From Roseimaritima sediminicola (GTDB lineage: Bacteria > Planctomycetota > Planctomycetia > Pirellulales > Pirellulaceae), in contig NZ_WIAD01000046.1 in NCBI RefSeq assembly GCF_009618275.1, positions 1-48,567 on the forward strand: DNA of 48,567 bases, read 5' to 3'. Of this stretch, positions 1 through 48,567 are shown piece by piece (positions within the stretch are counted from its first letter, which is position 1; the number at the start of each line of letters is the position of its first letter). The notes under the pieces were generated by a model. It did no database searches. It worked only from the letters and a program-made list of their open reading frames with translations, and was not told the origin of the DNA. Both the position numbers and the translations under genes were made by a program.

Positions 1-2
1 GC

Positions 3-332
3 TTCAGCGAAGAAGAGGAAGTGCGATCGGCCAGAATGTACAGGCTTGAAGACACCGAATTAGAGAAAGCATTGGTCGCCGACAATGACCCCGGCGACAT
101 CGTCAGGATATTTCAGAATTTGCAACAAGACTTTTTACAAAGGAGGCTGATTCGCGGCGGTCGGTTTGGCCTTACTCCCTACATTGAGGTTCCCTTTAAA
201 CCGGAAGCAATTGGTGAAATCATCTGCGGTCCACGGACGACAAAAGAGCTCACAGAATCCTCCCTTGAAATATTGAAGAAGAGGCTTGGGTTCACCTTCT
301 CAATTTCTCGATCAACAGCCACGTACCGGTAG
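3..332 (+). CDS. C-terminal part of a DUF2971-like protein (cut by window edge)
   Basis: The frame is open to the left edge, so this is the tail of a longer gene. The last ~60 residues (FKPEAIGEIICGPRTTKE, then a helix and a strand ending SRSTATYR) resemble the end of DUF2971 proteins: a hydrophobic strand with a GPR motif, a helix, then a short strand closing in S...YR. That match is from memory of the family. DUF2971 proteins are uncharacterised and often sit in accessory or phage-resistance neighbourhoods. A nuclease gene begins 67 bp downstream on the same strand, so the two may be co-transcribed. The true start lies outside the window. Confidence 0.6.
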   Translation, partial: FSEEEEVRSARMYRLEDTELEKALVADNDPGDIVRIFQNLQQDFLQRRLIRGGRFGLTPYIEVPFKPEAIGEIICGPRTTKELTESSLEILKKRLGFTFSISRSTATYR

Positions 333-399
333 ATCGAGCTCCGTTCTTGTGCAGGCAACAGGAAGCAAGGCATCGTCGCGAACAATAGGTTCGACACCA

Positions 400-1407
400 G
401 TGAAAACGATTGAGCAAATAACAAACGCCATCAACGCGCAGAGCAACGGGTATGAAATTGGAGGCTTGCAGGATCTTCGCAAGGAATTACACAACCTCTC
501 TCGGCGGCCGGGATCGAGAATCTTCAGCGAGCAGACGATTACACCGCATTGGGCGTTTCATCACGGCGGGCGTTCCGAACTTCAGTTCAACATCGGATTC
601 GACGGCACCGATGGCGAAGCGTTGCGACACGGGATCGCGTTTTCGTTTAGAACTAGTCAAACGCTTCCCGACATCGCCCCGCTTCGCGAAAAGGCCGCCC
701 TGTTCAACGAGTACCTTCGTTTGAATCCGGAGGAGTTCGCCGATTTGAACATGTGGTACTGGGACGGTGAGGAACGCAGCGAGGACATGCTGCCTGCACC
801 AGTGGCTTCGGATCTGATTCGTGAAGGGGTTTTCCTGTTCCTCGGGACGATGCAGCCCATTGCCGATGTGACCATCCCCGGAATCTTGGCGGATTTTGAC
901 GCTTTGCTTCCTCTGTACACCTTCGTTGAGGGCGGTGGCTATTCAGGGACGGCGAAGAAGAAGTCAGTAACGAAGGGGTTTCATTTTGAATCCGGCTGCA
1001 CCTTCAAAAAATTGAAAGCGAAGTCGCGGCCAAAGGCTGATCCGGTCGACATTTCGCTGCGACACAATGCGATGCAGCACAAGTTATTCGACCGTTTGGC
1101 CGCAAAGCATGGCGCCGATTCAGTCGGCACCGAGATCGCGACCGGCAACGGCACGCGGATCGACGTCGCGGTGAGAACCGATGCCGGCTATCGCATCTAC
1201 GAAATCAAGCCGTATCAGTCACCGCGTGCCTGTATCCGCGATGCACTCGGTCAATTGCTGGAATACGCTCACTGGCAAAGCGAGTTCAATGCGATCGAAC
1301 TGGTCGTCGTTGGGCCGAAGAAGGTCGACGACGATGCTCGTAAATACCTGAAATTGCTTCGCGATCTCTATCAACTGCCAATCAGTTACCTGCAAGTTGC
1401 GGCTTAG
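400..1407 (+). CDS. PD-(D/E)XK nuclease-fold protein
   Basis: 335 aa from a GTG start at 400; an earlier in-frame start at 286 would overlap the preceding gene and adds poor sequence. The C-terminal third carries a PD-(D/E)XK nuclease core: Glu245 (GTEIATG), Asp255 (TRIDVAV), Glu268-x-Lys270 (YRIYEIKPY) and Gln285 in GQLLEYAHW. This E...D...ExK...Q arrangement is typical of restriction-like nucleases. The first ~190 residues form a separate domain I do not recognise, possibly for target recognition. It follows the DUF2971-like gene on the same strand and lies beside a broken helicase and an IS66 fragment, so a role in defence is plausible but inferred. Substrate is unknown. Confidence 0.75.
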   Translation: MKTIEQITNAINAQSNGYEIGGLQDLRKELHNLSRRPGSRIFSEQTITPHWAFHHGGRSELQFNIGFDGTDGEALRHGIAFSFRTSQTLPDIAPLREKAALFNEYLRLNPEEFADLNMWYWDGEERSEDMLPAPVASDLIREGVFLFLGTMQPIADVTIPGILADFDALLPLYTFVEGGGYSGTAKKKSVTKGFHFESGCTFKKLKAKSRPKADPVDISLRHNAMQHKLFDRLAAKHGADSVGTEIATGNGTRIDVAVRTDAGYRIYEIKPYQSPRACIRDALGQLLEYAHWQSEFNAIELVVVGPKKVDDDARKYLKLLRDLYQLPISYLQVAA

Positions 1408-1555
1408 GATTCGGACCATCGGAGGTCGGATTTGCGATGACTGTGGCCAAGGGCTGACAAGTTTATGAGTAGCTGACGACCGATCGAAAGTGCCGAGACG
1501 CGGGTTTCGAGACAGTTCACGGTCAACGAAGCTAATGTCATGTGATGATGTTGCC

Positions 1556-1600
1556 GAACAGCGCTGCGATCGGAAGCTTTCCGCGATCGCAGCGTTGTTC
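1556..1600. terminator. 17-bp-stem hairpin between convergent genes
   Basis: Left arm 1556-1572 pairs with right arm 1584-1600 with one mismatch, leaving an 11-nt loop that contains AAGCTT. The hairpin sits between the nuclease gene (+, ends 1407) and the helicase remnant (-, ends 1652). There is no T tract on either side, so it may be a bidirectional or factor-dependent terminator or simply a REP-like palindrome. The rest of 1408-1651 shows no gene. Confidence 0.5.
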
Positions 1601-1651
1601 AGGTGCGGGCGTGCACAGGCCGGGAGCCTATCATGCGCGGATTAGCCGACT

Positions 1652-2134
1652 CTATACGAAGTCAATAGCAGCAGCCAGTTCGGCGTAGCGGCAGAAGGTG
1701 TTGGCGAGTTGCATCTGCCGAGGTGTCCGGCAGGCAGGCTCGAATAGTTTGGGGGCGGCAACCATGATCGTCATGCACATGGATCGCCTGGTTGCGACGT
1801 TCAGTCGGTTGGATTCGTACAGGAACTCCATGCCGCGGGGCGCGTCTTCGGCCGATGAACTGGCGGTGCTGTAGATGACGATGGGAGCTTCTTGGCCTTG
1901 GAACTTGTCGACGGTTCCGATGCGGGCGCGATCACCGATGGCGGCGGACAAGGCATCGACTTGTGCGTTGTACGGCGCGACGATCAGAATGTCGACGGAA
2001 CCGATCGTTCTGACGCTGTCGTCTTTGTCGCGCCACTGAGTTCGTTTGTCGAGCAACTGATCCACTAACCGTTCACGGCCCGGTGAGCTGAATTTGAAAA
2101 TTGCTCTGGACTCAAAAGCACGATTTCGGGCCAA
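1652..2134 (-). pseudogene. C-terminal stump of SF1 (DNA2/UPF1-like) helicase
   Basis: About 150 residues match the end of superfamily-1B helicases: VDILIVAPYNAQVDAL, then motif V (IGTVDKFQGQEAPIVI), then a motif VI region (NRLNVATRRSM). Everything before motif IV, including the Walker A and B motifs, is missing. The first ~20 codons of the open frame read into IS66-type DNA rather than helicase. Motif VI normally reads NVA-S/T-RA; here it reads NVATRRS, another sign of decay. The IS66 fragment abuts the break on the 5' side of the gene, so transposon insertion and later deletion probably destroyed it. Proteins of this type are often accompanied by a nuclease, which is the neighbouring gene here. 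Confidence 0.75.
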
Positions 2135-2640
2135 ATGCTCCTATGAGCAAGCCCAAGCCTCGCATCGAACTGCCGCCTGGCGCTGAGCCAGCACGCGATT
2201 TTATCGAGGCTCTGGTGGCCCGCTATGAATAGCGAATCGACGAACTTGAAAACCAAGTTAAATCGCTCATCGATAAGGTCCAGAAACTCACTCCATGCAA
2301 CTCTTCCTTGCCTCCTAGCACCGAACATCCTCACGCGAAGCCCAAGCGGAAGCCGGTGCCTGGAAAGAAGCGAAAACAGGGTGGCCAGAAAGGCCACAAG
2401 CGGCACCTGCGCGAACTCATTCCCAGCGAACAGTGCACAACGGTTATCCCCTGCCAACCCGCTGGTTGTCGTCGATGCGGCGATGACGTACCGCTTGAAC
2501 CACCACCGCCGCAGCGGAATCAGGTATGGGATCCGCCCGAGCTTGAACCGATCGTTGACGAATACCAACCCTTTCGTGGCCGCTGCCCCTGCTGCGACAC
2601 CACCGCGGGTGCCTAAAAAAATCCCGCAGTCTGGATGAAC
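2065..2640 (+). mobile_element. IS66-family insertion sequence fragment
   Basis: The stretch holds the left part of an IS66-type element: a short leader, then the transposase N-terminal region. The catalytic part and right end are absent. The left boundary (~2065) is estimated from where helicase similarity stops; I could not identify a terminal repeat pair. The right boundary is close to the end of the large gene at 2664. Confidence 0.55.
2143..2616 (+). pseudogene. IS66 transposase N-terminal fragment, with in-frame stop
   Basis: Starting at ATG 2143 the reading is MSKPKPRIELPPGAEPARDF..., a coiled-coil-like leader (RIDELENQVKSLIDKVQKL), an NSSLPPS segment, a basic GGQKGH segment, and a zinc-finger-like block with CRRC and CPCC. 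This order is the canonical IS66 transposase N-terminus. A TAG at 2230-2232 interrupts the frame just before RIDELENQ, and the frame ends at 2616 before the DDE catalytic domain. It therefore cannot make an active transposase. Confidence 0.8.
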
Positions 2641-2663
2641 CCACGAGAATGTTGGATGGACCT

Positions 2664-5600
2664 TTAGATCTCCGATGGCCGGTTGGTGGTCTCCGCCTTG
2701 TCCTTCGGCCGCAGCTGTTCTTCGCCCAACGTGCTGGTGTCGACAATAGCGATTCCAGGGGCCAGCAGCTGTCGTTCTACGGTCAATTCCAAAAGCTTCA
2801 CCATTTCGCGCCACCGTGTGTGATGGGCCAGTAGCGCCATCATGTGGTCAATCAGCGCCGGATCATGACGCTGTGTGTAATAGGCCTGGACACCCCGCAT
2901 CAGCCGATCGACATCCCATCGATGGTCAAAGGTTACGGGACCTTGCCGGCTGGCCATCCCTTTCATCAACTCAATGGCTTTCGCATAAACCGCATCCCCT
3001 TTGGCTCCGCCAATCGTATCTGCAACATTGATCAAGTACTGTTCGACCATTCCCGGCTTTCCATACCAGCGAGGCAGTAAGTAAACAGCGATCTGTTGGT
3101 GCAGCGATGCGTTTTCGCAATGCTCGCTCTTTTGCAAGTCGATCGCGAGCCTACGAAGTTGGTCAAGCGACATCCCGGCGCTAGTGGCAAAGCTCAACCG
3201 CAGATGATACACCTGGGAGATGGGTGCTTTCACATCGGCCAGCGGCTTGATGACTTCGCTGCCTTGACGAATATGTTCGCGAAAAATCTGCCAGCCTTTT
3301 TCCGTCACCGTACTGGCATAACCGCCACCGCGAGCATTCCACGCGATTGAATGGTGCAGATTGGCGAGCGCACAACGCGCGACTTGTGATTCGGGATACT
3401 TGGCCAGCAAATGCTGGGCAACGTTCAGAGAGCGATCGATGGAGTCGCCGCCAAGATGCGGCATGAAGGAAAAAATCGAGCGTCGGATCGCGCTATAGAA
3501 CTCGTCCGCCAACGCTCCCTGATAACTGCCTTCGGATCGCATTTCGGAGGAGGCCAGAAAATCAGACACCGCTTCGATCTGGGCGATATCCAACTGCCCG
3601 ACCAACTCCCCGGCAATCTGCCCGATCACGTGTTCGACCGGTTTCACTAACGGATCCGGCCGTCGCGACACCACATAGCCCTGACCGCGCCGATGCACGA
3701 CAAACTTGCCTCCGGCACCAACGATCGAATCTTCATCGATGACGCCTTCGATGATTTGATACTTGAAACGCCCGTAACCAAGGCCGGGTTCATACCAATG
3801 CACGAACGTGTAGCCCGCTTTGTCAAAATGAGGATCCAGTGGGCGACCGATCAGTTGAACCACATCGTGTTCTTCCAGGCGCACCATGTCCATTCGCTGG
3901 GGAAGGAATGGCAAACCAACCGTGCGGGGCCGCGATCCGAACCGGTTCCAGATCAGATTCGCGCGAGGCGCGTCCGCTTGGCTCACCAGCGCATAGCCTT
4001 CACTAGCGGCCGCCAGGGCACTCTCTAGACCTAGCATGCCCAGAAAATTGCTATGTGCATCGGGTTCGGGCCGCCCGGTTTGAGTGATGATTGCTGATTC
4101 GCTCAGACGTGCGACAGACCAACCATCGCTGGATGCGAACAAACGCACGTCCTGATCCGATCGCGTCCGGTCGCTCTGCTTCGTCAAACGAATCGCTTCG
4201 TTGCCTTCTAAATCCAACCGGAATTGCTGACTATCTTTCATTTCGATAATCAGAGAGTCGAAATCACCGGATTGATCGGCCGCCAAAATGGGTTCGCCAG
4301 TGCCATCGATCGACAACACCTTGGCTTGTTTACCATCACCAACCATCAGTTTTCCCTCAGCGATCCACCACACCTGTTGCCCATCCTTATGCAGCCACGG
4401 GCCATATTGCACGTGCGACGGCAGATCATCGCTGGGAAGGACTTTGCCACTGGTCAGATCGACGCGCAACAGCTTTCCCTGGCCGTCACGCATCACGCCA
4501 TGTTGGACGCTATGGTCAATTGCCAGCAGCGAAGCCTTGGAATCGATTTTCAGCGGTGTGCTGTCCCATACGATCGTGTGCCTGTTGGTTTTGATCGCTT
4601 TTTCAATCCGTTCGCGTATCTCCGCTTTCACCGGCGGCGTCCGGTGGACAACGTCGCCGGAAGCAACCGGTTGACTCAAAACCGCATCGATCGAACGGTC
4701 GTCGCTAAGATTGTCGCGTTGTCGCAGATAGGCGGCATGCAGTGCCCGACCTTCGCGAAGCGTCAACGACTCAAGCGACGTGGTTTGCGTTTCACCATCA
4801 TGCATCCGTAATTTCAGTGTGTCATCGGATTCGTAGCGTGTCTCCCTGATCACTGCTGGACCGATCAGCCCGTTGGAAGCGCTGAGCATACGCAACCACT
4901 TTTCGGGTTCAGACTCGATCGTTGCCGACGCCTCGGGCGCCGCGTCCGGTTCCATTGTTGGCAACTTCAGTGCGGCAAGCTGCTGCCGCGACCGGTCGTC
5001 CAGTGTGGCGATCCGCACCAGAAATATGATCTCCTGATAATCCTTCATCACCACATCATCGCCGCGGATCGCCACCGGCTCAGCGTGCAATGCGTCCGTG
5101 TGAGCGCGAAACTGCCATCTGGGAAATCCTTCCTGCAGTTTTGCGATACGTTGCTGACCTTCGGCCCACCGCCTGCGAAACTCCATCAGCAGGTGTGGTG
5201 GATTGGGCTTGTTTTCGCCCGAGAATACGGCAGTAAACGAGTGGCCATTCCGCTCACGAAGTGTCACCCTAATCTGCCCTGGCAACGGCTTATCGTTATC
5301 AAAACCGATGATTGTACCAGCAGAGTTGTAAGCAATCTTGTCGGTTTCCGGGTTGACCCAAAAGCGAAAGAGTTGTCCGTCACGAGTCATCGGCAACTCG
5401 GTTTCCCAGTCCCGATCGGGCAAGCGGTTCTCAATGCGACGTAGCTCCGCGTCGTGTTTCGACGCCAGGTGTTTACGTGCCAACAAAACGGGCGTCGCGG
5501 TGGAATCGTTGTCTTCGACGAACAGCAAGTCTTCTCCCCACTTGCCGACCAACTTGCCCTCGATGAATTCGCCCTGTTCACCGATATACCAGCGTTTGGA

Positions 5601-7199
5601 ATCCGCCACGGCCACTTTCGAGGCTAGATCCGGAAGCTCACTCGTGGGTGCCTGGATTCGGCTTGCCAGTTTGTCTCGCAGCTCGGCAACCCCGCGGTCC
5701 CGCACCATCGCTTGCAGCTCAACCTGACGCGTCATGGTGTTTGTCACGGCGCTGAGGTGGTCGAGATAGAGATACCACCAATCGAGGGCATTACCGTAGG
5801 TATGCGACATCTTCACTGTCTGGCCATCGATGGCCGGTGCCTCGTCGGTCATCCCCTGAACTTCAACGACCACGACCGACTTGTCCTTGACGACCACGCG
5901 GTATTTCATCAATCCCGCCAGCACCTCATCGGTCAACCACTGCAAATCATCGTCGCGGGTGGCGATCCAGGCGGCCTGGCGATCAATCTCAGCGAGTTGA
6001 GATGCCTCGACAAACAAGTATTCGCCGTTGACGAATTGAAAGGCGAAACCGTTTTCGAACGCCCCCAGCAATGTTGCTTGCAGTAAGGAAAACCCGGGTT
6101 GCAAGTTCCAGATGTCGCGATCGAACGCAGTTTCCGCTACTCGCAACAACGCCTGGTCTCGATATCGATCCGCGGACAGTTCACCGGATCGGCGCAAGGC
6201 GCTGAGTTCCAAATGAAACAGATCCTCACATGACACCCGGGCTGCTTCTATCTGACGTGTATCCTGCGGCCCCGCATAAATCCGAATCATGGACTGGTTG
6301 GGTGCGCTGAAATCGAAACCGAACGTCCAACCGCTGCGACCACGCATCGCGATCGGCAGCTGACGCAATGCTTCATCGCTAAACTCTTTTGTGATTCCCA
6401 GTCGCTTCGCACGCCTCAATATCCCACGAAACTCTTTTCCCAACACAAACCCCATCGAATGCTTGGGCAATCGATAGGCCTGGCCTTCCGGCAAACCGAA
6501 CTCATCGATACTCGCGGCAACCGATTCACCTTGCGAGAGCGAAGGACCGGCCTGTAACACGAACGCCTCTTCGGTTTCATGCAACACCTGGCCGTGCACC
6601 GGATGCGGCACCCAATTGTCGACGACAAGATGCTCCCCGTTACCGAACGCGCGGTACCGTTCGGTCAGCTCACTCAATTCCTCATCCGCGACGGCACTGG
6701 CGTCCACGACGTACAGACGTTTGCCGGTAAACCCGAACACCTTGCCGTTTTCGATCGCAACGGGTTGGGGAAAACCCGCGGCGCGGGCCGATGATGCACC
6801 TTTCCACCGTTCAATGCTGCGTGCCAGCGGCGGCAAGTATTGGTAGCGAACGTAGCTATAGCCGCGATTATGTTTGGCCAGAATCGTTTTCTGATCCTCG
6901 GGCCGGAACATCTCTAGCGGCACCAGGTAGATGGCACTCTGCGCATCACGTCCGCTGTGCTCAACGCGAAAGATGCCTTCGATCATCGACTCAGATATCG
7001 ATCCCGAAACCTGCCACCCATTTTGCAACGTCCAGGTGCGACTGGCCGTCAACGGCCGGGACTGGCGAAACGCCATCAGCTGTTTGATCTGGCTATCACC
7101 GGATTGTTGGGCAGTCGATGGGTGGATCACGCCGAATGCAAGCATCGACAACAGAAAAAATCGAAGGTTAGCTGTGGCTTGCGCGAGCCGGTCAAACAT
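2664..7199 (-). CDS. Very large secreted protein with SHD1-like segments and TPR-like C-terminus
   Basis: 1511 aa with an N-terminal signal peptide (RFFLLSMLAFGVIHPSTAQQ). Residues ~55-110 (SRTWTLQNGWQVSGSI... to LEMFRPEDQKTIL) look like an SHD1 domain, a small beta fold planctomycetes use repeatedly in exported proteins. Further segments of similar pattern occur near 610-660 and ~800-840 (RETRYESDDTLKLRMHDGET). A central region (~890-1150) has the strand-rich rhythm of a WD/propeller-like domain (LLAIDHSVQHGVMRDGQGK, LLRVDLTSGKVLPSD). The last ~300 residues are helical and TPR-like. No catalytic motif was found. It stands alone on the minus strand between two transposon remnants. Function is unknown; a scaffold or extracellular binding role is only a guess. 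Confidence 0.85.
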   Translation of the reverse strand: MFDRLAQATANLRFFLLSMLAFGVIHPSTAQQSGDSQIKQLMAFRQSRPLTASRTWTLQNGWQVSGSISESMIEGIFRVEHSGRDAQSAIYLVPLEMFRPEDQKTILAKHNRGYSYVRYQYLPPLARSIERWKGASSARAAGFPQPVAIENGKVFGFTGKRLYVVDASAVADEELSELTERYRAFGNGEHLVVDNWVPHPVHGQVLHETEEAFVLQAGPSLSQGESVAASIDEFGLPEGQAYRLPKHSMGFVLGKEFRGILRRAKRLGITKEFSDEALRQLPIAMRGRSGWTFGFDFSAPNQSMIRIYAGPQDTRQIEAARVSCEDLFHLELSALRRSGELSADRYRDQALLRVAETAFDRDIWNLQPGFSLLQATLLGAFENGFAFQFVNGEYLFVEASQLAEIDRQAAWIATRDDDLQWLTDEVLAGLMKYRVVVKDKSVVVVEVQGMTDEAPAIDGQTVKMSHTYGNALDWWYLYLDHLSAVTNTMTRQVELQAMVRDRGVAELRDKLASRIQAPTSELPDLASKVAVADSKRWYIGEQGEFIEGKLVGKWGEDLLFVEDNDSTATPVLLARKHLASKHDAELRRIENRLPDRDWETELPMTRDGQLFRFWVNPETDKIAYNSAGTIIGFDNDKPLPGQIRVTLRERNGHSFTAVFSGENKPNPPHLLMEFRRRWAEGQQRIAKLQEGFPRWQFRAHTDALHAEPVAIRGDDVVMKDYQEIIFLVRIATLDDRSRQQLAALKLPTMEPDAAPEASATIESEPEKWLRMLSASNGLIGPAVIRETRYESDDTLKLRMHDGETQTTSLESLTLREGRALHAAYLRQRDNLSDDRSIDAVLSQPVASGDVVHRTPPVKAEIRERIEKAIKTNRHTIVWDSTPLKIDSKASLLAIDHSVQHGVMRDGQGKLLRVDLTSGKVLPSDDLPSHVQYGPWLHKDGQQVWWIAEGKLMVGDGKQAKVLSIDGTGEPILAADQSGDFDSLIIEMKDSQQFRLDLEGNEAIRLTKQSDRTRSDQDVRLFASSDGWSVARLSESAIITQTGRPEPDAHSNFLGMLGLESALAAASEGYALVSQADAPRANLIWNRFGSRPRTVGLPFLPQRMDMVRLEEHDVVQLIGRPLDPHFDKAGYTFVHWYEPGLGYGRFKYQIIEGVIDEDSIVGAGGKFVVHRRGQGYVVSRRPDPLVKPVEHVIGQIAGELVGQLDIAQIEAVSDFLASSEMRSEGSYQGALADEFYSAIRRSIFSFMPHLGGDSIDRSLNVAQHLLAKYPESQVARCALANLHHSIAWNARGGGYASTVTEKGWQIFREHIRQGSEVIKPLADVKAPISQVYHLRLSFATSAGMSLDQLRRLAIDLQKSEHCENASLHQQIAVYLLPRWYGKPGMVEQYLINVADTIGGAKGDAVYAKAIELMKGMASRQGPVTFDHRWDVDRLMRGVQAYYTQRHDPALIDHMMALLAHHTRWREMVKLLELTVERQLLAPGIAIVDTSTLGEEQLRPKDKAETTNRPSEI

Positions 7200-7309
7200 T
7201 CCATACCTCAGAGGGGGAGTCGTTCAGATTGGTCTATCTTCTGTGACGACGCGAATCCAGACAAGGTTCCATCATCAATGCTTCGGTGAGGACTGCCCGA
7301 GGCTAGACT

Positions 7310-7346
7310 AGCCCATACCCCGGGTTGGCAGCCTGGGCTACCACAT
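7310..7346. repeat. Short palindromic repeat near transposase remnant
   Basis: TAGCCCA and its inverse TGGGCTA flank a GC-rich centre. The wording (pages of 'tagcccata...tgggcta') resembles dispersed REP-like palindromes in planctomycete intergenic DNA. The rest of 7200-7590 shows no intact gene; it may contain the decayed 5' end of the transposase that follows. Confidence 0.3.
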
Positions 7347-7589
7347 GTCGCCGCTGCCGTGGCTGGCCGGCCGCAATTTCATCGGCCCTACAATGCTCCA
7401 GCAACCGTTGGGAAATGCCGAAGTTGTTTCCGAACGGTTCCTATGTTCGACGTTCGCAGTTTTTGCATCATTTGCAGCAAATCCTCACAGAGAAAACAGC
7501 CTCCGGGTAGCAGGCTTTCGCCTGTGCTTACCAACCCGAACAAGGAAGCCGCTTTCAGTGGGCATTGCAGCATCGTTCATGCCACTTCT

Positions 7590-8219
7590 GCAAGTCTTCA
7601 CCGCCGCGATGGTCAATCGACCAAGTTGGGCTGGCGATGTTCGATCTCGTTGTCCGACTTACCGATCAGCACCGCTACTATCTCGTCGGTGACGATACGT
7701 TGGTCCACAAGACAGGACTCAAAGTCTACGGGGCGGGCATGCACCGTGATGCGTGCTGGTACCCTCCCGTAAAGACCCGCAACGCCAGTACGCGATCCAC
7801 GTCCTGATGAGACTTTACCTCAATACCAGAACCAACGAAAAACTCAGGGACTCCGTCGCACGAAGATCCAACTTTATCAGCAGTCCAGCTTTTCGGTGCG
7901 AATTACCTCGACGATCTGCCGGTTGTATCTGGCGCCCGAGCGTGAAGTGAGAGTGGTCGTGGTGGAGCATCTTCGCGGCGGGCGTGGCGTCGAAGCGTTT
8001 TACAGCACCGACTTGGATCTGAGTGAGGAAGAAGTGCTGCAGCGTTACTCGTATCGTTGGCCAGTGGAAACCACCTTTCAGGACACCAAGGGCCATCTCG
8101 GTTTGGGTGAGCCACAGAACCGAGTTCGTGCAGCCGTACGTCGGACGACGCCAACGATGTTCTACCTCTACGCACTGGTGGTCCTGTGGCACGAATACGT
8201 CCGCGACCTGGTACAATGA
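7590..8219 (+). pseudogene. Decayed IS4/IS701-type DDE transposase
   Basis: Transposase sequence is spread over several frames. Around 7610-7745 the reading WSIDQVGLAMFDLVVRLTDQ leads to GDDTLVHKTGLKVYGAGMHRD, the first catalytic Asp block. From ~7896 a second frame gives VVVVEHLRGG, FYSTDLDLSEEEVLQRYSYR, WPVETTFQDTKGHLGLGEPQ, the last catalytic Glu region (RW-x-VE-x-x-F-x-D-x-K). At least one frameshift between ~7750 and 7890 joins them, and the N-terminus is unreadable. The element is dead. No terminal inverted repeats were identified. Confidence 0.7.
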
Positions 8220-8240
8220 AATCGCATCAATGCGTTGGGC

Positions 8241-8654
8241 TTACCAACCACTGGGCAACTGCCAGACGCCGGGCGTGATCAGCTCGACTGAGTTGCCAGC
8301 CGGGTCGCGGAAATAGATCGACTTGCCACCCGCTGGCCACTCCATCTCGGTCTCGATCGAAATACTGTTCGCTTCGAGGTGTCGACGCCAATCATCGAGC
8401 GAAGTTGACTCGATGCCCAGCGCAAAATGGCCCGCTCCACTGGCACCGTGATGCGGCAGCGTATCTCCCGTGCAGGTCGTCCGTGGATTGAAGGCGAGCA
8501 AGACATTGGATTCGCCCACCCGAAAAAACACATGGCGATCCGCCTCGCTGGCAATCACCTCCAGACCAAGTATCCGCTGGTAGAAATCTTCCGCAGCGTC
8601 GAGGTCATCGACGTAGATCGCCGTTTCGACGACGGACAGAATCTTCATCTTCAA
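8241..8654 (-). CDS. VOC-superfamily (glyoxalase/dioxygenase-like) protein
   Basis: 137 aa, a single vicinal-oxygen-chelate module pair. The first half has ETAIYVDDLDAAEDFYQRIL followed by GLEV; the second has GHFALGI and ends with FRDPAGNSVELI. The His of GHFALGI and the Glu of NSVELI are the usual metal ligands. VOC proteins of this size include glyoxalase I, fosfomycin-resistance and ring-cleavage relatives; the sequence does not settle which. Two start codons lie close together (8654 and 8648). It is divergently arranged with the PhyH-type gene; 8655-9003 between them shows no convincing gene. Confidence 0.85.
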   Translation of the reverse strand: MKMKILSVVETAIYVDDLDAAEDFYQRILGLEVIASEADRHVFFRVGESNVLLAFNPRTTCTGDTLPHHGASGAGHFALGIESTSLDDWRRHLEANSISIETEMEWPAGGKSIYFRDPAGNSVELITPGVWQLPSGW

Positions 8655-9003
8655 ACCATGACCTCGGCATTTGCGGATAGTCTGTCTTTCTTATCTGATC
8701 GCAGAGCCCCGAACCACCAACGTATCACAGATCCGTGCAAGGCGTGGCCGCCGCATCCCGCAAGGGAGCGTTCCGAAAGCTCCGTCGTCTGAGGTCGGTT
8801 TTTTTGTGCTTTGTCAGCGCGGCGCGACGAGGCTTTGGTCAAACGATCGAACTCGGCTTCATGGAAACCGATCAGTCGCTTGCCCACACGACGGAACCCT
8901 CGATCACGCTCACAGCGGTGTTTCGTGTCATTACCCTCTCGGTCAGGCTCTCGGCGGATCGGGCAGGCTTGTTCGCAGTCACGCGGTTGTCGAGAATTGG
9001 GGC

Positions 9004-9747
9004 ATGAAGAAAATGAGCGAAACACCCGATCCGAGCCACCGCCGCCTGCAGCGGGACGGCTTCTGTTTGTTGCCGGACGCCGTGGATAGCGATTGGATAC
9101 GGCGCTTACAAGACGTTTGCAGCCAGACGTTCGCTGGTGATACCACCTCGGTACGGGCCCGATCGAGTCGTGGTCATGTCTATGCCGCTCGCAATTTGAT
9201 CGCGACGATTCCTGAGGTCTCGACCGTTTGGCGTTGCCTGCCGTTGGTGTCGTTTCTGCGCGGGGAACTGGGGGCGAAGTTGGGACTGGTCCGTGCATTG
9301 TTCTTCGACAAGCCACCTGAGCGAACGTGGCATCTACCCTGGCATAAGGACACGGCCATTGCAGTCCGCGATAACCAACTCGCCTCCCAACACTTTTCAC
9401 GCCCGACCGTCAAAGCGGGCGTTCCGCACTTGATCGCTTCGGACGAGGTACTGCGGCGAATGTTGACGCTGCGAATTCACCTGGACGATGCCAATGACGA
9501 GAACGGACCACTTCGCGTCATCCCCGGTTCGCATGTGTCCAGCGAATCCGAGGGCGTTGGCGTCGCCGGAGAGGTCATCATCCACGCTCGCGCCGGCGAT
9601 GTGTTGGCCATGCGTCCGCTGATCAGTCACGCCAGCGGTTCGTCGGTCGAAGGCACGCAGCGTCATCGGCGTATTCTACACCTCGAGTTCGCTGCATCAG
9701 AGTCGCTGCCCGATGGCGTACGATGGCACGACTTCGTCGGCGTCTAA
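9004..9747 (+). CDS. PhyH-family Fe(II)/2-oxoglutarate-dependent oxygenase
   Basis: 247 aa from ATG 9004 (an in-frame ATG at 9013 is also possible). The open frame extends back to 8671, but that stretch is repetitive and not protein-like. Fe(II) ligands fit the HxD...H pattern: His114 and Asp116 in LPWHKDTAI, and His209 in ISHASGSS, with Arg222/Arg223 placed to bind 2-oxoglutarate. The N-terminus (LQRDGFCLLPDAVDSDW) is the standard PhyH opening. The family hydroxylates small molecules or lipids; the substrate here is unknown. Its TAA stop overlaps the stop of the interrupted minus-strand gene downstream. Confidence 0.85.
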   Translation: MKKMSETPDPSHRRLQRDGFCLLPDAVDSDWIRRLQDVCSQTFAGDTTSVRARSSRGHVYAARNLIATIPEVSTVWRCLPLVSFLRGELGAKLGLVRALFFDKPPERTWHLPWHKDTAIAVRDNQLASQHFSRPTVKAGVPHLIASDEVLRRMLTLRIHLDDANDENGPLRVIPGSHVSSESEGVGVAGEVIIHARAGDVLAMRPLISHASGSSVEGTQRHRRILHLEFAASESLPDGVRWHDFVGV

Positions 9748-9990
9748 CAGCAATCGCAATCGTCGACGAAGTGCTGGTCGGGACGAACGCATTCGTAGGG
9801 CAGGCCTAAGCACGTCGGCATGAATCTTTCGGTGAAACCCCGCGACAACACCCTCGCGCGCAGCGGGAGAGTAAAGCCGAATTAAATGTTGCGACGTGCT
9901 TAGCAGCTCGGCGACGACACGACGGACCCGAATCGCAGATTCAGACAACGCATTCGGAAAGCAGGCAGCCAGAAACTCGGCATCAGAGAG
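9744..9990 (-). pseudogene. Small gene interrupted by the 92-bp palindromic element
   Basis: Upstream of the element the minus strand reads LSDAEFLAACFPNALSES then AIRVRRVVAELL; after it, in a different frame, GLPYECVRPDQHFVDDCDCC and a TAG. Removing 94 bp (the 92-bp core plus one TA) joins the two halves in frame as ...VVAELLGLPYECVRPD.... The joined text reads like the first helices of an acyl-carrier-like small protein, but it is short and this is a weak resemblance. No ATG start was found; TTG at 9948 is a candidate. The open frame also continues upstream into the preceding gene, so a frameshifted extension of that protein is an alternative origin. Confidence 0.6.
9807..9902. mobile_element. 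Palindromic MITE-like element, copy 1 (with flanking TAs)
   Basis: The core is 9809-9900 (92 bp), flanked by TA on each side. Ends are AGCACGTCG and CGACGTGCT, a perfect 9-bp inverted repeat that extends to 12 bp with the flanking bases. An internal hairpin (CTCGCGC-GCA-GCGGGAG) has one mismatch here. There is no ORF. Over 98 aligned positions it differs from copy 2 at 7 and from copy 3 at 9. It splits a small minus-strand reading frame. Confidence 0.85.
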
Positions 9991-9992
9991 AG

Positions 9993-10640
9993 CTAGCGGC
10001 GTTTTTTCTTGTTCAGCTTCTTGCGGCGCTGCTGATCCTGCTGCCGACGCTGTTGGGCGCTTAAGTGTTGGCTGTCCGGACCGTGGGCGGAGTGCTGGGT
10101 GACGTTCGGATTCCGGGCGAGGCTCGCACTGTAGGCTTGCATGAACTCCGCGAGTCCTTCTTGGCTGGACATGTCAAAGCCCGCCGCGCGGCCCTGCATC
10201 ACCATCGACTTGGCCATGCCAAATTTCGCCGGGTCGTCGAGTGCCTCTTCCAACTCGCGGACCGCTTCATCGGTCAACTCCTGCAGCAATTCTTCGGCGT
10301 TCGGAGCGGCGTACTCGCGCTGCAAGAACTGGAAGAAAGCCCGCAACTCGCCAACGATTGCCGCCGCGCTATCCGGTTCCGTGGAGACCTTTCGGGGAAA
10401 CAACTCGAATAGGATCTCGTTGAGGTCTCCACGAGTCATCCTCGGAGGGGCGGCTCCGACATAGCTGAAGGCGTAGTCCAAGAAGATAGGCGTCCATCCC
10501 AATTGGCCGAACTGCTCTTCGGCTGTCGCGGCTTCCGGCGATTCGACGAATGCCTGCCACAGCGCTTCACGGTACTCCAAACACCGATCCTCGTCCCACT
10601 CGCCACTTTCATCTTCAGGAATGTCGTAGAAATCAAACAT
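9993..10640 (-). CDS. Hypothetical acidic helical protein with basic C-terminal tail
   Basis: 215 aa, not recognised. No signal peptide or membrane segment. The body is mainly helical and acidic, with a core (LNEILFELFPRKVST, IVGELRAFFQFLQREY, ELLQELTDEAVRELEEAL) reminiscent of helical domains seen in SEC-C/YecA-type proteins, though no zinc-binding SEC-C motif is present. The last 30 residues are Gln/Arg/Lys rich (QQRRQQDQQRRKKLNKKKRR) and could bind nucleic acid or ribosomes. The final codons contain a run of six A, and the -1 frame beyond it continues into the interrupted small gene. Function unknown; likely cytoplasmic. Confidence 0.75.
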   Translation of the reverse strand: MFDFYDIPEDESGEWDEDRCLEYREALWQAFVESPEAATAEEQFGQLGWTPIFLDYAFSYVGAAPPRMTRGDLNEILFELFPRKVSTEPDSAAAIVGELRAFFQFLQREYAAPNAEELLQELTDEAVRELEEALDDPAKFGMAKSMVMQGRAAGFDMSSQEGLAEFMQAYSASLARNPNVTQHSAHGPDSQHLSAQQRRQQDQQRRKKLNKKKRR

Positions 10641-10885
10641 CGATCCATCCAGTGGTAAAAAGAACTTCGTGTCGCCCCGCTCTCATCTTACCGCGATCAA
10701 GCATTCACCTCCCAGGGGGAGATAGCGACAGAAACGAATCTAGAAAGGACCTGACCTGAAGGCTGTCGGCCGCTCTCTACAGTCATCGACAGGGATCCGG
10801 GCATCCGTCAAAGTCCGGCGGCGACCAAACACGGCGGTATCTCTTGACGGAAGTATCCGCCAGCGGCCTATTCCCTATCGCTCGG

Positions 10886-12316
10886 TCAAAGCGTTCCGAG
10901 CTCGAGCTGGCTTTCGCCTTTTGGCAAATCGAAACAAGCGACCAGCTTGCCCTCGTCGGCGAACCAGGTGCCGGCGTCCACGGCCGACCGAGTCGCCACT
11001 TTGCGCAGCGCGGTGCGCCCGTCGCCATGCCGGAGACTCACCGGTGCCAAGCCGCCGGCGACCCGGACGGTGAACTTTTCTGTGGCGAACGGTGCCGACA
11101 AGGTCAACCGATTGCCGGTGCGGCGAATCTCGGTCAGCTGCTTTGCCGCCCAGTAGCGTCCGATCTCGCTGACCTTCATCCAGACGGTGTCGTCGGCAAA
11201 GCGGGATGCCAGCGAGCGGACAACACGCTGGAAGGCGTGGAACCCTTCTTCGCTGCCGTTGCTGTACATCCCGGGCCAGTGACACAGCATCACCGCAGGT
11301 TGCCTTTGTTCGATCAGTTCGACCATTCGGCCACTGCTTGCGTCGGCATCGCAGTAGCGATCGGCTTGCGACAGAACGTCGCCCTGCCAACCGCCAAACC
11401 AATCGCCGGTTCCGGCGGGAACATTGACGGTGACGCGAACGTCGTCGGTGCCCTGGCCGCGCAGATACTCTAGCTTGGGCTCAGTACTCTCGTCGCCCGA
11501 AATGACGTACTTAAAATAGTGCGGCAGATCCACGCCGTAGACGTCGCGAACCGCCTGGTCGACGGCCAGCGGTAATTCACTTTTCACCGCGTTGCCAAAT
11601 CCGCCGGGTGTTGTGACTCCCTCGCAGGGCAGGTCGCAGTTCTTCAGGATGCGGAGCGAGTAAGCCAAGTAGGCGGCCAATTCGTCGACGCTTTTCTTTT
11701 CCTGTGGATACGAATTCTCCATCGTTGCGGCACTGATCTCCTGCATCGGCCGGCCGGTTTTCAGATCGATGACACGCGTGTGCGTGATCATTTCCGGATG
11801 GATGTCCCAGTTGGGAACCATCAACTCGCGCACCAGTTTCAAACTGTTCTGCACGTCCCTGCGCGACCACCCGGGCAGGACCCGATCGAGCCAGCCAACA
11901 CAGGCGGGATTGGGCACGATGCTGTACTTGCCTTTGACCCCGTGCTGGGCACACCACTGGCCGAAGCGTCGAACAAAGGCATCGGGGATCTCGCGTGGCC
12001 ACGTTTGCCAAGGCTTCTGATACTCGGCGCGGCCTGGCCAAGCGGCGGCGAACTGCGGCGTGCAGAAGTGGCCCATGTTCACCAAGCAGGTGGAGTCATC
12101 GATGATGAACGAGAGCGGCACGCGGTCACGCGGCATCAGCACCTGGACGCCCGGCGGCCGTGTCGGCAAATCACCGGATCCGGCCCGTTCGGTCACCTCG
12201 GCCGCACGGGTCCGAGTCGTCCCGGAAATCGCGACGCCGCTCGCCGCGACACCCCAAAGCGATGTTTCGAGAAACGCTCGACGATCCCGCCGGATCGAAT
12301 CGCGGTGTGAAGTCAT
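10886..12316 (-). CDS. Tat-exported protein, possibly polysaccharide-deacetylase-like
   Basis: 476 aa from ATG 12316; the open frame runs further to 12385 but lacks sense there. The start is followed by a twin-arginine signal (RRDRRAFLETSLWGVAASG). The mature part begins with a strand-Asp-Asp motif (VPLSFIIDDSTCLVNMGHF), then a segment about a companion strand and helix (KGKYSIVPNPACVGWL), WDIHPEMITHTRVI, and TTPGGFGNAV. Asp-Asp followed by His-containing strands fits a deacetylase/glycosidase-type barrel, but I cannot assign a family with certainty. The last ~90 residues look like a beta domain. 10641-10885 upstream of the neighbouring gene shows nothing further. Confidence 0.7.
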   Translation of the reverse strand: MTSHRDSIRRDRRAFLETSLWGVAASGVAISGTTRTRAAEVTERAGSGDLPTRPPGVQVLMPRDRVPLSFIIDDSTCLVNMGHFCTPQFAAAWPGRAEYQKPWQTWPREIPDAFVRRFGQWCAQHGVKGKYSIVPNPACVGWLDRVLPGWSRRDVQNSLKLVRELMVPNWDIHPEMITHTRVIDLKTGRPMQEISAATMENSYPQEKKSVDELAAYLAYSLRILKNCDLPCEGVTTPGGFGNAVKSELPLAVDQAVRDVYGVDLPHYFKYVISGDESTEPKLEYLRGQGTDDVRVTVNVPAGTGDWFGGWQGDVLSQADRYCDADASSGRMVELIEQRQPAVMLCHWPGMYSNGSEEGFHAFQRVVRSLASRFADDTVWMKVSEIGRYWAAKQLTEIRRTGNRLTLSAPFATEKFTVRVAGGLAPVSLRHGDGRTALRKVATRSAVDAGTWFADEGKLVACFDLPKGESQLELGTL

Positions 12317-12433
12317 GATGGTCACTCCCGGGGACAGCTGACAGACTTGCGGCGTTCGACGGCCGCAACGTGTTGCTCGCGACAATCCAGCATCATAATA
12401 GGATTACAAGTTGCAGCATAACTGGCGAGCATT

Positions 12434-12529
12434 TAAGCCCGTCGGCATGAATCTTTCGGTAAAACCCCGCGACAACACCCTCCCGCGCAGCGGGAGAGTA
12501 ATGCCGGATTAAATGTTGCGGCGTGCTTA
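12434..12529. mobile_element. Palindromic MITE-like element, copy 2
   Basis: The core is 12436-12527 with TA on both sides. One base differs in each end repeat (AGCCCGTCG on the left, CGGCGTGCT on the right), so the ends no longer pair perfectly; the internal hairpin CTCCCGC-GCA-GCGGGAG is perfect. The right TA and the last core base form the TAA stop of the 64-aa gene on the minus strand. Confidence 0.85.
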
Positions 12530-12721
12530 GAAGATCATATGGAAGACCAGGATGCGTTCGTCGACCAGCGGGCGACGTTGGTCCGCATCGAAGCAGCGTA
12601 GCGCATCTAACGCCAGCAGACGCGGCGATCGTGGATCGCCAGGCCACTGGTCATCGAAGCCGACGTAGCCGAGCAACCGTTCGCCGCGATAAACTTTGTA
12701 GCGACGCTGCACGGAGATCAC
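12527..12721 (-). CDS. Small hypothetical protein (64 aa)
   Basis: 64 aa, MISVQRRYKVYRGERLLGYV... ending ERILVFHMIF. Codon use is like that of neighbouring genes and the sequence is strand-rich (YKVYRGERLLGYVGFDDQWP), so it is probably real. No family recognised. Its TAA stop is partly supplied by palindromic element copy 2; without the insertion the stop would also be TAA. It lies 24 bp downstream of the large thioredoxin-domain gene on the same strand and may be its operon partner. Confidence 0.6.
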   Translation of the reverse strand: MISVQRRYKVYRGERLLGYVGFDDQWPGDPRSPRLLALDALRCFDADQRRPLVDERILVFHMIF

Positions 12722-12745
12722 CGCACCGTTTCTGTCGGCAACGGA

Positions 12746-15721
12746 CTATTCATCCTTCTCGAGCCCCGCAACCAATACATCGATCTGTTCGTCGGTCATC
12801 GCTTGCCGAGTTTCGAGCAGCATGTGCTTGAAATGCTCTCGACCTTGCTGGCTGGATGGAAAGCCGATGTTGTCGCCGGATTTAAAATGGTTCGACGTCA
12901 CGAGCTTGTTGCCTTGAGCGTCGAGGATAGCGTACCAGGGGATGCCGCCCTTGGCTCCGTCTCGCAGTTCCGCCATCAGTTCGCGGGCGCCTGTGTAGCG
13001 ATGATCCATCTTGATCCAGATGTAGTCCGCTTCCCACGCTTGGTTTTCGCTCAGGTAATCCGACAACATGTGGCAAGGACCGCACCATGTGGCCGTCTCC
13101 TGAACAATCACGCGTTTGTTCTCCTGCTTGGCCTTGGCGAGCGTCTGTGCGTACAGCTCGCGAGCGTCGATACGTTCATCCATGTGGGAACGGAGCCAAG
13201 CGATGACGGCCTCCTTCGACAGTTCTTCCTGCTGGATCAAGTCGGCATCGCTGTCCTGGGCGATCAAGTTACCGTCTGGATCAACTAAAACCAACGAAAA
13301 CGAGACTGGAGTCTCGGCGGCTTCGGCCTCCAAATCGTCCAGCACCTTCTTCAGTTCCGTCGCCGTCTTCGCTTCGCTGGTCGACACCGCCATAATCAGA
13401 AAATCATCGCGAACTTTACTGAAGTCGCGGTCCTGGTAGCGCAGTTCCATGAACCTTCGCAAACGCGAGTCGTCGGGTTTGCCGGCGACCATCAGCAACT
13501 TTTGCTTGTTTCGCTTGCTCCGCTCGAGGCCCCGTTCAAAGCGTTCCTGAACGGTTCCGGCGACGCTCATTGCTCGCGCGATGCGGTCGTCCAGCGTCGG
13601 TGGGACGTAGGGTTTCGGAGGCGGGGGGATCCGCATCGTTCCCAACTCGACCCGCTCGGCCGGATTCACGGTCACGCTGCCTAGGCCCGGGATAATCCCT
13701 TCCGGCGTGGATTCGAGAGATAGTTCGTACTTCCAACCAGGTACGAGTCCGGTCAGCTCGAAGCGACCATCGGAGTCCGTAACGACCGAACCTCCGAATC
13801 GCTTGCTGAACATCCGATTCTCCTCATCGGGCACGCGTATCCCATAACTGATTTTGGTTTGGGCGGCCGGCTCAGACGAGTCGGTTTGGTGAAGAACGCC
13901 CTGGGCGGCCCCGGTTCGCTGGAGATCGATCTGAAGCGTTTCCTCGTCCGCCGCCAGAACGACGACCGCACCGAGTGACCGGTCCTTGTTGAATGCGGCA
14001 ACATAAGTCGGCTCGCTCAACCGCTCGACGGCGAACGTGCCGTCCTCGCCGGTCATCGCTACCCAGTCGTCGCCCTGGAAATTCTGTGAGACAGCGCTTA
14101 GGCGAACCTTTGCCAAGGGGCGATCGTCATCCTGACGACGCACGGTGCCGACCAGTTTGGTTTTGGTCCGGACCTTCATCGTGACGCCCATGGTCAGGTT
14201 GTCCTCGCCGGACACTTCGAACTGCTCAGCCGTTCCTTGGCGAGGAGGACGAACGTCGTACGAGCCATCGCCCAGCAAAAACTCGAAGCCCCCCTGCTCG
14301 TCCGTCGTGGCTGTCTTTACCAACATCGGGCGCACATAGCGACGATCGTTATCGGGGTTGGCGATGACGGCACCGGGAATCGATTGCAGATCGTCGCCAT
14401 ACTGGTAGACGTATACGCGTTCTCCGGCGATTGGTTCCCCGGACGGTTCCGCGGTCAGCCGGCCGCTCAATCGCGTTGGTTTGCGCAGTTTGAGATCGAT
14501 CCCCTCGACCGGCTTGCCGGAATGGACGGCAAAACCGGGGATGGCGTCCGAAACGAAATCTTCGCTGGCGGCCGTCACCATGTAGATCTGTTCCGGAGGA
14601 ACCCGCAGTTCGTAGGACCCGTCGGCCGACGTTGTGGTTTGCTCCCTTCCGCCGTCCCAGCCGTAGCCTTCGCCGGCGGCTTGCACCGATGCCCCCTCAA
14701 CAGGCTCCCCCTGCGGATCGAGAACGCGACCACGGATCGGCACCAGCCGATCCAAGGATACGGTCAGCTGGCCTTTGTCGACAGCGGGTTCATATACGGC
14801 TCGCGTTCGGGCATATCCTTCGGCGGTCGGCCAGATCGTGACCGCGGCATCTTGCCAAACAGGCATCCAGCCAAACGTCGCCTGTCCGGACGCATCACTC
14901 CGCAGCCCCACCGCTTCGAAGAAGTAACTCAGGTTCAATTCCCGGTTCGCCGACGGTTTGCGCAGCAGCCAGGGGTAAAGCTGAACACCTTCGATGGGAT
15001 CGCCGGCGGCGTCCACAACCTTCACAGTGACCGGTGACGCCCCTTCCAGCCGCAGTCGCTCACCGCCGCTGGGAAATTCGGGAACTTCCGTCTGCAAATC
15101 CGACTGCTGGTTGCGGCCCAACGCGTACACCTCGTAATCGAATCCACCGCCATCTTTCCATGCGATCACCGCCTCGATCCGTTCCGATTCGGGAGCAAGA
15201 AAGTCTACGCGCCCCTCGGCATTGGTTCGCAGCTCGCTGATCAAATTGGGGTAGCCGAACGTAACGGCGACGTGCGCGTCGACGACGGGTTTCCCTTCCG
15301 CGTTCACCACTTCCACCGAATGGGATGTCGTCGATTCGAGCTGGATCTCAATTGAGTCAGGGAGATCCGACTTTGGCGAGTCCCCGAAGCGGTAGAATCC
15401 GATCTGAGTTTTATCGCTGGATTTCGCAACGAGCCGCCAGTGCGGCGGCGTCTCGGACTTGCTATGCAACTCCAGCTCGAAACGACCATCCGCATCGGTA
15501 GCGGTGTCCACCGTTGCAGTATCGGTACCTCGTCGGTAATGAACGCGGACCTGTGCGTACGCCGCGCCGGCCGAATCCGGCCCGATGACACGCCCCGCGA
15601 GCTTGAACGGCTTAAGCGGCTGGTCCGCCTCCTCTTGAGAGCACACGGGTGTGTCCGCCACGAACAGCTTTGCCGTAAGGACCAGGACTGCTGCACATCG
15701 AATCACCGACGTCATGACCAT
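12746..15721 (-). CDS. Secreted multidomain protein: regulatory-like beta domains plus C-terminal thioredoxin
   Basis: 991 aa from ATG 15721, chosen because GGAGAG lies 6 bp upstream and a signal peptide follows (SVIRCAAVLVLTAKLFVADT); the open frame starts at 16009 but the extra part is not protein-like and crosses the divergent gene. After the signal come several ~80-100-residue carboxypeptidase-regulatory-like beta sandwiches (FKLAGRVIGPDSAGAAYAQV, VPIRGRVLDPQGEPVEGASV, TKLVGTVRRQDDDRPLAKVR). A first thioredoxin-like region (~730-830) lacks a CxxC; the second has WCGPC at 879-883 and a cis-Pro segment GGIPWYAIL. It likely handles thiols outside the cytoplasm, with the beta domains binding a surface ligand. 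Partner unknown. Confidence 0.8.
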   Translation of the reverse strand: MVMTSVIRCAAVLVLTAKLFVADTPVCSQEEADQPLKPFKLAGRVIGPDSAGAAYAQVRVHYRRGTDTATVDTATDADGRFELELHSKSETPPHWRLVAKSSDKTQIGFYRFGDSPKSDLPDSIEIQLESTTSHSVEVVNAEGKPVVDAHVAVTFGYPNLISELRTNAEGRVDFLAPESERIEAVIAWKDGGGFDYEVYALGRNQQSDLQTEVPEFPSGGERLRLEGASPVTVKVVDAAGDPIEGVQLYPWLLRKPSANRELNLSYFFEAVGLRSDASGQATFGWMPVWQDAAVTIWPTAEGYARTRAVYEPAVDKGQLTVSLDRLVPIRGRVLDPQGEPVEGASVQAAGEGYGWDGGREQTTTSADGSYELRVPPEQIYMVTAASEDFVSDAIPGFAVHSGKPVEGIDLKLRKPTRLSGRLTAEPSGEPIAGERVYVYQYGDDLQSIPGAVIANPDNDRRYVRPMLVKTATTDEQGGFEFLLGDGSYDVRPPRQGTAEQFEVSGEDNLTMGVTMKVRTKTKLVGTVRRQDDDRPLAKVRLSAVSQNFQGDDWVAMTGEDGTFAVERLSEPTYVAAFNKDRSLGAVVVLAADEETLQIDLQRTGAAQGVLHQTDSSEPAAQTKISYGIRVPDEENRMFSKRFGGSVVTDSDGRFELTGLVPGWKYELSLESTPEGIIPGLGSVTVNPAERVELGTMRIPPPPKPYVPPTLDDRIARAMSVAGTVQERFERGLERSKRNKQKLLMVAGKPDDSRLRRFMELRYQDRDFSKVRDDFLIMAVSTSEAKTATELKKVLDDLEAEAAETPVSFSLVLVDPDGNLIAQDSDADLIQQEELSKEAVIAWLRSHMDERIDARELYAQTLAKAKQENKRVIVQETATWCGPCHMLSDYLSENQAWEADYIWIKMDHRYTGARELMAELRDGAKGGIPWYAILDAQGNKLVTSNHFKSGDNIGFPSSQQGREHFKHMLLETRQAMTDEQIDVLVAGLEKDE

Positions 15722-15854
15722 CTGCCGCTCTCCAATCGAAGGCAAGTTTTTTGGGGGGTGTGGTACACTATATCGCATCGAGCGACGTCGCTCCACAAAA
15801 CGGCGATCGTTCCGCCCCGGCTGGTCAATTGTGGTCTCTTTGGGATGCTTTCGC

Positions 15855-16253
15855 ATGAGTATATGGACGGCGAGACTCGTCCTTCTTTTAGGAGTCGCAG
15901 TCGTCAGCAGCGGTTCGAGTGTTGCCGTAGCCGATGATGTTGCGTCGATACTCCATAATCTGCCCGCAGAGAAGGCAGACGTGGTGAAGCAGATCGATCG
16001 GTGTATCAAGGATCTAGAACAAGTCGATGACCCGTCGCAACGTGTACAGTTTTTTCGCCAGCTGTTTGCAAACGAGACCGTTCGAGAGCAGAGGCTCGAT
16101 GTACTGCAGCCCCTGGTCGAAAAAACGATGGGCAGCTTGCCCTCGAATCAACTTCCGAGTTTTGCCCACGTCGTGAATGGTGTCACTACCTCGCGGCATG
16201 GCATAAAATTGCGGCAAGGGCGGCCGAAGCGTTTAGCAGTACGAGTGGTCTAG
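15855..16253 (+). CDS. Small exported hypothetical protein
   Basis: 132 aa from ATG 15855, with a clear signal peptide (ARLVLLLGVAVVSSGSSVAV). The mature part is helical (KADVVKQIDRCIKDLEQVDD, VREQRLDVLQPLVEKTMGSL). The last ~25 residues become basic and irregular. Reading through its TAG gives 27 more sensible codons to a TGA near 16353, and another frame over the same stretch is also open, so a frameshift or point mutation may have shortened it. Divergent from the thioredoxin-domain gene. No family recognised. Confidence 0.5.
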   Translation: MSIWTARLVLLLGVAVVSSGSSVAVADDVASILHNLPAEKADVVKQIDRCIKDLEQVDDPSQRVQFFRQLFANETVREQRLDVLQPLVEKTMGSLPSNQLPSFAHVVNGVTTSRHGIKLRQGRPKRLAVRVV

Positions 16254-16400
16254 CTGGCGGAGCAATCGATGCCCAGAACGAAGAGAGTGATTCGACGCTA
16301 CAAAGAAGTCTGCCGGGCGGCGATCGAGGCGGAAGAGGAATTGGATGCCTGAATCGCCGCTTCTCTTCTTCCGCCTTCATTCGATCCCACGAAGGTTTTT

Positions 16401-18383
16401 TTGGCCCGTTTGTTCGCAGTCCTGACCTTGTTGCTGTGTTGCTCGCCGCTGGTCGCCCAGCAAGACTTGGAGATCTTCGACGGCAATTATCCGGTCAGCT
16501 TTTTCTTTCGTTACCCCGAAGGATTGGCCGCCAAGGGAAAAATGCCTTTTGAAGCGTGGGACGCACGCTTTTCACAGCTCAGCGGCGTGATGGGGAAGAT
16601 GCTGGACGAGGAGATCCTGGGACGCAGTGCATCGCAGGATTATTTCCGGCGTTTTAAACAGCGGCATCCTCGCCAAGCGGTGTTGCTGCATGTCAATGGC
16701 GGATTCCGTAACCCCCTCGCGGATATCCGTCATTACGATGACGGCCACTGGCTGTACTACAACGGAACGAGCGTGTTGGACGCGATCTCGGCGGAGCCGG
16801 AGCAGATTACGGTTAGGGTTGCCGATACGCGGTTTTTCCAACTACGCCCGCACCGCAACAATCCTTCTCTGCCAGACGATGTCGGCATCTGTGCACTGGA
16901 CGAGCACGGTCGCCCCGACTGGAGCGTGGCCGAGCAGACCCGCTTGGTGGCGATCGATGCCCAACGCAGCACGATCACGCTTGAGCGCAGCCTGTACGGC
17001 GACAAACAGCGTCACGCATTCCCCGCCGGCCAAGCCTACGTCGCAGCCCATGTGGCTCAGAACTGGGGCACCGACAATCGCTTATGGGCGCTCAATCTAT
17101 CCACCACCTGCCCTCGTAACGAACGAGGGCAGCGGGCAATCGAGGTATGGGCCAACGAATTGATCCACGCTATCCAGCCCGACGGTGAGCTCGATTTCGT
17201 CGATGGGGTCCAGTTCGACGTTCCGTTTGTCGATCCCGTTTCACTCGGTCGACACCGGACGCCGGACGCCGATGCGGATGGCAAAGCCGATCTCGGGATC
17301 GTCGCCGGCGAACCGGTCATGGTTGCTGGATTCGAAGACCTGTTTCGTCGGCTCCGCGATGCGCTACCGGACCAATTAATTCTTGCGGATGCGATGGGCA
17401 AGTCGCAGCGTTGTTTGGCACACCTAAATGGGATGGAGATCGAAGGGTTTCCGGATCTCACCGATGCCGACTTCAGCCGCTGGGCGGCGGCTACCAATTA
17501 CCTGCGTTTCTGGTCCACGCGATCCCGGCCTCCGCGGCTGACCTATGGTTTGATGAAATTCCTGCGTTGGCCGCGAAAACCTACCGCTGCCGACGCACGC
17601 TTGATCATGGCCGGAACCACCCTGTTCGATGCCGCGGTGCCGATCGGACGCGTGCCAGACCAGCCTGTCGGTAGCGTGTACGACGAGCTACTGGGTGGAA
17701 CACTACAGCAGAAAGGCTGGTTGGGCAAACCGACGTCGCCGGCGCGGCGACTGGGGTTGGAAACCGCGAACCTGGCAAGCCAGGGGTGGCAATCAAAAGT
17801 CGCTTCGCTGGATGCAACCCCCCGCGGGACGACGTGGCGTGCCGAATCGTTGGCGGCTCAAGCGATCTCGTTCGAGCTGGGCTATGAGCAACGCCAGAAG
17901 TGCGATTTGATGTTGCGAATGACCGTTTCGGCCGAACGACGGAATCGGTATCCGCAACCCTCTTACCGAGAACTGACCATCCATCTGGAAAGTGATGTGC
18001 CGCTGCCGGAATCGCTCTCCCAGACCGAATTCAGTACGCCTGTGGATGGCGAGCCGTTCGAAGCGATCTTTTATTTCCGCGACGTCCCCGCCGGAACGCT
18101 GCGGTTTCGCTGTGAGGTGGAAGGACAAGAAGCGGTGACCGTATACGAGCACTCGCTGCACCAAGCTGCGGACTTAGTCGTCCGAGAGTTCGAACAGGGG
18201 GTCGTCCTGGCGAACCCCTCTAACCGATCGGCTGCGTTCGATCTGGCGTCCCTTTTTCCGAATCAGATACTCCGCAGGCTCGAGGCGACGAAACGGCAAG
18301 ATCAATCGGTCAACAACGGCGAACCGGTGGGACGCGTCGTGCGAGTGGAGGCGAGAGATGCCTTGTTTTTGTTGAAGAAATAG
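16401..18383 (+). CDS. Secreted protein, putative glycosidase-like
   Basis: 660 aa from TTG 16401, preceded by GAAGG seven bases upstream. An N-terminal signal peptide (LFAVLTLLLCCSPLVAQQ) shows export. The order of motifs (FRYPEGLAAKGKMPFEAWDA, LLHVNGGFRNP, ELDFVDGVQFDVPF, LIMAGTTLFDAAVPIGRVP) resembles putative glycosyl-hydrolase-like barrels that carry catalytic Asp/Glu at strand ends, e.g. DGVQFDVPF and MEIEGFPD. The last ~150 residues form a beta domain. It is expected to act on an external polysaccharide, but the substrate and even catalysis are unproven. Same strand as the next genes. Confidence 0.6.
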   Translation: MARLFAVLTLLLCCSPLVAQQDLEIFDGNYPVSFFFRYPEGLAAKGKMPFEAWDARFSQLSGVMGKMLDEEILGRSASQDYFRRFKQRHPRQAVLLHVNGGFRNPLADIRHYDDGHWLYYNGTSVLDAISAEPEQITVRVADTRFFQLRPHRNNPSLPDDVGICALDEHGRPDWSVAEQTRLVAIDAQRSTITLERSLYGDKQRHAFPAGQAYVAAHVAQNWGTDNRLWALNLSTTCPRNERGQRAIEVWANELIHAIQPDGELDFVDGVQFDVPFVDPVSLGRHRTPDADADGKADLGIVAGEPVMVAGFEDLFRRLRDALPDQLILADAMGKSQRCLAHLNGMEIEGFPDLTDADFSRWAAATNYLRFWSTRSRPPRLTYGLMKFLRWPRKPTAADARLIMAGTTLFDAAVPIGRVPDQPVGSVYDELLGGTLQQKGWLGKPTSPARRLGLETANLASQGWQSKVASLDATPRGTTWRAESLAAQAISFELGYEQRQKCDLMLRMTVSAERRNRYPQPSYRELTIHLESDVPLPESLSQTEFSTPVDGEPFEAIFYFRDVPAGTLRFRCEVEGQEAVTVYEHSLHQAADLVVREFEQGVVLANPSNRSAAFDLASLFPNQILRRLEATKRQDQSVNNGEPVGRVVRVEARDALFLLKK

Positions 18384-18497
18384 GCCGTCGGAGTCTGCAC
18401 GGCAATTCTGTGGAGGCGTTGGAAAGGCTGCGGCCGGATCCTTAAAAGCAGCGTCTCCGCGGGGTATCGCCTTGAGTTACTAGTCACCAGCGTATTC

Positions 18498-18740
18498 ATG
18501 CTCGCCCTGCCCCTGGGCTACCAGGCGATGATCGGGTTGTTCGACTATGGCGTCTACTACATCACCGACGTGGTGCCATCGCTGCTGGATAGTCCGATAC
18601 GGGGTGGCCGGGTCCTGACCTTAATCTTCCTGATCGCGATCACGCCGATTGTCATGTGCGTCACCGCTATCTACTTTGCTCACGGGCCGGGGGCCCATGC
18701 TACTTGGCTGCCATGCCGGTTGAGGAACCAATTATATTAG
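18498..18740 (+). CDS. Possible small membrane protein
   Basis: 80 aa with two likely membrane segments (MLALPLGYQAMIGLFDYGVY and VLTLIFLIAITPIVMCVTAI). The same frame stays open back to the stop of the preceding gene, with sensible sequence (YRLELLVTSVFM) but no good start codon before ATG 18498. The C-terminal 20 codons look non-coding. It may be a remnant of a longer membrane protein. Between it and the preceding gene, 18384-18497 holds nothing else. Confidence 0.35.
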   Translation: MLALPLGYQAMIGLFDYGVYYITDVVPSLLDSPIRGGRVLTLIFLIAITPIVMCVTAIYFAHGPGAHATWLPCRLRNQLY

Positions 18741-18813
18741 GCGGTTTCGACGATAATTCCGGTCGCGTTATTGTTGGATACTACCATCTGCTCGCCTTCC
18801 AATCCTGCCTTCC

Positions 18814-20214
18814 ATGTTCTATCGCTGTCCTGCCGTTGCTCTTCCCGCCCCAACCGCCCTCGCCGTCGTGCTGCTCGTTGGCTTGCTACCGGTTTGCTTC
18901 AACACGCTACGCGCCCAAACCGTCTCACCGCGAGCCGTTCTCGGCGACACGTCGATGCCGTCCGCCGAACACGTCTCGCAAACGTTTCCCTATGGGATCA
19001 GCGGCAAAACGCCACCGTCGCTGACCAAGATTAATTACGAGGGGCAACCGCCGTATCACAAGCACCGCATCAACCTGCGACTGTTTCAGGGCTGTCCCCA
19101 GATCGAGATTTCCGAGGGCGGCCGGCTGTGGGCCACGTGGTTCGGTTCCAACGTCCAAGCCGAACGAGCTCCCTTCCATAAAGATCAGTTCTCCGTCATC
19201 GCAACCTCTGCCGACGACGGACAAACGTGGAAAGAAGTCTTTGTCTTCGACCCCAGCGAATTGCTCGGCGCCGGGGCCTCGGATCCGATGTTGTGGAAGG
19301 ATCCCCAAGGCAAGGTCCGCTTCATCGGCATGCGTAACATCGACCTGAAGGGGCAGGATGAATTCGCGTCTTCGGCCTGGGAGTTCACGATGCTGGACGC
19401 CGAAGCGGAGTACCCGCAGTGGAGCGAACCGCGGCTGCTGGGCAACAAGAACATCTCGGTGATGAAACCGTTGATCTTTCGCGACGGCACGATCATGCGG
19501 TCAATGGACGACTTCAAGCTGGTTGGCAAACCCGACAAGGTGCGGATTCGGTTCCTGAAGGAAGCCGCCGACGGCAAACCCATTTTCGTGTCCCACTTGC
19601 CCGTGGACAACGACGCCGTGTTCGCCGAACAGATGCCCATCATCCGCAAGGACGGCAGCCTGTTTACCTTCTACCGCGCGAAGAAAGGCCAGAAATACGC
19701 TGAGTCCACCGACGGCGGTCGCACTTGGACGCTCGGTGGGTACTACCCGATGCAGTTTTCAATCAACACCAAGTGCATACTGAAAACCTTGCCCTCCGGA
19801 GCCGTGATGTTGGTCGCCAATGACGTCCAGATGAAGGAAGAAGAAGGAAAAAGAACGTACTACTACACCGACGACGGCGGCCAGCCGCGGGAGCTTACCA
19901 AGCACAAGACCGCACGGACGCGGATGACGGCCTACCTGAGCGATGATGACGGCAAGACATTTAGCCATAAACTGTTGCTGTGTGACGACGGCCAGATCAG
20001 CTATCCATCGACGACGCTCGGCAAGGACGGATCGATCTACATCGTCTATGACCAGGGCCGGGGCGTGATTGGCCAGCACACCATCTTTTTGTCCAAGATT
20101 ACCGAAGCCGACATTCGAGCGGGGGAAGTGGTCAGCGAAGGCAGTTTTTTGAACACCGTTGTCAGTCGGCCCAGCGACCAAGGCGGCGGCCGCCGCGAAG
20201 GCGATTCGATCTAG
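18814..20214 (+). CDS. Exported sialidase-like (BNR/Asp-box) protein
   Basis: 466 aa; signal peptide over the first ~34 residues (ALAVVLLVGLLPVCFNTLRA). Three Asp-box motifs (S-x-D-x-G-x-T-W/F) are present: SADDGQTW at 132-139, STDGGRTW at 298-305 and SDDDGKTF at 376-383, spaced as in a six-bladed sialidase propeller. Sialidase-fold proteins in planctomycetes are usually annotated as exo-alpha-sialidase or BNR repeat proteins; whether this one cleaves sialic acid or another glycan cannot be told. The end is Arg/Gly rich. Confidence 0.75.
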   Translation: MFYRCPAVALPAPTALAVVLLVGLLPVCFNTLRAQTVSPRAVLGDTSMPSAEHVSQTFPYGISGKTPPSLTKINYEGQPPYHKHRINLRLFQGCPQIEISEGGRLWATWFGSNVQAERAPFHKDQFSVIATSADDGQTWKEVFVFDPSELLGAGASDPMLWKDPQGKVRFIGMRNIDLKGQDEFASSAWEFTMLDAEAEYPQWSEPRLLGNKNISVMKPLIFRDGTIMRSMDDFKLVGKPDKVRIRFLKEAADGKPIFVSHLPVDNDAVFAEQMPIIRKDGSLFTFYRAKKGQKYAESTDGGRTWTLGGYYPMQFSINTKCILKTLPSGAVMLVANDVQMKEEEGKRTYYYTDDGGQPRELTKHKTARTRMTAYLSDDDGKTFSHKLLLCDDGQISYPSTTLGKDGSIYIVYDQGRGVIGQHTIFLSKITEADIRAGEVVSEGSFLNTVVSRPSDQGGGRREGDSI

Positions 20215-20222
20215 CGGCCCAC

Positions 20223-20286
20223 CGATCAGCCGCAGGGCGCTAGCCCACGGTTCCTGGGTGCAACGTGCTGCGGGACATCGAACCGT
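20223..20286 (+). repeat. 64-bp REP-like repeat, copy A
   Basis: The unit begins CGATCAGCCGCAGGGCGCTA and ends CATCGAACCGT. An almost identical 64-bp copy follows 94 bp further on, and a third, partial copy lies at 20905-20934. Between A and B is a short inverse version (ACGCTAGCGCGTTGCGGCTG), so the array behaves as paired REP palindromes. Located just after the sialidase-like gene. Confidence 0.75.
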
Positions 20287-20316
20287 ACGCTAGCGCGTTG
20301 CGGCTGATACCCGCAA

Positions 20317-20380
20317 CGATCAGCCGCAGGGCGCTAGCCCACGGTTCCTGGACGCAACGTGCTGCGGGGCATCGAACCGT
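20317..20380 (+). repeat. 64-bp REP-like repeat, copy B
   Basis: Same unit as copy A, with three base differences. It ends three bases before the stop of the Fur-family gene, so it is the 3' border of both convergent genes and could act as a transcription barrier. Confidence 0.75.
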
Positions 20381-20383
20381 GAT

Positions 20384-20812
20384 TCACCGGCAATCGTTGC
20401 AGTGGCCGCGGAGCAAAATCTCGGTGACTTCGCCGACCTGCTCGCTCACACGCCGACTTCCCGCCGTCAGCTTGACGTGATCCAAGCAGGAAACGGTTCC
20501 GCAATCGACGCACAGGAAATGCGGGTGTCCACTGTCGTGTTCGGCATCGCCGCGGATCGCTTCAAACCGCCACACATGGTCACCCACCTCGGTTCGGCGA
20601 AGCAACCCTGCTTCGGTCATGTCGTTCAGATTGCGAAAGGCCGTCGCTTTGTCGACACCGGTGGAGGCCAGATGCTCGGCGACCACGGCGTGCGTCAGTG
20701 GCGAAGTTGACTGCCGGAGCAACTGCAAAGTGGCAATTCGCGCCGGCGTGGCTCGCAGCCCAGCCTCGCGAATCGCTTGCTTGACCAGGTCAAGCGATTC
20801 GTCTTGGGTCAT
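20384..20812 (-). CDS. Fur-family metal-responsive repressor
   Basis: 142 aa from ATG 20812 (the open frame continues to 20878 without sense). The N-terminal half is the winged-helix DNA-binding domain (LRATPARIATLQLL, HAVVAEHLASTGVDKATAFR); the second half is the dimerisation and metal domain. Metal-site residues: His96 and His98 in HPHFLC, Cys101-x-x-Cys104, and the C-terminal Cys138-x-x-Cys141. The paired CxxC sites hold structural zinc in Fur/Zur/PerR proteins; the sensed metal cannot be read off. Divergent from a MerC-type gene, with TGCAA/TTGCA dyads in between, so it probably represses itself and the transporter. Confidence 0.9.
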   Translation of the reverse strand: MTQDESLDLVKQAIREAGLRATPARIATLQLLRQSTSPLTHAVVAEHLASTGVDKATAFRNLNDMTEAGLLRRTEVGDHVWRFEAIRGDAEHDSGHPHFLCVDCGTVSCLDHVKLTAGSRRVSEQVGEVTEILLRGHCNDCR

Positions 20813-20859
20813 TTTGTTTCCGCTATTCGCAAGAGAAGATGCTGTACGGCATTCTACCC

Positions 20860-20880
20860 ACCTGCAAATCGCTTGCAAGT
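20860..20880. promoter_or_regulatory. Candidate Fur-family operator
   Basis: TGCAA and TTGCA sit in inverted order with a 5-bp spacer (TGCAA-ATCGC-TTGCA at 20863-20877 plus matching flanks), about 50 bp upstream of the Fur start. The layout CTGCAA-N5-TTGCAA resembles boxes described for nickel- and manganese-type Fur proteins, from memory. Operator role is inferred. Confidence 0.45.
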
Positions 20881-20904
20881 GGCGAAAGCAATCCCATAGC
20901 CCCC

Positions 20905-20934
20905 TCAGCCGCAGGACGCTAGCCCACGGTTCCT
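20905..20934 (+). repeat. REP-like repeat, partial copy C
   Basis: TCAGCCGCAGGACGCTAGCC followed by CACGGTTCCT matches the first half of the 64-bp repeat at 20223 and 20317, in the Fur-MerC intergenic region. Confidence 0.7.
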
Positions 20935-21046
20935 TCGGACCGGCTGCTTCTCATCGACTATATCAACCGGGGCTAGTGCCCAAACGGCCCCGAGGAACGT
21001 CTCGGGGTTGCTGCAAGAAAACAGCAACCTCCCCTTGCCCCTGCAC

Positions 21047-21064
21047 TTGCAACGCCTATGCAAC
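21047..21064. promoter_or_regulatory. Second TTGCA/TGCAA dyad before the MerC-type gene
   Basis: CTTGCAACGCCTATGCAACT contains TTGCA-N7-TGCAA. It lies ~115 bp upstream of the MerC-type start and shares the half-site of the dyad at 20860-20880, but in opposite polarity. A second binding site for the divergent Fur protein is possible, though weakly supported. Confidence 0.3.
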
Positions 21065-21179
21065 TGCGGTAGCTTTGTCTTTGTCGCCCCTGGACGGCCG
21101 GCGCGGTTGCCGCTGCGGAACGACGATTGGCATCGACTTCAAGCCGTGTTCACCAGACTTTGATCCAATGGAATGAACC

Positions 21180-21824
21180 ATGAACGTACTAGAACCCACC
21201 GCCGGCGGCAGCCCGCTTCCCGCGTCCGCGGCCAACAGCGTGTCGCGTTCTTCTTGGCGTGATTCACTGGGCGTGCTCGCCTCGGTCGGCTGCGCGATTC
21301 ACTGTGCGGCCATGCCCTTTGTGATCGCTTACCTTCCGTTTTTCGGGTTGAGCTTCCTGGCCGATGAAGCCTTCCATCGCTGGATGGCGTTGATCTGTTT
21401 TCTGATCGCGATTGCCGCATTCATCCCGGGTTTCCGTGTTCACCGGCGGCTGCTGCCGGGAGCGATTGCGACGATCGGCTTGGTGCTGATCACGGCCGCC
21501 GCTTTCGGACTGCTGGGCGACTGCTGTGCAACGTGCGAAATCGGCACGGATGCACAGAACGGCGGAACAGCCTGTAACGATGCCTGCTGCGAGCACTGTG
21601 TGGCCGAAGTGGTTTCGGCGGGGCCCGTGCTGGCTCAGGAGTCCATCACCGGCACAGCTTCGGTCGCGTCGCTGGTGCCGCTGGCCACGCTTGCTCCCTG
21701 GGTCACCCCGCTGGGAGGCTTGTTGCTTGTTTCCGCCCACCTCCTGAATCGACGCTATGGCTGCCGCTGCGGTTGCTGTGAAACCGGCCCAGCCTCGGCT
21801 GCCGACCGTCGGCGAACTGGGTAG
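21180..21824 (+). CDS. MerC-domain membrane protein
   Basis: 214 aa. After ~25 polar residues come four membrane segments: GVLASVGCAIHCAAMPFVIA, FHRWMALICFLIAIAAFIP, the run from LLPGAIATIGLVLITAAAFG, and WVTPLGGLLLVSAHLL. Cys38 and Cys42 (GCAIHC) in the first segment correspond to the MerC metal-site cysteines. A long Cys-rich loop (CCATCEIGTD, CNDACCEHC) and a Cys-rich tail (YGCRCGCCETG) add more metal ligands than a standard MerC has. MerC proteins take up mercury in mer operons, but in this context (no merA, next to fur) transport or binding of another metal is more likely. Confidence 0.8.
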   Translation: MNVLEPTAGGSPLPASAANSVSRSSWRDSLGVLASVGCAIHCAAMPFVIAYLPFFGLSFLADEAFHRWMALICFLIAIAAFIPGFRVHRRLLPGAIATIGLVLITAAAFGLLGDCCATCEIGTDAQNGGTACNDACCEHCVAEVVSAGPVLAQESITGTASVASLVPLATLAPWVTPLGGLLLVSAHLLNRRYGCRCGCCETGPASAADRRRTG

Positions 21825-22010
21825 CCGTCTCGAGTCCAGCGATCTGGGGAGTCCGTGTGGCCAGTACATCGCCAGAGCTGATGAGGCCTCGGGCAACCAA
21901 TTCTTCAAGCGAGGCCTCCAAGCACCGCAGGATACGGCGTGGGACGCTGTCGGGAAAGCAGAAATCGATATGCTCGCTATCCGCCGGCCGTGTTGACAGC
22001 TGCGAGCGAT
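21800..22010 (-). pseudogene. Protein-like remnant, possibly of dabA/DUF2309
   Basis: On the minus strand an open frame reads ADSEHIDFCFPDSVPRRILR, CLEASLEELVARGLISSGDV, LATRTPQIAGLETATQFAD. This has the character of real protein and, from memory, resembles the segment of DabA (DUF2309, inorganic carbon transporter subunit) that runs ...LEASLEELVERGVIPS-EVLA..PQI. There is no start or credible end, so it would be a fragment. Overlap with the MerC gene end is small. The assignment is tentative. Confidence 0.3.
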
Positions 22011-22029
22011 CGATGAATCGCCAACGCCC

Positions 22030-22205
22030 CGAGCCGAACGCGCGAGCGTCGGGCGATTGCGGCGGTGGATCGTCCTGCGGCGGTTCGCGCTACCGCACCG
22101 TTGGCGGTCGCGCAGATCTCCCCAGCCGAACGCGCTAGCGTCGGGTCTCGCGGCGGTGAATGGTCCTGCGGCGATTCGCGCTACCGCACCACTACCGGTT
22201 GCGCA
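22030..22205. repeat. Two tandem ~92-bp units
   Basis: AGCCGAACGCGCGAGCGTCGG at 22032 recurs at 22124 (AGCCGAACGCGCTAGCGTCGG), and GGTTCGCGCTACCGCACC recurs at the matching offset. Period is 92 bp with scattered substitutions. No coding frame is convincing. Confidence 0.65.
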
Positions 22206-22237
22206 TAAACGCGGCGGAAAAAACCGTCGTGGCTGGG

Positions 22238-22440
22238 AGACCCGCGAAAGCGCGCCGTCGGCTAGAATTGGCGCTGCCCGACGGGTGTTGGCATGCGATG
22301 CGGCGATCGAACCGGTTTCGGGATGAGACCCGCGAAAGCGCGCCGTCGGCTGGAATTGGCGCTGCACGCCGGGTGTTGGCATGCGATGCGGCGATCGAAC
22401 CGGTTTCGGGATGAAACCCGCGAAAGCGCGCCGTCGGGTG
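22238..22440. repeat. 88-bp tandem repeat, about 2.3 copies
   Basis: ACCCGCGAAAGCGCGCCGTC begins at 22240, 22328 and 22416, exactly 88 bp apart. Units 1 and 2 are nearly identical and each includes GTGTTGGCATGCGATGCGGC. Both strands are open over the array only because 88-bp periodicity keeps stops rare. Continuous with the 92-bp units before it. Confidence 0.8.
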
Positions 22441-22515
22441 GCGGGTTGGACGCGGTTGCAAGCGGGTCGATGCACGATCACCGCCGGAGCCGCGACGCGG
22501 CTCGCGGCCGCAGCG

Positions 22516-22728
22516 CTAGTAGTGCGGCGGTTTCTCGTCGGCCAGGTCGGTTTGCTCGGGAGGCGTGTCCCGCAAACGCCGGACCTGCGTCTCTAACCCC
22601 ACCACCTTCCGCTCCAACGCCTCGATCATCCGATACTGCTCCGCGATCACCTCGTTCAGCTGCTCGGTGAACCGCTGCTGATGCGTTAGCTGGATCTCGA
22701 TCTCGGTCAGGCGTTCCGATGCGTCCAC
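22516..22728 (-). CDS. slyX: SlyX-family coiled-coil protein
   Basis: 70 aa from GTG 22728, with AAAGGA about 9 bp upstream. Sequence: ERLTEIEIQLTHQQRFTEQL, NEVIAEQYRMIEALERKVVG, then LETQVRRLRD and a short PPEQTDLADEKPPHY tail. Length, the heptad pattern and the PPHY ending are the hallmarks of SlyX, a small coiled-coil protein of unknown function widespread in bacteria. Divergent from the giant TPR gene (152 bp apart). The much longer open frame in which it lies (to 24063) is a high-GC artefact. Confidence 0.85.
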   Translation of the reverse strand: MDASERLTEIEIQLTHQQRFTEQLNEVIAEQYRMIEALERKVVGLETQVRRLRDTPPEQTDLADEKPPHY

Positions 22729-22880
22729 GGAGGAGGATCCTTTGGGGCTGAAAGGTTTTGCAGCGGCTTTCAAAGGCGGGAAGCCTATGCCACGTTTCAA
22801 TCGGGCAGACGACGTTACAATATACCGTCTCCACCGTGCAGCCCCCCCTGCCGTTCCCCCCGCTTGTTTTGGACGCGCCG

Positions 22881-25800
22881 ATGCGATTGGTTTCGTCGCT
22901 GGTACTCTTCTGTTTGCTTGCTTCACTCGTGCTCGCCGACACCGCTCTGGGTCAAGCCGATCCGGATCGCCGGGGGGCGTTGATGGCCGCCCGCTACGAG
23001 CAATTGCTGCTGCGCCGTCCGCGGCCCGGCGCGGCGCTGGAACGCTTGTTCGCCCATCACCGTAGCGCCGGCACGCTGGACGAGAAACTGCAGGAGCTGA
23101 CCCCAGAAACCTCGCCCCCCCCAGAAACCCCAGAAACCTCGAAGACCACGCCGACCGCAGACGCGGCCGCCGGTAATCGGTGGCTGCTGAAAGCCCTTCT
23201 GCAGCAGCGCAGCGGTGACGAGCGCGGGGCCCTGGAGTCGCTGCGGCAAGCCGAACCGCTGCTGCCCACCGACCCGATGGCCAGCTTCCTGCTGGGCCGA
23301 GCGTTGGAAACCGACGGCCAAAGCGAACCGGCAATGGCCGCCTACCAGCGGGCGATCGAACGCCGCCCGGCTCCGGTCGAAGCCGGGCCGATCTACTTGG
23401 CCCTGGGCCGGCTGTACTACGAAAACGACCAGGACGACGACGCCGACGCACTTTGGCAGAACCTGCAGCAACAGCTCGGCGGCGCCGCCGCGGGCCTCTC
23501 TCAACAAGTCGCCCAGTTGATGGTCCAGCAGCAACGCTTTGAGCAAGCGATCGAGCTGTACCAGCATCTGGCCGCCGAGGCGTCTGGCGGGGATGCGATC
23601 GAATGGTCGCTGAAGGCGGCGAGACTGAAACTGCGCAGCGGCCAATCGCAAGCGGCTGTGGAAAGTCTGCAAGAATTGCTGTCGCGAGTACGGCCGGGAA
23701 GTTGGCTGGCAAACCAGATCCAACACGACATCGAAGCGGCGCTGCGGGCCACCGGCGGCGAGGCGGCCGTGATCGACTACTACGCAGAGCGATGGCAGGC
23801 GGATCCCGATGATGTGGATCTGGCGGTGCGTCTGGCCCGCGCCCAACTGACCAGCGGACGCGTCGAAGCGGCCATCGAGACGCTGCGGCAGATCCTACAG
23901 CGACAGCCGCAAGCCTCGGCCGCCCGCGAAGTGTACCTCGAGGCGCTTTCGGCCCAGCAGGATTGGGCTGCGGTGGCCGCCGAGTACGCAGCGTTGGTCC
24001 AGCAGCATCCCAACCGCACCGAGTACCTGATGCGCTGGGGCGCGGCCGTGCTGCAAGACACAAAACGCCCGCTGGAGGAGCGTCGCCAGCAGGCCGCTGG
24101 ACTGTGGCAGCGCTACGCCCAGCGACATGCCGAGGACCCGATGGCTCAGCTGCAGGTCGCCCAGCGGTTGGCGGCGATCGAACAAACCGAAGCCGCCGAA
24201 GCGTCCTTCCAGGCCGCCATCGAACTCGCCCCAGAAGATCCGCAGTACCGCGAACTGCTGGGCCAGTTCTACCACCAGCGCGGGCGAACCAAAGCAGCCC
24301 TCGAAACCTGGCAGTCGATCGCCGCTCCGCCGCATCGCAGTCGAGCGACGTTATTGCAGTGGGCCGGGGTGCTGTCGAACCACGGCTTTACCGACGAGTC
24401 GCTGGCGGTCTGGGACGAAGCGGCGGAGTTGGACCTGACGTTTGCCCAACGACTGCAGTACACGCGAGAATTAATTTCCGCCGAGCGTTTCGCCGAAGCC
24501 CTCGAACAGTGGCAAGCGGCCGAGCGGGTCGCCGAAACCGACGTCGAACGCCGGCAGAGCTGGGACGTGCGGGTTCAACTGGCGACGCTGGAAGGCAAGC
24601 GCGGCGAGCTGATTCGGCAGACGCAAGCCGAACTGGATCGCGTGCGTGGCGAAGCCGGCCCGTCGCAGCGGACCGAAGCGGTGAACCGGTTGGCGTCGTT
24701 GCTCGAGAGCGTGGGTCGCCGCAGCGAGGCGGTCGCGTTGTTGCGAGCGGCGCTACAGAGGCAGCCTCACAACGCCGCCCTGCTCCGCTCCGCCGCCGAC
24801 ATGCTTCGTCGCCAGGACCGCATCGAGGACGCCTTGGAACTGCTGCGACGACTGGCCGAGGCCGATCCTCGCCAGCGCGTCGAGGTGCTCAAGCAGATGG
24901 CCGACCTTTCGGTGCAGGTGGGTCGATTCGAGGTCGCTCGCGAGCTGGGCCGTGAACTTGTCCAGCGACAGCCCGAGAACGTTTCGCTGTGGCTGAAGTA
25001 CGCGGAACTGTGTTTTCAAACCGGCGAGCCGGCGGGCGGGTACGAAGCCCTGCGGCAAGCCGTACGGGTCGCGCCGCGAGATACCGCGGCGCTGGAGCAA
25101 CTGGCCGAACGTTTGGCGGCCGATTACCAGACGGACGAAGCGATCGAGGTCTACTGGCAACAATACGACGCGGCCAGCCATGCGGCCGAGAAAACGGATG
25201 TCGTCGCTGCCCTGGCACCGCTGTACGACCGCCAACTGCGTCTGCCCGATCTGCTGGAACGCTTGGCAGCGATGCCCCAGTCTCAGTCCAGCCAAGCCGC
25301 CCAGGCCAACAGTGTAATCCAACAAATCGCGATCGCGCACGAGGTCACGGGCAACCCGGCCGCGGCCCTGCGGGTGCTGGAACCGGTGCGGCGAGAACGT
25401 CCCAGCGACGCGGGGCTACTGCGGCGGTTGATCCAGCTGGCCACCCTGGCCGGTGATCACGAACGGCTGCGGACCTATTACCAAGCACTGCTGAGAATCG
25501 AAGACGACGACAGTCTGCGACGCGATTACCTCGAGCACTTGGCGCAGCGAGGCCGCGGCGGACAAGTCGTGGACACGCTGAAAGCAGCGGTACAAAACCG
25601 GTCCTGGCAGGCCGCCCGCGTTGCGCTGGACGTGTTGCTCGCCCAGCAACAAGTCGAAACAGCCGTGGCGGCACTCGAGGACGCGGCGACAAGCGACCTG
25701 CACCCGGACCTGCGTTTGCGTTTGGCGATGCTGCAGTTGCATCAGAGGCAGTTTGATGCCTGCCGGCAAACGGCGGCAAAAATCGGAGCGGCAACATCGC

Positions 25801-28800
25801 TCGAACCGCCGCAGGAAACCAGCATCGAATGGATGTTGCAAGTGGCCAATATGGCGACCGTCCAAAACGACGAATGGTTGCAAGTGGTCTCGGAGATGCC
25901 GTCACTGACTGCCGAACAGACGGCCGCGGTGGCTTGGCCGCTCGAGGCGATCGCCGCCCACCGGATGCAGCAGACCACGGCGGTGATCCCCAGCGAAGAG
26001 CAACGACGCCAGCTGCACGCCGCCGATAATGACGCCTCCCCCGGCTCGCCGGCGCGTCGACGAGCCTTGTGGAAAGCCTACGCACAGATCCTCGTTCACT
26101 ATCACATCGAACCGCCGCCAACGCTTTCGCTTCGTTCCACCGACCATCCGGAAACCTTCGCACTGGTTTGTCGGCTGGCTCAACTGGGTGATTCCCGCGG
26201 CCGAACCGCCGCGCTGCAGGTGATCGAGAACCGGCAGGCGGCGCTCTCCGCCCAGTACAAAGGCGCGGCGGACAGCACGCCTTGGCCTTTGCAGGATTGG
26301 CAACTCGCTTGGCTGCGAGACCAACTGCAACAGCCGCCCACCGGCCCGTATCAGGACGATCCCACGCGATTGGTCGTCGCGGTTGCCAATGAGCACCGTG
26401 CGGCGGGACAAACCGAGGTGGCCGATCGGTTGCTCGACCCGCTGCTTCGTCCGCAACAGATCTCGGCAATTCCCGACGCGATTTTCGCCGCCCTGCACAG
26501 CGGCCGCACCGCAGCGCTCGGGCCACAACTGGCCCGCTGGCGTGGCTGGCTGCGAGAGCTTTCCCCAGACCAGGTGGCCGATACCGAGGACGTGGTGCTC
26601 GTCGCCGACCGGTTGCCGCTGTTAGCCACCGCCGGTGATCCGCAAACCGGCCAGCAGCGGTTCGACATCCTGGCAACGCTGCTGGCCGCAGGTGCCGCCG
26701 CGCGACAGCGACAACCGCAAATCGACCAGCGTTGGGATTCGCCCCTGGAACGCATCGCAATCAGCACCACCGCCTCGTCCAGCCTGCGCGTGTCGCCCGT
26801 GCTGGGGCGGTCCCTATCGGTTGCCGTCATACGACTGGTGCTGAATCTGGATCGCGAGCAAAGCATCGCTCTGGAACAACGTCTGTTGAACGCGGACGCC
26901 GACGTGCCGGCCGACGAACAGAGCCTGCGCGCGGTGACGGCGGCGGCGCTGTGGCAGTGGAATCGCGACAACGATCGCCCCCGGTCCCTGCTGCGGCTGC
27001 AGGAAGCCACCGAGCGTTTCCCGAACAATGCCGAAATCCGCCTGGCTTGTGCTCTGCAGGCCGAACGTTTGCAGCAACCCGAACAGGCGCTGCAGCACTT
27101 TGCAAAGGTTCAAACCGAACACCCGACGCTGGCACGCACGCGGGACCTGGGCGTGGTTCGCGTGGCCAGTTACCTGGACGACGTCGCAACCGCTCGTGCC
27201 GCGGCGGAGCGGTTGCAGTCGATGCCGCTGGATAGCAAAGTCAAGAAGATCGTGGTCGGACAATTGATGCGAGTCGGACTGGAACAGCAAGCCGGCAACT
27301 TCCACGCGTCCGCCCCGGCCACGACCGGCAGGCGCTCCCCGTACCAATCCGTACCGCAGCTGCTGGGTGAGAACCGGTCCGAGGCCGCCGCCGAAGCGGC
27401 CTATGAAGTTTTGCGTAGCGGCACCGGCGCACAGGCTCGCGACGCGGTCGAGTGGCTGCAGGACTTGAAGGCGATCGCGGACGTTACCGGTTACCTGGAA
27501 CGTCGCCTGGAAGCCAAGAGGCTGGATCCGCAGTTGACCGAACAACTGGCCCTGCTGTACGCGGCGGCGGGCGATCACGCCGCAGCCGGTGACCTGCGCG
27601 AGCGACAGCGGCAGCAGATGCGGGCGAAGATCGCCGGCAACCGCGACGCCGCGTCCCAACTGCAGGCGGCCGTAGATCGCTCGGCACGCCGTGACTTTCC
27701 CTCGGCGCTCGAACATTTCCTGAACGTCTTCGCGCTCGACGCCGCACGCATGGAACCGCACCTGGACGCGTTCATCCAAGCCGCACAGAACACGCGACGC
27801 ACCGACGAGGCCTTTGAACAGTTGGCCGAGAGCGACCTGTCCGGATTGTCCTACGCAGCCCTGCGAGAATTGATGGACTTGGATCCCCGAGGCGTGGAAC
27901 AACCGACGCCTCCCGGCCGCGTCTTCCTGGTCTCGCTGCTGAACGGAGCCGCCGAACAGCAGCTCGGCCCCCTGTTGCGAGAATTGTCCCAGTCCCATCG
28001 ACTGGGTGATCAAGCGGCCGAGGCGGTGGCCAGCCGTCTGCAGAAATTGTTTGAACGGTCCGAAACGTTTCGCAGCGACGCGCCGCTGTGGACCACCGGC
28101 CAGCCCGATTCGGACGGCCGATTCGTCGGCAATCTCCAGCCCATCCTGACGGCGCTCGAGCACGCCCCCGAAGCGGCGGAACAGGTGCGAAAGCGCTGCC
28201 TGGCCATGCAAAACCAACCGGCGACATCCGTGGTTGCTGGCACGGTCGCAGCGCTGCTCAGTGACGACGCCCGCGCGGCGACCGAGCGACTGAACAACCT
28301 GCTCTCTGGTGTGGATCCCGAAAACGCTGGTGTGGATCCCGAAAACGCTGGCGTGTTTCTCTGGCAGGCAGCCCAAGCGCTGGCCCAGCGACCTGCGTCG
28401 AAGCCCACGCAGGTGATCGGCTTGTTCCAATTGGCGCTTGAGGATCCGCAGCTTCCCGAGTCGTTCCGCTGGACGGCTGGCGGGATCGGCGGCCCACTGT
28501 TCGCTTACCTGCATGCCCAGGAACGAACCGACGAAGCCCGACGGTGGCTGCTGGCAGACTTTCGCGATGTGCGGGACTCGGCGCCGGAAGCCGAGCGAGC
28601 GAGCGAACGCCTGGAAGCGATCCACGGCCGTCTACAGAAAATAAAATTGCCCGTCGAAGCGAAGCTCGTTCGGCTGGCGCTCGCCATCCAACGCGGTGAA
28701 CCGGTCGCTTCGGATCAGCGGTCCGCAAGTACCACTGAGCTCGACGCCGAGGCTTGCCTGCGAGTACTGGAATCGATGTTGGATCCAAAAACGACCGGCG

Positions 28801-30236
28801 TCCAAAGCCTCGTACGTGGATTTGCGACGCTGGACCAAGATCCCTGGCAGACGTCGCTGGCAACGCAGGCCATCGATGGCCTGCGTCACGATCCGACGGG
28901 TCGAGCGACACTGGAAACCTTTAACGAACGCCTGTCACAGCCAGCGTCCGACTCATCCGCTGGCCGGCCCGAAGGCGACCACGCCGATGCAAACGCTCGG
29001 CAAATGCTGCGTTTTCTAATTTCGACGGCACTCGACCAACCGCTCGACAAGGATCTCCTCCAGCAATTGACCATGATCGGCCCCGACGCCGCGGCGGCAG
29101 ACCGTCTGGAGGCCTGGCCGCTGGCCGGTCTTGCATTGCGCCAAGATGCACCGGAGATCCGTAGTGGCGGTGTCGCCCTGGCGTCGCAGTTGTTGCCGTT
29201 GGCACAACAGCAAGGTAATTGGCGATTAACCCTAGCGATCGCCGACAACGTGCTGGCAGTGACCGGTGAACAGCCGCCCGTGATGGTGATCGAAGTCCTG
29301 GGCGATATGCTCCAGGCGACGCGTACGGATTCGGCGTCCGCGGCGGTTCGAATCGAACGCTTGAACAGCGCAGCCCGGGTCGGTTCGCGTCACGGACTCG
29401 GCGACGTCACGATATCGGCGATTACTGAGAGCCTAGTGTTGTGGCGAAACCATCGCGACCTGACGACGGACCCTGCCACACAGCGAGCCAACACCGATTT
29501 TGCCGCTTTGTCCGATGCACTCGTCTCCACCGCACAGCTCTTCGAGACGACCTCACTCAAGCCGGCTTGGACGGAAGCCGTGGTGGACCTGATCGCGCCG
29601 CCGCAGCAGCCCGAAGAGGTATTTTTGTATCTGACTCCTCGAGTGGGCCGCGACCGAGAAACGCAGGGCACCGAGCTACGCTCGCCGCGGAGTCGTTTGG
29701 TTCCGCAGAGTTTGGTCGGGGTGCTGATCGATGCGTTACCACCGGAGATCGCGGCTTCTTCTCTGGAGCCGGTTCTGCAGCGAGAAGCGTTTCGGCCCGA
29801 AGCGGTGCAGATCGTTCGTACCGCGCTGGTCTTGCAGGATCCGACCTCCCCGCCGCAAGCTCTACAGCGGGAAATCGAGCGTCTGTTCGCCGTGGCGGAT
29901 ATCCAGCCACCGGCCTGGGACACGATGGTTGCTCAAGTGGAGCAGCGTCGTCCCTGGATCAAAACCATCCAAGGCATGCGTCGCGTCGAGCAGACGTGCC
30001 GTCAAGCGGATCGGTACCTGGTGGCGCTGGACGCGGCCGCGGATAGTGTCCGCGAGCAGCCGGCGGTGCGGGAGGTGGTCGACCGGGCACGGTTGCGTGT
30101 CGCGGCAATGTTGCTGGTCGACAGCGGAGCGTTCGAGCGGGCCGCGACGGATGTCGCCGCGATGCTTTCGGAGCTTCGCGAAAGCCCCGTCGAAGCGGTC
30201 CGCGAGCGAGCGAAGCAACTGCAGCAGTCCCGTTAG
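22881..30236 (+). CDS. Giant secreted TPR protein (2451 aa)
   Basis: Start at ATG 22881 because a signal peptide follows (LVSSLVLFCLLASLVLADTA); the frame begins at 22758 in the divergent promoter area. Nearly the whole protein is helical repeats: from ~50 to ~1050 clear TPRs (MASFLLGRALETDGQSEPAM, LRSAADMLRRQDRIEDALEL), then more degenerate ones with Ala/Gln/Leu/Arg-rich helices. A Pro/Thr/Glu-rich linker (~75-92) precedes the first TPR. There is no catalytic motif. A 21-bp direct duplication lies at 28308-28349. TPR proteins this large in planctomycetes are thought to be periplasmic scaffolds for complexes; here that is inference. It may be single-gene, followed by a convergent dinB. Confidence 0.85.
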   Translation: MRLVSSLVLFCLLASLVLADTALGQADPDRRGALMAARYEQLLLRRPRPGAALERLFAHHRSAGTLDEKLQELTPETSPPPETPETSKTTPTADAAAGNRWLLKALLQQRSGDERGALESLRQAEPLLPTDPMASFLLGRALETDGQSEPAMAAYQRAIERRPAPVEAGPIYLALGRLYYENDQDDDADALWQNLQQQLGGAAAGLSQQVAQLMVQQQRFEQAIELYQHLAAEASGGDAIEWSLKAARLKLRSGQSQAAVESLQELLSRVRPGSWLANQIQHDIEAALRATGGEAAVIDYYAERWQADPDDVDLAVRLARAQLTSGRVEAAIETLRQILQRQPQASAAREVYLEALSAQQDWAAVAAEYAALVQQHPNRTEYLMRWGAAVLQDTKRPLEERRQQAAGLWQRYAQRHAEDPMAQLQVAQRLAAIEQTEAAEASFQAAIELAPEDPQYRELLGQFYHQRGRTKAALETWQSIAAPPHRSRATLLQWAGVLSNHGFTDESLAVWDEAAELDLTFAQRLQYTRELISAERFAEALEQWQAAERVAETDVERRQSWDVRVQLATLEGKRGELIRQTQAELDRVRGEAGPSQRTEAVNRLASLLESVGRRSEAVALLRAALQRQPHNAALLRSAADMLRRQDRIEDALELLRRLAEADPRQRVEVLKQMADLSVQVGRFEVARELGRELVQRQPENVSLWLKYAELCFQTGEPAGGYEALRQAVRVAPRDTAALEQLAERLAADYQTDEAIEVYWQQYDAASHAAEKTDVVAALAPLYDRQLRLPDLLERLAAMPQSQSSQAAQANSVIQQIAIAHEVTGNPAAALRVLEPVRRERPSDAGLLRRLIQLATLAGDHERLRTYYQALLRIEDDDSLRRDYLEHLAQRGRGGQVVDTLKAAVQNRSWQAARVALDVLLAQQQVETAVAALEDAATSDLHPDLRLRLAMLQLHQRQFDACRQTAAKIGAATSLEPPQETSIEWMLQVANMATVQNDEWLQVVSEMPSLTAEQTAAVAWPLEAIAAHRMQQTTAVIPSEEQRRQLHAADNDASPGSPARRRALWKAYAQILVHYHIEPPPTLSLRSTDHPETFALVCRLAQLGDSRGRTAALQVIENRQAALSAQYKGAADSTPWPLQDWQLAWLRDQLQQPPTGPYQDDPTRLVVAVANEHRAAGQTEVADRLLDPLLRPQQISAIPDAIFAALHSGRTAALGPQLARWRGWLRELSPDQVADTEDVVLVADRLPLLATAGDPQTGQQRFDILATLLAAGAAARQRQPQIDQRWDSPLERIAISTTASSSLRVSPVLGRSLSVAVIRLVLNLDREQSIALEQRLLNADADVPADEQSLRAVTAAALWQWNRDNDRPRSLLRLQEATERFPNNAEIRLACALQAERLQQPEQALQHFAKVQTEHPTLARTRDLGVVRVASYLDDVATARAAAERLQSMPLDSKVKKIVVGQLMRVGLEQQAGNFHASAPATTGRRSPYQSVPQLLGENRSEAAAEAAYEVLRSGTGAQARDAVEWLQDLKAIADVTGYLERRLEAKRLDPQLTEQLALLYAAAGDHAAAGDLRERQRQQMRAKIAGNRDAASQLQAAVDRSARRDFPSALEHFLNVFALDAARMEPHLDAFIQAAQNTRRTDEAFEQLAESDLSGLSYAALRELMDLDPRGVEQPTPPGRVFLVSLLNGAAEQQLGPLLRELSQSHRLGDQAAEAVASRLQKLFERSETFRSDAPLWTTGQPDSDGRFVGNLQPILTALEHAPEAAEQVRKRCLAMQNQPATSVVAGTVAALLSDDARAATERLNNLLSGVDPENAGVDPENAGVFLWQAAQALAQRPASKPTQVIGLFQLALEDPQLPESFRWTAGGIGGPLFAYLHAQERTDEARRWLLADFRDVRDSAPEAERASERLEAIHGRLQKIKLPVEAKLVRLALAIQRGEPVASDQRSASTTELDAEACLRVLESMLDPKTTGVQSLVRGFATLDQDPWQTSLATQAIDGLRHDPTGRATLETFNERLSQPASDSSAGRPEGDHADANARQMLRFLISTALDQPLDKDLLQQLTMIGPDAAAADRLEAWPLAGLALRQDAPEIRSGGVALASQLLPLAQQQGNWRLTLAIADNVLAVTGEQPPVMVIEVLGDMLQATRTDSASAAVRIERLNSAARVGSRHGLGDVTISAITESLVLWRNHRDLTTDPATQRANTDFAALSDALVSTAQLFETTSLKPAWTEAVVDLIAPPQQPEEVFLYLTPRVGRDRETQGTELRSPRSRLVPQSLVGVLIDALPPEIAASSLEPVLQREAFRPEAVQIVRTALVLQDPTSPPQALQREIERLFAVADIQPPAWDTMVAQVEQRRPWIKTIQGMRRVEQTCRQADRYLVALDAAADSVREQPAVREVVDRARLRVAAMLLVDSGAFERAATDVAAMLSELRESPVEAVRERAKQLQQSR
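28308..28349 (+). repeat. 21-bp perfect tandem duplication inside the TPR gene
   Basis: Two identical units encode GVDPENA twice (GVDPENAGVDPENAGV). The second unit runs straight into a third, diverged beginning. Frame is kept, so the protein tolerates it; the linker may vary in copy number between strains. Confidence 0.9.
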
Positions 30237-30374
30237 GAACCGTTCGCGGACAACCCCGTGGTCAGCCGAATGCCGCAAGCCGCTCGGTGCAGTACCGGCC
30301 GGTCAGGGCTGGACCGCGACGAATGAAGATACCGAGTGCGGGACAGGATGCCGTGTGCGGGACAGTACCCGAGG

Positions 30375-31559
30375 TTACGAAGCCGCGGGGTCCGGGGGGG
30401 TATTCTTGGGGCGATGTTTAAATTGGTGGCTGCTGGCGCGGTAGATTTGGGGGCCGAGCTGATCGAGGACGCGGTCGACTTGGCGGTGACTCGCACCGGC
30501 CGCATCGTCGAAGAGGTCCAGTTGTTGAGCGACAGCGGTGGACCGCAGGTTGCCCAGTGAGATGCCCAACAGACGCACGGGCTGGGGCTGGCGGATGCGC
30601 ATTTCGGCCAGTAGCTCGTGGGCGAGCCGCAGAACGGCCTGCGTGGCGTCGGTCCGGGTGATGCTGCGGCTGTGCGTGAACGTCTGAAAATCGTGCCGAC
30701 GGTATTTTAAATTGATGCTGGCCGTGGTGCAGCCGGCGTGGCGCAGCCGCGAACACACTTGTTCGACCAAGTGGGCAAGGGCCGACTCGAGCATCGCCTC
30801 GTCGCTGAGGTCCTCGGGAAACGTGCGTTCGCTGCTGATCTGTTTGGCCTTGTGATCGGGAATGACTTTGCGGTCATCGATTCCGTTGGCCAATTTCCAC
30901 AGGTGTTCGCCCCATTTGCCAAAGCGGCGCTGGAGGTCGCGGCGATCCCGAACGCGCAAGTCGACGATGCGGTGGATCCCGATCCGCTGCAGCTTCTGCT
31001 GGCCGACCCGGCCCACGCCCCACAGTCGTTCGATCGGCAGATCATCTAAGAAGCTCTGCACCTCGTCGGGGGCGACCACGACCAGGCCGTCGGGTTTGTC
31101 CAGATCGCTAGCGATCTTGGCAACGAATTTCAGTGGAGCGACTCCGACCGAAGCGACCAGATCCAGCTCGGTGCGGATCCGCTGCTTGATGGCTCGGCCG
31201 ATGTCCGTCGCGCCGCCGAACAGTTTGGTCGAAGCGGTCACGTCCAGGAACGCTTCGTCCAGGCTCAGTGGCTGGACCAGCGGCGTATAGGACAGAAAGA
31301 TCTCGCGCACCTGCCGGCTGACCGCGACGTACTTGGCCATGTCCGTTTTCAGGAAGATCGCCTCGGGACACAGTTTGGCGGCCCGCACCCCGGGCATCGC
31401 ACTGTGAACGCCGTACCGACGCGCTTCGTAGGAGGCTGCCGCGACCACCCCGCGGCCGCTGCGCGAGCCGCCGACGACGACCGGTTTGCCGCGCAGCTCC
31501 GGTCGGTCGCGTTGTTCGATGGACGCATAAAACGCATCCATGTCGACGTGTAGGATCAC
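30375..31559 (-). CDS. dinB: DNA polymerase IV (translesion synthesis)
   Basis: 394 aa from GTG 31559; the frame runs on to 31835 inside the kinase gene. Y-family palm: Asp6 and Asp8 in HVDMDAFYASIEQ, and Asp101-Glu102 in PLSLDEAFLD. The finger segment GVVAAASYEARRYGVHSAMP and the thumb ASVGVAPLKFVAKIASDLDK follow in the usual order. The C-terminus has QQLDLFDD, a QLxLF beta-clamp-binding motif. It copies past damaged bases with low fidelity. GTG lies 6 bp after the kinase stop, so the genes are translationally close; no LexA box was identified. Confidence 0.95.
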   Translation of the reverse strand: MILHVDMDAFYASIEQRDRPELRGKPVVVGGSRSGRGVVAAASYEARRYGVHSAMPGVRAAKLCPEAIFLKTDMAKYVAVSRQVREIFLSYTPLVQPLSLDEAFLDVTASTKLFGGATDIGRAIKQRIRTELDLVASVGVAPLKFVAKIASDLDKPDGLVVVAPDEVQSFLDDLPIERLWGVGRVGQQKLQRIGIHRIVDLRVRDRRDLQRRFGKWGEHLWKLANGIDDRKVIPDHKAKQISSERTFPEDLSDEAMLESALAHLVEQVCSRLRHAGCTTASINLKYRRHDFQTFTHSRSITRTDATQAVLRLAHELLAEMRIRQPQPVRLLGISLGNLRSTAVAQQLDLFDDAAGASHRQVDRVLDQLGPQIYRASSHQFKHRPKNTPPDPAAS

Positions 31560-31564
31560 AAACG

Positions 31565-32449
31565 CTATCGCAGGTCGTCGGGGATGGGCGGTGTGGCTCC
31601 GCCCTGCGAACACACGTAGGCGGCCACGCGCGCGGCGCGGCGGTTGATTTCGTCCAGCGGTTTGCCGGCCAATAGCCCCAGAGTCATCGATGCGGTGAAC
31701 GCGTCGCCGGCACCCACCGTGTCGACCACTTCGGTGGGCACGCCGCCCTGGCGGTCCAGTTGACCGTCGCGGATCAGGATCGAACCATCCGAGCCGCAGG
31801 TCAGGGCGAGGCATCGCAAATCGCACTTCTCGCACAACTGACGCACGATCTGCTCGGTCGAACCGCTGCAGCCATACAGGTCCGCGACCAGCGATAATTC
31901 GTCGTCGTTTAACTTCAGGACGTTTGCCAGTTCCATCGACCTGCGGATCACCGCTTCGCTGTGGAAGGGCGGCCGAATATTGATGTCGAAGATTCGCAGC
32001 GCGTCCGGCGGCGTCGCTTCGACGAAGCGTTCAATGGCGTCGCGCGAGCGTTCACTGCGCTGGGCCAGCGTTCCGAAGCAGACGGCGTCGGTCGCGGCGG
32101 CCAGATCGGCCAGCGAATCCTGCCAGTACAGATTGTCCCAGGCCGTGTTGTCGGCGAAGGAATAGGTGGCTTTGCCATCCTCGTCCAGTTCGACGTCAAC
32201 CGTGCCGGTGGGAAAGTCCACCTGCTGGACATGCGTCGTATCGACACCTTTTTCCTGCAGTTTGGTGATCGCCTGCGCGCCGCGATCGTCTTTGCCCACG
32301 GCGCTGACCATGTACACGCGCGAGCCGCCGGCAGCCAGGTGAGCGACGCTCGAGGCGAAATTCGCCGGGGCTCCGCCGAAGCGTGCCCCGTCCGGAAATA
32401 CGTCCCACAGAACTTCGCCGAGCCCCACGAGGGTGTTTTTTGAATTCAT
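31565..32449 (-). CDS. PfkB-family sugar kinase (fructokinase-like)
   Basis: 294 aa, cytoplasmic. GARFGGAPANFASSVAHLAA at 21-40 is the PfkB first signature (sugar site), and DTVGAGDAFTASMTLG around 243-258 the second, with Asp249 as catalytic base. The overall order matches bacterial fructokinases and related ribokinase-family members, ATP to sugar; the exact sugar is uncertain. It is followed 6 bp later by dinB, an unusual functional pairing, and preceded on the same strand by the Wzz-like gene. Confidence 0.9.
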   Translation of the reverse strand: MNSKNTLVGLGEVLWDVFPDGARFGGAPANFASSVAHLAAGGSRVYMVSAVGKDDRGAQAITKLQEKGVDTTHVQQVDFPTGTVDVELDEDGKATYSFADNTAWDNLYWQDSLADLAAATDAVCFGTLAQRSERSRDAIERFVEATPPDALRIFDINIRPPFHSEAVIRRSMELANVLKLNDDELSLVADLYGCSGSTEQIVRQLCEKCDLRCLALTCGSDGSILIRDGQLDRQGGVPTEVVDTVGAGDAFTASMTLGLLAGKPLDEINRRAARVAAYVCSQGGATPPIPDDLR

Positions 32450-32604
32450 GCCTGATCGATCTGTGCGTGTCCGAACCTCGAAACGGTCATCGTCCCTGCC
32501 GACCGTTTATAGACGATGTTCGAACCCCGCGAAACGCCCGGCCGCCGGCGAATTGCGACCCGGACACGCTGTGGCTTCCCGCCGCAGGATGGGCTGCGGA
32601 GAAA

Positions 32605-34776
32605 TTAATCTCGCGGGTTTTTTCGGCGGTCGCCCAGGCGATCGTTCGAGGCCTGGTTCCACTGGTTCATCAATTCGTCCAGCGGCATTGTGGCTTCGTA
32701 TTCCTCGGCGGGCGTCGCGTATTCCTCGGCGGGCTTCGCGCTCGTGTCGACCGTATCGATCTTCTCGCTCTTTTCCGATTCGTCCTCTTCGTCGTCGAAC
32801 AGATCGCGGTAGACGATGGGCGAGAGCGACGATTCGGTCCGATCCGATGGCTCGCAGTCGGAGAACAGGACGGTCAGCTCGCCGGCTTGCGGGTCGTTGT
32901 CTTCGATAGGATCGTCGCTCGATTCAGCGACCGGTTCCGCCGCGGGATCGAGGGCCTCGGTCCCGGCCCCCGCCTCCGTCGTCTCGGATGCCTCCGTCGT
33001 CTCGGAAGCCTCCGGTGTCTCGTGAGCCTCCGGTGTCTCGTGAGCCTGCTGGGTTTCCGGCTGGGTTACCTGCTTCGGTCCGCTCTCGGCACCGGGATCA
33101 CTCTCGGCGCTGGGGTCGCTCTCGGCGCTGGGGTCGCTGTCGGCACTGGGCGCCGGTTCGGTGGCCGCCGGCGATTCGTCCGTTGTGGTTCGGCCAGCGG
33201 GTACCGCGGTGGCGGCCGAGACCGTCGCTGGGCCCGCTTCGTCTGCGGCGGAGGCCGGTTCGCGGGTTTGCAGCGGATTGGCACCGCGGGCGGTGGCCGG
33301 GTGACGATCGCTGGCGCGGCGAGCAAAGCCGGAGGCGGAAACCATCGCGTTGGCCGGCGGTGTCGCGCCCGGTGGCAGGTGATCGGTCGCTCGTCGTCCC
33401 CCCACCAGATCGGACCAGCGGCGGCCGCGGGTGGTTTGATTGGGGCCGGGGGCGACCAGGAACACGGCGCCCAGGCCGAACAGCAGTCCGGCCGTGGCCG
33501 AGCCCAGGGTCAGCAGGCTTCCGGAGGCGCCGACGGGATGATCGCTGACGACCGGCGGGCCGACTTCGGCCAACAGGTTCACCGACAGCGCTGCGGCTCG
33601 GCTGGCCTGGGCTTCGGTCAATGCCTTCTCGGCCGCTTCCAGCAGTCCCGTGCGATGGTTGACCTCGGCAGCCAGGGCGGCGTAGCGGGTGCGAACTTCG
33701 GCAATGCGTTCCAGCCGCGTGGTCAGTTCCGCTTGTTTGGTGCGGAGCCGCGAGACTTTGTCGCGTCCCAGCTGCAGCGACGGCTGCATCGCTTCGACGA
33801 CCATCGCGGATTCCTGGCGGATCTGCTGGCGGATTTCCCGTTCGGTTTCCATGGCCGCACGCAGCCGCGGATGCAGCGGCGTGTAGCGTCCGGAGAGCTG
33901 CGAGGTTTGCAGTTGGGCCTCGATCAAGCCGTCTTTCATCTTCAGCAAACTGGGTTGGCTGCTGAGCAGTTCGCCGCCGGAGACCAGCAGGCGATCGGGG
34001 TTTTCGCGGCCACCCACAAGCAGGGCGTGGAGGGCTTCGAGTTGTTCCAGTTCCAGCTCGGCCGCTTGCAGTTCGCGCTGGGTTTCATCCAGCAACCGGC
34101 GCTTGGTGCTGTCCCCGAACGTTTCGCTCAAGTTGCGCAGCTCACCCAGATCGCTGCCGAATTCGACTTCCACGGTCCGCAGTTGACCGGCGGCGACGTC
34201 CAGTTTGGCTTTCGCCAGGTCGCGAGCCTCGACCAATTCTTCCATGATGCTGTCGGCCCGCAAGCGGCGAACTTTGCGCAAGCGCTGGGTCAGCGAGTCG
34301 TAGACCGCGCGGCATAGGCGCCGGCTGCGCTCGGGCGAGGAACCCTGAACGCTCAGATAGATGACTTCGGAGCTGCCGAATTCGCCGCCTGCCGGGGGAC
34401 GCACGGTCACACGCCGTTTGGCCACGGCATTGACGTCGTCGGATGAGGGCCAGGCCGGATCGGGCGTGCCGTCTTCCGGACCGACCTGCTGGAGGGCAGC
34501 GTGGACCACGTCGTAGTGGCTGGCCATTTCCAGGATCGTTTCCTGGGCGGCCTTCAGCTGCGTCTGGCTGCCGAAGCGGCCCAAGCGTTCGACCGAACCG
34601 TTGGCTTCGTCGCGCAGTACCAGCGGCTGGTTGGCCTGCCAGTAATCCTTGCTGAACAGTGCCCAGGCCATGCCGAAGCCGGCGAACAGGACGGCCGCAC
34701 CGCCCCATAGCGGCGCATACTGAAGCAGCGTTTTGTAGATGTGTTGCCAGGGCAGGGGAGCGTTGTTTTCGGACAT
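32605..34776 (-). CDS. Wzz/GumC-type polysaccharide chain-length protein with long acidic tail
   Basis: 723 aa from ATG 34776 (upstream codons to 34788 add MRAR). An N-terminal membrane segment (LWGGAAVLFAGFGMAWALFS) opens the Wzz domain; a long periplasmic coiled coil follows (RSRRLCRAVYDSLTQRLRKV, KRRLLDETQRELQAAELELE, LHPRLRAAMETEREIRQQIR), then the second segment (SLLTLGSATAGLLFGLGAVF). There is no tyrosine-kinase domain. The remaining ~270 residues are low-complexity acidic repeats (SDPSAESDPSAESDP, HETPEASETTEASETTEA), probably cytoplasmic and disordered. Chain-length control of a surface polysaccharide is expected; polymerase and export genes are not in the window. Confidence 0.8.
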   Translation of the reverse strand: MSENNAPLPWQHIYKTLLQYAPLWGGAAVLFAGFGMAWALFSKDYWQANQPLVLRDEANGSVERLGRFGSQTQLKAAQETILEMASHYDVVHAALQQVGPEDGTPDPAWPSSDDVNAVAKRRVTVRPPAGGEFGSSEVIYLSVQGSSPERSRRLCRAVYDSLTQRLRKVRRLRADSIMEELVEARDLAKAKLDVAAGQLRTVEVEFGSDLGELRNLSETFGDSTKRRLLDETQRELQAAELELEQLEALHALLVGGRENPDRLLVSGGELLSSQPSLLKMKDGLIEAQLQTSQLSGRYTPLHPRLRAAMETEREIRQQIRQESAMVVEAMQPSLQLGRDKVSRLRTKQAELTTRLERIAEVRTRYAALAAEVNHRTGLLEAAEKALTEAQASRAAALSVNLLAEVGPPVVSDHPVGASGSLLTLGSATAGLLFGLGAVFLVAPGPNQTTRGRRWSDLVGGRRATDHLPPGATPPANAMVSASGFARRASDRHPATARGANPLQTREPASAADEAGPATVSAATAVPAGRTTTDESPAATEPAPSADSDPSAESDPSAESDPGAESGPKQVTQPETQQAHETPEAHETPEASETTEASETTEAGAGTEALDPAAEPVAESSDDPIEDNDPQAGELTVLFSDCEPSDRTESSLSPIVYRDLFDDEEDESEKSEKIDTVDTSAKPAEEYATPAEEYEATMPLDELMNQWNQASNDRLGDRRKNPRD

Positions 34777-34877
34777 GCGAGCACGCAAACGAGTGGAAGG
34801 GGCATCACCGTGTGCGAAAACGTAGCTTACGGTTTCCGGCCCCGCCGAGGTTTTTGCGTACCGCCCGCCGATCCCGC

Positions 34878-35756
34878 CTACTCGAAGTAGGCGCTGCGGC
34901 GGATCGAGGGGTCGCGTCCGGGCAGCCAGGCGGCATCGTCTTCGAACGGATCACTCAATTCATCGGGCACCACCGGAGCCGGCAAGCGTGGCAGACGCTC
35001 GGGCGAAAGCTCGCCGGGCTGCGGTTGACCGCTGGGTTGCCCGTCATCGGGCAGGGGCCGGCCGGCGGGCACCGTTTCGGGACCGATGTGGGGCCGGTAG
35101 TTCGAGTCCGAATCGAAGCTGGGGCCCGATCGGCCCGATGTTCCAGCGCCGTTCGCACAGTGATTGCAGGTCGAGGCGAGTTTCTCGGCCTGACGCTGGT
35201 GCGGCGATTTCAGCTTCAGGGAGTGTTCGATTCCGGCGGCCACGCCATCCAATACTTTGACCAGTTGGCATTCATCATCGCGCTGCTTTCGCGCGGCACC
35301 GCGATGGTGACGATTCTGCGGCTTGCCGCACCGGCAAGCCGCGGACCGCCAAGCGGATCGTGTGGGGACCGGAGCCGGCATGGGGGCGAACGACACGTTG
35401 TGATCCGTCGCTGACAGCGGCGGCAGAGACTCTGACGACAATGACTTTGAGGGTAAGGCTCGCAGCCCAGCGGCCGGTTGCTCGTCACCGGCGACGAACC
35501 CCACGGTGCGGACCGTCTGCGGGGCGTCACGCTGCGCGGTTCTTTCTGGCTCGGCGGCCTGTTCCGGCTCGGTCAACAGGGCTCGCAGGCTCCGTGGCCG
35601 CCGGAGATCGACGTCCGCCGCGTTGCCTCGGTCACCCGGCGCGGCGATATGGACCGCCTCCCAGGGTTCCTCTGCGGCGGCGATGCCACCCCACGGGGCC
35701 GCACAAACCAGTGCCACGCCTCCCAGTACGCTTCGAAATGGGGCAGAAATCGCCAT
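34878..35756 (-). CDS. Exported hypothetical protein, Pro/Arg-rich
   Basis: 292 aa with a signal peptide (VLGGVALVCAAPWGGIAAAE). The mature sequence is low in order and rich in Pro, Arg and Ser, with a middle part containing paired Cys (AACRCGKPQ, CNHCANGAG) and a C-terminal patch (DPFEDDAAWLPGRDPSIRRS). Not a known family. It sits between the Wzz-like gene and the divergent glycosyltransferase, so a surface role is plausible. 35757-35999 shows no gene. Confidence 0.6.
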   Translation of the reverse strand: MAISAPFRSVLGGVALVCAAPWGGIAAAEEPWEAVHIAAPGDRGNAADVDLRRPRSLRALLTEPEQAAEPERTAQRDAPQTVRTVGFVAGDEQPAAGLRALPSKSLSSESLPPLSATDHNVSFAPMPAPVPTRSAWRSAACRCGKPQNRHHRGAARKQRDDECQLVKVLDGVAAGIEHSLKLKSPHQRQAEKLASTCNHCANGAGTSGRSGPSFDSDSNYRPHIGPETVPAGRPLPDDGQPSGQPQPGELSPERLPRLPAPVVPDELSDPFEDDAAWLPGRDPSIRRSAYFE

Positions 35757-35999
35757 CGCTTCGGTCCTTGTTCCCGGTACGTGCTTTGCTTCGCTGACTC
35801 CTATAATCGGATCCCGATGACCCGCACGACGAGTACAATCGGGGGGAGCGGAAAACTCGTGTCAGGCTGCCTAGGTTAACAGCGGTTGGTGCTCTCTGAG
35901 AGAACCGGGGCTACCGACCAAACGCCTCAGGTGGGGCACCGCAGGGGATGTGGGCGATCCTCGTAGCCAAAACAGTGGGTGCTCTTTAAACTGCTGGGC

Positions 36000-36776
36000 A
36001 TGACTGACCTGCCCCCTCCTTCGTCTGCTGTGTCCCAACCGGATCCGTCGGCAAGCGACGTCGCGGCCCGCCGCCTTTTGGTCGTGGTCTGTACTTACAA
36101 CGAACGCGAAAACCTACCGGAACTGTTACCGCGGATCCGTCGAGCGCTGCCGGAGGCCGACGTTTTAATCGTCGACGATGACTCGCCCGACGGCACGGGA
36201 CGCTGGGCCGAGCAGCAGGCCGACGGCGAGGACTGGTTGAAGGTGATTGTGCGAAGGGGCGAACGCGGTTTAGGTGGCGCCCTGAAGGCGGCCATCGCGT
36301 TTGCCTGTCGCGAGAGGTACGACTTCCTGCTGAACCTTGATGGCGATCTGAGCCACCGGCCCGAAGACCTACCGCGTTTGCTGGACAGCGCGGTTCAATC
36401 ACCGGATCCGCCCGACGTCGTGGTGGGCTCACGCTACGTCGCCGAGGGCAAGATCGAAGGCTGGCCTCTGCATCGCCGGCTGATGAGCCGAGCGGTCAAC
36501 GGGTTTGCGACTCGCGTGCTGCGTTTGCCCGTTAAAGACTGCAGCGGCGCCTTCCGCTGTTATCGCGTTGCGGTGCTGGAGCGATTGGACATGACGCAGG
36601 TTCGCAGCGACGGGTACGCGATGCTGGAAGAACTGTTGTTGGCGCTTCACCGGGCGGGAGCCAAGTTTGCGGAAATTCCCATCACGTTTGCCGATCGCGA
36701 AACGGGAGAGAGTAAACTGACCACGGGCGAAACTTTGAGAAGTATCCGCAGTTTGCTGCGGATGATCGTCCGCTGA
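36000..36776 (+). CDS. GT2 glycosyltransferase, dolichol/polyprenol-phosphate mannosyltransferase-like
   Basis: 258 aa from ATG 36000 (GTG 35979 is possible and adds 7 residues). Motifs of the DPM1-type GT2 fold: VVVCTYNERENLPELLPRIR, DDDSPDGTGRW, NLDGDLSHRPEDLP (Asp-x-Asp), GSRYVAEGKIEGWPLHRRLM, and RETGESKLTTGE at the end. No C-terminal membrane segments, as in the soluble-form DPM1. It transfers a sugar to a polyprenyl phosphate at the inner membrane; the sugar may be mannose or glucose. Same strand and 42 bp before the SGNH gene. Confidence 0.85.
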   Translation: MTDLPPPSSAVSQPDPSASDVAARRLLVVVCTYNERENLPELLPRIRRALPEADVLIVDDDSPDGTGRWAEQQADGEDWLKVIVRRGERGLGGALKAAIAFACRERYDFLLNLDGDLSHRPEDLPRLLDSAVQSPDPPDVVVGSRYVAEGKIEGWPLHRRLMSRAVNGFATRVLRLPVKDCSGAFRCYRVAVLERLDMTQVRSDGYAMLEELLLALHRAGAKFAEIPITFADRETGESKLTTGETLRSIRSLLRMIVR

Positions 36777-36818
36777 ACAAGCCGTCGCCGGTGCAACGTC
36801 GCCAACAGAAAGGTACGC

Positions 36819-38036
36819 ATGTTTCGACGAGAATTCTCGACCGCTGGTCGGCTGACCGCGGTGCTGTGCAGTGTTGTCGTGTCCTGGACTGCGGCCCCGA
36901 CCAGCTGGGCCGCGGATCCGCCCAGTTCGAACGTAGAGGTGCGTGGCCAGTTGCAGAACGCTCGATTGGCTTTCTCGCAAAACGCTTCGCCCAAAGTGGT
37001 TTTCATGGGCGGATCGATCACCGAAATGGACGGCTACCGGCCGCTGGTCTGCCAGGACCTGCAGCGGCGATTTCCGAAAGCGGAGTTTGAGTTCATCAAC
37101 GCCGGAATCAGTTCGACCTGTTCGACCACCGGTGCTTTTCGATTGCAGCGAGACGTATTGGCGCACGACCCGGATCTGTTGTTCGTGGAGTTTGCGGTCA
37201 ACGATGATCAGGATGCGGGACACGCGGCCCGCGAGTGCTTGCGGGGCATGGAAGGCATCGTGCGTCACGCACGAAAACACAACCCGCACATGGACATCGT
37301 GATGGTCCACTTCGTCAACCCCGGCATGTTGGCCACACGGCAGCGCGGCGAGACGCCTACCAGCAGCGGGCAACACGAGCGCGTCGCCGAGTACTACCGG
37401 ATCAGCAGTGTGGACGTGGCCGGTGAATTGGCCGACCGCATCGCCGCCGGCACGTTCAGCTGGCAGCAGTACGGGGGCACGCACCCGAAACCGCAAGGCA
37501 ATCGCTTGGCGGCCGACCTGGTGGCCCAGTTACTGGACGCTTCTTGGCAGCACCCCTTACCCGAAGACGCGCAGGCCCAGCCGGCCATTCTGCCCGAACC
37601 GCTGGACACGGGCAGCTACTTCCGCGGGCAATTTCTGACGCCGGGGCATGCCGAGTTCGGCCGCGATTGGCAGCTGGGGAAACCCGACTGGGACAGCCTT
37701 CCCGGAAGCAAACGTCAGCGATTTCTGGACGAAGATTTTCTGCATTCCACGCGGCCCGGTGCGACGTTGCGTTTGGAGTTTACCGGCTCGGCGATCGGCG
37801 CCTTTGTGCTGGCCGGACCCGATGCCGGACAGGTGGAGGTGAGTATCGATGGCGGGCCATTCCGAACCGTCGAGCTGTACCACCACTACAGCCGGGGGCT
37901 GCATTATCCGCGGACGGTCATGTTTGCGACCGACCTGGAACCGGTTCCGCACGAGATGACGCTGCGGGTCGGACAGGAGCACGCCGAGGCCAGCGAAGGC
38001 CACGCCGTGCGGATCATGCAGTTCACTGTGAACTAA
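36819..38036 (+). CDS. Secreted SGNH/GDSL-type hydrolase
   Basis: 405 aa, signal peptide over ~34 residues (TAVLCSVVVSWTAAPTSWAA). SGNH blocks: catalytic Ser in FMGGSITEMDGY (block I), Gly in INAGISSTCSTTG (II), Asn in VEFAVNDDQDAG (III), and the Asp/His pair region GTHPKPQGNRLA (V). About 150 residues of beta structure follow, likely a carbohydrate-binding domain (GSAIGAFVLAGPDAGQVEVS). Esterase acting on acylated polysaccharide is the likely role. The stop TAA at 38034-38036 is formed at the left edge of palindromic element copy 3. Confidence 0.85.
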   Translation: MFRREFSTAGRLTAVLCSVVVSWTAAPTSWAADPPSSNVEVRGQLQNARLAFSQNASPKVVFMGGSITEMDGYRPLVCQDLQRRFPKAEFEFINAGISSTCSTTGAFRLQRDVLAHDPDLLFVEFAVNDDQDAGHAARECLRGMEGIVRHARKHNPHMDIVMVHFVNPGMLATRQRGETPTSSGQHERVAEYYRISSVDVAGELADRIAAGTFSWQQYGGTHPKPQGNRLAADLVAQLLDASWQHPLPEDAQAQPAILPEPLDTGSYFRGQFLTPGHAEFGRDWQLGKPDWDSLPGSKRQRFLDEDFLHSTRPGATLRLEFTGSAIGAFVLAGPDAGQVEVSIDGGPFRTVELYHHYSRGLHYPRTVMFATDLEPVPHEMTLRVGQEHAEASEGHAVRIMQFTVN

Positions 38037-38129
38037 GCACGTCGGCATAAATCTTTGGGTGAAACCCCGCGATCACACCCTCCCGCGCAGCGGGAGAGTA
38101 CTGCCGAAGTTAATGTTGCGACGTGCTTA
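38034..38129. mobile_element. Palindromic MITE-like element, copy 3
   Basis: The core is 38036-38127 with TA on both sides, 92 bp, ends AGCACGTCG and CGACGTGCT, and a perfect internal hairpin CTCCCGC-GCA-GCGGGAG. Both outer TAs belong to stop codons: TAA of the SGNH gene on the left and TAA of tyrS (reverse strand) on the right. Removing it gives CTAG, in which both genes would end with overlapping TAG stops. Confidence 0.85.
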
Positions 38130-39416
38130 GGGTTCCTGCGAAAACCGCAGCAGGGCGTATTTTCGTTTGCCCTTGCGGAGGACCATCATGGTTTCGCTGG
38201 CCAGATCGTTGGCCGTCAGGCGGACATTGGCATTGGCGACGCGGCGATTGTTCACGTAGGCCCCGCCCTCTTTGATGGTCCGGCGAGCGTCGCCGTTGCT
38301 GCTGGTCAAACCGGCCCTCTGGAACGCTTCGACGACCCACAGGCCATCACCATCGAGCGCCGCGCGGTCGACTTCGCTGCTGGGGACATCTTCGAAGATC
38401 TCACCGAGTTCGCGGTCGTCGAGGGCTTCGATCTCGCCGCCGAACAGCATCTTGCTGGCTCGCAGCGCCGAATTCAGACCGTCGTCGCCGTGGACGAACT
38501 GGGTCATCCACTCGGCCAACCGTTGCTGGGCCGCACAGCGACCGGGATCTTCGGCCGTCTGCGCGGCGAGCGCATCGTATTCCTCGCGGTCGATTTCCGT
38601 CAGGTAGGCGATGCAGCGCATTACGTCGGCATCGTCAACCTGTCGCCAGTACTGGTAGAAGGCGTAGGGGCTGGTCCGCTCCGGATCCAGCCAGATCGCG
38701 CCGCGTTCGGTCTTGCCCATTTTGCGGCCGTCGCTGGTCAACAGCAGCGGGGCGGTCAGACCGACCAGGGGCTGGCCCAGCATCCGCCGGCCCAGATCGA
38801 TCCCCGCGGTGATGTTGCCCCACTGGTCGCTGCCGCCGCCCTGAATTCGGCAGTCGTATTCCTTGGCCAGACGCACAAAGTCGTAAGCCTGCAGCAGCAT
38901 GTAACTGAACTCGGTGTAGCTCAGGCCGCTGTCGCCATCGAGCCGCGACCGCACCGAGTCCTTGCCCAACATCGTTCCCACGGGAAAGTACTTGCCCACA
39001 TCGCGGAGGAATTGCAGGTAGCTGAAATCCTTCATCCAGTCGTAATTGTTCAGCAATAGCGCAGCCTGCGGTCCGTCGAAATCCAGAAAGGCCCGCATCT
39101 GGGCGGCGACGCCCGCGACGTTGGCTTCGAGTTGTTCATCGGTCTGCAGGTTGCGTTCTTCGCTCTTGCCGCTGGGGTCGCCGATCATCCCCGTGGCCCC
39201 GCCGACCAGAGCGATCGGACGATGGCCGGCCTGCTGGAAACGACGCAGCATCATCAGCTGCATCAACCCGCCCACGTGCAGGCTGGTCGCCGTGGGATCA
39301 AAGCCGATATAGAACGTTTGCGGCGTCTTCAACAGCTCGGCCAGGGCGGCTTCGTCGGTGCATTGATGGATCAAACCTCGCCAGCGAAGTTCGGACAGCA
39401 GATCGGCGGATGGCAT
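38127..39416 (-). CDS. tyrS: Tyrosyl-tRNA synthetase
   Basis: 429 aa from ATG 39416 (TTG 39425 would add three). Class I synthetase: TSLHVGGLMQLMML replaces HIGH with HVGG; the second signature is DGRKMGKTERGAIWL. FYIGFDPTATSLHVGG and GGGSDQWGNITAGIDL (tyrosine and A76 pocket) and an S4 RNA-binding domain (RRTIKEGGAYVNNRRVANAN) complete the family. It charges tRNA-Tyr. On the minus strand 91 bp after trmB. Its TAA stop is at 38127-38129 in the edge of element copy 3. Confidence 0.95.
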   Translation of the reverse strand: MPSADLLSELRWRGLIHQCTDEAALAELLKTPQTFYIGFDPTATSLHVGGLMQLMMLRRFQQAGHRPIALVGGATGMIGDPSGKSEERNLQTDEQLEANVAGVAAQMRAFLDFDGPQAALLLNNYDWMKDFSYLQFLRDVGKYFPVGTMLGKDSVRSRLDGDSGLSYTEFSYMLLQAYDFVRLAKEYDCRIQGGGSDQWGNITAGIDLGRRMLGQPLVGLTAPLLLTSDGRKMGKTERGAIWLDPERTSPYAFYQYWRQVDDADVMRCIAYLTEIDREEYDALAAQTAEDPGRCAAQQRLAEWMTQFVHGDDGLNSALRASKMLFGGEIEALDDRELGEIFEDVPSSEVDRAALDGDGLWVVEAFQRAGLTSSNGDARRTIKEGGAYVNNRRVANANVRLTANDLASETMMVLRKGKRKYALLRFSQEP

Positions 39417-39507
39417 CGGTAGCAAACGGGGTTAGAGGGACAGGAGTGGCATAGGCTTCCAGCCTGTGAAGCAGCGGACCACAGACGAGAGCCCCTGGCT
39501 TGAAAGG

Positions 39508-40152
39508 CTACGGTTTGTAGTAACACACCCGGTACACGGGGATCGCATGTTGCCGGCTGCGTCGCTCGAAATGGGTCCGGTAGTCCAGATCGTGTTCGGC
39601 CGCCGCGGCTTCTTCGGGAATCGGTGGACCGAGCTGGGGCGAGACGGTCGCGATCAGCTCGATCGTCGATTCAAAGTAGTCCAGGACATCGGTCCAGAAG
39701 TGAAAGCGTCCGCCGCTCTGCAGACAGCGCGTCGCGTTGGCGATGAAGCGTTCGTTCAGCACGCGTCGCGATTTGTGTCGGGCTTTCCACCAGGGGTCGG
39801 GAAAGTACACGTGGACCGCGGCCAGCGAACCGTCCGGAATCCGGTTCTGAAAAATCGGCTCGGCGTTGCCGGCAACCATCATCGCGTTGTTGCGACCGGC
39901 CCGAGCCAGACGGACCGCCGCGGCCACGGCGTATTTGCGAGCGATTTCGATGCCCAGGAAATTGCTGTCCGGCGTCTGCCCCGAAGCGGTCTGCATGAAC
40001 AGTCCTTTGCCCGACCCCACCTCGATCTCCAGCGGCCGGTCGTTGCCAAACAGGCTCCGGCTGGTCACCTGCGCGGGAAGGTCGTCTGGATTGCGGAGCA
40101 GAGCGTCCAGGTCATACTTCGATTCGGCGATGCGAAGGGCACGTCGCGGCAT
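39508..40152 (-). CDS. trmB: tRNA (guanine-N7-)-methyltransferase
   Basis: 214 aa from ATG 40152 (the open frame continues to 40338 but crosses the hemDE start). SAM site LEIEVGSGKGLFMQTA; catalytic/RNA signature VYFPDPWWKARHKSRRVLNE, close to the TrmB FPDPWxKxRHxKRR motif; C-terminal TIELIATVSPQLGPPI and HFERRSRQHAIPVYR. It methylates G46 of tRNA at N7. Divergent from hemDE, same strand and ahead of tyrS, suggesting a tRNA-processing pair. Confidence 0.95.
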   Translation of the reverse strand: MPRRALRIAESKYDLDALLRNPDDLPAQVTSRSLFGNDRPLEIEVGSGKGLFMQTASGQTPDSNFLGIEIARKYAVAAAVRLARAGRNNAMMVAGNAEPIFQNRIPDGSLAAVHVYFPDPWWKARHKSRRVLNERFIANATRCLQSGGRFHFWTDVLDYFESTIELIATVSPQLGPPIPEEAAAAEHDLDYRTHFERRSRQHAIPVYRVCYYKP

Positions 40153-40301
40153 GGAACACTCGAGCGGAAAGGAACGAAGGGAACGAAAACCGGAACCAGC
40201 CGGGGCGGGGGGGCGACAGCCTTGCCGACGGGTAACGGTTTTCCGCCGGGCGTCTACAATACAGCCACACCCCCGAAAGTAAACACGATAGGACGAAGAA
40301 G

Positions 40302-42212
40302 ATGGAGCCGGATTTTGGTGGCCTGCGGGTTGCGGCACTGGAAAGTCGTCGGGCCAGCGATATGGCCCGGTTGATCGAAAAACACAACGGTCTGGCCTAT
40401 GTCAGCCCCTCGATGCGGGAGGTGCCTATTGAGCCGAATCGTCCGGCTATCGACTTTGCCTACCGCGTGATCACGGGCGAGATCACGTACGTGATTATCA
40501 TGACCGGCGTCGGATTCCGCCAGTTGATCAAGGCCATCGAGCGCCACGTCGACACCCAGCAGTTCCTGGACAGCCTGTCGGACATCACGACCGTCTGCCG
40601 CGGCCCCAAGCCGGTGGCGGTGATGCGCGAATTCGGGTTGAAACCCACGCACCGGGTGGCCGAGCCCAATACTTGGCGCGAGCTGCTGCAGTTGGTCGAC
40701 AACGTGGCGCCGGTAGAGAACCAAACGGTCGGGCTGCAGGAGTACGGCGTCAGCAACACGTCGCTGGTGGCCGGCCTGGAAGCGCGCGGGGGCAAGGTCG
40801 TGCCGCTGAGAGTGTATGCTTGGGATTTCCCCGAGGACACCGCACCGCTGGAACAGAACGTTCGGGCGATCAGCGAGGGCGGCCGCGACGTGTTGCTGCT
40901 GACCAGCGGCCATCAGGTGGTCAACATGCTGCGGATGGCCGACCAGATGCAGCTGACCGACCGGCTGCGTGGGCGGCTGCGGGCGATGGTCGTCGCCTCG
41001 ATCGGACCCACCACCACCAACATGCTGCAGGAATGTGACCTGACAGCCGATTTCGAACCGGAACATCCCAAAATGGGCCACTTGGTCGTCGAGGCGGCCA
41101 AGCGATGTCGAGGCCTGGCAGAATACAAGAAAGTGAACACTGTGATGGATCCCAAGACCGGCCAACCCCAACAACACCCTTCGGTCGATAGCCTCTTCAT
41201 GCGGGCCTGTCGTGGCGAGTCCACCGACCGCACTCCGATCTGGCTGATGCGACAAGCCGGACGCTACATGCAGGAATACCGCGAGGTGCGCGCCAGGCAG
41301 TCGTTTCTGGAACTGTGCAAGAAACCCGCTCTGTGCAGCGAGGTCATGTGCACGGCGGTGGAGCGACTGGGCGTCGACGCGGCGATCATCTTTTCCGACC
41401 TGCTACCGATCCTGGAACCGATGGGTTTTGACCTGGAATTCGTCAAAGGTGACGGACCGGTCATTCACAACCCGCTCCGCGAGCCGGCCGATATCGATCG
41501 CGTGCGCGAAGTGGAAGACGTCGACTGCTTGGATTTCGTGATCGAAACGGTGCGGCAAACGCGCGCCGATCTGCCCAGCCATCTGCCCCTGATCGGCTTT
41601 GCCGGCTCGCCCTTCACCTTGGCCAGCTACGCGATCGAGGGCGGCGGCAGTCGCCAGTACGCGTACACCAAACGCTTGATGTACGGCGACAGCGGGGCCT
41701 GGGACGTTTTGATGCAGCGACTGTCGCGTTCGGTCGTGCGTTATCTGAACGCCCAGATCGCCGCCGGAGCCCAGTGCGTTCAGTTGTTCGACAGTTGGGC
41801 CGGATGCCTCAATCCTCAGGATTATTCCCAGTTCGTGCTGCCCTACATGAAGCAGATTTTCGAAGGTCTGACGCCCGGCGTGCCGGTGATCAACTTTGCC
41901 ACCGGAAACCCGGAACTGCTGCCGCTGCTGCGCGGCGATCGCCGCACGGTCGTGGGCATCGATTGGCGGATTCCGCTCGATGCGGCCTGGCAGCGGGTCG
42001 GGTACGATCGCCCCGTCCAAGGAAACCTGGACCCGACCGTGTTGTTGGGCGAACCTGAAATCATTCGACAGCGCGCCGGCGAGGTGCTGCGGCAGGCGGG
42101 CAATCGCCCGGGGCATATCTTCAACCTCGGGCACGGCGTGTTGCAGCAGACACCGGTCGAGAACGTGATCGCGCTGGTGGAATACGTCAAAGCCACGAGC
42201 GGAGCCGGTTGA
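40302..42212 (+). CDS. hemDE: Fused uroporphyrinogen-III synthase / uroporphyrinogen decarboxylase
   Basis: 636 aa, two domains in one frame. Residues 1-~275 are HemD: EPDFGGLRVAALESRR at the start, an interior RVITGEITYVIIMTGVGFRQ and VVASIGPTTTNMLQ. A linker leads to HemE at ~296: MRACRGESTDRTPIWLMRQA with Arg317 and Arg321, the Asp of IIFSDLLPILEPMG, GFAGSPFTLASYAIEGGGS and GHGVLQQTPVENVIALVEYV. The protein closes hydroxymethylbilane to uroporphyrinogen III and then decarboxylates it to coproporphyrinogen III. Fusion may channel this unstable intermediate. An in-frame ATG at 41145 might allow separate HemE. 40153-40301 upstream is intergenic with trmB divergent. Confidence 0.95.
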   Translation: MEPDFGGLRVAALESRRASDMARLIEKHNGLAYVSPSMREVPIEPNRPAIDFAYRVITGEITYVIIMTGVGFRQLIKAIERHVDTQQFLDSLSDITTVCRGPKPVAVMREFGLKPTHRVAEPNTWRELLQLVDNVAPVENQTVGLQEYGVSNTSLVAGLEARGGKVVPLRVYAWDFPEDTAPLEQNVRAISEGGRDVLLLTSGHQVVNMLRMADQMQLTDRLRGRLRAMVVASIGPTTTNMLQECDLTADFEPEHPKMGHLVVEAAKRCRGLAEYKKVNTVMDPKTGQPQQHPSVDSLFMRACRGESTDRTPIWLMRQAGRYMQEYREVRARQSFLELCKKPALCSEVMCTAVERLGVDAAIIFSDLLPILEPMGFDLEFVKGDGPVIHNPLREPADIDRVREVEDVDCLDFVIETVRQTRADLPSHLPLIGFAGSPFTLASYAIEGGGSRQYAYTKRLMYGDSGAWDVLMQRLSRSVVRYLNAQIAAGAQCVQLFDSWAGCLNPQDYSQFVLPYMKQIFEGLTPGVPVINFATGNPELLPLLRGDRRTVVGIDWRIPLDAAWQRVGYDRPVQGNLDPTVLLGEPEIIRQRAGEVLRQAGNRPGHIFNLGHGVLQQTPVENVIALVEYVKATSGAG

Positions 42213-42260
42213 TCCGGGGCCGTCACTGCTTCCGTTTCGCAAATAGGGATTTCGCAACCG

Positions 42261-43721
42261 ATGTCCAGACATACCTTTATCGATGCCGCACGGTTCTGTT
42301 GTCCATTGCGAGTGTTTTTCGCGTGTTTGTGCTTGGCGGTTCTGTCTGGAATTCCGACGGCGGCCCAGCGGCCCAATGTGCTGCTGCTGTGCGTGGATGA
42401 CCTCCGCCCGGAGCTGGGCTGTTACGGCAAGTCCTACGTTCATTCGCCTAACATCGATGCCCTGGCCCGGCGCGGTTATCGCTTCGACCGGCACTACGTC
42501 CAGGCCCCAACCTGCGGCGCCTCGCGCTATGCTCTGCTCTCCGGACGCTACGGCCCCAGCGGCAACGGGGCCCTGTTCGCGCGAGCCAAGAAGCTGCAGA
42601 GCGACCCGCAAGCCGTGCTGCCCAGCATGCCGGACTGGTTTCGCAACCATGGTTACACCACCGTTTCGGTCGGCAAAGTGTCGCACCATCCGGGCGGGCG
42701 TGGTGGTCCGGACTGGGACGCCGAAGGCAGTCCCGAGATGCCCGGAGCGTGGACGCGTCACCGGATGCCCAGCGGTCCCTGGCAGCATCCTCGCGGTGCC
42801 ATGCACGGTTTGGCCAACGGCGAGATTCGCACAGACGCCGGGCAGATGGATGTGTTCCAAGCCGCCCCGGGGGCGGATTCGATTTATCCCGATGGACTGA
42901 TCACGGAAGCCTCGTTGGAAGAGTTGCGGCAGTTGAGCGACGAGGCCGAGGCGGAGGCAAAACCGTTCTTTCTGGCCGTCGGTATCATCCGTCCGCACCT
43001 GCCTTTCGGTGCTCCGAAAAAATACCTCCAACCCTATCGCGATGCGTCGTTGCCGCCGATCCCTCATCCCCACAAGCCCCAGGGACGGACGACGTGGCAT
43101 CGATCCGCGGAATTCATGAAGTACAACCGCTGGGGAAAGGATCCGAACGAGGACCCCGAGTTCGCCACGGCCGTGCGGAAACACTACGCCGCCTGTGTGA
43201 CCTATGCCGATGCCCAGGTCGGACGCATCCTGGATGAACTGGACGCCCTGGGACAACGCGACAACACCATTGTCGTGCTGTGGGGAGACCACGGCTGGCA
43301 TCTTGGCGAGCACGCGATTTGGGGCAAGCATTCCCTGTTCGAGGAATCGCTGCGATCTCCGTTGATCATCGCCACTCCGGAGGCGAGTGGAGCTGGCGGA
43401 TCGAGCGACGCGATCGTCGAGACCATCGACGTGTTTGCCACGCTGGCGGATCTGGCGGGTCTGCCGCAGCCCGATTTCATCGACGGTGTCTCGCTGCGAC
43501 CTCAGATCCATGGCAACCGGCCCACCGACGACGTCGCGATTTCGTACGCCAAGGGCCGAACCATTCGGACGTCTTCGGATCGAACCATCGTCCACCGCGA
43601 TGGGTATGTCGAGTTCTATGACTACCGCAGCGGAAAGGGCGAAACGGTCAACGTCGCGGACGAGCACCCGGAAATCGTCGCCCAGCGGATCGCAGAACTA
43701 AAGAAGCGACTGCGAGACTGA
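42261..43721 (+). CDS. Secreted sulfatase (iduronate-2-sulfatase-like)
   Basis: 486 aa, signal peptide over ~35 residues ([20 protein letters not shown]). Alkaline-phosphatase-fold sulfatase: Asp46-Asp47 ([10 protein letters not shown]) bind calcium; the formylglycine site is Cys85-Gly-Ala-Ser-Arg89, a CxAxR form of the usual C-x-P/A-x-[51 protein letters not shown] and [20 protein letters not shown] follow the S1 sulfatase order. It would remove sulfate from an extracellular polysaccharide. The maturase that converts the Cys is not in the window. 48 bp after hemDE, same strand. Confidence 0.9.
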
Positions 43722-43735
43722 GGCGGAAAAAGATA

Positions 43736-43794
43736 GTAGCTCGGCTGTCCCAGCCGAGAACCGACTTGGCTCTCGGCTGGGACAGCCGAGCTAC
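43736..43794. terminator. 24-bp perfect hairpin after the sulfatase gene
   Basis: Left arm 43736-43759 and right arm 43771-43794 are exact inverse complements, with an 11-nt loop (43760-43770). It begins 15 bp after the sulfatase stop. The arms start GTAGCTCGGCTGTCCC, a palindrome type found repeatedly in planctomycete genomes (from memory). It may end sulfatase transcription; no T tract follows. 43795-43956 shows no gene. Confidence 0.6.
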
Positions 43795-43956
43795 TTTGAA
43801 ATCAAGAATGCAAAAAAGGGTCCTGATCCGTGGCTAAATTCGAAGTCCGAGTGGGACCAGCGTCGCCGGCCACACCATCCCTTCATTGACGCAGCCAGCG
43901 GTTCAGCACACGGACCAGGACACCTATTTATCGTTAGCAAAGTGGTGTAAGCGGGA

Positions 43957-45036
43957 TTACAGTTCCGGCGTATCCACGTCGACGTCGGCTTCGGCTTCGG
44001 CACCGGCTTCGCCAACATTGACGTCCACGCCGCCGGCCGCTTCGCCATCGGCGGCATCGACATCCGCAGCGGCTTCGGCCGCGGCATCCGCGGCTTGATC
44101 GGCCTGAGCTTCGGCGGCGGCTTCGGTGTCTGCCGCGGCATCCGCGGTCGGCGCGGGCGGTGCCTCGACGTCTCCGTTCACATCCGCTGCGGCTTCGGCA
44201 TCGGGACGGTCAACTTGGACCGCGCCTTCGACATCGGTATCCGCGTTCCCACGCTGCTGATCCTGTGGGTTCGGACCGTCGTTCTGGTCAGCCGCATTGG
44301 GGTTCGTAGCCTCTTGGTTCGGGGCGGGCGGAGCGTCCTGTCCGGGCGCTTCCATGGTGTCGTACTGGTTGTAGCCAGCGCTGTAGTCGCTGTCCTGAGC
44401 GTTCATCGGCTGCAGGTTGCCCGCTGGGGCTGGGTTGTCGAAGTACACGCGTTGGCCGCCCACGCAGATGAACTCACGTCCCGAGGCGTCGTAACGCAGC
44501 ACATGCGTTTGCTGGCTGGCCATGTGCGAGGGGTATCCACCGGAGTAACCGCTGTGATAGGTCGGTTGCCCGTACACCGCTCCCGACTGGCCATAGGCGT
44601 AGCCGTGATGTCCCTGGTAGGGCTGGCCTGGGTACACTTGGCCCTGGTAGCCTTGACCGTGATAAACTTGGCCACCCTGGTACGCCCTGCCCTGCCAGGA
44701 ATCACTGGGTGAGTACGCCCCTTGCACCGGAGTACCGGGAGCACCATAGACGTTGCCCTGCGTATTCACGGCACCCTGTGTGTTCAGGTTACCCTGCGCA
44801 TTCGCATTGACGCTCGATCCGCTACTGTTCTGGCTGCCGGCGGCGTTGGCGTTCAGGTTTGCCCCGGCGTTGCCGGCGCTGGCGTCGGCCGACGTATTGG
44901 CTTTGGCGGCCCGTTCCACATTCTGGCTGTTCCCCACCCCGGTGTTGGCGTTGACGTTTCCGTCTTGCGCGGTGGCGAAGCTGTAGGGCAGCATCGCGGT
45001 TGCCAGGGCGGCAGGGATGATAAAGCGGCGTTTCAT
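43957..45036 (-). CDS. Low-complexity exported protein with acidic tail
   Basis: 359 aa from ATG 45036 with AGAGGAG just upstream; signal peptide (IIPAALATAMLPYSFATAQD). The first third is Asn/Ala/Gly/Gln rich (NAGANLNANAAGSQNSSGSS, GNLNTQGAVNTQGNVYGAPG). The middle has Gly/Tyr/Gln repeats (QVYHGQGYQGQVYPGQPYQG) and one ordered-looking patch (VLRYDASGREFICVGGQRVY). The last ~130 residues are Ala/Asp/Glu repeats (AAAEAQADQAADAAAEAAAD). No family recognised. Such composition suggests a surface or matrix protein. Divergent from the ferritin-like gene. Confidence 0.7.
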   Translation of the reverse strand: MKRRFIIPAALATAMLPYSFATAQDGNVNANTGVGNSQNVERAAKANTSADASAGNAGANLNANAAGSQNSSGSSVNANAQGNLNTQGAVNTQGNVYGAPGTPVQGAYSPSDSWQGRAYQGGQVYHGQGYQGQVYPGQPYQGHHGYAYGQSGAVYGQPTYHSGYSGGYPSHMASQQTHVLRYDASGREFICVGGQRVYFDNPAPAGNLQPMNAQDSDYSAGYNQYDTMEAPGQDAPPAPNQEATNPNAADQNDGPNPQDQQRGNADTDVEGAVQVDRPDAEAAADVNGDVEAPPAPTADAAADTEAAAEAQADQAADAAAEAAADVDAADGEAAGGVDVNVGEAGAEAEADVDVDTPEL

Positions 45037-45378
45037 TGAGTTCTCCTCTAACGGGGAAATGGAAGTTGGGTTGTCTGGAGACAAAAGGTGGTTGGTTAGC
45101 CCAGAAGAAAGGCTTCCCTGCCCCTCTCTCGTGTTCCGTCACCTGGCCGCGGCGAAAGGCGATTGCCCGTGTCGCCGCGAACCAGCTGAACAGTCGAGCA
45201 AGTTCTGTTCCGAAACCACGAACCAGCCCGCAAGCGGGTAGGCGTGAGCTTTGAACCCATCAGGGCATGCGATGGGAGCGGTTTCGGATCGGCTTGCATG
45301 AAAACCGATCAACCTTCGCGGCGTGGACGCGGGCGAGGCGTTAGATTGGTAAGCGTTCCGTTTCCGCCCCCTTTTGCT

Positions 45379-46848
45379 ATGGACCCGGCCCCCACGATGT
45401 CACGCGATGTTTCCTACCCCACGTATCGAAACCTTCCTCCGCTGGCCGGCGTGTGCTCGATGCAGCGAGCGGTCCAGGCGGAGTGGTCGCTGGACGAAAG
45501 CGTCGACCGGCTCAAACGACTGCACTATGTGATGCGCCGGCTGCACGAAGCGCTGACTGCGCGAATCACTGCCGAACCGATCTACGAACTCAAGACGCTG
45601 TTCGCCCACCACGGCTACCTGTTTGCCGAGCACGTCGAGGCGACGCGAAAGCGCGTTTCCGAAATGCGCGAGCCGCCGCTGGGGCTGGACCGGGTTCCGC
45701 ACGCGGGCCTCGAGCGAGCCTTCGACGATTGGCAGTCCGCGCCGCAAACGGCCGACCTGGTCGCTGCGCTGTACCACCACCTATTGCCCCGAGTCCACCG
45801 CGCCTGGCAGGACCTGCGCGACCAAGCTCATCCGCTGGCCGACGCTCCCACGGTACGTACGGCGAAATTAATTGCGTTCGAGCTGGAGGAGATCATTCGC
45901 TGCGGCCAACGGGCGGCGGACTGTTTGGACGATGCAGAAGGGGCGAACAACGCCGGGGATTCCAAGGACGCGGACGCCCGCGATGCATGGCTGCAGCACC
46001 TGATGGATGCCCTGGCCGCCGCCGGCCAAATCGACGGCCGCGAACCATCCGATCAACCGGTTCCTGATCCCTGGCCCGGCAGCGAACCCTATCGTTACGA
46101 CCCGGTCCCGCAGCGCGACGAACGTTTTCGCGATCCCTACAACGCGGGTGTCAATCCAGAAGCCTTCCTGTACGACCCCGGTTTTCGGCCCCGCGACAAA
46201 ACATTGATGATGTACTACAAGCGGATCCGGGAACTGGACGTTCCTGAGATGATGGCCAGCATCTTGGTCGAGATGCGGTCCGAACAACCCTGGGCATTCC
46301 ACATGGAGATGTCTCGCCAACTGTGGGACGAGGCCCGGCATGCGATGATGGGCGAAGTGGGGTTTGTCTCGCAAGGAATCGACTGGACGCAGATTCCGAT
46401 CAATTTCACTTGGTCGCTGAACCTGAATTCGCAGTTGGACGTTTGGCAGCGACACGGTGTGTTGTTCTTTATCGAACAGGGGCTGATGCCGCGGACGGGC
46501 AAACGTTACGAGTACGAGGTGGCGTACGAGAGCGGCGATCCGCTGGCGGCGTTGTTTCAGGATTTTGACTGGGCCGACGAAGTGCTGCACGCGCAGATCG
46601 GCCGCCGCTGGTACGTGCCGCGGTTCAAGTCGCTGAACGAAGCCATGCAGTACGGCGACGAGTGTTGGTCGAAGGTGCTCAGCCACTGGCAGAGTTATCG
46701 CGACCAGGGGCTGACCGAGCACCATAACTGGTGGCCCGCCCTGTATACTCAAGCTTGTCAGAATTGGGGACAGGCTCCCGATGCGGCCGCTCTGGCGTTT
46801 GACAAAACGTATGAGAACAGTCGAGCCGATCTGGAAGAGCTGGACTGA
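45379..46848 (+). CDS. Ferritin-like di-iron domain protein
   Basis: 489 aa from ATG 45379 (45244 gives 45 extra non-protein-like residues; MSRD at 45397 is also possible). Cytoplasmic, helical. Di-iron helices: EMRSEQPWAFHMEMSRQLWD followed by EARHAMMGEVGF, giving an E...E-x-x-RH ligand pattern, and FDWADEVLHAQIGRRWYV further on with another E-x-x-H. The N-terminal ~200 residues are helical too (LHYVMRRLHEALTARITAEP). The family is a ferritin-superfamily, DUF455-like oxygenase; substrate unknown. Same strand, 69 bp before the PhoD gene. Confidence 0.7.
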   Translation: MDPAPTMSRDVSYPTYRNLPPLAGVCSMQRAVQAEWSLDESVDRLKRLHYVMRRLHEALTARITAEPIYELKTLFAHHGYLFAEHVEATRKRVSEMREPPLGLDRVPHAGLERAFDDWQSAPQTADLVAALYHHLLPRVHRAWQDLRDQAHPLADAPTVRTAKLIAFELEEIIRCGQRAADCLDDAEGANNAGDSKDADARDAWLQHLMDALAAAGQIDGREPSDQPVPDPWPGSEPYRYDPVPQRDERFRDPYNAGVNPEAFLYDPGFRPRDKTLMMYYKRIRELDVPEMMASILVEMRSEQPWAFHMEMSRQLWDEARHAMMGEVGFVSQGIDWTQIPINFTWSLNLNSQLDVWQRHGVLFFIEQGLMPRTGKRYEYEVAYESGDPLAALFQDFDWADEVLHAQIGRRWYVPRFKSLNEAMQYGDECWSKVLSHWQSYRDQGLTEHHNWWPALYTQACQNWGQAPDAAALAFDKTYENSRADLEELD

Positions 46849-46917
46849 GCCGTGGCGGCTCGTGGCGGCCCGTGGCGGCTCGATCAAATCTTTGTTTTCA
46901 ATCTTCGTGGAGCTGTG

Positions 46918-48564
46918 ATGCGCACCGTTGTGTTGTTGCTTTGTACGATCGTCTTGGTCTCGCCGGCGGTGGCCCAAAAACCGCCCGAATACGACCTGGG
47001 CGGGGCCAGCAAACCGCGGCCGGACATGTCCTTCCGGCAAGACGACCAATACAAACGCGTTCATCAGACGGCCCTGCGGTACCTGTTGCGAGGCGAGCTG
47101 GACAAGCCGCAGGAGTTCCTCCAGCAGTACTTGGCCGACCACAGCGACGATGTCGAAACGATGTACATGCTGGGGATGGTCCGGGCCGCGCGAGGCGAGA
47201 TTGCCGAGGCCGAGCAGCATCTGACACAAGCGATCCAGGCGGGCTTGCCCGCCGGCCGCATACTGGCCGGCCCTCGGTCGCTGACCGAACCGCTGCAGTC
47301 AACACGGCTGCTTCGGCGCTTGCACGCCGCGTATCAGAACCGCCCCGTGCACGGACCGTTGCTGGGCAATGTGACCGACGGCGCCGCGTCGTTTTGGTTC
47401 CGCACCTCCGATGAATCCGCCATCGAAGTCATCGTGCGCGAGGCGGACTCGGATCGTGAAGTCGCTCGCAGCCAGCCGGTGCGCAGCCACGCCTCAGATG
47501 ACTACACGGCGGTCGCTCGGGTGACGGGGCTGCAGCCCGACACGGCCTATCGGTATGCCGTTGCAATCGACGGAAAATCACCGTTCCAGCAGGAAACCTA
47601 TCGATTCCGCACGATGCCCCAGCAGGGCCATTCGGCCAAGTTCGTGTTGGCATTTGGCGGCGGCGCGGGGTATGTGCCGGAGAACGAACGGATGTGGACC
47701 ACGATCGCAGGCTGCGACCCGCAGGCCCTGCTGTTGCTGGGCGACAACGTTTACATCGACGACCCCGAGTCGCGAGTGATGCAGCAGTACACTTACCAGC
47801 GGCGGCAGTCGCGGCCGCAGTGGCGTGACCTGACCGCACAGACCGCGGTGTTCACGATCTGGGACGATCACGACTTCAGCACCAACGACAGCTGGGGTGG
47901 CCCGGCCATCGACGTCCCCTTCTGGAAAAAGGACATCGTGTTTCCCGTCTTTCGCCAGAACTGGGCCAATCCCGGCTACGGCGGCGGCGACGAACAACCC
48001 GGTTGTTGGTACGCCTTCCAGATCGCCGACGTCGATTTCCTGATGCTCGACTGTCGCTACTACCGAACCGATCCCCGCAAACAACCTCGGTCGATGTTGG
48101 GACCGGTACAAAAACAGTGGTTAAAGCAACAGTTGCTCGACGCCAAGGGAACGTTCAAAGTCATCTGTTCGTCGGTGCCCTGGGACTTTCGGACCAAGGG
48201 TGACAGCCGAGACACCTGGAACGGATACAAGAAGGAGCACGAGGAGATCCTCAGCTTCATCGCCGACAACGAAATCGAGGGCGTGGTGCTGATGAGCGCC
48301 GACCGGCATCGCTCCGACGCCTGGAAACTGTCTCGTCCCGATGGCTACGACCTGTACGAATTCAACTCGTCACGGCTGACCAATCAACACGTTCATCCCA
48401 CGATGGAAAAGCAGGGGGCTCTGTTCAGTTTCAACAAGCCACAGTCTTTCGGGCTGGTGACGTTCGATACCACGGCTGAGGATCCGCAGGTGACCTACGA
48501 AGTGGTCGACATCAACGGCAATCGCCCCCACGCGATCACCGTCCACCGCAGCGAACTGGAGTAA
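46918..48564 (+). CDS. Exported PhoD-like phosphatase with N-terminal TPR
   Basis: 548 aa from ATG 46918, signal peptide (RTVVLLLCTIVLVSPAVAQK). Residues ~45-110 form a TPR pair (LRYLLRGELDKPQEFLQQYL, YMLGMVRAARGEIAEAEQHL). Next a fibronectin-like PhoD N-domain (GPLLGNVTDGAASFWFRTSD, VARVTGLQPDTAYRYAVAID) and the metallophosphatase: LLLLGDNVYIDDPES, TIWDDHDFSTNDSWG, DVDFLMLDCRYYRTD, GVVLMSADRHRSDAW. Asp, Asn and His metal ligands of the family are present. It should release phosphate from organic esters outside the cytoplasm. TPR plus PhoD in one chain is uncommon. The start after the ferritin-like gene suggests one transcript. Confidence 0.85.
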   Translation: MRTVVLLLCTIVLVSPAVAQKPPEYDLGGASKPRPDMSFRQDDQYKRVHQTALRYLLRGELDKPQEFLQQYLADHSDDVETMYMLGMVRAARGEIAEAEQHLTQAIQAGLPAGRILAGPRSLTEPLQSTRLLRRLHAAYQNRPVHGPLLGNVTDGAASFWFRTSDESAIEVIVREADSDREVARSQPVRSHASDDYTAVARVTGLQPDTAYRYAVAIDGKSPFQQETYRFRTMPQQGHSAKFVLAFGGGAGYVPENERMWTTIAGCDPQALLLLGDNVYIDDPESRVMQQYTYQRRQSRPQWRDLTAQTAVFTIWDDHDFSTNDSWGGPAIDVPFWKKDIVFPVFRQNWANPGYGGGDEQPGCWYAFQIADVDFLMLDCRYYRTDPRKQPRSMLGPVQKQWLKQQLLDAKGTFKVICSSVPWDFRTKGDSRDTWNGYKKEHEEILSFIADNEIEGVVLMSADRHRSDAWKLSRPDGYDLYEFNSSRLTNQHVHPTMEKQGALFSFNKPQSFGLVTFDTTAEDPQVTYEVVDINGNRPHAITVHRSELE

Positions 48565-48567
48565 AGT

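Follow-up and report, generated by a model that had tools for sequence, protein, structure and literature searches.

The three related units in the window, by which the whole stretch of 48,567 nt analysed here is meant, are very probably copies of a non-autonomous MITE that carries the ends of an IS630-family transposon and would be moved by a transposase acting in trans. A Tc1/IS630-type MITE had been proposed in the initial annotation of this DNA, and the proposal is supported by the duplication of TA, an enrichment of CTAG at the insertion sites, IS630-like ends and a decayed IS630 element in the same genome. Added to this here are the findings that the 96-bp form derives from a 172-bp element by shortening, that about a hundred or more copies exist and that the core is part of a wider repeat. 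The element represents a new family of a known kind, i.e. an IS630-type MITE in a planctomycete. The number of copies, the duplication of TA, the preferred target, the existence of two length forms and the similarity to IS630 ends are all sequence-based. The following features were located in the window:

9807..9902, + strand: MITE copy 1, 96-bp form, from TA to TA
9807..9842, + strand: IS630-like terminal region on the left of copy 1 (consensus TAAGCACGTCGGCATGAATCTTTCGGTGAAACCCCG)
9851..9871: remaining core hairpin of copy 1, corresponding to hairpin A, left after the 76-bp loss
9873..9902, - strand: IS630-like terminal region on the right of copy 1 (consensus, in inward direction, TAAGCACGTCGCAACATTTCATTCGGC)
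12434..12529, + strand: MITE copy 2, 96-bp form, from TA to TA, with substitutions in the ends
12478..12498: remaining core hairpin of copy 2
38034..38129, + strand: MITE copy 3, 96-bp form, from TA to TA
38078..38098: remaining core hairpin of copy 3

Each of the three units consists of a 92-bp core with TA on each side (96 bp), and over 98 bp copy 1 differs from copy 2 at 7 and from copy 3 at 9 positions, so that the positions and differences given in the initial annotation were confirmed; copies 2 and 3 differ from each other at 12 positions over the same length. The internal hairpin described as common to the copies (CCCTCCCGC-GCA-GCGGGAGRG) was found as well. The ends AGCACGTCG/CGACGTGCT, which had been attributed to all three copies, are not true of copy 2, whose ends are AGCCCGTCG and CGGCGTGCT. 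That the copies have no ORF says little at a length of 96 bp. Copy 1 is flanked by CC to the left of its first TA and by GC to the right of its second TA, i.e. it occupies a CTAG-type target, and lies between a PhyH-like ORF (8671-9747, + strand) and an ORF on the - strand (9993-10640). Copy 2 is located between two ORFs on the - strand (10886-12385 and 12746-16009), and copy 3 lies exactly between two convergent genes, a GDSL-lipase ORF (+) and a tyrosine-tRNA ligase ORF (-). In single-strand folding, copy 3 was better than 200 of 200 shuffles (z -5.1), with weaker values for copy 1 (z -2.4) and copy 2 (z -1.4).

For the analysis of the genome-wide distribution, the draft assembly of the same genome (6.25 Mb in 185 contigs) was searched with positions 9800-9910 of the window. 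All 40 scored candidates, out of 172 first-look candidates, matched with 90-98% identity, the query itself excepted, and the three window copies were among them. The window copies, which had previously been claimed to be a multi-copy element and for which a genome search had been suggested, belong to a genome-wide family far above chance. A 20-base left-end pattern with one mismatch allowed was found at 120 places and its reversed control at none, and the 11-base end alone with up to one mismatch was less specific (348 places vs 205 for the reversed control). Among 100 of these 348 places that were listed, many ends pair at a distance of about 172 rather than 96 bp, and a search with a 172-bp query (40 candidates scored of 188) revealed the longer form.

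In total, 98 distinct copies with lengths of 85-173 bp, all non-coding, were recovered from the best-scoring matches and the end motifs of the 100 listed places, and they represent a sample rather than a census. The recovery was limited to lengths of 85-190 bp, and end pairs with a similarity below 38/52 were dropped. Two main lengths were found, 172 bp (45 copies) and 96 bp (36 copies), besides 171 or 173 bp (8 copies), 95 bp and 100 bp (one copy each) and seven other copies of 85-142 bp. The 11-bp terminal inverted repeat TAAGCACGTCG was present without mismatch at both ends of 75 of the 98 copies, which had been located by the 11-bp motif itself with up to two mismatches per end. Because the copies are close to their consensus (median identity of 97.7% for the 172-bp form and 97.4% for the 96-bp form), the family has spread fairly recently, in agreement with the earlier suggestion. 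Several contigs start or end at, or less than about 150 bp from, an element end (C152:1, C151:1, C66 end, C77 start, C97 start, C100 end and C4:141), which is consistent with repeats breaking the assembly. At L044:1500-1552 (C102:26699-26751 of the same genome), three tandem copies 21 bp apart start with TAAGCACGTCG or TAAGCGCGTCG; this short tandem repeat has the end motif either by chance or by capture.

With the ends as called by script, TA was present at both outer ends of 86 of the 98 copies and absent at one or both called ends of the other 12. Several copies sit inside other genomic repeats, and natural paralogous empty sites therefore exist. Of 85 copies tested, 18 had an uninterrupted paralogous match across the junction, and the best join of these informative copies contained one TA in 16 cases, two TA in 2 cases and no TA in none (14, 1 and 0, respectively, for joins gap-free at the junction); for some copies, e.g. 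L008 and L066, the uninterrupted site is provided by a tandem repeat unit flanking the copy itself. Since the single-TA join was best in 16 of 18 copies, TA is duplicated on insertion. The comparison with empty sites, proposed in the initial annotation for orthologous loci, was informative for paralogous sites, and an orthologous empty site was not found. For copy 3, none was detected in the congeners G001-G003, in which synteny on the lipase side was not found; its second neighbour gene is located elsewhere in G001 and G002 and has no match in G003, and no such end lies just past the 3' side of the tyrosine-tRNA ligase orthologues of the three congeners. In G001, a single core-like hairpin unit that lacks IS630 ends is located downstream of the GDSL-lipase orthologue (L260, C1 near 3629853). 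Other dispersed palindromic repeats, e.g. those around GAGCCGTTTAGGCGCTAGCCTCGGTTTCGTCACC, hold MITE insertions, as seen in the flanks of L007, L010, L038, L054, L069 and L075.

IS630 elements prefer CTAG targets, and a CTAG context was found for 38 of 85 copies vs 3.7% of TA sites, which corresponds to a 12-fold enrichment. The element would accordingly be expected to insert at TA, mostly in CTAG, with duplication of the TA. At copy 3, the two neighbouring ORFs (lipase and tyrosine-tRNA ligase) now terminate in the element, each at the TAA of the end next to it. When one TA is removed, the flanks read AAC-TAG-GG, in which CTAG provides a stop codon on both strands, and we infer that the site before insertion was a CTAG with TAG as the stop of both ORFs. 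Insertion into a CTAG stop, with TAA supplied by each end, would allow landing at gene ends with the protein unchanged. In the whole sample, the TAA of the end closes an ORF of at least 200 codons at 22 of 171 ends (12.9%; 7 and 8 ends in the other two frames), and 11.5% of 401 free CTAG sites close such ORFs. The stop codon as a selected target was rejected on the basis of these similar values, and the use of stop codons by the ends is explained by the site preference, because free CTAG sites are about equal in this respect.

With regard to a partner transposon, the genome itself contains one DDE_3 (IS630) match among 6 candidates, a frameshifted and decayed remnant with end-like sequences 884 bp apart. 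An intact IS630 transposase was not found by the DDE_3 search in the draft assembly, from which multi-copy elements may be missing. Given that this decayed remnant is the sole IS630 gene detected in the assembly, the MITE family may now be immobile in its own genome. The 103-residue open piece of the remnant has matches in 21 of 241 genomes of the family, the own genome included, with 11 places in G227. Around the transposase relatives, 8 of 30 loci have both ends (up to one motif mismatch) at a distance of 1144-1197 bp. Two of the 11 places in G227 are copies that are 99.9% identical inside and at 10 and 14 of 60 positions just outside, and the two inspected copies have TA at both borders. 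The intact G227 protein scored 205.6 bits as NCBIfam IS630 family transposase (cut-off 100) and 107.5 for Pfam DDE_3, and a GTDB scan with this protein gave four relatives, of which two are from Aporhodopirellula aestuarii and one each from Rhodopirellula rubra and a Planctomycetaceae MAG. These relatives suggest that the window comes from a planctomycete, probably of the Pirellulaceae.

The ends of the IS630 elements were compared with those of the MITE. In each of 19 IS ends, 17-27 of 34 positions agree with whichever MITE end fits better (about 8.5 on average in the null), with up to 24/34 for the left and up to 27/34 for the right terminal region of copy 1. Because 18 of the 19 ends fit the motif or were picked by it, the comparison was redone on the 25 positions outside the motif. 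For the right MITE end, 18/25 positions were then alike in the G169 remnant and 16/25 in G227 and G239 (null mean 6.0), scores that were matched by 0 of 20,000 null windows. For the left MITE end (null mean 6.3), 16/25 positions were alike in the remnant of the own genome (p 5e-5) and 15/25 in G180, G186 and G184 (p 2e-4). The ends of G110, G049 and G174 were marginal (best p 0.007-0.03, before correction for 19 x 2 comparisons), the second end of the own remnant gave p 0.01 for the left and 0.75 for the right MITE end, and the G119 N end showed no similarity to either MITE end (best p 0.08). The similarity of the MITE ends to IS630 ends thus appears to persist outside the search motif for many of the 19 ends. 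The ends would be recognised by an IS630 transposase provided in trans, presumably with cut-and-paste chemistry. A full IS630 element with TAAGCACGTC-like ends, as anticipated in the initial annotation, exists in intact form in relatives; the own genome has a single decayed one, and the similarity of the ends is partial.

Among 39 relatives searched with the 111-bp query of copy 1, G016 alone gave a match, which is limited to a 37-bp end, and the other 38, all three congeners among them, gave none. The degenerate 20-base left end was found at 54 places in 22 other genomes among the 241 searched, and its reversed control at 4 places in 4 genomes of the 241; a few of the 54 places (e.g. in G078 and G079) look like chance matches in genes. 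At 20 of 40 fetched loci from other genomes, a second inverted end (up to one mismatch per end) is located 118-524 bp away, and because these 20 loci have varied interiors, IS630-ended MITEs with many interiors exist in the family. Some of the IS630-ended MITEs among L127-L166 apparently have other repeats nested in them (e.g. L133, L137 and L141). End pairs at 118-524 bp leave no room for a transposase gene, which takes about 1 kb, and were rejected as autonomous elements. Some loci also have paired ends that lie 1.2-2.5 kb apart. Of these longer candidates, L143:3000-4866 in G170, with ends 1866 bp apart, was rejected as autonomous, since by eye it holds a membrane-protease-like host gene; it is possibly formed by two MITE pieces able to act as a composite. 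Likewise, the 388-codon ORF behind the end at L120 was rejected as a transposase, since on inspection by eye it resembles a prepilin gene.

Searches of the open-access literature listed no IS630 MITE family for planctomycetes, and the present pairing of an IS630 element and a MITE is a supported one for this group. Among the closest known systems by description is RUP of Streptococcus pneumoniae, a short, non-coding, high-copy element that is flanked by TA and has IS630 transposon ends, its partner being IS630-Spn1. The present element is likewise short, non-coding, high-copy and TA-flanked with IS630 ends and, unlike RUP, has a three-hairpin core, two length forms and a partner of which intact copies were found in other species only. 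PMC3733652 mentions RUP as one of the bacterial MITEs. In comparison with IS630-family insertion sequences, the MITE has similar ends, TA duplication and CTAG preference, but it is without a transposase gene, and only about 30-36 bp per end are IS630-like. ERIC and Correia elements (NEMIS/CREE) are intergenic palindromic MITEs with TA-type target sites that are able to form long hairpins. They resemble the present element, by description, in their similar length, intergenic location, palindromic structure and TA-type sites, whereas for the present element similar ends point to the likely mobilising family. For ERIC, 30 to 711 copies per genome are given in part of a review (PMC10969869).

The 172-bp consensus starts with the left end TAAGCACGTCGGCATGAATCTTTCGGTGAAACCCCGCGACAACA, which is followed by hairpin A (CCCTCCCGC-GCA-GCGGGAGGG), a long inverted repeat (TCGGGCTCTTAGGCCCGGGGAGGG ... 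CCCTCTCCGGGCCTAAGAGCCCGA), hairpin C (CTCTCCC-AGA-GGGAGAG) and the right end TAAAGCCGAATGAAATGTTGCGACGTGCTTA. Between its ends, the 172-bp form has a palindromic core of three hairpins. In the 96-bp form, 76 bp of these internal hairpins are missing, from GGGAG in the 3' arm of hairpin A to GGGAG in the 3' arm of hairpin C. The 76 bp were probably lost between the GGGAGRGT repeats in the 3' arms of the first and the last hairpin, possibly by slippage or recombination at the hairpins.

The two length forms do not follow the relationships of the copies. On a tree of the shared 89 nt, the length class is distributed at random (21 changes; 200 shuffles with a mean of 21.4 and a range of 16-27), six identical shared 89-mers are present in both length classes, and the junction variants GGGAGGGT and GGGAGAGT each occur with both main right-half types. 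Taken together, these results leave a single origin of the 96-bp form unsupported. Among the sites of the right half, six pairs are linked (p 0.0005-0.0015), and all 8 of 8 left-right site pairs are unlinked (p 0.05-0.61); since the two left sites are mutually unlinked (p 1.0), the left half has little power in this test. In the test of the length class against 6 sites, no linkage to those of the right half and a weak linkage (p 0.008) to one of the two in the left half were seen. The free length class is accounted for by repeated loss of the 76 bp, by exchange between copies or by a combination of the two, and exchange fits the length data as well as repeated loss does. It is also conceivable that the 96/172 pattern is an artefact of short-read assembly or library preparation at strong hairpins. 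About 100 copies of two lengths in one genome provide a data set on how structured MITEs recombine, shrink and swap interiors, and specialists may value the independence of length class from sequence as well as the sharing of one core by two kinds of ends, described below.

The 172-bp query, with up to three candidates scored per genome, gave matches in 41 of the 241 genomes, the own genome included, mostly via the core; short core matches were also obtained in two of the three congeners (G001 and G003). Of 20 core loci, 2 have IS630-type ends (G223, another genus) and 3 have the G149 repeat, whereas 15 lack both the G149 repeat and a pair of IS630-type ends. The best side of these 15 loci shows 4-7 mismatches of 16, and one-sided IS630 motif matches with two mismatches occur in several of them at chance level. 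In G149 (L236-L238), three near-identical 209-bp copies have GAGATCGTGCGGCTTT inverted repeats around the same hairpin core, and their flanking 4-mers (GGAT/GGAT, ACTC/ACTC and AGTC/AGTT) point to apparent 4-bp target duplications of this MITE. The right flanks of the G192 loci (L242-L244) share part of the G149 repeat with 5 mismatches of 16 and were not counted. Both IS630-ended elements and the G149 elements enclose the core, which is therefore associated with two kinds of transposon ends and also seems to occur on its own; in G084 and G014, core units are present in arrays.

For the cores without ends in related genomes, an explanation as end-trimmed remnants of MITEs instead of an independent module is quite possible, although we would not favour it outright. 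It has a precedent in QMITE2, in which copies that lost their ends then resemble REPs, as described in part of a review (PMC10969869), and it fits G223, where IS630-type ends enclose the same core in another genus. The 15 of 20 loci without such ends or the G149 repeat, the arrays in G084 and G014, and the three G149 copies with a different inverted repeat and 4-bp duplications argue against it. This explanation competes with the module alone and leaves the MITE reading of the element untouched. More speculatively, and in our view rather unlikely in this full form, the palindromic two-unit core could be an exchangeable cassette that the ends of two or more unrelated kinds of transposon have acquired (IS630-type with TA duplication in this genome and in G223, and the 209-bp MITE with GAGATCGTGCGGCTTT repeats and 4-bp duplications in G149), with IS630-type ends enclosing several cores and with length and perhaps halves being reassorted; evolution would then proceed by hairpin-guided exchange and precise 76-bp loss, not by master copying.

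It is very improbable that the element is not mobile and has been conserved for a function, as a structured RNA or a bidirectional terminator. The strong hairpins, the position of copy 3 between convergent genes and a core structure common to 8 aligned sequences would fit such a role, but two-sided changes occur in only 3 of 35 pairs (weak covariation), and no Rfam RNA family matched in the window at the gathering score (0 matches), by which an Rfam RNA was rejected. Near-identical copies at unrelated sites, the missing copy-1 match in congeners and insertion into other repeats with TA duplication also speak against it, as does the use of TAA as a stop at a frequency close to that of free CTAG sites. 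A secondary terminator effect of MITE copies is nevertheless conceivable.

A REP/REPIN moved by a RAYT (Y1 tyrosine transposase) in place of a DDE-transposon MITE is an extremely unlikely identity for the repeat. Its core resembles that of REP/REPIN in being built of inverted REP-like hairpin units, which elsewhere occur singly, in inverted pairs and in arrays, and the own genome has 7 Y1_Tnp matches. However, a repeat-flanked RAYT gene was not found at these 7 loci, which contain no match to the element or its core of more than 13 bp within about 1.5 kb on either side, contig permitting, and RAYT/REP was rejected for the whole element because no element lies beside the own RAYT genes. Unlike REP/REPIN, the element has terminal inverted repeats, TA duplication and IS630-like ends, and its mobility is attributed to these DDE-type ends. 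An integron attC site, considered in view of the palindromic ends, was dropped by reasoning, as the copies are dispersed singly over many contigs. Several of the Y1/RAYT matches at L100-L106, such as L100-L103, are surrounded by what reads as repetitive frames and represents arrays of other repeats.
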